A DNA stretch of 64,000 nucleotides from Pomacea canaliculata. Taxonomy: Eukaryota > Mollusca > Gastropoda > Architaenioglossa > Ampullariidae. A program made the translations under genes and the position numbers. The stretch is from positions 17,875,844 through 17,939,843 of the forward strand of contig NC_037592.1 in assembly GCF_003073045.1 (NCBI RefSeq). The letters run 5' to 3'. Below, in pieces: positions 1 to 64,000 of this stretch. Every line of letters begins with the position of its first letter. Within the stretch, counting starts at the first letter, position 1. The notes under the pieces were generated by a model, which was given only the letters and a program-made list of their open reading frames with translations, did no database searches and had not been told where the DNA came from.

Positions 1-2818
1 AAGGGATGACACGTACTCGTTGACCAGACTATTCCTGCCTGTAAAAGAGAATGTTAAAATTTGCTGTCTCTAATCGATTTTGTTGATGTGACTCTTAAAA
101 CGTGTCTGATTTTATCTTTAAAAAATATATGTTGAAACAAGATCGAGCAAATCCGATCCGCATGGACGTGTACGTGTACTACGTATAATTCCCTGGCGAA
201 CAACAGATCTGAAATTTTGTGTATATGATTTAACACTGATATTAATTTTTTTTCAATGAAAATTGTTATAAAATTTCGAGAAAATGTGTTTGAGAAACAC
301 TGCTTATTTCATTCCTGCGGAACGCAACTTAATTTATAATGCCAATGGCCGGTATATATATATTTGATCGTTTCAAGGTACCTTAATAATTATCTTTGAA
401 AATATATATTAGGGTAGAAGCTAAAATGAAAATAATGTAATTACTTGCGTGTGATCTGGTGCCTTAAATTAATGGCTCAAAAAAAGGGTTACAGATAGTC
501 TTAAAGCTTCAGTCGACAATTTTTATTCCCGCATTCAATTCCCGTAAATCTGTCTCAATCAGCAGTTCAGACACATACCCTTACAGATCTATAAAGGTAG
601 ATACATCCGCTAAGATAAGGCAGATATACATATCGAGTTAGCTGACTGTGCCCTTGCTCTCAAACTCCTGTCGAGAATGCCCTGGACATACCTGCACCTC
701 AAAGCAAACAAACCCTAAAAATTGAGTCACCAGCGGACTCGAGAAAAATGCTATTGTCCGTTTGCTCTGCCCTACGTATCAGCATGACAGCACACACAGC
801 TAAAGGTTGCGGCCCAATTCTCATACCGACAGCATTATTATCAGCTAGAAAATGTACAGAGAGGAACCGCCTTTCCCATCCTTTGCTTGAATCACACCCG
901 ATCTGCTTCTCCAGCCGTTCCCGTCAAGTTTTTTTTTTTTTTGTTTTTTTTTTAAAGATATAAGAATCCTCCTTGGAATGATTATTCAAACAATAACCAC
1001 GTGCACACATTAGATCAAATAGCTACAGTACATTTCATACACTCTGAGACGAAGATTTCAGGATGACATCCATTTAAATTTTCAGAGTCACCGCTTGACA
1101 TGAGGATGGAGAAAAACTGGACGCCAGGAGCAGAACAGCTTTGACTGTGGTGCCCCAGAAAGTATAGCAAAGACCAGAAGAAATTAACTTTGAGACTGTT
1201 AAGCTCTTCTCTGTTGTTTTTTTGTTATTTGTTTTTTGCCACAATCTCTCTTGCTGTAGTCAAGAGAACACGACATCGAGGAACATAAAAATGTTTATCT
1301 ATTGAACACAAAGGTTTTCAAGTGTCCTATAAAATAAGTCAGTACAGGTTTACTTGCAAGCCTTTATGCCATGTCTCATTGCATCCTTCACATAAAAAGT
1401 TCATAAATATGGGACTTTTTTCTTTTCACAAACAAGCAGAAACAGAACTGTCCAGCTAACATAGCCATGGATTACTAAAGTGTGATTGGTCCACTTCTTT
1501 TTCTGTTCAAACTTCAGCGCTAATGCAAGTTCTTTAATGCAAAGTTTTCTTGAAGCTATAAACTTTCATGCCTAAGACAGCTTTTAAAGCCAAACTGCCT
1601 CTTGCTAGGACACATTCCACTGTATTTTCTGAATTGAAGCAGAACAAGTCAACAATAGTGATGAGCACATGATCATTAACAATCCAAGAAAAGCATATAG
1701 TTAGTAACACTGTTACATGAGCTGGGCTCTGGAGGGGGATAGAGAACACACCTCTACTGAACAAAATCAGTGAAGTTAAAGAGAACATTTGGTACTGGAA
1801 TAGTGTGGGTGCCAGTGAAGATACAATCTAGAAATGAAAGCTTATTTAGTGTGGAAATCTCAAGTGACAGTATGTTATGAACCAGGTAGAGCTGTTCAGG
1901 AAAGGTGTATTTCTTCTCCTTTGTTCAGCAAGTTCACATTCGTTGACCCATGTCACAAAGTTCACCCCTAGGTCTTGGGTAGAGCCCTGAACTTAATCTG
2001 CAAGGGTAGGTAGTGGAAGGGGATTAACTGACTAGATTGTGTGTCTTGGTGACAACCTCAGAGGTATTGTAGGTACTGCTGAAGTGTTTCTTTATCTCCA
2101 TACTGGCTTACAGCTTTCCATGAGTCCAGTATTTTATACTGATTCTTTTCTCTGAACATTAAGTGCACACAGCAAAGATGTTTTTGCACACTAGGAAGGT
2201 GACAAAGTTGGTAAGCTGGCAAAATGGCTTCCCTGACCTCGGTACTGAAAAAACTTTGTATATTAAAAGTAAAATCTGACAGCTATTAAAAGTCTGTGAT
2301 GTCTGGTCACCCCCTCCTCTCATAAAGCGGTTTTGTGAAGGAGAGGGCATTAACAAATACAATTCTATGGAAAGCCAGCCTACACGAAGAAATTTGTGTT
2401 GTCACGAATGCTTCTTCCACATACTGCTAGAAGCAAACATATTTCATCATTAAAACTTGCACAGTTATCTCTGTAGTATCATAACACTTGCAAAGTTTTC
2501 TTCTCTTTCAATTATACGATTGTTCAATATGTGGTTTGGATAATATGCAACAAGAACTTCCATCCAGAAGGGATGAGGAGAGATTCATAGCATGGTTATT
2601 ATGAAAAGCTATTATTATTATTTTGCAAGTGAAAGGCTACAAGAACTATGTAGGTGCCAAAAAGCACGAATATTGTTGATTGTAGGCAAATTAGAAGCTT
2701 GGTATACAACTTCTTTCATCCTATTCTGGCAATCATTCTTTAGACTACCTATTACTGTTGTGTTAAATGACATTTAACTAAATTTTTAATAAAAATTGAC
2801 AATAACATGCAAATAAAG
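1..2818. other. Gene-poor AT-rich flank
   Basis: I see no coding exon here. All open frames are short, AT-driven and lack recognisable motifs. The stretch contains simple T tracts near 930-950 and 1215-1240 and otherwise unique-looking AT-rich DNA. It may be intergenic DNA or intron of a gene outside the window. Confidence 0.5.
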
Positions 2819-3051
2819 ATGAAGGTAAAAGTTGTCCTCTAACCTTTTTAGGTCACTGGGGGGTAGGGGTGAAGTGTTAAAGACTTCACTTTTCTTGAGG
2901 CTCATGTTTTATGAAGGCAGTGGTTGGGGGCAACTCTTTGGAGTCGCATACCCATTCTCAACAGCTGATTTGACTAGGGGAAATTACCTGAGCAAGCTGG
3001 AGTGCCCCTAAGTTCAGATGCTGTTTTAATCAATTGGCTATGTGCTTTCCC
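2819..3051 (-). repeat. tRNA-derived SINE, diverged copy
   Basis: This aligns by eye to the better-preserved copy at 17722-17968. Both share the tail-side block (ACTTCACTTTTCTTGAGGC here), the central block (GAGTCGCATACCCATTCTC, then CAGCTGA) and a degraded tRNA-like head at the right edge. There, GGCTATGTGC is the remnant of a reversed box A. Transcription orientation is minus. The tail side carries the GGTAAAAG motif also seen in the 14030 copy. Confidence 0.7.
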
Positions 3052-3096
3052 ACACATACAAGTGTATACAGCAATTATGCATTCAGAAACAATATT

Positions 3097-3136
3097 AATA
3101 GTCTTACTTCGTATGCAATAGTCTTACTTCGTATGT
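3097..3136. repeat. 20-bp tandem duplication
   Basis: Two adjacent identical copies of AATAGTCTTACTTCGTATGC, between two SINE copies. This looks like a simple replication-slippage duplication. Confidence 0.85.
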
Positions 3137-3239
3137 AGATCAACAACTCCTGTTACAAAAAAAAATTACATACAACCATTATGAAGTTAGCAAGAATTGC
3201 ACGTTTAGTGCTTCTTTGAAGTATTGTACACATTTTACT

Positions 3240-3453
3240 TTAATATTAGAGGCCTCACTTTTCTTAGGACTAGATGTATGTAAGGCCTTTACTTTTTTCT
3301 CTCATTCACTGCTTTCTTTCCCCAAAACCCTCTCTATGGAGTTTGGTACCGATTCCAAACAGCTGGTGTCAACTAGCACAGCACGGACATGGAACCGGCA
3401 CAACCTTCAGTTCAGATGCTAGTGCTCTAACCCTTTGGCTATCTGCTTCTTCA
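3240..3453 (-). repeat. tRNA-derived SINE, diverged copy
   Basis: Second member of the same SINE family, about 190 bp from the first and in the same orientation. It shows the tail-side block CCTCACTTTTCTTAGGAC and a CCCCAAAACCCTCT segment matching CCCCAAACCTCT of the 17722 copy. Further right are a degraded GAACCGGCAC (reversed box B) and CTCTAACCCTTTGGCTATC (reversed box A). The 3' tail looks truncated. Confidence 0.7.
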
Positions 3454-4245
3454 CATATTTTAATAAGATACAGGAATAGCTTGCCATTTCCTTTGAAACT
3501 TTACCTGAAAAAATTTGTTCTAACAGATTTCTTTGTTCATTTACTTTCAACAGCTTTTTAGAGAAACTGCAACCACAAGTCACATCTCTACGCTGATAAA
3601 TGTGTTTGTCAATTGTCTCCTTATATTTAATTTACACGTCTGCTTTCATCAAAAACTGGTCTGTGACAGCATCATTATAGACTAATCATATATTTAGTAT
3701 ATATAGTTAAGTAAAACTGGAAAATTTTCAGCAGCAGTATTACTATTTTGAGTTAGCTAATATTATAGATGACAATACCAGGTTTGTTGACTCACTTTAT
3801 TTTCACAAGCAAGTCCAAAAAAAAGAAAAAGAAAAAGAAAGGGTGCAGATTTAGTGCTGACTTTGCCACACATCACCTACCCAATAAAGGTCGTGCTAGT
3901 ATTTGTCACCAGATCCAATGCCTCATCTGCTGCCCAAAAGCAATCAATACATAGAGGTGTTCCAATTGTTAATGGGTGCAGTCCAAAAAGAACTTTCTTT
4001 AAAAAAGTCACTATGTACATCACATTAATGAACAGCATAATGTAATGATGACTTAGTGCACCGACAAAGTAAATTAAGTAAAAATCTTCTAAGTAAAACA
4101 AAATATACAACTGACAGAAATAAACCTAGGGGATGACATTTGTAGAATGTTTATTTGCATTCAGAGTTATCTTTTAGTAAGTAGAAACAAACATCATGCA
4201 TATGTACATATTTTAATTTTTTGGCCAAAAGGATACTGTCTAAAC

Positions 4246-4359
4246 CAGGCATGTCAAACAAACAGCCCTTTGCAAGTACACTGTACACATGTGCGGCTCT
4301 CATGACAACACACATGTGACCAATATGGACCTTTGGGAACCCTCAATTTGACATGCTTG
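4246..4359. mobile_element. Short hAT-type MITE
   Basis: A 114-bp non-autonomous element. The left end CAGGCATGTCAAAC and right end TTTGACATGCTTG are inverted repeats of each other. Flanking 8-mers GTCTAAAC and GTCCACAA are at best a decayed target duplication (5 of 8). CAG...CTG-like ends and 8-bp flanks are typical of the hAT superfamily. There is no coding capacity. Confidence 0.6.
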
Positions 4360-4709
4360 GTCCACAAACAGTTTGTGTCTATTTCTATAAGGTAATTCAA
4401 AAGACAGAATGCATGCAAAAATTTTTCTTATCAAGCTTCTCTGGCATGATGTAGCAATTTGTACAACAGCATGTCTATTTTTCAGCATTACAATACTTTG
4501 CTATGAAGTAGGTTGTCAATTTAATGAGAAATGAAAATTGCTGTATGTTCTTCCCAAACAACTGCAACTTAAACTGACAAGGAACTTCCCACACAATCAT
4601 ACTGCATATTAATAAAAATAATCTGCTTAAATCTGCAAGACCAAATGATATAAATCTTCCCCATCCTAGCTAATAGCAGGATCTACAAGGTTTTAATGAT
4701 AATCTAAGT

Positions 4710-4864
4710 CAGGGGTGCCCAACCTACAGCCCACTCATTTTAACCAGACACAACATAATTTCCTTTTTAACATCATGATTCTGGCAAAACTGGCATGTTC
4801 TGGCCCACGAGATTTTATATATGTCCAGTCTGGCCCTCGGGCGTGAAAAGGTTGGGCACCACTG
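4710..4864. mobile_element. hAT-type MITE with perfect target duplication
   Basis: A 155-bp element bounded by CAGGGGTGCCCAACCT and AGGTTGGGCACCACTG-type inverted ends. It is flanked on both sides by the identical 8-mer ATCTAAGT (4702-4709 and 4865-4872). End sequence and 8-bp duplication fit the hAT superfamily. A related copy in the opposite orientation is at 61838-62011: both contain a CCCACTCATTTTAAC-like block and a GATTCTGGCAAAACTG-like block. Confidence 0.85.
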
Positions 4865-5565
4865 ATCTAAGTGTTGATAAAGCAAATAGCAAACCATACA
4901 TTTAGAATGAAATTAATGCACACGCTTCCCATCATTAATTTTATGCATTTTTTTTTGGTAATGTCTCTGCATTAACCTACACTTTGCTTAAATGAACAGG
5001 ATGTACAACTTTACTCTTATATCACAACAGGGAATCCACATATTTATACTGTCGGTGCAGCTAGATAAGAGGTACCATCAGCAATGCACTGCTCACCTAC
5101 AGTTGTTAACTGACTGTGGAGTTATATGTCTGTAGACATGTATGGCACTGAAAATATTCATGCTTAAAGTGTTTTAAGTAATTTGAATCTGTCTGGATGC
5201 TAAGTGAAAAGAAAATCGCCTCCAATAATTATATCATTATAAAGTTTAACTTGTTTAAATAAGAAGAGAAACAGTAGTTCCTAAGGTAATCTTTTGTCTC
5301 AAGGGGTTAACAGCTGCAGAAGCATGCCTTACAAGTGATCAGTAAGTTGGTTCAGATAAATATGACTCATAAAGCTGTTCATATTTTTGTGGTAACTGTA
5401 ATATTTTGGTTACAAATAGATTTTTAATTAACAATGAATACATATATTTAAGCCACAACTTTGCAGATGAAATAGCTGACTTTGCAAGGTATGCAAGAAG
5501 CAGCAGGAATTCGCTATGTACTAAATAATGATTTATGAGTTGACAATCCCTGCTCTCTAAGAATA

Positions 5566-5875
5566 CAGGCGGTCCTCGACTTACGACGTTCCATTCCTAT
5601 GTCATATCATAAACCGATTTTCCCTGCAAGTTGGAACACATGTACATACCGCACGTAAATAACATACTGTAAGCACTTATCCTATCCTAACACAGTAATT
5701 ATAAAAAAAGGACATATAAAATAAAAACAAATTTTATATATATATAAAATATAAATATATCGCGTTACGATGCAAAACCGCTTAAGTCGAAACAGGGCTT
5801 TATACAGTAAATGGGAGATGTGTTATAATCACGAAACATCTTAACTCGGGGCTGACGTAACCCGAGGACCGCCTG
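5566..5875. mobile_element. TA-flanked pogo/Tigger-like MITE
   Basis: A 310-bp element. The left end CAGGCGGTCCTCG and right end CGAGGACCGCCTG are perfect inverted repeats, each bordered by TA (5564-5565 and 5876-5877). A TA duplication and CAG..GG.CCTCG termini fit the pogo/Tigger branch of Tc1/mariner. The interior is AT-rich and non-coding. Confidence 0.85.
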
Positions 5876-6681
5876 TAATGAAATAACTGCTTTTTTTTAT
5901 CATTTGTTGTTGCAGAACATTTTCTTTTTAAATATCAAGCATTCACTAAGCCAATTAACAGCCATAAAAATCACAGGTAAGTACACAAAAAATTACTGGA
6001 CAGCATTATTGTTCCACGCTACTTATCATGAGCCAAAATATCTGAAATCTACTCATGCAGTAAATCTTGTTTACAGCAATGGTATGTATAACAATAGGCC
6101 TTCATCGCTTGAACCTAGAACCAAGCCAAATAAAAAGAAATGGGCTACTTTAAGAAATTGTTTTATTTTAAAAGCAGAAGTTTTGTTTACTGTTCCAGAA
6201 ATAATATCATTAAAAACCTCTACACTTGTATCAAGAGTTATACTAAGAAAAATTAGTTTTAAGAAAGAAAAATAGTATTCCTTCCATGAAGTTCTCACTG
6301 AATTCTTAACGATGGGAGATAAGAAATAATCAAACAGAACAAATAATACAGAACAGGATAACTAAATACATCCTGCTGTCAAGACAAATACTGTTACAAA
6401 TCATAATTACATACTGTCTTGACTCTCTTCAACCTTGTTACTAATAAAAAGAATTATAACAAAAGAAAATTTAAACAATAGGGTTGTTATTCATTCTGAC
6501 ATGTACAAAATTACAATCTACACATATTATCGAACTTACAGCTTTTGTGTCCTTTTACTATCAACGACCTCAGACTAATGCATGTGCCACTTATGATGCA
6601 GTGAATCTGGTGACACATTTGGATCTGAACCACTGCATGAATTGTAAGTAGTGATGCATTAAAGCTCCAAACAATCCTTTT

Positions 6682-6687
6682 TTTATT
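6682..6687 (-). terminator. Polyadenylation signal of the zinc-finger gene
   Basis: TTTATT on the plus strand gives AATAAA on the minus strand, about 45 bp downstream of the stop of the C2HC zinc-finger gene. This predicts a very short 3' UTR. Confidence 0.5.
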
Positions 6688-6732
6688 TTTTAAAATGTTT
6701 CACTATTTGAAATGCTCAGCTTACACACTGTA

Positions 6733-8310
6733 TCAAACACAGTCTGGATGGCAGTATAATGGAACTGAACTGATACAAGTATTATCATTTTCTGATACTG
6801 TGCTTGTTGCAGCAACATCTATCCTGTTATCATCTTTATCAAAATATACTGCTTCTTGCTGATGAGAGACCATTGGCTTTTCACCATTCAGATGACTGCT
6901 ATGGTTACCAGACATCACTTGATATTCATTCTGGGCATGCTGCACCTCATTAATGTCACCTTCAAAACCCTGGAAAGATTGCTCCTGCTGCATATTAAGA
7001 ATGGAAGATGGCTCTTCCACGTAGTTTGTCAAAGATTTATGTGCTTGCTGTGTTTCCACTCTGCAAGGGGTCTGAAAGTGGTCAGATTCTTGCACAACAC
7101 TAGATTCCTCACCTACAATAATATCTGTTTGACAAACCGCAGCAGTTCCTACAACATGAAGTGATTCTTCACAGCCAGGTGCTACATAATCTGCTGAGGT
7201 ATGAACTTTGGAAACAATATCATTGTCTGACAAATTATCTGCGTGATGTAAGCTGCCTGTTTGTACAACACTAATTACTTCTGATTCACCTGCACAAATG
7301 ATATAGTTCTGGCCAGCAGGTATTTTACGTTCACTGTTATCTTGCACAACGTTATGGAAAGGTATCTGCTCTACTTTCTGTAGGGAGTACTGATCATCAA
7401 CAGTTTCTATCTTCATCTGTTTGTTAGGTGAGCAGTTTTCATATATCTGAGGTGGTTGGCTAGTACGGAATGCTGATTCAGCAAGTTGAGTAAGAGTGTT
7501 GGCAGCATCAACAGCAGTTGGCTGGCTAAGATCAATTTCATGGATTGAGTCATGAATATTTGTTTCTTCATCAGAACATCTCTGTTCTGCACTGACATGT
7601 GGCCTCTGGTCAAAAACTATCCCCTGCTGAGAAAGTTGGGTGAGAAGGTGGGCAAGTGAGAGTTCTCCACTTTTGGTATTTAGATCCAAGTTCTCAACTT
7701 CAATTACAGTCTCTCCCTTTTCATTGACATATATATTTGTTGGTTTTGCTTCACCATGTGGTTCCCCTTGTTCTACATCATTCAAGAAAACAGTTACTGG
7801 ATGAGGATTTTCAATATCTGTAGGTTCACTCTGAACGGCTTTGAAAGTACTCTGTCTGGAGACAGGACCTTCTGTATAGTGCTGCTGGATACCTGTACCA
7901 AAAGTTGGCTCTTCAATATAAACAGTCACAGATGGGCGCTGAAGAACAGAAGGTCTGTTGCATGGATATTTGACATGCTCTCTCATTTCATCAAGTGACA
8001 AAAATCTCTGGTGACATATAAAACAGCAGAGTTCTTTGCTTGGCCCAGTTCCTGTATCACTTGCAGGCAGTGCTGTATGTGTCATCCCTATTTCAGGGTC
8101 AAGCGTTTCTGCCATTTTTTGAAGAGCTTGTGTCTCAATCTCTCTTCTTCGGATAAAATTGTCAAAACCACCTGATCGGCATGAACGACTATGCCTCCAT
8201 CGTGATATGGCATCTTCAAATACCATCATGCAGTGGCGACACCAGAATCGCTTTGCTGCTGGTACACTCAACCGGTGGCATGGGTGGTTTGAAACCCTGG
8301 CTCGCTGCAT
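6733..8310 (-). CDS. C2HC zinc-finger protein with long acidic tail (525 aa)
   Basis: A single coding exon. I start at the ATG of MQRARVSNHPCHRL because a splice acceptor (TATTTTAG) ends at 8331 and the exon begins at 8330, so the upstream in-frame ATG at 8379 lies in intron. Finger 1, about residues 23-43, reads C-x2-C-x12-H-x3-C (CRHCMMVFEDA...HSRSC). Finger 2, about residues 93-114, reads C-x2-C-x12-H-x4-C (CFICHQRF...HVKYPC). Both end in Cys rather than the second His of a classical C2H2 finger. The remaining roughly 400 residues are rich in acidic residues, Gln, Ser and Thr and look disordered, as in transcriptional regulators. They include a proline-flanked SVTVYIEEPTFGTG segment and several repeated 'VEQ/QSDH' acidic patches. 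I do not recognise an orthologue. DNA binding and nuclear function are inferred from the fingers alone. Confidence 0.8.
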   Translation of the reverse strand: MQRARVSNHPCHRLSVPAAKRFWCRHCMMVFEDAISRWRHSRSCRSGGFDNFIRRREIETQALQKMAETLDPEIGMTHTALPASDTGTGPSKELCCFICHQRFLSLDEMREHVKYPCNRPSVLQRPSVTVYIEEPTFGTGIQQHYTEGPVSRQSTFKAVQSEPTDIENPHPVTVFLNDVEQGEPHGEAKPTNIYVNEKGETVIEVENLDLNTKSGELSLAHLLTQLSQQGIVFDQRPHVSAEQRCSDEETNIHDSIHEIDLSQPTAVDAANTLTQLAESAFRTSQPPQIYENCSPNKQMKIETVDDQYSLQKVEQIPFHNVVQDNSERKIPAGQNYIICAGESEVISVVQTGSLHHADNLSDNDIVSKVHTSADYVAPGCEESLHVVGTAAVCQTDIIVGEESSVVQESDHFQTPCRVETQQAHKSLTNYVEEPSSILNMQQEQSFQGFEGDINEVQHAQNEYQVMSGNHSSHLNGEKPMVSHQQEAVYFDKDDNRIDVAATSTVSENDNTCISSVPLYCHPDCV

Positions 8311-9056
8311 TTTCTCGACCTTCAAGGTCACTAAAATAGCACAGAAAAAGAAATATTCAAACTGGATGACAGAATACAAGACTAAAGAGAATCAAATAAC
8401 CACAACTTTAAACTGAACCAAGGACAAGGTATAAAAGTTGCTTAAGACGTTCGTTCTGAAAAAAGACTATAAATTTAACCTGAAGATTTGCTAAACTGTT
8501 GGGGGGGGGTCATTTTAAGACATTATCCCTTTAAAACATTAAGATGCATTTATGTCTTGATGTCGACGTAAAAAATGGAATTAAATATCAGTCAGAAAAG
8601 CACAAAATTCTTCTTTTCATAGAAACACACCGGGGACAAAATACAATGACCCCCTTCTGCAATTTGTTTCATGCGCGCGTAACATTTTGCCACTTGATTC
8701 CTATGTATCCACTTAAATGTGCTTGTGTCTGACAATAACCAAAATATGTGAAGATCTTATGGATGTTACAAAACATACTTTGTATGCATTCTACAGCATT
8801 TTAAATACGCTAATCTGTGGAGATCAATTGCAGTAATGCGAATCGTTGTTGATCGTACTGCAATGCTGCATTTCTTCTTGTGAGTTACCATCTTGCAGCT
8901 TAGTGTTCCAATTAAACAAACCCAGATAACCCACTTTCTTAAAGCTGTTAAGTTCCCATTCTTTTGAAAAGACCCTATATTTGAGCGAAAGTTCAAAATA
9001 AAATAGTATTTCAACTTATAAATACCTATTCCTTTATCTTCAAAACATTCATTCAC

Positions 9057-9100
9057 CCTCCAGGAAGACTGACAAAGAGCAAGTCACAATGGCGGCTTTT
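9057..9100 (-). promoter_or_regulatory. Possible noncoding first exon / YY1-like initiator of the zinc-finger gene
   Basis: On the minus strand GCCGCCATTGTG resembles the YY1 initiator element. It is followed about 35 bp later by a donor-like GGAGG/GTGAATG at 9057. The coding exon at 8330 needs an upstream spliced exon, so this is a reasonable place for it. No transcript data support it. Confidence 0.3.
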
Positions 9101-11815
9101 CCAGAGTTACTTCCCCTGTAGCCGAAACCCCCTCCCCTTTCATATCGGTAAACGAAAAACAAATTCTGCTTCTTATATATCCAGTAACACAGCTAGGGTT
9201 AGTCATGAATCCTTTATTTTTTTTGTAATTCTTTGAAAATACATACCGTAGCATAAACTTATGTAATTTTCAACGAATGATATGGATTCGCATCTAAAGA
9301 GGGCGCTGTCGTAAAAAAAAGGGGTCTTAATGAGCTAACCGCAGTACCCGTATGTTCAAAGCTTCCGGTCTGCGCGTTTAGTTCGTTGATAATGCGGTGA
9401 CAGCGTGTCACGTTATTGATTATTAAGTCATTGATTTTCTCACCTTGTCTCTCTATTTATATTTATAGGTATTTAAATAACAAAATGTCAATGTGTTACA
9501 GAGTTAATGCTTTGACGAATTGAAGAAAGACTACAGTTGGTCACAGGTCGGTTCGACCACCACTTGTGATTACATTCTTTGCTTACTTTAACCACAAACT
9601 AATACATGTATACGTCCGTGCTTTAACTTACTCTGTACGGCTCATGACTACAAAGCAGGCCTCTTTAGTGCAGTTTTGAGTGGTTTGTAAAATACAGCAT
9701 ATCCGTTTAATCAAATTAGCTGCACATGGAGTTTGTGGAGACGTGCTGACCGTCGTGGAAGCCTTTTTTTTAAAAAAAATAAATAAATGTTAGTCATATT
9801 TCGGTACATGCGAACAGAAGCAACACTTAAACACAAAGTTTTACCAAAAAAAAAAAAAAAGTTCTTAACAAAATGGTGGTCGTCAACTGTGGACGAATCG
9901 ACTATTGGATGTGGTTGTAGTCCAGAGATGGGCTCAAAATTCTAAGCTATGCGGCAGGCCGGTAAAAATTAAATACCTCGCCAGGTGACTACACTGTCTA
10001 CACAACAAACCTAATGAAAAAAGGAATGGACAACAAATGATGCATATAATGACGTTCACTTACCAAAATATATTGTGTGAAGCGAAGCACTATGAATTCG
10101 CTCGCAATAAGACTTTTAAAACCATCCTTTGTTTTGAAAGCAGCCGCTCACAGTGTGTCATGAAAGAATAATGATAGAGCTATAGTGTGGGTTTTGCACT
10201 TCTGCTCTATTCACAAGATAGGTGGACGCACTGCTAAACCGACCTACAGAAAGTGGAATTGCTAGCCTCTGGCGACGCTGACCGTCAGAACAACAAAAGC
10301 CGGGAGGTATAACGTACCGCGCTTACATCACCTATAGAATCAAAAGGCCGCGTGGAGCGTATATTTGCTGATCAAAAGACCATTCACGTAACTACGGACA
10401 CGTAACGTAGAGCCAGAAGCAGCCGCGGGGTGCAAGTGTAAAAGACGAACCTTAGACAATGCACCCCTTAATTACGATTTAGAGAAGGGCAATATTATCA
10501 CAACGCGAGCTAGTAAAGGCGAAGTCAGACAAGTAGGCAGCTGGATTACATAACATACGTAGCGGCTGATGGGAAACCTTGTCGCATATACTAGCTGTTG
10601 CGTGCTTGGTGGTAGTGGTATGTCATGTGGTGTGACTGAACAATCGAGTGCACGTTTGGCCACAAGCCAGCGTTTTAATATTGAATTTGGACGCAAACTC
10701 AAGGCTTTTCGCTAGGGATTCTTGATGGGTGAGCATCGGAAGGACTTTGTAACTCAAGTCTTTGCCACCACGTGTATCAGCCACTCCAGTCAGACTTGAG
10801 GCGCAGAGCAGGGACAGGCCAAGAAGGTGATAGCCCGCTCATCAAACATTGAGCGTAAAGGAAGTGACTTTTGTCCCTGCGAACCCACGACCAACTCTTG
10901 GCATCGTAGTGGAAAAGTTGCTCTGGTCACAAGAGTCGGCACTAATTTCTACTTGAAGAAACTCCAGGCCGGCTGGTGACGGAACCCAGGTGCACGCTGG
11001 TGCACGAGGACGATTCGCGTAAGAATTCGTCCCGACTCTCTACATCGTACGTCTCTCATCGCGGAGACGGACAACAGAATTCCAAAGTCACCGAACATCA
11101 TTTCTTCTGCGGCGCGTCGAGAGAGTCCTCCACACAGCAAGAACCATTGTGCAAAATCGCAAAGTTGTGTGTCCTTCAGAGACAAACACCCCACACAGCA
11201 AGGGTGCTTGGGTCAAGCTAAGTGGCATGTATTTGTGCATTGCATGGAGATTGTGAGCGTGTAGTGGTGAGAGTGCGGTGGTTAAGAATAGGTTAATTGA
11301 CTCACTAGATATCTGGAATAATTTGTGATAACGGGACACCCTAGATAACTAGCATAGATAAGGAATCAGTTCATTTACATATTCGCATGTTCTTTTTTCA
11401 TTCCTTTATCATTTCGTAATTTGTATAATCCTCTCGATGATTAATAACTTTCTTTAATACACTAAATTGCCATGAGTTGTTTATTGGAGTTATGCATGCT
11501 GGGGCTCGAGCTAATTAAAAGTGTAATAAGCAATTTAGTACAGTATAAGCGCACGCGGTAAATGTCTGCGTGAGTGGTAGAGGTATCGAGAGTGTGATAA
11601 GCTGAGGTGACGGAAATCACAACCTCTGACCACCTCCACGTGCACATTCCCCCTGAGTTCAGCGACACGGTGCTCTCTAATGACTCCATCAGACATGTCA
11701 GCCGTGTTATTTGTCGTCTTAATTGGTACTTTGTGTTAGAATGTTACGGACTGTCGATTTCTAAAGCTGTTGTACTTAAATTTCAAATAAACCGCCCAGG
11801 CTGAACGAAGAAAAA

Positions 11816-11888
11816 TAAAATTACACTTCACATTTTGGCACACGGGCCAGTCCAAAGACGTCTGTGGGCTGTACTTTGCCCACCCCTG
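11816..11888. mobile_element. hAT-type MITE end fragment
   Basis: The right edge reads TTTGCCCACCCCTG. Its reverse complement CAGGGGTGGGCAAA is a typical hAT-type terminus, and the adjoining GGGCTGTACTTT block fits the family. No matching left end was found, so this is a truncated copy. Confidence 0.4.
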
Positions 11889-14029
11889 TCGAAGTCGAAG
11901 CCACTATACACGGGTCGTAATCGAATGTAATTCCCCCGCCACACAACTGTTAACTGTCAATGTGAAAGGATGAAAAAAAACACCAAAAAACAAAACACAC
12001 ACACATTAGTGGAGCAACACACAAACACCAAAGCAAAACACACATACACGCAACCCGAGTAAAAGGGGTGGTAAAAGTTGTTTAAATCAAACATAGAGGT
12101 TAATATTGATGATCGCGCCTTCCAACTTCAATAGGGATTTATCTATTTTTCTTTCTTTATCTGAAACGTGTCCAATTATAACTTTTGTGATTTTAGTAGT
12201 CTTTTATTTCAAGGGAAAGCTAGATATTGAAAGAAAAACAGATTTACCTACTATATCGAACTGGTAGATTAATAATTGTCAATTGTCTTTTTTACAGAAA
12301 ACGTGGCCGAAGTCTTTCTAGTTCATGGTCAGTCGTAACCGCAGAGTTCTTCTTTACCATAATTTATTCTTTGTTATGTGAATTTCATATTAGTGCATGT
12401 GTGTTGTTTCATCAAACAGAATGCTGGGATCTGGGAAGAAACGATTTCAACTGAAGTATGGGACCGGATTGTGATGAAGCAGTCGTCCATTCATGAAGGC
12501 CTCCTTGGTGTGCCTTTACATACATTATTATATATGAGCATGGACTAGTATTCTAGTGAACTCTCTCCTTGGTGGCTTGTTCTAGCCTTCGGGCTGGATG
12601 GCGATTGTCAAGAAAGATCACGAGATCTTCGGCGAAGCCGACAAAACTGAGAAGTGTTATGATTTGTGCAGTAGAATGAATGAAAGCCTGCAGTGTTAAC
12701 CTAAGAGTCTCAGCTTTTATCACAGCTGTTTGTAGACACCTGGAACGGTGGTTACGAAAAAGAAGATTTTACTCTAGCAAACTGAAAAGGAAGAGGTTAC
12801 CGGGTTATACTTTACACTTTTCTGAGAAAAGTAGATCCAATGAGGCAGTTTCCTGTCATTAGTAAAGGGTAGGTGTGTATGAAAAAAGCTGTAGACTCCC
12901 CTACCCCCTCTCCTAATTTTTCTGTACTATTTAACCATGTAAAAGATCGTACTTATTACATGTGATATATCAAAGCATTTATTATTACGCAGTCACAATG
13001 TATTTATGAACATTAAAGTAAGCTTGGTGTAAGCAGCTTCTGGAATTAATAATACATGTATGTTGAAGGCTTTACTAATATGCTTATACCTGAGACTATG
13101 GACTGTTTTTGCTAGTATTCTAAAATGGATTGTTCTAGCATTTAGGTTGGATGACCTTCGCAAAACTTGTTGATGTGCAAAGAAGTTATTTACAACTAAT
13201 TTATCAAAAGTATATAAATATAACAAATATATGAGTACCACTATTTATCTACTTAAAAAAATTAAAGAGTGGCAAATTTGTTGATTATATTTCATAAGAG
13301 AGGATGACGGTAGGATGGGAAACAGTCGTATTTTTGAATTGTATATGTCTTATCCTTGAAAGACGTGAGAAATATGCAGTTATAGCAAGAGTGTTGATTA
13401 TTGCAAATAATTCTACTACATGAAATTAATAAGATTCTATAATAACCACATTCTTACAAACAAGCGATTCTGTGTGTTCAAGAAAAGAGAGTCGGTTGGT
13501 AGCCGGCACCACCCCAATGTTTATCTCCCTTTATCAATAAGCCGACGATGAGTTGAACCCTCACCTCACCCTACTGTCCTTTGATCTGGTCCGCGAGCGT
13601 ATCGATTACTGACAGTTTTCCAGGCAATGCCAGGTGCGTCTGTACGTGTGTACGCCTGTGTGTGAACATAAACTAAAAAGCTTTTATTAATTTCAACAGG
13701 ATGCCTTTCTTAACAATGGTCTTAACAATAGCACGATTTATACTTTCAACAATTTATTCTGATTTAATTTTCAATCAAGTGTTAGTCTTTCAAGTAATAT
13801 ACAATCAATTATCAAGTGTGCTTCTATAATTTTGAAAATCAGTGTTTTGATTCACTTTACGTTCTTCATTTAACAGGCAAGATTGTGTAGAAATGAAAGA
13901 GTATGAAAAGATGCAGCAACAATATTCATATGCATACACACTTTGAGACAGCTGGTTAGTATAATTTTGGTAGTAAAAATAACCATTAACAACACAAAAA
14001 GCTGTCCGAGACAGCAACAAAAATAAAGT

Positions 14030-14145
14030 AAAGGTAAAGGTCATCTCCTAACCTTTTCGGGTCGTTGGGGGTGAGGTGTTAGAGACCACTTTTCTCGGGG
14101 CCAGCTTTACATATGGGCGGTGCCCATCTAATCTCTCTCACTGCC
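14030..14145 (-). repeat. SINE, 5'-truncated copy
   Basis: Only the tail half of the SINE family is present: AACCTTTTCGGGTCGTTGGGGG, then ACCACTTTTCTCGGGGCC, then GGGCGGTGCCCA. The tRNA-like head is absent. On the minus strand it ends in TTTACCTTTACTTTATTTTTG, a simple-repeat tail. 5' truncation with an intact tail is the usual outcome of reverse transcription. Confidence 0.7.
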
Positions 14146-14344
14146 ATACTATGTATCTAAATCAGGAAGATGAGAATCATTATTTAAACCAATATTCACC
14201 TCTACAATTAGTCCTTAATTTAACATATCCTTTATGTCTGAACATTAAAATAATACACTTTTGTTTTTTTTATGGGGGTTGGGCGGGTAAGACTTTTGTT
14301 TTGGCTCATTGGCAGACTGCCTCCAGAGAACAAAAATGCTACTC

Positions 14345-17342
14345 CTAGTTCGATGTTGCTAACGTCCTCTCCTTCAGCGTAATGGCAAGATCTGCAATAG
14401 TTTTGTTATGTGGCGTCCGCCGCCAGGTTTGCTGACCGATGCACACTCCGGGTCCACGCCACCAGGACTCAACGTCTTCAAACCAAGAAGGTCCACGGTT
14501 GGGAACATCGTTTGCCAAGGCGCACATTCGGCACCAGAAGAACGTGTTGATGATGTCACCAGTTCCCTTCCAGGCAAAATAGCTGTTATAAAGCGTGTCA
14601 TCTTTGTCCAGCTTCAGCAGATACTCTGCTAGCTCCTTGGGCGATTCGAAATCGTCAACGTGGATGAACGAATGTGGCGGCGCTGCTCTCTGGTAGTCCT
14701 CGGGGGCCGCGCCCATCACAATTGGAATCACGTCATGCCTGCCAGAATGATGTGAAAGAAGGTTAGTTGTTGTGGTTTGAAAAAAAAAAAAAAATCTAGA
14801 AATCGACAAATCCAAAGTCCTCTTACCACGGACCGTACATGTAAATCCTTGCTCCTCTGCAACTCCTGTACGCATGATCACACACAAGCGATTACCTGTG
14901 TACCTCTACCCAATCAAACAGCATATCAAACTTCAGTGCACAGTCATTCAGTGTTTTACCATCGCGTAGAATTTGAAAAAAGCCATTAACACAAGATTCT
15001 TCTTAACCAAATAAATCAGCACGAAATTTGACCAAGTCTGGGAAACTATTTTTTAAAATAACCTTCTTGTTAAAAACTTTGTCAAACTTCGTCCAAATTT
15101 GTCCCGTTAAAAAGAACTTTTAATAGCATTTTCCAACGGAGTCTGAAAACGTAAGAGAGTTGTGAATACCATAAATTTCGGATTATTAAGCACACCTGTA
15201 TATAAGACGGACCCACTAAATTAAAAAAAAAATGTGTCCACAAATAAGCCGCACTGGTTTATAGAGTCTCATCGTACACACATTTTATAATAAACAAGAT
15301 ACACGAAAGTTGATATTTCGACACTACCTGTTATCAAATATTTTTGACGCAGTATTACATGACAAAGAAAATACACTAATAATCAAAGTAGTGTCTGAAC
15401 ATAAGAACCCGATCAAAATATTAACATATGTACACTGATTTTAACCTTAGATCAGAAAACACGGTAAAAGTTAAACTCGGAGTTTGAATCTCTTTTAATT
15501 TTAGGGATGGGGTACACTACAGTGATGATATGTAAGTGCCTTATAAAAAGTTATTGGACCAAATGATTCATCTTGTAATTTAAAAAAAATCTGATGAGCT
15601 ACAGTTTAGTGCTAGGCTTTATTGCCGCTCTACGAATTTATCTTAAAACATTACTTGAGAAATTTGTAGGTTTCGCAGCTCTGTGGAAGTGCAACACTAC
15701 ATTAATTAAAATGCGTGAATTCAGTATATATATATATTAAAAAAAAAAGAAAATAGAAATAATTGTAAACAAAATTTTACACAGTTTAGTTCGAAAATAG
15801 AACAGAAGTGTGAACCAAATGGCGCGTGTGTAAGGCATATGGAAGTATTTATTTTTAATTTTTATCTCGCAGTCTTTGATCTAAGTCAGAAAAACACATA
15901 CACACGCGCGAGAGAGGGAGGAGAGAGAAAGAGCCAGAAAGTCAGGCGACATTGACTATATTCTGTTAGATGTAGCACGATAATAAATGCTATGACGCAC
16001 TGCAGTAAACTGGAAAACTAACTTGCATAAAAATAAGGCAGACAGCTGCTGGTAAGGAACCAAAAAATGTAAACAATCGCCGGGGAAAGAGAGAGGCTAA
16101 CATTTTCTTAACCAAGACATCAGTGCAGGCGAAACTGTAACCCGTCACTGTGAATGAAGGCAAGTGACAATGTCATTTAACTGTTATCGTTCTGTTACTC
16201 CATTATATCTATCTAGTCGCCGATGGTAAACTCACTCGACAGAGCTGATATTGTCGAGAGCAATGTGCGATACTCAAGGGGAGGAAAGATATTTTAAAGT
16301 TGGTCTATTCTATAGCTAAGAACAAGTGTTTCATTTTATGGTTTCGCATGTGAAATAAAAACATCCAGACTTACTTGAGTCCATTGATGAAAAATTTTTC
16401 TGTGATGTAGTCCCTGCAATTCGAGTTCTCGAAGGCCAGGTAAAACTTGTAGTCTTTGTTCAGCATCTCAAAGCATTTATTGTTCTGGAATCGAGGACAC
16501 TTAAGCGTCCCGCACGCACCATAAATGTCAACTTGGATATATTGAGATAGTTCATTGGCATATTGCCGTCGGCCATTCCTTGCTCCACAGTTGGAGACAA
16601 ACCAGGCAACCTTCTTCGTCTTGCCTTCTGCATAGTTCTTGGGCCGGGGCGGCTGCACAGACGAATTAAAAGGCACGAACTTTTCGTAAGGAGCAACAAT
16701 GGTGGAGTCGTGACGATATGTAGCCGTCCAGTTGAAAAAAGAACGGCTCGAAGAAAATGTCATGGTATGGTATGGCGACTCCAGCATAAACAATGCCCAA
16801 ATCTGATTCATGGACTTCTTAGGGTCTCTTTGACTTACCGAATGCTGAAAAAGGACAACATCTGCTTCATCGAGCTTTGAGTGTTCGTCAAGTAGAGTAC
16901 AGCTACTCACAGCGCACTTTTGCTCTTTAAATAAGGTTTGCCCACGAGGAATGCTCCAGCTTGACAAGCCACTATATACGAGAATCTTCTTTAGAGGAAC
17001 TTCTTTTTGGTCTTGTAGGGATTGAGGAATGAATTGAAGCTGGCTAACGATTCTGTCGTCCGAATATTGATCAAGACTTGGATAAATGGAAGGTCTCTTT
17101 AAAACGAAAGGTCTCGATGAGTTCTGCATCAGTCGGTTATGTAAAACGTAATCGTGGATGCCCTTACCGAAGAAAGTCGGCAGATGCCGAGGAGCATGCC
17201 GGAAGTTGCCTCCCCATGGAAGGGCACCATTGCGATGTTGAGCGTCGAATCCCATGTCCATAACGTTTAAGTTGAGATAAATGACAACGAGCAAGAATCC
17301 TGCCAGAAGAATCTGTAGAAGCTTTTTCACGTACAGACGCAT
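14345..17342 (-). CDS. Alpha-1,3-fucosyltransferase, GT10 family (453 aa)
   Basis: Golgi type II membrane enzyme that transfers fucose from GDP-fucose to N-acetylglucosamine-containing glycans. Two coding exons, 17342-16375 and 14738-14345, join in phase across a GT-AG intron (donor AA/GTAAGTC, acceptor CTGGCAG/GC). The N-terminus has a short cytoplasmic MRLYVKK and one membrane segment (about residues 8-28), then a stem and the catalytic domain. The GT10 signature is clear: VAWFVSNCGARNGRRQYA, VDIYGACGTLKCPR and YKFYLAFENSNCRDYITEKF, followed after the splice by IPIVMGA and SYFAWKG. The length is normal for the family. Acceptor specificity within GT10 cannot be read from sequence. The intron carries a MITE fragment and AT-rich simple repeats. 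Confidence 0.92.
15168..15285. mobile_element. DNA-transposon-like repeat fragment in the fucosyltransferase intron
   Basis: ACCATAAATTTCGGATTATT is followed by three diverged copies of a TATAAG-CCGCAC-like motif (AAGCACACCTGTATATAAG, AATAAGCCGCACTGG, GGTTTATAGAGT). This organisation recalls a widespread terminal repeat of non-autonomous DNA transposons. I could not find an opposite end. Confidence 0.35.
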
Positions 17343-17477
17343 GCTTTCCTATCGACACCAATATAACGTGCAGCGCGACCGAATTCCTTTGTGGGACTGC
17401 ACCATATGGACACTCAACAGCTCTCTCCTCACTTCACTTCTGATGACAGATGGTTGTTTACGATTATAGTGGAGACT
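17343..17477 (-). other. 5' untranslated exon segment of the fucosyltransferase
   Basis: Upstream of the ATG on the minus strand a pyrimidine-rich tract ends in TTTTCAG near 17478. This suggests that the coding exon begins there with about 135 bp of 5' UTR and that a further noncoding exon lies upstream. The ATG context is AAAGCATGC. Confidence 0.45.
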
Positions 17478-17721
17478 GAAAAGAAAGAAAGGGAGAAAAA
17501 ATGTTAACAGACGTTTTACTTTCTTAATTATCTTAAGAAATGTGACAGTGTTTGTTCAAAAGTCTGTGCAGGCGCCATTTTTGGAAGCTGGTGTTAATGA
17601 TCGTGCAGACATCATTTATAAAAACCGGTGCTAAAAAGTACACCTGCATAAAACTAGAAAATTTCAGTCGAGCAAAGTTCCAACTTTAGGTCTATAATAT
17701 AAAAGGAAAAGGGTTTTTTGT

Positions 17722-17968
17722 TTGTTTATTTAGGTCTTTGGCGATTGAGACCTCACTTTTCTCGGAGCCATCTTTATGTGAAGGCGGTGTCCTTCTCTCC
17801 ATAGCTGCCTTACCTTCCCCAAACCTCTTTAGAGTCGCATACCTATTCTCGACAGCTGGGTCAACTAAGGGAAGTTTGCTACACTACACGGGTATCGAAC
17901 CAGCATACCTCTCGTTTTCGGACGCTAGTACTCTAACCACTCGGCTCTCCGTTTCCCCAAGAAATATC
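17722..17968 (-). repeat. tRNA-derived SINE, best-preserved copy
   Basis: Read on the minus strand, the head carries a box A-like AGCCGAGTGGTTAGAG and a box B-like GGTTCGATACC at normal tRNA spacing. A conserved central block follows (CAGCTGTCGAGAATAGG, then GCGACTCTAAAGAGG), then the tail-side block GAGAAAAGTGAGGTCTC, ending in CTAAATAAACAAACAAA. This is the reference for the copies at 2819, 3240, 14030 and 60905. Molluscan SINE families commonly have such a layout; I do not assign a family name. Confidence 0.88.
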
Positions 17969-20402
17969 ATATATGAAGAAATGACAACTACGACAACAAT
18001 GATAATCAATTATATATATATCGATATAATAAAGCAAACTCCGTTTAAAATAGCATTCTGTATATAAAGTCCCATAAACTTGTCCTATTGTTTACCGTTA
18101 CAAATGTAAAATACTTCTTGAAGAACTTATAATAAGTCGAATTTTCTTGAGACGAAAACACCACTGCTCATTAGTTTCAAAGGTAGCATACGTTATACTC
18201 TGTATTCCACTGTAGCGGAATCAAATGCATGTACATGTGTAGTGTATTCTTGATGCTAAATTACGCTAATAAGGAAGAGTTCCTTCGAAAACAACTATCA
18301 AAAATGGTTAATGTAACTTTTGGGGGAAGAATGAAGTATTACACAGTTACTTTGAGGCGATCACGAACTTGTCCGTGGTGGCGATGGTGACACCGAAAAG
18401 TCCTCGCAGTAAAAGCAGCAGTACATACAGACGTTGAGCTTTTGTCACCATCAAGATAGGCTACCTGTTAATTCTGCGATAATCTTTCACAACAGAATTT
18501 ACAGTCTTCGATTAGCAAAAAACAAAAATAATAATTAGTAGCATCTTGTGCTAGATGAAAATCTTCCCATATTAATGTGATAAAACTCCACTTAACCACT
18601 GAAATATCCGACTGTTTCTTGTACCCATTCACAAGAAATGTGCATGGATACAATGAAAACCTTTGGGACAACGGGTTTTTAATACGCACTTACCTATTTT
18701 AGGTATAGTTTTTGAAACTGCATATCCCAAGCACACTGGTAAATAAAGTAGGTAACGCCAAGAACATTCACTGATCGCTTGCTGTATGTAAGAATAATTT
18801 TGCTTTTCACAACATTATCAATTGCATCCACTACAATAGACTATTTTTTCCTTTCATGAGAATAGTCTAAAAACGAAGGTAAACACCTAGTAATAATCAT
18901 GAAACCACTGCAAGGATGTGTACATTCCAAACGAACTATGTTTTGGGTAGAATCAAAGATGGTGAATACCATCTTTCGTCGAATGTTCTACAAGATCTAC
19001 GAACTTCCGGTGATTTGGTAGACTTTTAATCTTTTAATACTATAGAACTTTTCTTATTTTTGCCAAAAATAATTAAAAGATAGCATAGTATGATGCAACC
19101 CAGACATACAAAGAGAAGAAAACAAATTGATACTGACACGTTTAGATCCAGAAACGTTTTCACGTCCTAGTTCTCATCTCTGCTCACCGGAAGTAACAGA
19201 TAAAATATAATTGTGTAAAAAACACCAGAATATTATTTGTTTAATTGCATATATTTTTAAAACATCTTTTGCGATTTATATAAATATTTTTACTCCCCTC
19301 CAAAGTCTCAAATAAAGACTGACAGACAAAGTTGGTGTAACGTTTTGTTATCGATTAGAATTCCCTTATTTGCGCGAATAATATTTTAGTGACACTATGA
19401 AAATGCGTCTACATCGGTTGACTGGTGCCGCTAAGAACTTCTTCTGACAACAGTTAAAAGGTGCAAATATTTCTGACTTGACCATGTGACAAGGACCAAC
19501 ACTCTGAGACTGTCCTTCCGGTTCACCGGAGGGAGACTGGCGCACAAGGAAGAATAAGCAGGTGAAGTATTTACCTCCACCCCTCGACAACTGCTATGGG
19601 TTGATCAACGCAGGGGATTACAAATCAAGAGAATGAATGAAATGAATATTAAGCATATTCAACAGCATTAACAGTACATTTTTTAAAACTTTGGCCTTGA
19701 AAACCAAGGTCCGCAAGAAGTGTCTAACTCTACAACCTATTAAAACATTGGATTTTTTTCTTTTTGCCGTCCCCCTCCCTTTCTCTCTCTCTCTCTGCTT
19801 GCACACGTGCACCTCAATCACGGATTAGCGTCTTTTTTTCTGGCTCTGTCCAAACTGGACTTCACCATTATTATTAGTAGCATCAAAGACAAAGCACACA
19901 AAGGCAGGACCAACGTCACCTATCTGAATCGATAGCATTTCATCCCCAAGTTGGAACGTTTTGAGTAAGAAAACGGTAGTTAAGATGGGCCACTGAAAGA
20001 GTAGATTAGCATTTATTTATTAACTAATAATGTTAGTTACTTCTTCCGTTTCAATAAAATGTCCAGTAATTGATATTTATCTAGACATCACATGCCAGAA
20101 CATTTTAGAGATGCTTACTGTTTCTTCCTCTGCAGTAGTACTACTCTTGCCATGCACACCAATCGTCATTTCCACGTCGCCAATACCCGCACTGCGACAA
20201 TCGCTGAAAACGGAGCAAGCTCTTCCCACTACGGGATAACATGTGGCCTAGTTTCATAAGAAGAGAAACATTTGTTCAGCAGCTTTCTGCATAAAGCACA
20301 TGGTGTACTCTTTTTCTTAATTGCCTACATGTAAAAGCCTTTCTTAACCTCACATGTGTTGCTGAATGTTTGACCAAGCTTTGACATAGTTTTTATATAT
20401 AA

Positions 20403-20735
20403 CCATCATGCCACAGCTCTGCCAAATTTGGTCACATGTTCCTCTTTATTTGTCCTGTCAAGAAGGGCCTTAAGAAACACAGTCCTAAACTTACAGGAAA
20501 TAGTGTATGCGCTTTCAGCATACCCCTGACTGTGGGTGATCTCAACCAGATCAACCAGATACAGGAGATTCTGACAAATGGAGACCTGCCCCCCCAACCG
20601 GACACAGACAGTGATCCACTGACTGTCCTATGATCAAATCCCTGGACATTTTTGTCCTCTGGAAGAAATCTACACCACACAGTGTTTGGTGCTGATGTGC
20701 CACAATCTCACGACCTTCTCAGTATTATATTTCTA
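20403..20735 (+). other. Possible relic of a coding sequence, unrecognised
   Basis: Codon-like composition continues across a single in-frame stop: IPLTVGDLNQINQIQEIL then PPQPDTDSDPLTVL, a TGA, and then SNPWTFLSSGRN and HHTVFGADVPQSHDL. It stands out from the AT-rich surroundings. I cannot match it to a family. It could equally be chance or an antisense shadow of a decayed repeat protein. Confidence 0.2.
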
Positions 20736-22214
20736 GGGTGAGTTTATGTCTTGGGATCTGTAACTGCCAACAACCAGCTGAACATCAGAGTATCAGCAGA
20801 TGCACAGTGATGGAAAATGTAGTGAAATGCAAATCCCCTGAAGTAGTTGTGACACATTAAAGAACTTGGCAAAGTGAAAAGCTTTTAAAGCTTTTACCAC
20901 ATTTTAAGAACTCACATTTCTATAGAAGAAAAGTCATATTCACTATTAACATTATCCACTCCCATAAGTTGAACGGTTATGGCCGTTAGTATGCTAAGAC
21001 TCACATTTTTTATATTACAAAAAATTACAAGCAGCCTAATATATCATCAGTTTAGCATAACAAATATGTTTATTTTGCAAAACAGTTACTAAAGGAGCAC
21101 TTTACTACCTCACAAATACCCTAAATGTCCTTTTTCTATCTCAAACACTTTTTTTCCTAAATCTGTACAGGAGTATAAATATATTCTTAAAAATTGTAGT
21201 CAATCTTTCAAAAATGCACTTAACAATATCATATACTCTTAAATTTGCACTGGTGTGCCATATATGAAAGAAAACTTAGTTTAGAATCTTGGCTCTATTA
21301 ATCTCCTTCATGCCCTCAAGCTTATTCTTATATGAATAATTACTAGAATTAGAGGATATAACGCTAAATAATTATAACAGAAAATCTTTAACCACACAAA
21401 TTGTCTTTGGAAAAAAGCTGGCATAAACCAATTTGCTAAATTAAATGCTCATATGACATAATTTTGCATTATCATATTATATAGCTCTTTCTTCATTTAA
21501 CCTGCATAGATTTTCATCAGTTAATTTTTATTGAGCATAATAAAAATATGTAGGAGACACATACAGCTGACAGTTTTGAAAGTTGCTGGAAGTCTGCACT
21601 TGCTATGTTAATGCCCTATAAATTAACAGTGAAAACGGATTTTTAATACAACCTTATTTCACCACTTTCTCTTCCTAATTTCTGCATGTTCCATTCTACC
21701 TATAGATGCTTTTTCATCTTTTCTTTAAGGTGACACTTTTTCTGATTTCAATCACTGTATATATAGTTACTGTAAAATTTAATACCCACATCAGTGTGTA
21801 TAGTTGCTGTTGGAATACCCTTCTCTCCTATCCTTTTATGACTGCTTATTACAACACTTGTTCTTCCTGCCAAAAAATGTTTGAAAAACTTATATGCACA
21901 CTTCAGAAAAGCACTAGCTTTGAAAAGTACAAAAACTAATGAAAGTACGGCCAGCTGCTAGCGGATGAAACTATGCTTGCATGATATGGGGACAAGCAGA
22001 ACTGCTGTATGCATGTACCCAGTCCGCAGATCGCCTATTGCTAGTTGTTTTTGCACAGCTTGTCAACATACCCGTCTAGTAACCTTGGAATGAAATTTCT
22101 AGGTACAATAGGCAAATGCAAAGTTTTGTGTAACTGTCTGCAAACAGCATTTAGACTCATATCCCCCATTCCCCCCACCCCCTCAGATCGGATGGGTTTG
22201 GTCTCAGGAAGTAT

Positions 22215-22313
22215 AATTGGCACGTAGGTCTACTTGACGTAGTACATCAAACGGAAGTAATTGGCACGTAATAGATTAATTAGGGCTACTTGACGTAGTA
22301 CATCACATGGAAG
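22215..22313. repeat. Imperfect direct repeat pair
   Basis: AATTGGCACGTA and CTACTTGACGTAGTACATCA occur in the same order in two adjacent units (22215-22258 and 22259-22313). The second unit has extra bases between the motifs. Each long motif contains the palindrome-like ACTTGACGTAGT core. This is a local duplication or part of an unrecognised repeat. Confidence 0.75.
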
Positions 22314-25300
22314 CGCTATCATTGTCACCTCCGTGAGAAAATGATGTAACAGAAACTGTTATAGTACCTTCATGACTATACAAAAGTCCAGCAATTAAAG
22401 AGATTCACGATCGGTAACCCCAGTACTTGCAAGTGAGAGAAAGCACTGAACACAAGGAGTCGGGTGGCTAATCTTTTGAAATACGGGTACGAATGCAGAG
22501 TACTCAACGGTACCTATGCACTGGCTGTGGAAAAAAAGATACCTGTGTATTACGCATACTGCACAATCAAACTTCAAAACAAGTCTAATCCTCACCTGTA
22601 TTTGTCACGCAGGTCTTAAACAATTTACCATCTTACTGTTGCGGCCACTAGAGTATAGCAAGGGGTAACTTGCTGCGACAAGCAGGGCTACCACAAGCTC
22701 AGAACAGGTGCGAGTGGCCAGCAATGTGTCGCTGCTGGATAACACGCAACTATTTTTGGCTTGCTATGGCGACACCCGTTTACACTGTTCCGGGATATGG
22801 GTGGGTGGTCACGACGCGCTTGTGCAAATACACTTTTCTTGAGGTGAGATGATAGTTGGGTACGATCCGGTAGCTGCTGCTTGTTGCAGTTCAGTTTTGG
22901 AGGGGAGCACACACTTCTGCACTAAAGATAAGATAATGCGACTAGTTTGTATCAATTGTATGTGGTCTAAGTGTGACTGTGTAAACGCGGGTGTTTTTTT
23001 TTTTTTTTATTGTCTGTTAAGTTTGTGCGCCCACTAGGCAGTGTAGTTGCTGCGCCAAATAAAGCGAGTAAATGCATCGATACGAAAACAAATTCAGCCA
23101 GATTCAGACCACGGACATATGCTTTGTTTGTAGAAGTTAACGCGGAAAATTCGTCTAATTGTCCAGATATAAACGGATGTGTGTACAGATCGAGCTTTCT
23201 CAGAGTTGGAGTCACACAATATTGTTTCGGAAATATGTATACACATGTAAATTTGATGAAAAGTTAGGCAATACCTATATAACTTTGCAATCGCTTTCAA
23301 ACTTTTTGTCCAGAGGTGATAACATTGAGAATATCGTCCATTTTGATCAACGTTTCTTTTGAAGCCCGCAGTCTCCTCTTAACACTTCACTTGCAACTGA
23401 ATTATAAATATATAAAACAAACTCAACGCCATCAATCGTAACTATTCATCGCAATAGTACATGTCAGATATAAATTATGATAAAATTGGAACAAAACGCA
23501 CAAAGAAGACAAACACATGTAATGGGGGAAACAAAGATTAAAATTCGATAGTGTTGTTAATAAACAATTTAATACCAATTATTTTATCATAAACACACAC
23601 GTGGGTTTTTTTTTTTTTTTTTTTGACAGTCAACGATGATCTATCAATTTCCAAAATGTTTGGTGTTAGAAACATGTCCGTCACTATTATGATATGGAAC
23701 CAGGTACTAACTAGCACTCACATGTAAATTCAATATACATTATAAAATATATATAATGAAATACAAACATTAACGAAAACTAATTTTCTGTCAGCCAAGT
23801 CGTAATAGCAACTGGTACGTGTGAGACGACAATTTGTTAGCGCGCAATCTCACCCCCGTTTCACCTATTAATGAAATTCTCTTTCATCGTTCCTCGATCT
23901 GTATTTCCTGTTTACACACGGATTCACAAGCACATCCAATCAAGCACTCTCTCACACAAACGTGTGCACGCCGAGGGAAATACGCTTTACAGTGTATTCA
24001 GTCATTTAAAAAAGAAAACATTAATTTTAAAACTGGATCGATTAACTAAATGATTGTTGACGCGGCAGATGAAGTTGTTGTAAAGAAAGGGTGGGGAGAA
24101 GGTATATGATAGAGCATTTGTTCAGGACTTGTTTAGCTTGAAAAATAGCAGACTATATTCTATACTCACCTTAGACCAGCGAGCAATATTTTGACATAGA
24201 ATGAGCAGAGGTGGTATTCTTTACAGAGGCCATAGCGCTGTCTATAGTCTGAGCAGTCTGATGCATTATACGTTGTCGCAATCTCAGTGTTCACTGGTAT
24301 GGCGATTAGAACAGGTATCTAAGACCAGTTGTGAAAGTCTTTCATTTTGCGCACAGTTGGCATTCGATGCCCAGAACGCGGCATGGCAGAAAGCCATGGT
24401 CAGCTCCAGTGCATCGCACGATCGAGTCGATGTCGTCTGCGATCTGTCGGAAACAGCATTCGCTACACCATTTCACCATCGGCCGGTACAGCCCACGTTG
24501 CTATGTCCTGCGTGGTCTGGCTTCGTCGGTCAGTGTTAGGAATAAGAGATGAGACCGCGGCATGTTTCCACGAAGGCCCCAGTGCTCATTAAATTTGTAA
24601 ACACCACAGAGTTCCGTGTAGTGACAACTGCTACTAGTAGTCCGGGCCACGACGTTTGGCGTGTAACTGTGATTGGTTCAGCACACGATCACATTCCTCG
24701 CAAGAACCTGCCGAGGAAAAAATCAATATTTGTAGGGCAGAGTTTAGCACTCGGGTGCCATGTCGCGAGAACACGCTGGATGAGAACTGGCACATCTGCT
24801 TTTGCACAGCAGCAGTCGCAGTCATGTCTTCGAGCCTTTCTTGTTCCTTTTTATTTTTAACCATTTCTTCAACAGAGTTATGGTGGGGATGGGGGAGCAG
24901 AAGGACGAAAGTAAAGCACGAACGGTTGAAATCTCTATAGTAACGATCTGTACATCTCGATCTTTATCGGCCACGCCCAGTATATGTTGTAAAACCACAT
25001 TTCATACCTTCGCACACCTGTACCAACCCCTGAAAACTGTCCCTAATTATTGTTAGTGAGTGGAGTTAACCGTAGGTCGAGTACGTGGGTCAGGTGTGAT
25101 GTCCAGACGACAGGCAAGAAGCGTATATAGACTACATTCACTACAGGGACCATCTACTTTGGTCTCTGCATTACGCGCCCGACAAAACATTTTAGTATCA
25201 GCAGTTTGGAGCATTAAGATCATAAGATGGATCATTTGGAGAATTTTCCATGGAAGTGACCTTCACCCCACGTGTCAGTTTGTCCTCTTCCGGATTAGAT

Positions 25301-27109
25301 GACAGTTCAGTATCCGAATCATATTGTGCTTACTATGGGAAAAAAGTTGTCGAAACATTATTAGCAAACCACATTTTCAGCTTCAGCTTCAAACACCCAG
25401 CTGTTCCTCGTGAATTTCCAAAACAGAGCAAGCGAAAAGTTTGTGACTAATGTGACACGAACATCTGCAGCAAACGACGGGTGCCTTAGCAAAGCCTGAT
25501 GCTTGATCGTTGGCATCAACATTGATCGACTTTCAGAAATCTTAGATTTTGTCGATGTACATATTATTTTATTATTTTAGTATTGAATATTCAGATAAAC
25601 AGATAAACGGATTTAGCTCGCATTTCTAGAGTTCACTGCATGGGTAACTTCAAAGTTTTGATGAGAACGAACATGCAGTGCTGGCATGCTTACAATTTGT
25701 GTCCTAGAGTGTCACTATTACTTGACAAATTTGTGCTTCATTTTTAATGCATATTTGTTGATGAGCCAGCAAAATATGCCAAAGAACTGAAAGTAGGATA
25801 AAAAGTTTTAAAATAATCATTCCGCAGTTTGAATTTCACAAGACGCCCCATTTTTGCCGCCAGAGTTGGAAAAAAAGTCAGAAGAGCTTCACGCATTATG
25901 AAATGCCTTAAAAAATTCGTAGCCTCGTACTAAAAGAAAATATCCATGCTTTATTAATAAGAATATGTTCCAATATGTTTTAAATCAGACAAAACAATTT
26001 TAAGTCTTTTTAATTATTTGGAATGGGATACAATTGCAGTTCAAGAATGTAAATTTTTATCCACCATCAATACTAATGAAATAATAAACGACTTTGACCA
26101 GTTAAAAAAATAGAAGAATAGAAAATCAAATATGTTTTCTTTTTTACGTGAAGAAGGATGCCCTCATCAACGCCCTAATTTGTACCCTTGACCGGCTTTA
26201 CGGAAAATAAGGGTACATTTCAACAAGTGTACCCTAAGTTTACAGAAATAACTAAACGTTTTCTAACAGATTTACTTAAAAACAATATGTCACAACTCTA
26301 CAAAAAAAGTATTATGCCAAGATGTTCTCTACAATGAATACAATTTCGGAAAAGAAAGGGAACAAAAATATCACACGACGCATTTTATTGCAAGCTCCTT
26401 AATTTGTTGTCCTGACTGCTTGACTTATAAGTGTCAATTAGGTGTTAACTATATTGCACCCGATATCTGTTTATTAATTTGAGCTTGACTTTTATTTTGT
26501 CTTTATTTAATTTGATATGCTTTGCTGTAATTCTATAGTGCGCGCACTGTGAGTGAGAGAGAGAGAGAGAGAAACGTTATCACATTAATACATACCCGTG
26601 CTCATGTTAGCGCTGGGCACTTTTGAAACTAGACGACTCTCTTCTCTGAATATAATATTCAGAGTAGACTGTAAACTCAATCTGCAGGTGTGTGTGTGAT
26701 GTTTGTACCTGAAAGCAATTAGACCATATACCAGAAAAGCGTTTAACGACTAACCTTTAGAATATCTTATTAAACCTCCATACAGTCCGAGATCAGACCC
26801 TAAGCCTGACAAAGACGCGAGTCAAAGAGTCAAACGGCGGACAAAATTAAGGCTTTAGTCAGGGATAGTGTTTTTTTACTTGATTACGGGGTTTGGACTT
26901 TCCTTCAGTTTTATGGGCTTGTCTGCTAGAGCGAGAATATCATCTAGTGTCATAACCTGGTTTACTGCAATTGATTACTAGATAAAGTGTATACTTCCCA
27001 TTAACTAGACAGGATCGAGTTACTACTCGCATAAAACGAACTTTCATTTTTATGGATAACTGGTCGACTTCTCAAGTTTCGAAGAACTGAGTGTCGAGCT
27101 ATCTGTTCC

Positions 27110-28046
27110 GTTGTGGTTATTTTTAATGTTGTTGGAATTATGGAATCTACCAGATGATTGGAAAATTGCAGAGGTCAGTTTTGTTCAAGAAAGGTTTAAA
27201 GTCTAATCCTTTTAATAATTAGAGACTGGTCGTTTCACATCGACCATGGATATAATGAGTAAAGTTTTGGAGAGTGTGGTTAGAGACGCTCTAGTTAAAC
27301 ATTTTGTTGATAATGGAATATACACAGAATATCAGAATGGTTTCGGGAATAATTAATAGATCTTTGTATTTATTGTTTGAAGAATATAGGCCTGCACGTG
27401 CCAATAATTTTAAGTTTTAGCAAAAGACAGCTTCTTTGTGAATGAAACTAATGTGTAATCAATTTTTTCAGTGGTGTGAATAAAATAGAAGGTACGGTAC
27501 TGCAAAAGATAACAATACAAAGACTGGTCATTTATTTTTGACATCTCTGTGCGACTGTGCGCAGCTATTTACTAGGGCGCGCCTTTGCGCTGAATGCGCG
27601 GTCTGCGTGATCCAATTAAGTCTGTGGTTGGCATTATTAGGAGGAGTACGTATACTATGAATTATTTGAATAGGGAGACTTGTTAAAATTGTTCGAAGCA
27701 CTTGTGCATCCACACTTGGAATATCGCAGAGTGATCTGTTCGTTTTTTTAAGATGCAACGATTGATGTCAGCAGAAAGTGTACAAAGACGTATATACGTA
27801 CTATATATATAATTGCTTGTAGAATATGTACATTATATATTTCTTATTCCGACTTTGAAGGATCGAGGAGAATTAGGGGAGTCCAAATGCTTAAGATATT
27901 CTGTGAATGCAATGATGTCGATATCCATGTATTTTTCTCTTAGCATTACTACAGAAATTCAGAAGGGAAAGTTTTTATCAGAGTTCTACTCGACGCAAAT
28001 GCTATATATTTTTCACAAATATATTAAATTGCTCGATCCCTTCTGA
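27110..28046 (+). mobile_element. Decayed CR1/L2-like LINE, reverse transcriptase 3' part
   Basis: Broken but ordered reverse transcriptase remnants are visible: PDDWKIAEV then SKVLESVV and DNGIYTEYQNGF (fingers/palm side), LFEALVHPHLEYRRV (thumb side), SAESVQRR, and IPTLKDRGELGESK (the usual 'LpTLkyRReRGD' stretch). Order and spacing fit a non-LTR element without RNase H, of the CR1/L2/Jockey kind. Several stops and frame changes mark it as an old dead copy. It ends about 250 bp before the ISL2EU nuclease gene. Confidence 0.75.
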
Positions 28047-28299
28047 TTAACATCGAATATGCACCAAAATTGAATAGTTTCAATAACTTTCTGTTACATT
28101 CCGAAATTTATAGATCTGTTTTACAGTTTTAGCGGTTAATAAAATGTAATGTGAAACAGACACAATTTTATTAACTCTATAGGCGGTGGTGGGGCCGGGT
28201 GCGATCGAGGCCTATATTCGCCTTTTCGTAATGAGGTGCGCGGAAAGAGATGCGCAGAAACGGGAAACCATTGCTACTTCCTGTTTACATTTCGCGAAC

Positions 28300-31200
28300 A
28301 TGGCTGAAACATCTACTCCATCTGTGTTCTCGCGAAATCTGCAATGCGTACCAGATATTTCTTTCAAAGAAATTGAATTATTTAGTTCCAGAAGCTCGGC
28401 AAAACGCAATCACGAGCGTGGATACAATTATTTCGCCGAGAAATATATATTCGACGTTCGGGGTAAGCAGACACTTGGCAGAGTGAATGTGGAATTGTGA
28501 TTCCAGCTTTTTGTCTGAATGTGCCATTGACTGTCAGTCTCATAAATAAAATTGCAAAAAATTAAATATATTCTTACATCAGAAATATATTACAACATAT
28601 ACTGAGGTAGATTTTGGTGAGATAAAATTAATTTTAAGCAGTGAAAGGTAAAACGTGCATTGTTTTTTACATTTGCGGTAAACTGGCGTCTATCCAGGCT
28701 TTTTTTTTTACTTGTTTGCTGTTGTTTTATTTAAGGTATTTTATCATTTGTGTCTGGTCCTGTGATGCTTTTTCTGCACATGGATGTATTATTATTATTA
28801 TTATTTTTTTTTTAAATACAGTTGCACCGAATCCCAACAACGATGGGTGTCGAGCAACATCTCGATGCTACAGGTCATACACGAAAAGTGGAATTCCCCA
28901 CACACTTGAAGTTAGTGATGGTGAAAAATTTCTTCTCGCTGAAATAATTGTTTAAAAGGCATAGTGAAACACAATTTCACAGAGGACAGATAGTATAATA
29001 AACTTTCTTTTCCTAATGCATTTTCTGAAAATTCTATGATAATGTTTTCATCAAAGTAAACACTGTTAAATTGAAATTGTTTTATTGTGGTTACCAGGTC
29101 TCAATAAGTGCCACAAAAGCAATCTCTAATGGATGCTGCACGTGTGCTAATGGGCAAAGTGGGCACTGTGGACACATTGTGGGCTTGCTCTTCTTGCTCA
29201 CTTTAAGATAACAGGAGCAAACTACATTCCTGAGGTAATCTTGATAATGAAGAGGGATGGTCTGAGACTATTTCTAGGTGAAATATTTTTTATCAAGTGT
29301 TTCTTATGTTCAAAATGATAGAAAATTAAGAAAAAAATTTGCAAGCAGGTATTACTTCTTTGCTATGTAATATTCCATCATCTACATCAGTTTCTCATTT
29401 GCAGGATGCTGCAAAAACATCACTGCCCAGACATGGCACATCCCCAGAGGAGAAAAGATAAGAGGGAGGCAGTGGATGAAATCAAATCCACAGTTTTAAG
29501 TCTGACAAGAAGTCAGACCGTAGTATTTGTAGTACATACAGGTACAATCCATTGTCTTCAGAGTTTCCATCTGCCCTTCACCTTGTTGAGAGTTTAAAAG
29601 CTGCCACAGCTAGTAAGTTCCTGTTGTTTTATTAAGAATTTTATTTGTTGTGTTGTACAAGATCTGCATAACGAGAACTTTATGCTTTAACAAAAGAGAC
29701 ATTTATACTTGACAAGACCATACAAAAGATAAATTTCATTATTTGTTTATTCTGTAAGAAATGATTCCAGAACAATTTTTTCCATTCAGAGTAGAATAAG
29801 CAGTAATTTAGCATGCATTATATTTATACACACACATCTATGTTGTCATACATGATAAATTACTCTTGCTCATCATATAATAATTAATAGCCTCTTAAGA
29901 CCATACAAAAGATAAATTTCATTATTTGTTTATTCTGTAAGAAATGATTCCAGAACATTTTTTTCCATTCGGAGTAGAATTTAATTGCATGCATTATATA
30001 TATATATACACACACATCTATGTTGTCATACATGATAAATTACTCTTGCTCATCATATAATAATTAATAGCCTCTTAAAATTTTATTTTAGTTTTATGAG
30101 TACAGAATTACAACATTTCATTCCACAGCAATGATGCCATTCTCTATAAGTAAGAAGCAGACTCCAATGGTTGATACCAAATATGGTAAATATCCGAGGG
30201 GCAGTACACTGGCACATCAGCAAAAACTTCATGACAGCTTCATCATGAACTTCACTGAACTAGCCACATTTCCTGATCTTCCCCTAAGGAATGTGATGTC
30301 AGGAGATATTCCTGATTTATCAGAAGAAAAGAAGTACCTTTTAACCTCACTCAAAGTTTGTTTTCCCCATTGTCATTTATCATTTATTAGATACATTAAA
30401 ATTTTATAAGTGGAAAGTGAAATTAGCTGTCCTGTCCAAGTCATCTTTATTCCTCACCTCTTCTTTCATACAAATGGGTACAGTTTATGATTTAAAAAGT
30501 TAAGCTTTGATATTAAACATTGTCTTTTGAAGGATTCTCATTGGCACTTACATGGATAAAGAGAGTGGTATCTAGGACAATGGAGAATGTTTGCCTGCAT
30601 TAAAGAATCATTTTCATCTTTTTTTATTGCTATTGCATATTCTCTTCCAAAGTGCTTGGTATAGCCCAAAGTTCATGTGTTTATGTGCATTTATTCTTTA
30701 TGGATTTCAAATTATTTTTGCAGGTCACTCAGCAAGAATCTGTTGTAATAGAAAGGGATACACGACTACAGTCGAATTGTCCCTTGTGGCACAAGCTGCG
30801 ACAACACCGCATCACTGCTTCTGTTGTAGCAGATGTCGCAAAAAGGAAGAAAGGTTAGGTTTTTGTTCCAGTTGTTGTAGTAAGTGCAGCTATATGAAAT
30901 AATAGTGAAAGATGGCACTCTTCGGTAGCTGGCACAGTGTATTGTTTATAATGTTAATGAGGAAATGTAATGATGAGGCAACACACAAGAAAGCAGCATA
31001 ATTTACTGTCTCTTCCGAATCAAGATTAGTTTCTTAGACTTCATTTATACTGTCAGGACATTAATGCACATAATGTATGTTATAAGTAACTAATTGTTGA
31101 ATAGCTTACATCATTATTAATGTCACCTAAAGATAAATCAGTGTGATTTATACCATATACAGAGACTAGTACATCTTTCTAACATTTACTGCCAATGCAG

Positions 31201-32090
31201 AGAGAATGCCCTTTTCATTTTAAAAGTAAGTTGTCTTAAGTAGACAATTGCAATGTTTAACTCAAATAATTAATTATGATTCTTCAGATTTCCAAGCCTT
31301 GTCTAAAAGACTTAAATCTTCAAAGACAAAAATGACACAGGCCATGAAAGATGGCATTAAAAATGAGCCTCTGGCAGCTGAGGCATACAGTAATGTGAGT
31401 ACACAGAAACAGCTACAGGACTAAATTATTTTGTAAAAGCACATATGCAGATCTGATTATTTATTTTAACAGTTACAAGAGAAAAATATTTAACAAGTAT
31501 ATTTAAATAAACTGGATCTAAAGCACACCAATCTCTTAATATAGTGATCTTGGTGTGATTTGGAGCTCTATTAATGTACACATGCAATTTAATGTACATG
31601 ATGGGAAGCCCTAAAATTTTAATTATACTCCACTATATGTACATATTCTATTGTTCTGGTCACAAGTAACTTAACTATTTTCATTATCTGTCTAGATGAA
31701 GGGAATACTGTCAACCTGTATCCAGCAGGAATTATCATACACCCAGATGCATTCTGGTTGGCAGCAAGTCCAGATAGAAAAGTGTATGACCAGTCCAGAA
31801 CACAAGATCCCTTTGGACTGTTAGAAATAAAGTGTCCAAGCATGTCCACAAGAAGATCACTTGAGGAACTACCCTATTTGGAAGAAGTCAATGGAAAGCT
31901 TCAGCTTAAAAGAAGTGACCGTTACTATTATCAGATACAAATGCAGCTGGCTGTAACAGGTCTAGAATGGTGTGACTTTTTTGTGTGGTCCGTAGATGCT
32001 TGCCACCTGGAGACAATAAACTTTGATCAAAATTTCTGGAATGGGGTAAAAAATGCAGTTGATACATTCTTTTTTACCTATCACCTATAA
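28300..32090 (+). CDS. SWIM zinc-finger / YqaJ-type nuclease protein of the ISL2EU element (apparently disrupted)
   Basis: Predicted exons: 28300-28462, 28822-28949, 29098-29234, 29405-29612, 30129-30355, 30724-30853, 31288-31389 and 31696-32090. Exon 1 starts at GCGAACATGGCT. Exon 3 encodes a SWIM zinc finger, CTCANGQSGHCGH (C-x-C-xn-C-x-H). The last exon carries the YqaJ/lambda-exonuclease-like core: WLAASPD (metal-binding Asp), LLEIKCP (E-x-K) and YYYQIQMQLAVTG. The family is a PD-(D/E)xK nuclease first known from phage recombination modules. In the element it probably processes DNA ends during transposition (inference). Frame continuity fails once at the end of the SWIM exon (the HFKITGANYIPE stretch reads in another frame) and twice in exon 4, where KDKREAVDEIK is out of frame with its flanks. 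Donors at 28949 and 30355 are weak. It is therefore either a decaying gene or contains sequence errors. Confidence 0.75.
29714..30079. repeat. 183-bp tandem duplication in a nuclease-gene intron
   Basis: Two adjacent units (29714-29896 and 29897-30079) both begin AAGACCATACAAAAGATAAA and end TAATTAATAGCCTCTTAA. They differ at only a handful of positions plus a short indel in the centre, so the duplication is recent. It lies wholly in the intron between nuclease exons 4 and 5. Confidence 0.92.
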
Positions 32091-32151
32091 GAAAACAGCT
32101 GGTTTCCGTGTTGATCTTTCTCGATATCATCCACTGGTAGTATACCATAGC

Positions 32152-35100
32152 CTACATTTCTTGATCAGGATCATCTGAGGCATTGGGTGCATATTTGGTG
32201 ACAAGAGGAGGGTTAAAGTTTGTAAGGAGAACAGCTACAGTCCATAACTGATTCAAGCTACCACATAAGGTCAAAGGAATCTTTCCGTGAAAAAGCCTAT
32301 ACTCTTTGACTCTGCGGATTGCTCGCTCCACATGTACTCGTAGTGAACTGATACTTTGGTTGGCTGTGACTTCACTTTCAGAAAACTGACCCTTTCCTGA
32401 TAAAAAAGCAGGCATGTTTAATGAAATATTTTTCTTTGCCAGGATATTTTGTATGTTGAAACCTTTGTCGCTCATTACAGAATCTCCAGGTTCCAGCAAG
32501 TCAATTAGGCCAGAAAGCTGCGTTATTTCAGAGTCAGACATGCTGCCTGAATAAAGTTTGGATACAAAGGTCACTGACCCATGTGGTGATATACCTATCA
32601 AAGACTTGAGTGTTGCCTGACCTTTGTAGTTGGAGTAGAACTGACTGCTTCTCACTAATGAAGAAGGGTTCTGCATAAACAACTCAGTGCAGTCTACAAT
32701 TATTCTTGTTTTTGGAAAAGTAGCTTTGAAGTCATCTGGCATATACTCGTCTATTTCTTCCCTAGATAGCCAGATATTCATGCTGCCAAGAATGGTATAC
32801 AAAAAATTTGCCCACGCATTGATTTTAGTGCTCACAGAGGATGCGCTAATTGCAAAGCGATCTGAGAGATCTGTTATTAATAGACCCAGTCTCAGCCGCA
32901 CAAGAAACATAAACAGTTCATCAATAAGCTGCATATTTCCATTTGGACGTCTCATGCAAAGTTTTTCGCCTGATTTGCCATATGCCTGGTACATTCCTTT
33001 TGCATGTGGCTCAAGAAACATATAAAATATTTTTAATACTTTGTAACTGGGAAATCCAGTGTAAAACTGTATTTTAGCATCATCATGTGCATACCGTTCT
33101 AATCCAAATTTTTCAATTTTGCTACTGCTCTCCAAAGTTTGTACATGTTGTTCTAACTGTCGTATCCTCTCTTCAAGAGCTTTATTTTTTTCTTTTTCTT
33201 TGGAGAGCTGCTCTTCAATAGAGGGGATGCTTACTGCTGCAGGCTCTTCATCTGCTGTTGCAGGCTCTGTGTCTGCTGTTGTAGGCTCTGCGTCTGCTGT
33301 TGCAGGCTCTGAGTCTGCTGTTGCAGGCTCTGCGTCCACGTTTTCACTGATAAAAAGGAAAATCATTTTACTACATGAAATGACTGATTTTGCACAATTC
33401 ACTTAGCAATATTTGACAGGGGTTAACCTGCAGTAATTTCTGCAATCAGATGAGCAGAAGTGAACCTACTTAATTCAGTAAATGACAGATCACTTGCAAG
33501 ATATTTTGATATACAGATCTTTTTTGTTCATCTCATGAATACACTAGGAATGTGAGTGTTTTGTGTTTTTTTGTGATTTGAGTTGTGAGTTGTAAACTGA
33601 AAATATGTTTTGAGACTTGTTAATAGTCAAAGTATCTGAATAATGATTACACAATTTCTATTGTTATAATGCAGTGGTTCTCAAAGTTTTTCAGACCGCG
33701 GACCACTTTACTTCAGTAAAAACTATGGCGGACCACCAAGGCCTAAGTAAAAAATATGGCGGACCACCAAGGCCTAAAAATCAGTCTGTACTATGTATTT
33801 CAAATTTAAATTGCCGCATTTGTCTCATTACAATTCAAAACTAAATGTACTTTTGTAAAAGTAGTATAGTAATAAGATAACATAAAACTGCGTACCTCGT
33901 TCTTTGTAATTAAAATGTTAATTAAAGGAATGCATCACTTTAAACATCACTTTGCTGACATATGACGACTGTCAGCCGGGGACCACCTGACTTATGCCTG
34001 CGGACCACTAGTGGTCCACGGACCACACTTTGAGAACCACTGTTATAATGTGTTAATATTATTACATATTTTTTAACAGTGATGATATTAAATTTGATTT
34101 GTAAAAATCACTTTGCATTTACCTTTTATTTCTATGTAAGATTTGGACAGCGATTTCCATGCACTACACATCTGAACTGATCAATACTTTTTTCTTTAAA
34201 ATACGCATTCTCATCTTGTGTAAAGCAAACAGGTAGTTCACAATAAATGGGATTGAAAGACAAAACAATTCAGACAGTTGTAGCACAGTTGCATACCAAT
34301 AAAAAAAAAACAAACCACAGAATGCAATATCCTTATAAAGAAAAATGATTAATTAATCACACTCTCTGTTTTCATTACAAGATCATTCATTAATACAATG
34401 CAAAAAAAGTTTACCTCTGATTTGTGTTGGTATTTGCTTGTGAAATGGGATGACGAACTGCAGGCTGCTTTCTCTCTTTTCCACGTTGAAAGTTGTTCCA
34501 TGTAAACAAACTTGGTACAGCATCTGATTTTAGTCTCCTTTGTTTTCCTTTTAAGGTCAAAGGGCGAAAATCTTCTGGCACAAAGTGCCTGCTACAAACC
34601 CTTGTCCAATTTCTGACCTGAGAAAAAAACGTAGTCATGTGTTGTTAACATAAACATTTACCAAAAAACATGTAAGATTTTATGCTTATGATTTTGTCTT
34701 TAAGCCGTTTTTAAAATGATATTCACGACATTACTTTTAATCACTGTTGACTATGTTGTGAAACTAATAATCCTTATGTTTAAATTAGTTTATGTATGAT
34801 AGAGTGTAAATGAATGGCGACTGATTCACAATTAATTAGTCATGCAGCAGCAGCAAAGATATATAGGTTTAACTACAAAATAAGTTGTAATACTTGTAAT
34901 ATATGTCCACCTTTTTGAACATTTCTGGTGCATTTTAATATAATAACACTTAATAATACAATGTAATGCGTTTTCGGTAATACGAAATGGCTATGCCCAC
35001 ATGCTGTAAGTTTAAACTACGAACACAATAAGTATTCTGAAATCAGAATTTTAAATCAATTAGAAAGATTAACGATGATTCAGATAGCATGGAAAAAAGT

Positions 35101-35333
35101 GATGTTGCGAAAGAAGAAAATGACTAATAGTGATAGGGAATTTGAAACCTCGATCATGCTTACCCGAAAGAGTGGTCCTGATCGTCTCTCCGAATTCTTA
35201 CAAGCCAAAGCTTCTTCATTTGTTCATCCTTCGGAAATATATGAAAGGATAATGCTGGGCATTTGTAGGCTTTAACTGTACACTGAGGTACACAGCAAAA
35301 TCGACTATCATTGTTAATTTTAAGAGCCGGCAT
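32152..35333 (-). CDS. THAP-domain DDE transposase of the ISL2EU element (520 aa, open frame)
   Basis: Three exons join in frame: 35333-35164, 34612-34415 and 33346-32152. The start ATG opens MPALKINNDSRF. Residues about 13-75 form a THAP zinc finger of C2CH type: CCVPQC, then FHIFPKDEQMKKLWL, then after the first splice NWTRVCSRHF. Next come a basic stretch, an acidic 7-residue tandem repeat (EPATAD units) and a coiled coil (KEKEKNKALEERIRQLEQHV). The DDE_Tnp_4-like catalytic domain then shows the triad in RIIVDCTELF (D), SVMSDKGFNIQ (D) and HVERAIRRVKEYRLF (E). DNA cleavage and joining at the element ends is its expected role, with THAP binding the terminal repeats. I use an acceptor 5 bp downstream of the first AG because only that keeps phase and gives a normal THAP sequence. 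No stop or frameshift was seen. Confidence 0.88.
33243..33339 (-). repeat. 21-bp minisatellite inside the transposase exon
   Basis: About 4.6 units of a 21-bp repeat (GCTCTGCGTCTGCTGTTGCAG type on the plus strand) encode the 7-residue EPATAD-x repeats between the THAP and coiled-coil parts. The unit length keeps the reading frame, so copy number could vary without breaking the protein. Confidence 0.9.
33672..34042. mobile_element. hAT MITE nested in the transposase intron
   Basis: A 371-bp element with perfect 16-bp inverted ends CAGTGGTTCTCAAAGT / ACTTTGAGAACCACTG. It is flanked by identical 8-mers TTATAATG (33664-33671 and 34043-34050). Inside the left half ATGGCGGACCACCAAGGCC is tandemly repeated. 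The ends and 8-bp duplication identify a non-autonomous hAT element. The perfect target duplication implies a fairly recent insertion, later than the ISL2EU copy it interrupts. Confidence 0.95.
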
Positions 35334-35629
35334 GGTCGAAGAACGCTACGTGCATCAACAGTAAACATCAAAACCGGAAGTGGTCTAGATTTTTTGTGGG
35401 GTGAAGGTCATCTGCATGCATAATTTTCCGAAATCATAGTATAAGTTCGTGGCCAGTCTTTACTGTTATTCTTATTTGTGGGAACCTTCGGTCATAGACA
35501 CTTATAAAGAATGTTTTTGAAGTCGATACAGAGCTGACTGATACCGAAATTGTACCCCAGGTTGATTATTGTATTAGTATTATAAATTTATTTTCCTTTT
35601 ATGACACTCCGTCTGAGAGCATACTATTT

Positions 35630-35750
35630 TGCCTATCTTCTCGACATGGTTCCAGTGATTATTCTTGTTTGGTTCTGGATTTTGTCCAGGGTCTGTTGGT
35701 GTGTCGTAAGATGATTGAAGTAGGTTTTTTAAAGTTCTCTAATCACAGAC
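35630..35750 (-). mobile_element. LINE fragment, reverse transcriptase thumb
   Basis: Read on the minus strand this gives QTLDKIQNQTRIITGTMSR, the end of the thumb region of I/Nimb-type LINEs. The same segment occurs at about 37340-37450 with roughly 20 percent difference by eye, so this is a separate copy of the same family. Confidence 0.7.
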
Positions 35751-36259
35751 TTTTATGCTAAGGCGGACGTATATAAAACAAATCCGTAACAGTTGGTTTA
35801 GATCGGTGGCGAGAGGCCCAGCAACCGGAAGCGGCAGGGACAGCGCATTATGGGTACGACCATGTTGTTTACAATAGCTACCATTTAAAACCCAAATAAT
35901 TGTAACAAAGATTATATATGTGACCGTTAAGGGACTTTTCTCTATTGTTCTGCATTAACCTTTTTGGTGGTGCTTATATGGTGTTGATCTCACATCGTAA
36001 CCGAAAACACAACCTGATCAGATCGGGATGACAGTGGACTGCATGTACTCGTGTGAAAGTCATGGTAAAGTACATATCTCGATCACTGCAAAACAAAACA
36101 GTTAAAGCTTTTGTTTGCAACACTTCAGAAGCAAACAAAATGTTCATAACAGTGGCCTTATAGATGTCTAATAATCTTTTAATAGCAAATGAAGATACAT
36201 TTAACATATATTGCGTCAATATAATTTAAAGACCGTTTAGAAAACGGATCTATTATACA

Positions 36260-37460
36260 TATTTTGTTTAACTGAGAGTTGTCGTAGTCATCATTCGCCT
36301 CGGTTACACTGAAAAAATCAGTTCTCGAGGTAAAACTGGTAGTCATCTGCAGGGCGTCTACAGCTCCATACAGTTTAATGCCGAGGGGCACCAGCAAAAA
36401 CCAGATATCTCTGCTCTCATGCAGTTTCTGCAGGACCCTATATATACTCCTATAGGATATGCTCCGTGGTTTTGCTCTGCATTCCCCAGGAGCACCAGAC
36501 GTCCCTCCGGTACAGGCGGTGCTTTGGTCTGTTGAGCCCTGTCTTGAGCAAAAAATTATCAGCTGGTCTGATCTGAAGAGACGATGGTAGCTGTCTGGTG
36601 GCTAGGGTGTCTTCTCAAAACCTTGATAGCAGTCTTCATTTCTGTTAGGTTTGTTAGGTTGTTTTTGTCCAGCCTGTTTCCAGCCCTCGATTTTCAATTC
36701 TGTCAGCCTGCTCACTGCACTCAATGCTACAAGGTAAAGGTATCCACTTCAGTTCTGTTTTAATATCTCTCAGTGCTGCTATCAGTTGTAAGTAACCAGT
36801 TATTGGTGGCCACTTGCAACCCTGACAGGGTATCTGTTAGGGACATGACCTGTGAATCTGCTGCTGACACCATTCACTGCGCAGATCAGTGATTGAACTT
36901 TGTAGTACAATAAGAACCTGTTGGCTACCTCCTGCCTCAATCGATCAGGGCACTGGATGTATACCCCATTTCAGATGGCACTGATCCATCTGTGTAAGCT
37001 CACATTCATGCTTCTGTCATGGGCAGTCTCATGGTTTTCTTGCTTACATTGCTGTGTTTTTTCTTGGCTGTTAAATGGGAAAATGTAATCCAGATTGATG
37101 ACAAAGCGGTTTTCTGTCTCTTCCCAGGGAGGAGGATTGTTCGAGTCTGTACTTTGCAGTGCCTGTATCTCTCTCACAAAGTTTGATCTTTTGAACCTGC
37201 CTGAAGATAGCTATCTTTGATACATTAGATGATCTGTGCTATACTTGGTGGCTTTTACTGGTACCTTGCACTTGCACTTTTGTCTTTTGCTACAAGGTGG
37301 TGGGTTTCTGCTTCACCTTTTCTATTGGTGTGGTTTTCCTGGCTCCAGTGATTATTCTCATTGCTTGTTTCTGGACTTTGGCCAGGGTCTATTGGTGTAT
37401 CATAAGCTGATTGAAGTAGGTATTTGAGAAATAGTTTGACCATTTGCAGCAACTTCTGTT
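36260..37460 (-). mobile_element. I/Nimb-like LINE 3' part with RNase H remnant
   Basis: Minus-strand order: thumb (LAKVQKQAMRIITGARKTTP, about 37440-37320), linker (KRSNFVREIQALQ, then NPPPWEE), and RNase H start AYTDGSVPSEMGYTSSA with its catalytic Asp (about 37000). The RNase H end follows (ELKWIPLP, then EQADRIENRG, where an SHCGIPGNE-type motif is expected). The C-terminal tail near 36400 reads RDIWFLLVPLGIKLYGAVDA. An RNase H after the reverse transcriptase places it near the I/Nimb clade. Multiple stops and frame changes make it a dead copy. Confidence 0.78.
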
Positions 37461-37653
37461 GACATTATTAAACTGTTATTTCACCCAAATGTTTTCCCAA
37501 GCTAAAGTTTTCCAGAAACTGATGGACATACGAACATTAGTACTTGTTTACATTAGATTATGTAGATTTACAAGTATATAAATACAGGTGAGTGCTTTAC
37601 CAATATCTAATTTATTTTTATAGGACAGTGTTTGACTTCATCTATCTGTAAAT

Positions 37654-40600
37654 ATGTCACTACGAACAAGGATCCGTGGTTTCACGGCATGGATCAATCT
37701 AAAGTTGATGCCATACAACCATCTCATGAACAATGTCTTAATGGACTTGCTTAGTGGCACTAACATGAAGTACCTTGTGGAAAGTTTCACTGGACGAGAT
37801 CTTAAACGACTTGAAAATATGGATGGGTAAGCTTCACAACCAGATATTTTTTAAACAGAAATTTAACTGACTTTGATTTCAAAAATATTATATGTAGCAC
37901 CAAGTGACATTGTCTTCCTTTAAATGCCATCAGAATATAACAGCATTTGACAGAGGTGTATGGGAGCTTGCTTGTGATACTTTTGGCTAACCTGAAAAGT
38001 GATTCCATATTTGTAGTGGCAGTAAAGTCTGCACCTAAATTATGTTATAAAAAATGTAATCTTTTATCCAAATTTATATTTCTCTAGCTAAATACAATAT
38101 GTTACATGAGTTTTTCTGTGTCTTATACTTGCAATCTGTTATATGGTATGATTGCTTGGCCAAAATAAAGAAAAATTACGAAAGATTAAAACTAAATTCC
38201 TGGGAAAAAAGAAAATAATGAGCATAAATCTAAAATGGAGAGAAAATAGATCCTAATCCCTTAGAAACAAAAACTGGCATAAGGCAATGCCATTAATTAC
38301 AGGAAGAGTTAAAAGCATCCAAAAGTTCTTGCTTAAACTCAGTGCTTTCTCATTTTTAATTTATGCCTGATAACAACAATTCTTTTCAACCAATTTTTTA
38401 ACAACAACTTTATTCCTTTCTATAGAAACTATAGAACTATAGTTTTTAATTAATTAATTTATTTATGCAACAGACTAACACAGCAACAATGTCAGACTAG
38501 AATTGACTGGGTATTGGATGAGCTGAAGCGTTGCAATATCCTCCCTTCTGATGTGTACATTGATGCTCGCATGTTTGCAATGAGAAATGCTGATCATGTA
38601 TGTACTGAACAATTTTTTTCATTTTTGATAGATAAATAAAACTTAAAGTGCACTTTATATTTGAATAAAATTTTAACAGTTTCAACTACAAAGCCTGCAT
38701 GTCACAAATCATACAAGTTAAGTTTTCCTCAAATGAACCTACCATTTAATCTGTTGAACAGTCTTACAGGATGTCACATCTGACAGCATTAAAATATATT
38801 GGATAAATAGGTTATCAAAACCTTTTACTGAATTATATTGTGAGACATTCAGTAAACATTCTCATCCAAAACAGTGATCATGATTGCATATGTTAACAAA
38901 GTAAAAGTAATAAAAATACAGTTATGTCATCTGCTCACTTTTATGACTGTGAACAGGTGTTTGATTTGCTGTGGCGACTTATTAGTCATGATATATGGTT
39001 TGTTTGGGAACGTTTGGAATACCTTCAGCATGAAGATGGAGACATTATCACAATGGTGCCATTTCAGGTAAGATTTAGCCTGTCCTTATTTTCTTATTTT
39101 TCTTCATTATTTCATTTTTCAAACAGTCATCTGGACAAGCAGGACAAGTGTACTTCATGACTATTAAAAGCTATATTTCTAACAGTCAATAGGAGAACTG
39201 AGATTATGTATTATAGACATATATATGCTCTAGCATGACATTTCAGATCTTCTGAGCATAGCTAGGAATTACATCTGGGAATTAGAAGACACAGCTTTTA
39301 ATGAATTGATCCCAGTCACTTGAATAAAGTACACCATAGTGAGTATTTTGCATGCATATATAAACGCAATGCTTAACATGAAATTGCTTTTCACTGCACT
39401 CATTCTAATTATATATACATATATGTTTGATAAAAGATTTTGGTGCTATTGTCTCTATGGCCTTGCAGTAACTGTGCAACTGGTGGTAACCTGTAACTTC
39501 TGCAAGTAACCTGGCTGTGGCACACAACAGATTTGAAATATTGGGATGTCACACTTTTTTAGCTGGTTGGGGAGAGGGGTTGGTTTCTGTCAGTTGGAGT
39601 TCCTTTTCCCAGTCCATCTATAATGTATTAACACAAAATGCCTTTTAATTCAGGCTTTCAGAAACAGTTTTCTGCTCATAAATTTCATGATAGATTGTCT
39701 ACTTGCTCATTTCTGCATATTTTTTAGCTTTAATTTTCTCAAATTATATATTGCCCTTGATTTGCTTTAATTTATTCTATTTATTTATAATGTGCATGCA
39801 TGTTTAGAATAAGTAATATACTTTGTACACAGTGGACTCTGGAACCTCAAAAGTCTTTTCTAAGAGGTAATTCTTTATAAGCCTATTTTTATATATGATA
39901 TAGACCCTTCATTTTACAGTATTTTTGTAGAGGAAACACTTTATAATTAATATAAATCTGTTCTTTTTACTCAGTGGACTCCAGACCCTCCACCCAAACA
40001 GAAAAAAAAATCGAAAGCAAAGAAGTCACTTCTCTCAGGGTTTGGATCAGCAGCAACGGAAAGGGAACAGAGAACTGATGATGTAAGCAGCACAATGGGT
40101 AGTTATAAAAATACCTTATCTTTAATTAACTTCAGTTAATAAATGATCATTACCTTTAGTGGCAAAGTAAAAAGTATATAGGTGTATTGTGAAGACTGTT
40201 TTTAAAGTATGTATTTTTGAGCATGTGAACAGTACCTTCAAGATTTTAATAGTTCTTTTAAATAAAAAGATGAAAAAGGTATGAAGATAAAATTATTTTC
40301 TTCAAAGAATTTTTTATTATTTTAAAAGTTACATAAAAATCTTAGTGATGCTTCCTTAGATATACAAAATAAAGGCACCACTGACTGAAATATCTTTAAG
40401 CGTGTATAATGCTTGGGTGGAGAACGTGAATCACAAGCATTGATCAAAACTTCTTAAAAAAAATTGCTGAAGCAGCATTTCATTTTTTTTTAAAACCCCT
40501 CTTTTTCATTAGGAACAAGATGAAGAATGGATCAAGTATCCCAATGCTGATTTCATGAAGGATTTCAAGAAACAAAAAGCAGACCCAGGAAATTATCCTG

Positions 40601-43600
40601 CACCTGATATTTGTATTTTGGAAATAGTAAATACCCAGCTAAAGGTGAGACTTTGAGTGATGCGCGCGCAGTTGTAACATTTGCTAAAACAACCTGTTTT
40701 TATATCCTTATCCTGACATGTATTCCTATATAATTTCTCAGCAAATCTCATATATAACAGAACATGATATTGCATGATCACACCTTTTTTTTTTCACTGT
40801 ATACCTCAAATCGATAGCTTTTTGCCATTATTAGTTATGCTCTGCTAAATATAGTTCTAAATAGGGATTTTTCAAACTGTGTATTTAATTGTAGTAATGA
40901 GCCTGAACCTATTTATATCACATTATTTCTGACGACTTTTTTTATAATTATAGGGCCTGGAATCTGCCTGCAAGATACATCCACCCATGCATATAATGCT
41001 GCTATTGCATATATATATATATAAAATTTTGAGTACAATATGTACTTACTCATCTTTTAATTTTAGAGTGGTTAATTACAGTTGTTTTATTGAAGATTCA
41101 ATGTTTTGTTAATGTGACTTTTACAGAAAGTTGCTGAAGGGAAAAATCTGTACTGCTATGTAAGTACATAGACTTCACTGATCTTCCTGAATATTTTTTA
41201 CAGGTATTCTGTAGTAAAAATTGAACAAAATAGGATCACTTGGGAGGAAGGTTATATATATAATTTATAAAGCTTAAAAGAGCTAAATTATTTTTTAAAA
41301 TCTAATCCAGTGTTGAAACATTCTTCAGAATATTAGAGAGATACGACATTTGTTAGTATTTACACTGAGGAAATACCACAAAGTCTTGTGTATGTTTTTC
41401 TTCTTAATTCACAATTAAAGAAGCTGCTGTAAAACATTAATCAGGGATTAAATATTAGGGTCATATATGAACACAGAATAATGCAGGTAGGTTTTAGTTG
41501 TCTGTTTATCATCATGGCAGTTTTTCATTCTAATAAATGGCATGGTTGCTGTTAATATTTACTTAAGTGTATAAACCATAAACAACAAGGAACCATGCAA
41601 AGTTTTTACTTCTTTATGCATGATTTTATTTTGGTCATTTCTGGTAAGTCTGGCAGTAAGAACCACCGAAGTTGTTGAACACAAAAGTTCACAAAATTTC
41701 AGAAAATACAGCAAACATCATTTATGAGTTGTCATTTGTGGTTCTTTAAACTACTTGGCCAAGAAGGTATTTATATTTTGTGTTTTTACTGATAGAGATA
41801 ATACAATAATACTGGTTGAAAAAATTATTTTATGTTTTTTTTTTTTTTGTTGGTATAAGATTATGATTGTATTATTTTATTTTAAAATCTGCAGAATATT
41901 GACGACCTTGTAGACAGTCGCATCCTATGTGCTTTAGTTAACTCTTTTGTACCAAAGACATTTACATCAGATCTTCTGCTTAATGACAGGTAATTTTCTG
42001 CATTTTTGATTGTTTATAAAGCATCTGGTAATAAATCTGTTATATTTTCACTGCTGCTATATACCTTGCACAAATGGTAGAGTAAGTATATGACATTAAA
42101 TTGTACTATGTGCTTTGCCCAGTTAATATACTTGATACAACTTCACTGACAATTCTTCACAACAATCACTCTAAAAACTAAAACTAATCCTAAATAAGAA
42201 GCCCTCCAAATGTCCCATGACCTTATAATTCAATAGTGGTGCCATTTGTGTCATGTGCAGCAATGGAAAGAATATAGCAGGCTTATGCCAACACTTAAAT
42301 TGTAGCCTGAGATTTTTTTGTCAATAGTTTAGGAAAAATGTGTTTGTTTGATCTTGCAGATTTAGCTATAATAAACACTATTTTTTGCCATAGGTGGACA
42401 ATCAACCTGGTCTTGAGAACTGCAGAAAAAATGTTTTATGCAGACACACCTTTTGACTCTGAAGATCTTGCAGAGGTAGCTTATGCATGATTTTTTATAA
42501 ATGTTTTGTAGCTAGTAGAAGCGTTAAGGTTCTAAAAATTAATCTTTTAGAAAAAACTTAGCTTGTGATGCTTTAGATGTGGTGAAACTAATTTTTGTCA
42601 GACCATTTATACATTTTCAGAATGTTCCTTTAAAAAAAAAAATCACGATGCATCATTTCTTTCAAAAGATTTCTTTTCTTGCTTAAAATGTGCTACACTT
42701 TCTTCTGAAGTGAATTTCAAATAAATTAGATGTCATTGTGAAGTTTGTATTATCCTTTAAAGGTTACTTTTTTTTCAGGCAGATAGTATGGCATTGTGTG
42801 CTTACTTTGCTTTCTTCTTCATGGTTGCATTCAAGTATCGTCAGTGCAGGATGGTTGTTGAGAGAATTGTAAGTGTTATGTGTTACAGTTTATTATGAAT
42901 TCCCTGATTCTATGGTTAATATTTTTCATCATAATTGTAGCATGTTGTACTTTGATTAGGTCACAAGTTACAAGATCCAGAATCACTGACCAAAAGATAG
43001 AAACTTGTTAATGATGATAAAGCAGAAATTATTGTGTTGCAGGACCATACTAAACAGCTGATCAGAGAACTACAGATTTCCAATGGTTCTGCTGACAGAC
43101 AATGTCAGGAGAGTGAAACCCTGATGAAGGTCAAGATAAAGCATCTTAAAAAAAGTAATTGTAAAATCAGTCCACACTTAAATCACTGATTCCATCCAGA
43201 TCAGCCACTGAAGGGTAGATTAAATAAAATGAAGGAAATGGCAGGTTTTACTAGAAGAAATTTGTATACTAGTGTGTACAAATCAAGCAATTATTTTTGT
43301 CATTTTCAATTTCTGACATATCATAATAAATATTCTTGCTTTTCAGAAATTCAAGAGCTCACAGAAAGATTTGACTTAGAATTTTGCTGTAAGTGGACGA
43401 GGCATGTGCAGGAAATGCAGAAGGAAGTGAGTGATGGTAAATCAGGTCTTATTAGACTATAGTTTTTGCAATTTAATTCTTACTTTATAATATGTCCTGT
43501 GCACAAATTTGTGGATAGTTAGCAAAACTCGAATGTCTTCAGAAGTGAAAAGGCTTAAAGAAAAAAGCTGAAAAAAACAAACACTTCTACTGTAGTTGAG

Positions 43601-46600
43601 ATCTGAGCATTGGTAACATTTCCCTGTTCTACGTACATTTGTGATTTGTAAGAACTCATTTAAGGATTTAGTCGTTTCAGTGTCACGTGATACATCTGAA
43701 GATATTGTTTTAAAACTTCAATATTTTCTTTCACTCCAGATGAGAGCTCATGTTCACAGAACCATCAGAAACCGTTTTGATTTTCTAACTGTGCCACGTA
43801 ACATCTCCATCAATAACCTATGCTTGTCATATGTCATAAACTTGGTAAGGCCATATGTTTATTCTTTTTTCCTTATTGCATGCACAAGAAGAATTATTGT
43901 ATGGATCTTTCAAACATACAGTTTTAAGGTTTCAGAAATCCTTTACTGATGGCATGAAACTTACTGGTGTATTCAAGTATAGGACAAACTATTTTTAGTT
44001 ATTTAACTTTCACTATTGATAACCATAACAAGTGTTTTCTCTTTAATCAGAGTCTGACAAACGGATCAGGATTCATCCTCACAAAAGGATGTGAAGTTGT
44101 GGGTGAAGGGCGTCGTGTCATTATACGTTGCCAAGAAACAGGAGACTTTATAGATGATTTCACCAGCAAAGGCAAACGTAAGCTTAATCTTTATATTCAC
44201 ACTTGTCTCTGCATAGATTCTTTGTATTTTTTGGCATAAGTATAGGTATATTAACATGCAACTATATAGCATTAGAGTTTTTATTTCTTAAAGATCCCTT
44301 TTCTTACATACCTTTTTTTCTGCCAAACTATGTAAAGCATCGAGACTGACATAATATTAAGATTATGCACTATATATTTATATAATTTTTATTAGCATTA
44401 TTTGTTGTTATTGTCACAAAAATATAGAGATATGATGATGAGTTTCCAAAAGGGGAGTGTTGATTGTAATGGTTGTCATGATGGCATTGGGACTGGTATT
44501 GAAGTACAGCTACTTGAATAATGTGTTGGTATAATGAAACAGATCTTTATCAAAGGTTTACATTGCTGAGATTATGCTCATTTGCTGCAGTGGCTTACCA
44601 GAAAGGAGTTCCTAAAACAGTCTCATTCATCAGCAGATGTGGACTGAATGTGTAATGGAATGAAAAGAAGATAAAGAATTAGAATCAGACTGTTTTATGA
44701 ACTCCTTTCTACTCTTTATTACTTGCATTTATGTTAAAGCTTTTTTTAATTCACTTATTTCTGTAGCTTCCATTCAAAAAGTCCTTGGACTACCTTCATC
44801 TAATACAGTGGAGATCAACCCTGCTCAGTATCCTCAATATGAAGTGGGTTATTATTACTGGTTATTAGATAGATCCATAGAAGCAGATATGACAAGGTAT
44901 AATTGTACAAATGGTTCAGCTTCTGTGCAGTGACAGAGAAAAACATATTATACCTGGAACTGATGTGCATACTGAACTGTGCATTTTAAAAGATGAAGAA
45001 AGTTTGATTAATGGCATAAAATTAATGGCATAAACTTTTAACCCATTTCCTAGCTAGCCTACTACTATTTCCTGATTATTAGACCTCCAAGCTTCCTGAC
45101 TGACAGCCTAAAAAAAGCACTCAGAATAAAGCTGCATACATTACCTCCTTCAAGTGCAAATCTGCTCATTGTACACTTTTCTTCTTCAATGAACTGCACT
45201 GGCTTCAAAGGCTGACCTTGACATTCAAATAGTCATGCTGTACTACCACGAACTTGTATGACTGCAGATGATTTGTCTGCTTGCAGACGATTTTTTCGAG
45301 TTAACTACTAAAATGAGGCTGGTGTATAAAAAGCTTCTGGTTTAGTCACATTCATTGTTGAGGCTCGCTGAGACTAACAGCAGAGAACTTCGCAAGAGGC
45401 TATAAGCGTTGGTCATGTCAAACAGACAGCAGACTACCTATACACGCCTGTGGTACTAACTTTGCCTTCATGGTCTGGCCCCTGAATACCTGTCTAATAT
45501 TTTGAAGCAGTACTAGCCAATTTGGTCAATGTGATTTGCTCATGCAGACTTGCATGTGTATCATATCAGACAAGAGGCATTCTTTTCCATCTGTGGCCCA
45601 AATGTCTGTAATGCAATGCCCCTATCAGCTCATACAGTGACTATCATTGCAACTTTCAAGGCGGACCTTAAGATTTATACCTCTTTCATTAAAAAGCTTT
45701 TGTAGCTGGATGTCTCCTCCTCGATCCACATTCTTTCCCTCCTTTACCTCTCTTGTTTGACTTTTGCATCTTTGCTACTTTATTACTTTCTTGTGCTGCA
45801 TTTTTGTTCAGGTGCACTGATTTCACAGTCAAGTAGGGAAATGCACTATATAAGTTATTATTATTTGGCATAGTACATAAACTGTTGCTTATATTAATTA
45901 AGTCTTCCATTATTTAGTTTATGTTTGTCCCTAACATATGATTGCAGTTTTATTTTGAAGCCCCAAGCCGGAACAAGCAGTTGAAGGCTGGCACAGTGTT
46001 CTTGTATCAAGTGTTTCCTGGGAGCACGATCAACTGGCAACGCCTCCTCATTAAGTCTGCTCGAGATAATGAATTTGACAAAGTGGACAAGCTTCTAGAG
46101 TTTTTCCAAGGTCATGACTCTCTCATCAACAGCAAGGAGCCGAAGACTGGCAACACAGCTCTGCACTGGGCATGCCGTAATGGTCACTTTGTACGAAAGT
46201 GTTACATTGAACTTTATGAATTTTAGAACATACATGCTTTTCAGTTGGGGCTCGTTAATGCATAGTCTGATTCCAATAACTAATTTGATGTTAAAAATAT
46301 TGTTTTTCTTTCTGTCTATATAATAGGTAAGGATGCAGGTGCCATTGTACATGCATGAAAGTACATATGTAGAAGTGACATCTTAGCCATAAAAAAGGTT
46401 CCTTTCAATCCCGAAATGAGTGTATATATATATATTCTTCTGGCACAGTTCTTTGGCATTTCAAGATAATAAGAAAGGGAGTGTATACAACTGATTTCCC
46501 CCACTTAACAGATCGGCTCAGTGTCCTTTTCTAAAGAAAGGTGAACACACAAAAACAGGACAAAATTCATATGCATACTGACACAGACCACAACATGTCA

Positions 46601-49600
46601 ACAATCCATTGGAAAAAGACATATCAATAGGTATAAACAGAAGACAGAAAAACGTACACATGAAGCATGCTGGGACAGGGACTAGCAGACGAGGTGAGTT
46701 TGAGGATAGACAAGGAACTGGCAAAAAATACAGTCCGTATGGTGCTCATGAACTCAAGACTCAGAGAGGTAATGCATGTTCCAGTGGTGACAAAGAGCAC
46801 TTAGGCAGATAGGCAGACAGCTGTACCCAATGTATTAGTTACAAGTTTCGAAATATGCAACCTTCCTGTTTGCTAGACCTCCTAGCTTCCTTCTTGACAA
46901 CCTAGAAGACATTTAACAAATTTCAGAATATACAGGAGGTTATTTATTTGACATGTGCAGCCACACATAAGGGAGCTACCAGACTGATGCACCTTGCCTC
47001 ATATCCAAGCAAGAAGAGCAAAGAAAAGATGAAATATGTTGTTAATAGGGCAAGTTCTTTCTATCTTCACTGCCCTCCTCATAATGTTAGTGAACAATAA
47101 TTTTTGGTGCTACGAGCAGGCTTTTGTTCTTGCAGGATTTGGCTTTGCTACTACTTGAAGGTGGATCTGATATCAATGCCAAGAACAACTTAGGCTGTTC
47201 ACCTGTTTACATGGCTATTGAAGGTCTGCATCGCCGGATCTGTCATGTGAGTAAGGATAATGAGTAAAAGTTGTGAGCCAATTCATTCATTTTAAACAGA
47301 GTTATATTTTATCTGAAGATAAATTTCAATATCGTTATGTGATTTCAATATTATGTGTTAGTCTGAGACATTTTGTTGAGTCCCACACCCTATAACCATC
47401 TCTTTTGCCCACTCCTAACACCCCAAAACATTAATGAAAGACTTCACAGACAACATTCAACCTGTATTTCTCGAGAAGCTGTAGGAAGCCATTTTTTTGT
47501 TTTATTATCATCAGGGATAGAAATATGGAGTTTGATGTTAATTCAGTTATAATACTGTTTTTTTAAAAAGTGGTTTATTTAAGTGTTGAAATAAAATATT
47601 AGTAGGTAAACTTCACTAACTGGTGTTTCAGCTACTGATTGAATGGGGCTGTGACATGCACTGTCATAACAGGAAAAAACTCACACCATTAGAGACTATC
47701 AGGAGTGAGGAATTTCAACAGTTTCTTGTTAGTAAGTGTTATGTTTTTCTTTCATTTATAATGGAGCTTGGCAGTTGCTTGTTCAGAGATATAATAGTTT
47801 TCCTATATTCTTTTATGAAACTTTAGGTGAATAGAATGTTCACTCAGATTTTTGCTGCTGGAGACAAATTTGTTGAAACTGATGTAAAATTTACATGTAG
47901 TTAAATATACATAACATATCCTATATTATTTGATAATTCAATTTGATTTTACATTAAAAGTGCCTTTGTTCTTATGTGCAGACCTTTATGACCACTATTT
48001 GGCTATAGTGCCAAAAATAATGAATGGCAACTATACAGCTCTTGAAGAGGCCATTAAAGATCATATTTCTGGGAAACGAACATTCTGTAGTCTTCACAGT
48101 AGGTGAGAACGGACAAGTATTTAATTATTAATTTATATTATCGCCAGGCATTTGTAAGAGATTTGAACTTGACATGACCGTTTCTCTAGGAAACATCATC
48201 ACAGCAGATTGCACAAGGAACGTTTTGTTTGATGTAATCACATTTGGAGTCATAATGGTCTTTTCAAACATCTGGTATGTTTTTCAGACAGATCCAGATG
48301 CCATGGTTCTGACATTCCTGATATGTGAAGAATCCTCCCTCTGATATTTTTGGCAAAGTATTATTTTTTTTTTTAGATGCATCAATGGAAGTACACTTCT
48401 GCATACTGCCTGTTACTATGGGCATCATGCTGCAATAAAGGATTTATTGAAACTGGGGGTGTTCGTGAGTTTGAGAGATTACAAAGGGGCTACACCTTTA
48501 CATCGTGCAAAAGACTCGGCAACTTTGCAGGTTTGCTTAATCAGTCACAAATTGCTAGCAAACTAGAAACTTACTACAAGAAAATCCCAGCATGCTAGAT
48601 CACATCAATTCATGGAGGAAGATGATGATGACTTTATCTTGCAAAATTATGGCATTTTGGATGCACTGCTTACATAGTAGGCTTGGTGAAAATGTTATAA
48701 ATTCAAATCTAATTTTGCTCAATACGACAATAGTGTTCCTACTTTTCTCTGAAGAAACTTCTGCTGGTGGTTTTTCGAGACAAGAAAAAGGTAAACTACT
48801 GGATAGTTATGTTGAAGCTGCTAATTAATTGTTGAGAAATTCATGGGAAGGCATTTGTGAGTAAAACTTATATTCTTTAAATATTGTTTAGAAGTGTGGA
48901 GATATACAGATATAAAGGAAGTTGTCAAAACTCTAATACTTCTCTTACCCAGATTCTCTTAGATAACAGTGCAATGATAGATGCAGAAGACTCTGAAGGT
49001 AACACTCCACTTCATGTGAAGTGTTATGGAGAAACTGGCCAACCTCCAGAGCTGGAGAGCATTGAGCTGCTGCTCAGTCATGGAGCCGATCCAGCAAAAC
49101 GAAACCAAAGAGTAAGGGATTTCACCAATGTTTCAGAACTGCATGAGCTATATATCCAAACTAAATGAGAATGGAAGGAAAGTCAGATTCATTCCTGTCC
49201 ATTACAGACATCTGCATGTGTATCATCGCTATTAATACCACAGAATTTTAACCATAACAGTATTGCTCTGATTTATCAAAGACTGTGTCAAAATAAAAGG
49301 TAGACCTATAGGTTTCTTTAAACAGAATGTGGAATGTGGTCATCCTATTTGACAAGTTAGTGTGATTCTGGTATCTGTTAGACCATTGGTTCTGGCCTAA
49401 TTTCTTAACAGCATGGAATATTTTACTAGACTAATTGGGGTTTATCTGCAAATTGCAGCAATGATTCTGATAAAATGAATGTGTGCACTGCTTATCTCTT
49501 TCCATTTCTGTTGATGACCTATGACCTAATGTCCTGCCCTAAGACTGCTCATTTTCAGTCTTAGAAAGAAGTTAGTCTGAAGTACAAACATTTTTTGTGT

Positions 49601-52058
49601 TAAAATTGAATAAGAAATATAGTTTGAGCATGTTTTGAATAATCTAAGCATTGAAATTTTGCTTTAAAACCTTCCTAAACCAAAAATTAATGTTTTTTTT
49701 TAAAAAAAAAATGTGGATGAAACTGATCTGTTTGATAATACTGCAGCTGCTTTTAGAACATTGAAAACCCTCAAAATGTGTGTATATGTGCAGGCCCTGC
49801 TACCCATCCATTGCTGTGCTATGCAGGGCCAAGTAGAGGTGATGCAGCTATTTCAAAAGCATGGTCTCATGGACAGCATTGTCACTATGCTAAATAATGA
49901 AAGCGGCCGCTCACCTCCTTCTCTTCTGCATTTGGCCATTGCAAATGGCTTTGTTGAGTGTGCTGAATGGTTGGTTAATTTTATATCTTTCTCATGCTGA
50001 TGTCTTTAAGAGGGAATAATTTGAAAAATAATTTGTTCAAGGTTTGTTCTCCTTGAGATATATGGAAGTAGAAAATAGCACAACAGAGTAGCTTAATTAC
50101 AGTACTAATTACTGCTGTCCTTATGTTTTGTTTCACAGTCTCTGTGATGAAATTCTTTATTTTTGTTTTCTAATGACATGTTCAGGCTTCTAAACAGCGG
50201 CTTCCGTTTCAAAGATAAAGAACCAGACATTCTTCTTCGCCGAATTCTGACAGAGCAAGTTAAAATGTAAGAAAAGGACTTTTTGTGTAAAATTTCTTTT
50301 TTTGTGATGTCTTTTAAGTATTTGTTATTTCTAGCTTTTATTGATGGTACCTTCATGTATGTGGCTATCGAAAATGCAAGTCGGATATTTTGTGGATAGC
50401 ATTATTCTTTTCAAATGTTCTACTGGTAAAAATATGTGACCTAGGTCTAATATAGCTAATACTGCCTTGCATCAATCTTTTTGAAGAACAAATAATCTTA
50501 GAGAGAAGGTATTATGCTCATGTAATTTTTAAAAGAGCATTAACAAGAGAGAAAGAATGCAGGAAAGCATGACATTACTTCTGGGTGTATATCTGGCTCC
50601 TGCACTTACATGTTGGAGATATTAAGTTGTACATAAATGTACATACACAGATGGAAGCCTTTTATCTTATGTCTTTTACAGTAGTGAGAAAGCAGGTGCA
50701 GTCAGATTTCTGATGGAGAATGGTGCAGATCCTAATCCTGTGTATCCAGGTGGCAACAGGTGATCTAATTCTCATTTCTTCTCTTGCTAAACCATAGTTA
50801 CCTTGCACCAATATACTTTTTCAAAATAATGCTTTTCAGCACTTTAATTTCAGAACTGCTTTGGTAAAATTAAAAAAGAAAACAAAAACAAAAAGACTAA
50901 TTGTCTGTCCTTTTCACACAGTGCACTACACCATGCTGCAAGTTTGACAGGCCCTGTAGATGTTGTGGAAATTTTACTGTCCTTTGGTGCTGATGTTGAC
51001 TTGCTAAATGATGAAGGCGATACATCATTGTTTTTTGCTACACATGCCAATAACCAGCTGGCAGCTTGTGTTCTCATTAATCATGGTGCTAATGTCAGGC
51101 AGAAAAATGCCCAAGGTAAGAACTTCACATTAACTTTGTTAGGCACATATTTCTGGCTGTCAGTCAATTCATTTTGTATCTATTTTATACGAGCAGAAAC
51201 ATTAATCAGATTAACAAAACATACTTAAATAAAAACTTTATGCTTAAGCCACTTTCAAACATAGAGCTACAACAGCAACTCCATGCTAGTAAAATATTAT
51301 CTTTGTTCAGAGGAAAAGTTTTGTTTGATTCTCAGTAGAAATATTAATAATGATTACACATAAATATCTAAAAGTCCAGCCTGTAAGTTTTTCGTTGACA
51401 TTAGCTTGCCTTAAGATTCCTTGAATGAGCGTATCATTACTGAGCTTACAGATAACAATTTGAATGAATTTTCTTTTTACAGGTCTCACTGCCTTTGACT
51501 ACATAACTGATTTTGAAGAATGGATTGATTCAGGCTATTTCTCAGAAGAAATTAAGGCGAGGCTCAAAGGCAGGTTACTGCATATTGCCAGTTCCTTAAT
51601 TATCTTCATGTTCATAAATATTTTGTGTTCACTCCCTTTGTTTAATGCCCATTCACATGCTATTTAGAAGACTATATATATCTGTACCTGCAAAGTCCAG
51701 AAATATGATAAATGCTAATTTCAAAATGGGCAACATTTTCACATTTTTTTATGCTCAGATTTATAAAGTACAGATGCAGGTACAACAAACTGCAGAGCAC
51801 GTTTATGTATTAATGCATTAAAATAGATCTCGAGACAACTGCCAAGGATGCAGGACACATGCATATCTGAACAACCATACTCATGTAATACTTTCTTTTT
51901 TTCCAGCTTACAGTCTTAAGCATGCAAGAGATCTCATTCATGCAATTTCAAGCCGAGTCAAGCCAGCGCCAACCCATCAACTGCGAGGGATCCTCTTCAG
52001 ACAGACCACTGAATCTTCTGTTGCTTCCACAAAACCTTGGGCTCTCCCTTTCCGTTAG
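37654..52058 (+). CDS. Tandem CH-like domain and ankyrin-repeat protein (1034 aa)
   Basis: I joined 26 exons in frame: 37654-37826, 38474-38597, 38957-39067, 39975-40082, 40513-40644, 41127-41159, 41895-41989, 42394-42475, 42779-42868, 43043-43154, 43347-43426, 43740-43844, 44051-44177, 44767-44843, 45948-46190, 47136-47246, 47632-47731, 47982-48102, 48377-48530, 48953-49111, 49794-49969, 50186-50266, 50682-50759, 50922-51115, 51483-51569, 51907-52058. Residues about 5-120 look like a calponin-homology domain (FTAWINLKLMPY, then WRLISHDIWFVW). A Lys-rich linker (KQKKKSKAKK) precedes a second CH-like domain at about 205-316 (NIDDLVDSRILCALVNSF), a coiled coil at 317-380 and an unassigned part at 381-483. 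Ankyrin repeats run from about 505 to 985 (NTALHWACRNGH, GATPLHRAKD, EGNTPLHVKCYG, SALHHAASLTG). CH pairs usually bind actin or microtubules, so a cytoskeletal scaffold is an inference. I recognise no named orthologue. The last intron appears to use a GC donor. Confidence 0.85.
45060..45875 (+). mobile_element. CR1/L2-like LINE 3' end in a CH/ankyrin intron
   Basis: Broken remnants of the C-terminal reverse transcriptase region are in order: FNELHWLQRLTLTFK, LCLHGLAPEYLSNILKQY, then the decayed AFFSICGPNVCNAMP and TFKADLK-type stretch. The copy ends with GCACTATATAAGTTATTATTATT, the microsatellite-type tail usual for L2/CR1-like elements. It lies between exons 14 and 15 of the CH/ankyrin gene. 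Confidence 0.75.
46860..46995 (+). mobile_element. Small LINE-related fragment
   Basis: CTAGACCTCCTAGCTTCCTT resembles TTAGACCTCCAAGCTTCCTG at 45080-45099, where the neighbouring LINE fragment begins, and the following 100 bp has a similar plan. It is probably a second, shorter piece of the same LINE family, in the next intron. Confidence 0.4.
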
Positions 52059-52441
52059 TTTCCAGGCAGTCAAATATAGCCTTCCACCCTCTGCGTGCTG
52101 TTCTTCCATTGATAAATAATTGATCCATATTGAACAAGTCTATAAGACTGTTTATGGTTTGGACATGTATTAAAAGTGTACACAGAAGTTTAACACGTTG
52201 GATATGTAATATCAGGTCATGTCCTCTTAGGTGATAGCTGGAGTGAGTAATCCTTGTTTTAAAGGAACAAAATGTGTGCAAAAATTTCACCTTGAAAGTT
52301 CCTAAAGTTTGTTACAAAAAATTTCAGAAAGTTGGCACATTTGAAAAAAATTAATGGTTTCATAGTAAATGTGCTTGTGCTAAGTACAGGTAAATGATAA
52401 ATTTGAGATTGTTAGAAATATCTCTCACCAGAAGTATGTTA

Positions 52442-52467
52442 TTTTTTTTTTTTTTGGGGGGGGGGGG
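52442..52467 (+). repeat. T14-G12 homopolymer pair
   Basis: Fourteen T followed directly by twelve G, in the 3' flank or UTR of the CH/ankyrin gene. Such runs are prone to sequencing and replication length errors. Confidence 0.9.
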
Positions 52468-53165
52468 TAAAATTGTAGAGGTGTGTGAGTGTGTATGGTA
52501 AAAGCATTTATGTAAATAAGAGGAATGACAATAACGATGATAAAAATATCAGTAATGATGATCTGCATTATGTGATATGAAGCTTATTCCTTTTATGTTT
52601 CCATGGAAAAATTAATGTACATTAATTGAATGATTATTTGCAGCAACCCCTTGTAGTGTGGCATACTATTTATAACTTGACTGCTCAGGTCTTAACATGT
52701 TAAGCAGAAAATTAATAATCATTTTTACTGGCAAATGATGTGCATGTTATTTACAACTATTAATAGTCTGTCAGGAAACAAGTTCTTTAAAACCTTTCAT
52801 TATTTATATCATCTCTAATGCTTAAAAATTTAGATCTTGAACAGCTGTAACCTATATCCAGTCTCCATACACTTGCTATCTGCAGCCAACTTATTATTGT
52901 TCACCAACCATGTCTTTTGTGGCAATGAAGATTATTGTCAGTCAGAGGCCAGTCTCTAAACAATGCTCCAAGTTTTGGATTTCAGCTATAGTAGTAGGTC
53001 ATTATATTGCCTTGTTTTCTAGATGCCATAATACCATAGTACTAGAAGCCAGTTTTGTATATACTGTTTCTGTTCTGAAAGTTTGCATCTAGAAAATGAA
53101 ATGGATGTTAAATTTGTTTTCAAATGTTGATGCAGCTTTATGTAATAGTTCAACAAGGCTAACTG

Positions 53166-53246
53166 AATAAACTCGTCAATGAAACATGATCAAACAATTT
53201 ATTTAAAACTTTTTTTGCCTTGCATCTTTTGCACAAAAACAATAAA
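53166..53246 (+). terminator. Polyadenylation signals of the CH/ankyrin gene
   Basis: AATAAA at 53166-53171 and again at 53241-53246, about 1.1 kb after the stop. Either would give a 3' UTR of roughly 1.1-1.2 kb that stops short of API5. Confidence 0.45.
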
Positions 53247-53581
53247 AAGCTAAATTTTCTGCATGAGCTAAAAATTTATGTACTGATGTGAAAAATGCTG
53301 CATATGAACATAAAATATTCATCAGTTTTCTTTTTCTTGTGCTACAAAACCTACATATGCATTATACATCAAATGGCAGTTTTTGTTTGTTTAGCTAGTA
53401 TCGTCCTGAATGTCCTCACTGTGTATATTTTACTTTACCATGATTTGATAAAGGAAACAATACCAGGAACCCTCTGCTAAATGTGTCAGAAGGTTTTGCT
53501 TTGAACGGATCCTGAATAAGCTGCTTGGCATTCAAATACTGCTTTCCGACAGCATATCGCAATGGGTATCAAGTACAGCAT

Positions 53582-53587
53582 TTTATT
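53582..53587 (-). terminator. Polyadenylation signal of API5
   Basis: TTTATT on plus is AATAAA on minus, about 250 bp downstream of the API5 stop. With the opposing signals at 53166-53246, the two convergent genes may end within about 350 bp of each other. Confidence 0.5.
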
Positions 53588-53839
53588 TACCAATCACATC
53601 ATACAAACTACATGACACATCAAAAAAGGGATGATCATAAAGCTGCTAAAATCTTAATTTTATGTTTTATGACTTAAAAATCACACATGAGAACATTTTT
53701 TCAAGAAAAATTGGATCGATGTGTTTATCTGAATGTCACATTCACAATACTGATCTCATCCAATGATGTGTTACCCCCCCACCCCAAACAATGTAAACTT
53801 CACATTAGTTTTCTGTGTAGAGAAAGTGGAGTGCTGTCA

Positions 53840-54034
53840 TCAGTAACGCTGGAAATTCTGGCCACGTCTGCCTCGAAATCCACCTCTGCCTCCTTGATTC
53901 CCTCCCTGACCTCCTCTATCTGTTAGAACAAATAACAAGCACACTGATCTCCATCAGAACAAACAATAATCACCAATTCCCATTCTCCACTCCCAGAAAA
54001 ACACAGGTAAATGAATGCTTATGTGCATGTGTCA

Positions 54035-54065
<31 letters not shown>

Positions 54066-57000
54066 TTAATTCTTGTGTGATGTATGAAACGCTTAATTAA
54101 AAAAATATTCGCACACAGGAGTATTTCTAGTGGCTCAAGTACTTTTCTGAAAGTCCTATTTAAAAGCAAAGTGATCTCACATAGATTTTGCTATGATTTG
54201 GACAATGCCAAGCAAAAGTTACCTCTTATTTCTTTGATTACTGGGAGCAGACAGTTCCAGTTTACTTTTAAAAATCACAGTAAGTAGAAAAGAAGAAATA
54301 ATTGCACTTACAGAAATTGCCTGCCTTCTGGCTAAACTTGCCACTGGGAGGAGAATATAGAGCTCTATCCTCTTTGTTTGTCTTTTTTGGCGCTGTTCCA
54401 TTGGAACTGTATGTGATAGGAGTGATCCTCTTCTGGCTATATAACAAAAATACAATCAAATCTTTTCAGTGTTTAAAACATCAATTTTGCAAAAATTATT
54501 AGATACAGTTTAAAAGAAAATGATGCAGACTCCCAAAAATACGCCATGACAACATTGCTGTATGTTTATGCTATGTTGCTAGAAAAAAAAACCAAAAAAC
54601 AAACTGCTAACCTACAATGAATATTTGTCATGCTTGCTACACTCACCCTGGAGTAGGTGGAGTATCCCGAGATGTATTTGTTGTTTTGCTCTGGAAAAAA
54701 AAAAGCAAAGGGAGAAATTGGTGTTTTATGCCAAGCCAGCAGCTAAGACCATATCACAGCATGGCAATCAGCCCTATAAAGAGATGTCACAGAGAAAGAA
54801 CAGCGTGCCCAAGACGAGAGCTGAACCCACGATAGCCAACCTTCACTGTATTAGCCACAGTTACTAACAGTTGCGGCACTGAACACTAAACCCTGAACTG
54901 AACTGACATATTTCATACTGTGACAAAAGAAGTTCGAAATTACGTAAAGAGTGCATCCTAAAAATTGTCTATTAACTAACAATCATTGCTTAAAAACAGT
55001 AAATGTTCATAATGGCATTTAAAATCATTTGTTAATTAACAAACAGATACAATTTAGTCATTCAGATATCCAATAAATGCCTTGGAATGCACATTTTTCT
55101 GCAGACAGTGGAATATGTGATCAAGGACAGTGTAAAGCTTATCAGGTTGAAGGCTAAAACAAGTAATCCACAATCATTGACACAGAAGTGCTGAGCTTAA
55201 TGAAAGATGTTCTTAATCTTAACCACCCCTATATCTATGAAGCAGAACGTGTCACTCACTACTACAGGTTTCCAGGAAAGAGTGATGGCTGCCTTGTATG
55301 CTGGAGGACTGTGAAAAAGGTCTTTGATGAGGGCATTAATATTTGAAGTAATTTTCAAGGCCACCACTTTGATTTTGTTCTGTTAAAAAAACATACAGTT
55401 TATTTTTATCAGATCCCTTAAAGCACTGCAATCGAACTGCAGATGTAAATAGATAACAGCAAAACTAACAACAAGACTAGTTTAAGACTGAATGTGAGCC
55501 ATAACTGTGAGAAGTGCATGAAAAAATATGATCATTCCATTCTTCAGATGTATGGGCAGATAAAGTAATAACAGTACAAAGTGTCAGAACCAATCTCATA
55601 AACTCCTTACTAAGCATTCAACACAATAATTAATGAAACATTTCCCAGATGAAAAGTAATAAAATTAAAAATTCTGTCATACCTCATTAGTACGAAGTTC
55701 ATCACCTGCTTTCCCTTGCAATGCTGCCCTCAGTTGTTTAATGTACACTTGAACACCACGTGCAAAATACTGAAGACTGTGACAAGCACAAACACAGTTT
55801 TGCATGGTTTCAATCACTAACATGAAACACAATTTTCAATACAGGGTAAGTTACAGTTACGTTAACAGTTAAATAGTAGTAAATAATCCATTAGTGATAA
55901 TGTAATTTTGACTAATCCTCTATTTTCAGAATGGTAAGGGGGCTATTACAAACTTCTTTCCAGTGTCATTCACTGAAGCCAGTGTACACCTATCTATGCA
56001 CTGTGGTCATATTACATGATTGTTGTCATTTCTGGGTCGTCATTACTCACAGTCCATATATCAAGATAACTACGGGCAAGTGTGGACCTTCTTACTCTGC
56101 ACAGTGAGGCAATCTTCCCCATAATAAATTAGTAACAAAGTACATTAACATGCCTACATAAGACTCAGACTGTTGCTTTCATTTTCTAAATAAGAAATAC
56201 TTAGTGCGGCTTTTATAGCATTTTACTTTTCCTTAGCCATCTCAACATTCAGTGAGTTCTCATGCTATGTTTTTATTTCCTAAAGGAATGGCTTTTAATA
56301 TCACATCAGACAATCAAAGCGCGAAAGAAGGCACAAAACTGTTGCAGTAGTTAGAAAAACAAAATGAAATGATTTCATGAGAACAGAAATTACCGAAGAC
56401 TAGAGATACATTTTAACACTCTGAAAGGTAACATACCGAATTTTAAAATCTTTCAGCCTTTCAGAGTTCGCTTCATCAGCCAGGAATAATGGACAGCGAC
56501 GTGCCAGCTGATGGAAAGCATACATGAGGCACTCAACGTAGGAAAATTGCAGCTTTGGTTCTTCAGTGGCCGACATATCTTCTTCTTCATCAGAAGGTGG
56601 CAGTGGCATGTACGCCTGTTGTTTACAGGAAATCCCACGATTAACATTCATAGACTACTTCCACATAAGGGTTTGTTCCAGTTCAAATACTGAAAGGGGA
56701 AAGTGTACAAGTCTACTGGTCTTGAAAGCCTCAGTGAATAGGTCAAAACTAGTTTTAGGGTCTGAGTTCAGATCTTGTTGGGACATACCCTGTTTGCAGG
56801 GCTGGGGACTGAGGGTTTTCTTCAAGTACTTCCACTTCCACCCTCCCTCCTTTTCCCCAAAAGTGTGAAATCACTTCAAAGTGGGAGCACTTTACTACCA
56901 AACCAACCAACCAACCATAGTTTTAAAAAAAAAAAAGGGGGGGGGGTGATCACACTCACCAGAAGCCTGTCAAAGACTTTCTCCACCCGTGACTGTACAT

Positions 57001-60000
57001 TTTCCAAGTCACCTGCATGTTCTGAGATCTCTGCAAACAGCTTTAACATCTCAAGTTGGATATTCACTTCATCATCTGGACTAGCAAGGTGTGGTAATTC
57101 AGGTAAGACGTAGTCACACAGATATCCAACAAATGCCTTGGAATGCACATTTTTCTGCAGAAATTGGAATTTGTGATCAAGGACAGTGTTTGGTTGATAA
57201 TAATTCATCTATATTTGGTTTTTCTCCCTAAGGGACACATGGTAGACTTACTTAAAAAAAAAAAAAAAGAAAGAAAATGAAAGAGTCTACCGAGTGATCA
57301 ACTAACCAATTTTTATTACCTAAGAAAACAAAAATAAGTGAGCTTATATAGCATAGTACTACAGTCAATGCTTTACAAAAAACAACTGACACTTTTATAT
57401 AAAAAAAAATCTATGAAGTAGTCCTGAAATGCAAACTTTAACACACACAGAAGCGTTAATATCAACACACACTGATATGCAAACATACAGATTTCTCTAG
57501 TTCTCTCATGCACACACACAAAGTCATGTACATAATTATGCATACACATGCACTCAAATGTAGATAAACACATATGCAACCACATGCACCCCTTTTTACT
57601 ACCTCATTACTTCTGTAGAAGCATAATATTGTATAATACTGTGGAAGAATGACAAAGGTGACTACAAAACATGCTCTCTTGCAGATTATTTCTAGTACTT
57701 TAAAGAAAAATAGTAGGAGGATCTTATAGACAGCTTTAAATAAGGTGACCAGGCGTCCCGATTTTGGAGGGACAGTCCCGCCTTGGACCATGTGTCTCGC
57801 CTGCTCATAAAATTTCCCAGTGGGATGCCCAATGTCCCACTTTCATCTAAAAAGACGATCAATGTCCCGTTTATATTTAAAAATCTGATTACCGTACATT
57901 GATTCACATCCATGCCTTTAGTTTTGGCTTTTGCCCATCCCCGTTTGATTAATAATTTCAAATTTGTCTCCTAGTTTACAGCCTTTTGGGGTCCCCCTCT
58001 CCCCGCTTTTTTCAGCTCTCATTGTTGGTGACGACACCAAGATCGGCATGCATCCCACTTTTGCTCCCGAAATGTCTGGTCACTTTATTTAAAATGACAC
58101 CAACAGCAGACAAATACACTGCAGAAGTAGGACTGTGGTATCTTCTTTACTACACCATGTCTATAGTATCCTTTGCCGTGATATGAATATGGTCCCATAA
58201 TGCTGAATTGCACCAAAGAATACAATTACAGTTGTATACAGTCCATAGAGATATATTAAACAATATCTTATTATATGTTTCATTCTTCTTCAACTGCATG
58301 AACTATGGTTAAGGAGGGCAATGATGCAATGCCAAGGCTCTTGGAGACATTTTACTGGTTTCCCCTCCCTTCAAAGTAAATAGCACAGACAGGTCTGTCA
58401 CTTATCCTAATATATTTAAGCATGATATTGTACCATTGTACCACGAACAATTATATAGCTGCTGCAAATTCCCTGTGAATTTATTTTTAAAGTGTAGTGA
58501 GATTCATGACCATGACTTACAGAAAACAAAGGAGCAGCTGTTTTAATGCACTGCAAAAGACGATCCACACAGTCTGCATCTGACACCTGCACAAAGTCAT
58601 TGTTATGGATAATTATTTCTGTCAGAGAAAATGGTACCACCTCTAAGAATGAACAGAACTTAAAAATCATGTCGCTAAAAGATTGGCAATTTAACCCTGA
58701 TCAAAAGTGAAATAAACCAACAGAAAGAGGAAACCCACAAGGGAAAAAAGGCTGCATTGCATTCTTTTACTCTTCCCTTACAGTCTGCACCCATGAATGT
58801 GAAAGTCTTCAAAGCTCTAAAGTTCAATTGCATCGAAACACCCTTATTGAATTAGTTAAGAACACATAGGCTGTACTTAATGATGGACAAAAGCTATAGG
58901 TCTGGTCGAGTCACAAGCAATACTTTCTTTTTTCAAACGTAGAAAAATTACATGTTTTATTTTTGCTTCTTACCTTCTGAAGTGAACATTATCCTAACCA
59001 AACAGTTATATACAAAGTTAAATTAGTACTTATACCTATATCTCTAGTGCAACCTAATTCTAAAAATCATGGAACCTTCTTATATATTATTATACCACAG
59101 AGTGAAGAATTATACCACACATGTATGCCTAATTGCTGGGAATCACACGTAGGGGTCTGAGGTGGAAGGTCTTTTTCACACTTAAAAAAAAAAAAAAAAC
59201 CTAACCAAAAATAACAAACCCTAAAAATGATTTCTGCAGGGAAATAATAGAGTTGTGTCATAATAACAAAACACCTGAAAAACCCTCTGCACTGGCCTGG
59301 CATTATGACCTGCACTGATTTGATAGTTGGCAGGCTGAAAGCTTTCAGGTGCTGTCAAGGCTGGACAATGCAGATTTTTTTTTTTTTTGGGATAAAAAAC
59401 GGAAAAGAATTATTCTTTTTCATGGCATACTGGACTGACCTGCAGTGGCTGGTCTAGTTCTGCCTGCTCAGTGACAATCTCCACCAGCTGTTGTCGACCC
59501 TGTACTGTACTCATTGACTTCAAGCTGCGGAGGATATCCATCACAGCCATAAATTCATCTTTTGTGACATCTTCGAGCACCTGTAAAACATTTTTACATG
59601 ATAATTTTGAAGCTGAGTACAAAATAAAAGGTATTTTTCCCCCAAACCCCTGACTTTCTTTGAAAGAACACACAATGTGCTTATAATGGGCCAAGGGCTA
59701 ACTCCATTAAGTGGGCTCAATCATATATTCATCTGCATGTATTGTTTCTTAAAAATGTTTGATGCATTGGAAAATGTGAACATCTTGCGGAGCTAAGAAC
59801 AGAACTATGATGGACAGATGTATGTACATCAGATGGCAAAGCAGATCTAGTGGAGGGGTAGCCTGCATGGTGATTCTGAAATAGTCTTTTTCGATAGACA
59901 TATTGAAGCAACAAAGCTGGAGACGACATTCGCATTCAGGGATGTAAACTGTATAAAAAGAATTAAATCCATATGTTACATCTTCCCATTTTTTTTTTCA

Positions 60001-63000
60001 CTGACAGAAAACACTTTACTGTAAACTGTTTGAAAAAAAATTATCTGTGGTGAAACCAGTAGACTCTTTTTCTTGAGTGAGAGAGTTTTTTAAAAGTCCA
60101 TTTAGAACTTAGGAAAATATTGTAAAATATATCATTTTATAGCATTCTACATCAACAACAGAAATCCTGTAAAGGCTGTGCTACCCAGAACAAATCAGCT
60201 GAGCATGCAACTCTACCCACAGTGTTCATTATGTGGTTTGTCACTAAACTTACCAAATGTGTCATTTTCACATCTAGAACTTACATAGTAAAGGCCCAAA
60301 GACACCAAGGAAATTTAGAGTCATCTACAGAAGCATTTGCAGGATAGAGGAATCAAAAGGTCTTTAGAATTTTGCTTATACTTCATTTCCTTGATTATTG
60401 CTCATACACCGTGAGTCTATTGTCCCATGTACTAAGCACACTCTCCCATTTAAACATGATTCTTAGCTATATGAATAGACCATCTATTATTCATATTAAT
60501 AATGAACAAAGTGAAAGGGTTAAAGATTGATGGACAATTAAAAGCTAGCTCAAAGAAAAAATGGCTGAACCACTTGTAGCTAGCTTTTATCTATTTAAAC
60601 AGAAAAAAAATAGATTCTCATTCATGTAACTGTATATTTTCTATTGAGTGCCTCAAGTACATACCTTTTTACAGTCAGCAATGACAAAATCGTCACAGTC
60701 CTTATCAAGAGCATCATCTGGGAGTGTTTTCAGCTTCTGTACAAGGAATTTGAGAGCTTTCTCACGAACAGGGTCTTCTTCCTCATGCTCAGCCAAAATC
60801 TGCTGAAAAATTCCTTCCAAAACGCCTGCCATAAAAAAGACCTGCTCATGTCATTTCTCTGTGAAACAGATCATACCGATTAAAATTCGTTTATTGTGTG
60901 TTCCAAATAACCCCCACTCAAGTCTAATGACCTTTCACAGTCATAGGGGAATGAGATTTTAAAGCCCTCACTTATAATGGGGCTAGTTTTTGCTGCCATA
61001 CCTTCTACTACCTAGTCAGCTGTCTATTCCATAGCTAGATTTAATATAGCTAAAATGCTGTGTCACAGGGGATCAAACAAGTTAGTGTACATGCATTTGA
61101 ATGACATTGATCCAACCACCTGGCTATCCACTTCCAAACTGTAAATTTAAGTAACTCTTGTTAATCACATATTATTGAACTTTGTTAGAGACAATACATC
61201 TATATTTGTACAATATAAAAATGTTAGCATAACAAGGTGTGTACCTCTGGCACTGATGGAAAAGAGGGTTACAAGAGCAGACTGAACTATTCCCAGCTCG
61301 GTGGCATCTTCGCATGTCAGCAGCTGAGTCAGTGCCTCTGCAATCTGAACAGTGTGTTCTGGACTCACTCGGCAAAGGGATGGCAGGTCCTTTATGGCTT
61401 GTTTTCGTATCTAAACAAGGTGAAAATCAATATTATAACAATGAATTCTTGTTTTCAAATAGTAGAAAATTTAAAAAAATTCATTTCAACTTGAGGAAAT
61501 TCTTAAGCAAGGCAAACAGACCTTACAGCATGCTTTGACGCTAGCTCTCATCTTGAAAAATGTTCCTAAAAAATCCTTGGAAATAGTGATGTTTCAAATA
61601 CAAGTAAACATTTTAAATATGGTCTTCAAGAAGTCACGTCAGTGGTTATTCTAGAATTTAAAAACAGTCTCCTGGGTCCCCTTAACTGGAAAAAAGGAGA
61701 AACATAAAATGAAAAAAATGAGGAACCCATTAAACAAACACATTTTCACTGCCTTTTCATGTATATGCATAATTGATATACACAGAAAACGACCAAAATA
61801 CTAATTACAGAAAAAGAATATTTGTAAAGGCATATGGCAGTGATACCCAACCTTTTCTTGCAGGAGGGCTGAACTGGACATGATATAAAATCTCTCGAGC
61901 CAGAACATGGCAGTTTTGCCAGAATCATGACATTAAATGTGAAATTATGTTGTCACGAGTTAAAATGAGTGGGCTAGATGTGGCCCACGGGCTGTAGGTT
62001 TGACACTCAGGGTGTATGGTCACGCTGATTCTCAGGCTATATGCCCAATCAGCAAAATTTTTGAGGATTCAAATGCTGAAGACAAGAATAACCTCTGTAC
62101 ATAATTTTTTTAATGTGGGTTCATGGTCCTGTTCAATAATTCAATTTAACAATTCAATACATGAAGTACAGTAATCCCTTGCCACTTCACACTTCACTTT
62201 CGCGGGTTTTTATAAGAAATTAATGGGAAAAATGATTTGTGGATCTATGCTTCTTCGCGGATTTTCTGTGAAATTTGATCAGTGGAAAAAAAAAATATTT
62301 TATGAATTTTCAGAGGAAAAAAAGCCCAAAATGTATAAAATATATTATTAATATTAATTCTAACAATAAAAAATATAAATAATAAATTAATATGAATTAC
62401 AGTAAATAGTGAATGTATTTACTCTGAAACGAGAACCAGCATGGCTTGCAGGAAATGCTACATGATTACTCACAATCGTAAAATCACACGATTGCATTCA
62501 TCCTAATACAGGTACTGTATTACTTTACAGTACATATCATGTATTTGTTCTATTATTTACTATAAAGGTATAATGCATGCGGAGAACAGTGTGGGAATGG
62601 CTATTACGGAAATGGGAAAGGTTTATGTAGCATAAAAGTATGGGAGAGGGTTTATAAAGCCTTAATATAGTGTATAAATACATAAATAAATATACAGTTT
62701 TTATTTCGTGGATTTTCGGTTATCGCGGGTGGTTCTGGAATGCATCTCCCGCGATAAACGAGGGACCACTGTACAGAAACATGATGTCTCCCTATAAAAG
62801 TGCATAAAAAGGTGCACACAAAATCAGATAAAGTGTCTTTTTTAAGGCAGTCTTATAAGATCATACTGAGGACAACAAAGAATGCTGACTGAATTTTTGG
62901 GTCTTTTTTTTTTTTTTTGCAATATTGAGAAATTATAATAAGGGAGTATAAAACAAAAAAGAACCTGCAAAAGCCAAAAGAAAAATACACATTCTCACAT

Positions 63001-64000
63001 TTATGTCATTGTCTTCACACAGGTCAAACATGGCATTGATTGCATCCCGAGCAAGGCCAGGGAAATGTTTAAAGAAACGGGTCAAAAACTGTGATGCCAG
63101 ACGTTTCTCCCCTTGACTTCCTTTAACTGCCTCCATAAAGAGACGATATTCTGCTTCATGCTGCAAAACATCAAACATAGCAGGACTGTTCAGGTTAATG
63201 AATACAATCAATCTTTAATTTGCTACTTGTGTACATGCCCCAATAAAAGCAAAATAACTTTTTTTAAAAATCTGCTTTGCCTAACCCTGGGTACTGAAAA
63301 TACTTTTTGTCCAATGATTCTGTATTGATTTATCATGCCTATACTATGTGCTTGCTTCTTTAAAACATAATTGCCCATTATGCTCTCATAGTCTTAAAAA
63401 TGTTACATCCAAAAATATATTGATCATACTGTCTGTCGATACGAGAAGTGCAATAATATGAAAAATATTGCCATGCATAAACGACATAGCATCCTCCCCC
63501 ATCTCTCAGATATTTTTTCAGTAAAGACTTTACTCATAGGAACTAAAATATAGCAAAAGTGATAACTGAAACAAGAAAAAACAACTAAGCAATTGTTCTT
63601 CATTAAGAAAAGTTTGAAAAACCTGAATGAACACGTAGAATAGCACGTTTGCTTTAGGTTACAGACTTCCAAAGGGGTTGTTGTCAATACTGATAATTAT
63701 AAGCTCATAATCAACAGGTATGATACCTAAAACAATGAGTGTTTAGCCAGTTATGAACTTTATCAAGTTTGCTTAAATGATGATTAAAAAGAAGTTTCGA
63801 AATATTCTAAAACAGAACAAGCATCTTCAGTTTTCCCAACATTTTATCACTAAGGCTAACACCAGTTCTTTGAAATCGTGAGATTAGACAATTTAAAAAA
63901 AATAAGGTTGGAATAAGTGTAAATATTGTCGTCTCACCTCTCCTGCCTTCTCTTTTGCATCTGCAAGTACACCAAACGCTTTGTAAAGATGTTCTACTGT
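53840..64000 (-). CDS. API5: Apoptosis inhibitor 5 (API5/AAC-11), about 533 aa, first two codons off the edge
   Basis: Nuclear HEAT/ARM-repeat protein that opposes apoptosis and takes part in RNA-protein complexes. Exons on minus: 64000-63938, 63160-62999, 61410-61245, 60825-60665, 59580-59440, 58586-58521, 57154-56960, 56615-56437, 55776-55683, 55379-55260, 54690-54647, 54436-54312, 53919-53840. All join in phase and match API5 throughout: TVEHLYKAFGVLADAKEKAG, KRLASQFLTRFFKHFP, KKVLEDVTKDEF, SGRQQLVE-like GRQQLVEIVTEQAELDQ, DCVDRLLQC, KNVHSKAFVGYL, YMPLPPSDEEEDMS, EEPKLQFSYVECLMYAFHQL, NKIKVVALKITSNINALIKD and LSWKP. After the conserved QKR...SPPSGKF segment the C-terminus is RG-rich (GGFRGRRGQNF). 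Vertebrate API5 begins MPTVEELY, so only Met-Pro is probably missing. Introns carry several MITEs, SINEs and a partial exon copy. Confidence 0.96.
54034..54062 (+). repeat. A29 tract
   Basis: Twenty-nine consecutive A in the last API5 intron. It could be the tail of an old retroposed sequence, but the preceding bases show no recognisable SINE body. Confidence 0.9.
54720..54885 (-). repeat. Possible second tRNA-like SINE family
   Basis: On the minus strand a box B-like GTGGGTTCAGCTC follows a weak box A-like CTGTTAGTAACTGTGG. After the head comes TGCCATGCTGTGATATGG, ending in CTTGGCATAAAACACCAATT, the sort of 3' end common in lophotrochozoan SINEs. It shares no block with the family at 17722. 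It lies in the API5 intron between exons 10 and 11, next to exon 11. Confidence 0.45.
55063..55133 (-). repeat. Partial duplicate of API5 exon 7 start with its splice acceptor
   Basis: A 71-bp segment matches 57119-57189 with about five differences. The source covers the first 36 bases of API5 exon 7, the CTGCAG acceptor and 35 bases of the preceding intron. The copy keeps the acceptor and would read KNVHSKAFIGYL, but it lacks the rest of the exon and any donor. It lies in the intron between exons 10 and 11, about 2 kb downstream of the source and in the same orientation. No other part of exon 7 or its intron was copied. Confidence 0.92.
57740..58088. mobile_element. TTAA-flanked MITE (Kolobok or piggyBac type)
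   Basis: A 349-bp element. Left end ATAAGGTGACCAGGC and right end GTCTGGTCACTTTAT are near-perfect inverted repeats. Both are bordered by TTAA (57736-57739 and 58089-58092), the target duplication used by piggyBac and Kolobok elements. Inside, TCCC-containing motifs (GCGTCCCG, AGTCCCG, ATGTCCCAC, ATGTCCCG) recur. It has no coding capacity and lies in the API5 intron between exons 6 and 7. Confidence 0.8.
60905..61135 (-). repeat. tRNA-derived SINE, old copy
   Basis: A strongly diverged member of the 17722 family in the same strand sense. It retains GCCCTCACTTATAATGGGGC (tail-side block), TAGTCAGCTGTCTATTC (central block), GGGGATCAAAC (reversed box B) and CCAACCACCTGGCTATCC (reversed box A). 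It lies in the API5 intron between exons 3 and 4. Confidence 0.65.
61838..62011. mobile_element. hAT-type MITE, relative of the 4710 element
   Basis: A 174-bp element with diverged ends CAGTGATACCCAACC and GGTTTGACACTCAGG. Flanking 8-mers GCATATGG and GTGTATGG (6 of 8 match) are consistent with an aged target duplication. Compared with 4710-4864 it is inverted and shares the GCCAGAACATGGCAGTTTTG and GAGTTAAAATGAGTGGGC blocks. Its decayed ends suggest an older insertion. It lies in API5 intron 2. Confidence 0.75.
62169..62771. mobile_element. TA-flanked pogo/Tigger-like MITE (603 bp)
   Basis: Left end CAGTAATCCCTTGCC and right end GAGGGACCACTG form imperfect inverted repeats, bordered by TA at 62167-62168 and 62772-62773. 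Subterminal CTTCGCGGATTTTCTG and TCGTGGATTTTCGGTTATCG repeats, with the CAGT..TCCC termini, are typical of Tigger-derived elements. The interior is AT-rich and non-coding. It lies in API5 intron 2. Confidence 0.85.

Follow-up and report, generated by a model that had tools for sequence, protein, structure and literature searches.

A young ISL2EU-type transposon family with a TATA target in Pomacea canaliculata, and the spread of copies lacking an intact nuclease

Results

A two-gene transposon of ISL2EU type

The window, the whole 64,000-nucleotide stretch of Pomacea canaliculata DNA that was analyzed, very probably carries a recently inserted copy, disabled as assembled, of a young ISL2EU-type element (PHIS superfamily) that inserts into TATA and whose nuclease would be an accessory not needed in cis. 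All coordinates are window positions, and the host genome searched was the Pomacea canaliculata assembly. Family A is the family of the window element, and family B is a second ISL2EU family in the same genome. Homology breakpoints common to other copies place the family A element at 28218..35435 (7,218 bp). A preliminary description of this DNA located it at 28300-35333, but its limits are wider. The left end is TCGCCTTTTCG and the right end is ...CCGAAATC. Other young copies finish ...CCGAAATCGTCA, and compared with them the window right terminus is without its last 4 bp. The transposase and nuclease genes are arranged tail to tail with stops at 32088-32090 and 32152-32154, in agreement with the 61 bp described at the outset. 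The genome search proposed in that description for near-identical copies with common ends identified at least seven long family A copies, the window copy included, that are 98.7-99.8% identical pairwise with gaps ignored. Private substitutions per long copy are 0.21-0.85% (n = 7). The flanks differ among family A copies while the ends are common, indicating dispersed copies, and the flanks of the window locus are unique in the genome. The domain E-values, the copy number, and the shared termini show that the two-gene element is more than a chance arrangement. These data support family A as a young ISL2EU-class family that was recently mobile at the family level.

The transposase gene

The transposase gene lies on the minus strand in three exons. 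Exon 1 (35164..35333), defined by Pfam and alignment, encodes the first half of a THAP domain and exon 2 (34415..34617) the second half, with Pfam E-values of 2e-7 and 1e-6 in the window. Exon 3 (32152..33346) is open and in frame to its stop and encodes acidic 7-residue repeats, a coiled coil, HTH_Tnp_4 (E = 3e-10), and DDE_Tnp_4 (E = 5e-42). A search of solved structures with exon 3 gave no transposase match. The acidic D, D, and E residues (VDCTE, SDKGF, HVERAI) and the C2CH ligands of the THAP domain are present by eye. These results bear out the THAP and DDE transposase, with its catalytic residues and zinc ligands kept, that had been read from the DNA initially. Comparison of exon 3 between the window copy and the old copy O_C14_0.89 gave dS = 0.43, dN = 0.069, and a ratio of 0.16 over 351 codons, indicating that purifying selection acted on the transposase between family branches.

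Exon 1 of the window copy contains a 2-bp insertion that is absent from 15 of 15 other copies covering the spot. The exon 2 start given above follows the acceptor compatible with the other copies, and through it the window frame meets a stop early in exon 2. The three-exon, 520-residue open reading proposed earlier does exist, beginning at 34612, but it needs entry into exon 2 at a point 5 nt downstream; with the usual acceptor the frame is broken. It is improbable that the downstream acceptor is used and a working 520-residue transposase still made. The THAP domain scores no worse through this join than in copy C14_17.26 (66.0 versus 64.3 bits) and the entire reading is stop-free, but the splice-site switch must exactly offset the copy's own insertion, the other copies fit the upstream acceptor wherever both exons are readable, and the right terminus is damaged.

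The nuclease gene

The nuclease gene is on the plus strand. Exon Y1 (28300..28462) has the predicted start codon and is followed by an exon from about 28824 whose 3' end is uncertain. Exon Y3 (29099..29234) contains a SWIM-like CxC...CxH motif, and exons Y4 (29404..29611) and Y5 (30128..30355, open) lie between it and the nuclease domain. The match to the YqaJ / viral alkaline exonuclease domain begins in exon Y6 (30725..30854), the first acidic nuclease motif, GIKNEPLA, is in exon Y7 (31290..31395), and the SPD...EIKC active-site motif is in exon Y8 (31697..32090). In Pfam, the last exon alone matched YqaJ with E = 6.5e-10, and the last three exons joined matched with E = 6e-21, covering the model from position 2 to 149 of 150. 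The nuclease also matched the solved exonuclease 3syy (E = 5e-9) in an alignment that spans the SPD and EIKC motifs. Judged from these matches, the YqaJ protein is predicted to be a nuclease of the lambda-exonuclease type, and the family has kept its active-site motif. The SWIM finger was identified by motif alone, CTCANGQSGHCGH. Neither the window frame 29029-29211 nor exons Y3-Y4 of C14_17.26 matched SWIM in Pfam up to E = 10, and the family B protein gave a SWIM match of E = 0.1, below the cut-off. Of the SWIM and YqaJ nuclease originally proposed, the YqaJ part stands, and SWIM is a motif assignment with no Pfam match in the two family A sequences searched. Five frameshifting indels interrupt the window gene in exons Y3, Y4, and Y8. 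Compared with five other aligned copies, exon Y3 lacks 4 bp. Exon Y4 has lost single bases at three positions that most of six other copies retain (one of the three losses is common to two of the six), and exon Y8 lacks 1 bp near its start that most other copies have.

The window copy is a probable relic

The frameshifts in both genes and the short right terminus identify the window copy as a young relic rather than a likely mobile copy, with the caveat of an excess of indels. Possible or recent mobility, as first suggested, therefore holds for the family but not for this copy as assembled. Indel/substitution ratios of 0.33-2.18 among the seven copies are high for ordinary decay. The window copy has 13 private indel events versus 16 private substitutions (0.81), and several of its indels are 1-bp homopolymer losses. 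The assembly was built from PacBio data and polished with Illumina reads using Pilon (PMC6129957). Together, these observations mean that assembly error may explain some of the frameshifts and that the true damage to the copy may be smaller than it appears. The stronger proposal that the copy is intact and possibly active, with every frameshift and the terminal loss an error, draws on the same indel excess, homopolymer losses, and assembly method and on the fully open exon 3. We regard it as unlikely because six coding indels plus the terminal loss must all be errors, and three of these changes are not homopolymer slips, namely the 2 bp gained in exon 1 and the 4 bp lost both from the SWIM exon and from the terminus.

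Termini and target site

The window element is flanked on the left by an AT target-site duplication (28216..28217) preceded by T (28215), as defined by left-end flanks and the TATA empty site of copy C14_17.26, and on the right by AT (35436..35437) followed by A (35438), as defined by right-end flanks. Across family A, TAT precedes 9 of 10 in-register left ends (an eleventh left end, out of register, was excluded), and ATA follows 12 of 14 right ends. Empty sites were sought with six joined flank pairs. Across 183 bp, the joined flanks of C14_17.26 matched each of three genomic sites without a difference, which establishes an AT duplication in a TATA target (T|AT|A). Joined flanks of C5_0.12 and L056 gave only diverged spanning matches (70-82%, junctions not inspected), and those of the window copy and L052 gave no spanning match in the genome. 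The family B copy B_C10 gave spanning matches of 91% and 89% with an identical junction and the target A|AT|T. The terminal repeat starts with GG in older family A copies (7/7 right ends and 3/5 in-register left ends). Young copies, including the window copy, have TCGCC at the left and GTCA at the right with no GG start.

The preliminary description had offered, as an alternative, a pair of transposase and nuclease genes domesticated by the host. The unique flanks of the window locus and the purifying selection seen in exon 3 when distant copies are compared are compatible with such a pair at a conserved locus, but domestication is disfavored to the point of being scarcely credible by the empty site, the target duplications, the deletion derivatives, and a family of at least seven long copies that are dispersed and near-identical, and by the frameshifts in both genes of the window copy.

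Nested repeats and deletion derivatives

A 371-bp MITE (33672..34042) with a 16-bp perfect terminal inverted repeat is nested in transposase intron 2. We take it to be hAT-like from its terminal repeat and duplication length, the latter being an 8-bp target duplication, TTATAATG, at 33664-33671 and 34043-34050. It occurs in several family A copies and is absent from C11_0.957 and from nine old deletion derivatives. A tandem duplication with a unit of about 183 bp (29714..30078) is located in a nuclease intron of some copies only. A tRNA scan of the window found none.

The nine older derivatives have a common internal deletion and retain the transposase gene's 5' portion. KP is a repressor protein of the P element, and retention of this part raises the idea that the derivatives encode similar THAP-only repressors. 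This idea is very improbable and was rejected: the zinc-ligand histidine of THAP is altered in all eight derivatives aligned at exon 2 (to Leu in the two translatable ones), and the start codon is lost in three of the seven aligned at exon 1.

Copies without an intact nuclease

The family A copies C14_17.26 and C5_0.12 are 99.8% identical, have different flanks, and have in common one deletion through the nuclease gene (window 30083-31276). In family B (L003 and its relatives), genes for a THAP-HTH-DDE transposase and a SWIM/YqaJ protein lie tail to tail, and there is an AT duplication. The family A and family B transposases are 34% identical in amino acids over 221 aligned positions. Where intact, the family B genes each consist of one open frame, and the family B THAP domain scored 20.2 bits, under the Pfam cut-off of 23.9. 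A nuclease-free 2.5-kb form of family B is amplified; seven copies were listed and all seven were fetched. Three of the seven have an open 531-residue transposase frame. From few differences, these three frames gave a pooled pN/pS of 1.22, which shows no trace of selection following insertion. In both families, copies that lack an intact nuclease in cis have spread. The deleted family A pair at unrelated sites and the amplified nuclease-free family B form indicate that the elements can do without a nuclease in cis.

Discussion

The family A transposase would act on short imperfect terminal repeats and move the element by cut-and-paste into TATA with duplication of the central AT. By analogy within the family, the THAP and HTH domains may bind the element ends. 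The nuclease would most likely be a trans-acting accessory that resects donor-site breaks, with repair restoring or copying the element. Two-gene copies may move nuclease-free copies in trans, so the nuclease-free copies do not prove that the nuclease is dispensable. We advance a broader generalization tentatively, at a little below an even chance: two families have lost or crippled the nuclease and yet spread (family B as a 2.5-kb single-gene form with a complete transposase frame), YqaJ is an accessory that acts in trans and can be dispensed with, and an ISL2EU element can change its target from AATT to TATA with the AT duplication kept.

Han et al. regard as unclear what the extra ORFs of PHIS elements do and whether they are linked to transposition (PMC4482050), and a 2022 fish paper states that, to its authors' knowledge, proof of ISL2EU activity had not been reported (PMC9179366). 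Two-gene, nuclease-deleted, and nuclease-free copies that are near-identical occur in one genome, with defined termini and empty sites, and make the extra-ORF question directly testable. The spread of the nuclease-lacking relatives bears on the purpose of the second gene; the window copy alone is an ordinary young relic.

The YqaJ part of the protein matches the phage exonuclease 3syy, which we take to be LHK-Exo (PDB title, Exonuclease), with the active-site motif aligned. Lambda exonuclease 1avq was matched weakly (E = 1.3) by the family B protein only. To our knowledge, these phage exonucleases have neither a transposase partner nor a SWIM-like finger. P elements and host THAP genes combine THAP with a P-type transposase and have no YqaJ partner, and the DDE_Tnp_4 catalytic domain and YqaJ partner of family A rule out this identity. 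PIF/Harbinger elements are described with a 3-bp TWA duplication and a Myb/SANT partner (PMC4482050), and the 2-bp duplication and YqaJ partner rule them out as well. Spy transposons have a related DDE transposase and usually one gene, and they are described with an AAATTT target, no duplication, and no YqaJ partner (PMC4482050, PMC9179366, PMC12730594, PMC11304231). Family A differs from Spy in having both the AT duplication and the YqaJ partner, and the usual single-gene form of Spy, as described there, suggests that elements of the clade can move without YqaJ.

Family B resembles family A in its gene pair and AT duplication, but it has single-frame genes where these are intact, the A|AT|T target, and the nuclease-free 2.5-kb form. 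In Han et al. 2015, duplication composition defines groups, and ISL2EU elements share A|AT|T and a terminal repeat that usually starts with GG (PMC4482050). Family A has several ISL2EU features named there: a PHIS-type DDE and HTH transposase with THAP, a YqaJ second ORF, an animal host, and a 2-bp AT duplication (from the empty site of one copy). The GG start is seen at the right ends and at some in-register left ends of its older copies and is absent from the young ones. Family A differs in its T|AT|A flanks, where family B has A|AT|T, in the TCGCC start of young copies, in its length of 7.2 kb compared to the average of about 4.8 kb given in that text, and in the predicted introns of both genes. 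The ISL2EU assignment made initially agrees with the domains, the YqaJ partner, and the AT duplication but not with the published A|AT|T target.

Family A is represented by near-identical copies with common ends

The Pomacea canaliculata genome (440 Mb, 14 chromosomes) was assembled with smartdenovo from PacBio reads and corrected with Pilon (PMC6129957). A DNA search of this 440-Mb assembly (24 contigs) with the window element, which defines family A, gave at least 83 matches, a lower bound with 40 of 1,394 candidates scored. Seven long copies, the window copy included, are 98.7-99.8% identical in pairs with gaps ignored, and their private substitutions amount to 0.21-0.85%. They have common ends, as the preliminary description had proposed to look for, and differing flanks. 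Nine older copies are about 84-94% identical in their main segments, and all lack the nested MITE described below. Their internal deletion has a left breakpoint common to all (window 29895 or the equivalent position in the second intron-duplication unit) and a right breakpoint at 33297 in six copies; in the other three it lies further on by roughly one 21-bp repeat unit. A distant copy on C14 (0.89 Mb) has a nearly open exon 3, with a single stop in the coiled coil and 85.5% amino-acid identity to the window copy. The dS of 0.43 against a dN of 0.069 over 351 codons in this comparison shows purifying selection on the transposase along the history of the family.

Gene structure and condition of the window copy

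The transposase gene lies on the minus strand in three exons (35333-35164, 34617-34415, and 33346-32152), whose boundaries are predicted from splice-site letters and the reading frames of the copies. The encoded protein has a THAP domain, HTH_Tnp_4 and DDE_Tnp_4, along with acidic 7-residue repeats and their coiled coil. The acidic repeat in exon 3 derives from 21-bp tandem units (33234-33338); family A copy C7_24.55 has 63 bp extra in this region. Intron 2 holds a 371-bp hAT-like MITE (33672-34042), also carried by several element copies elsewhere in the genome. A recent hAT-Charlie burst is reported for this genome (PMC6129957).

The nuclease gene occupies several exons, predicted in the same way, on the plus strand and ends in a YqaJ nuclease. 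Its last three exons joined match the YqaJ model over nearly its whole length (E 6e-21). They also match the solved exonuclease 3syy (E 5e-9), in an alignment that takes in the SPD and EIKC motifs. The evidence for the proposed SWIM finger is its CxC...CxH motif. The two stops were located 61 bp apart in the window sequence, which bears out the tail-to-tail arrangement.

Exon 1 of the window copy carries a 2-bp insertion that is missing from each of the 15 further copies aligned at this point. If exon 2 is entered at the acceptor which suits the remaining copies, the frame is shifted and soon meets a stop there. The 520-residue transposase described previously is stop-free only if the acceptor lies 5 nt further in. 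This reading is possible because the shifted-acceptor join gives a THAP score of 66.0 bits, no worse than the 64.3 bits of copy C14_17.26; it would require a compensating splice switch. In the assembly, not one of the seven long copies keeps the family frame intact across all three transposase exons. Relative to most other copies, the window nuclease gene has lost 4 bp in the SWIM exon, 1 bp at three places in the following exon (one loss shared with two of six other copies), and 1 bp in the last exon. The last 4 bp of the right terminus are also gone. Because of the exon 1 insertion, these five nuclease indels, and the incomplete terminus, the window copy as assembled is probably not able to move, contrary to the earlier suggestion.

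Part of this damage may be residual assembly error in repeats. The very high indel frequency relative to substitutions in the long copies points to such error; the ratio ranges from 0.33 to 2.18, with 0.81 for the window copy. Two other family A copies, C2_24.41 and C5_0.12 (L012, L018, L014, L017), have a surplus of private indel events over private substitutions, 81 versus 60 in the first and 37 versus 19 in the second, and these surpluses are likely assembly errors within near-identical repeats. The judgment of probable immobility applies to the assembled sequence.

Elsewhere in the window, a host-like fucosyltransferase has two minus-strand exons (14345-14905 and 16371-17348) that match Glyco_transf_10 (E 2e-24 and 3e-30). 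A 552-codon open frame with cysteine/histidine pairs (6733-8391, minus strand) had no Pfam match up to E 0.01.

No cis requirement for an intact nuclease

In family A, C14_17.26 and C5_0.12 have both lost nuclease exons Y5-Y6 through the same deletion (window 30083-31276). They are 99.8% identical and occupy unrelated insertion sites.

A YqaJ search of the genome gave 17 matches and led to a second family, B (L001, L003, L005), with SWIM/YqaJ open frames of 586-619 codons. Its nuclease and DDE transposase lie tail to tail wherever a fetched stretch spans both, and its transposase is 34% identical to that of the window over 221 aligned positions. Two near-identical loci, L002 and L004 on C10 and C6, represent a further YqaJ type; their open frames are 231 and 235 codons long. 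Searching with L003 gave at least 75 matches (40 of 479 candidates scored). Among the matches listed, nearly the whole nuclease half (L003 1480 to about 3340) occurs at five places at 97-100%, and other places hold parts of it. Seven listed places have the transposase half fused to the far end (L003 1-1326 plus 3078-3338), the nuclease body being absent, and about twenty more, near 90%, hold a shorter version. The seven joined copies (L052, L054, L055, and L056-L059) are about 2.5 kb long, L059 being 2.8 kb, and their ends are identical to those of the two-gene copy on C10. The 531-residue transposase frame is open in three and interrupted in four, a count that covers the seven joined copies and leaves out the shorter ones. 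The protein scores above the cut-off for DDE_Tnp_4 and HTH_Tnp_4, and its THAP match falls short of the cut-off (E 0.0011).

The deleted family A pair at unrelated sites and the nuclease-free family B form show that these elements can do without an intact nuclease in cis. Since two-gene copies coexist with them, this conclusion is limited to cis, and the nuclease may still be needed in trans. No description of nuclease-free ISL2EU derivatives turned up in a general survey of titles and passages from the ISL2EU literature.

Target sites and relation to described ISL2EU elements

Left ends of family A show TAT at nine of 10 in-register ends, one further end being out of register and left out of the count, and right ends continue ATA in 12 of 14. 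The joined flanks of C14_17.26 match three genomic places exactly over 183 bp. The empty site reads ...GAGCTGTATAGGCC... and the filled site ...CTGTAT[element]ATAGG.... These sites fit a 2-bp AT duplication inside TATA, where a duplicated AT and an element-carried AT read alike. A TA duplication does not fit the two sites. No empty site for the window copy was found in the genome, and its flanks are unique. Around the D_C8_0.69 insertion (L028, L035), the target reads as a palindrome, GAGGTAT/ATACCTC.

The empty site shows that the element inserts at TATA and duplicates AT. The THAP and HTH domains may bind the element ends, and the lambda-exonuclease-type nuclease could resect donor-site breaks. 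What the extra ORFs contribute is unsettled according to Han et al. (PMC4482050), and the authors of a 2022 fish paper knew of no proof of ISL2EU activity (PMC9179366). None of the 30 titles listed, out of 32 papers containing 'ISL2EU', had Pomacea as its subject.

Transposase, THAP domain, YqaJ partner, and AT duplication, all present in family A, place it in ISL2EU as judged from sequence features, and the original assignment stands. The empty site of the family B copy on C10 is AATT (spanning matches of 91% and 89%, identical at the junction), which is the published ISL2EU target (PMC4482050). In contrast to that description, the target bases flanking family A are TATA and its young copies begin the TIR differently. 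Because of these two deviations, family A is classed as an ISL2EU member whose target has shifted.
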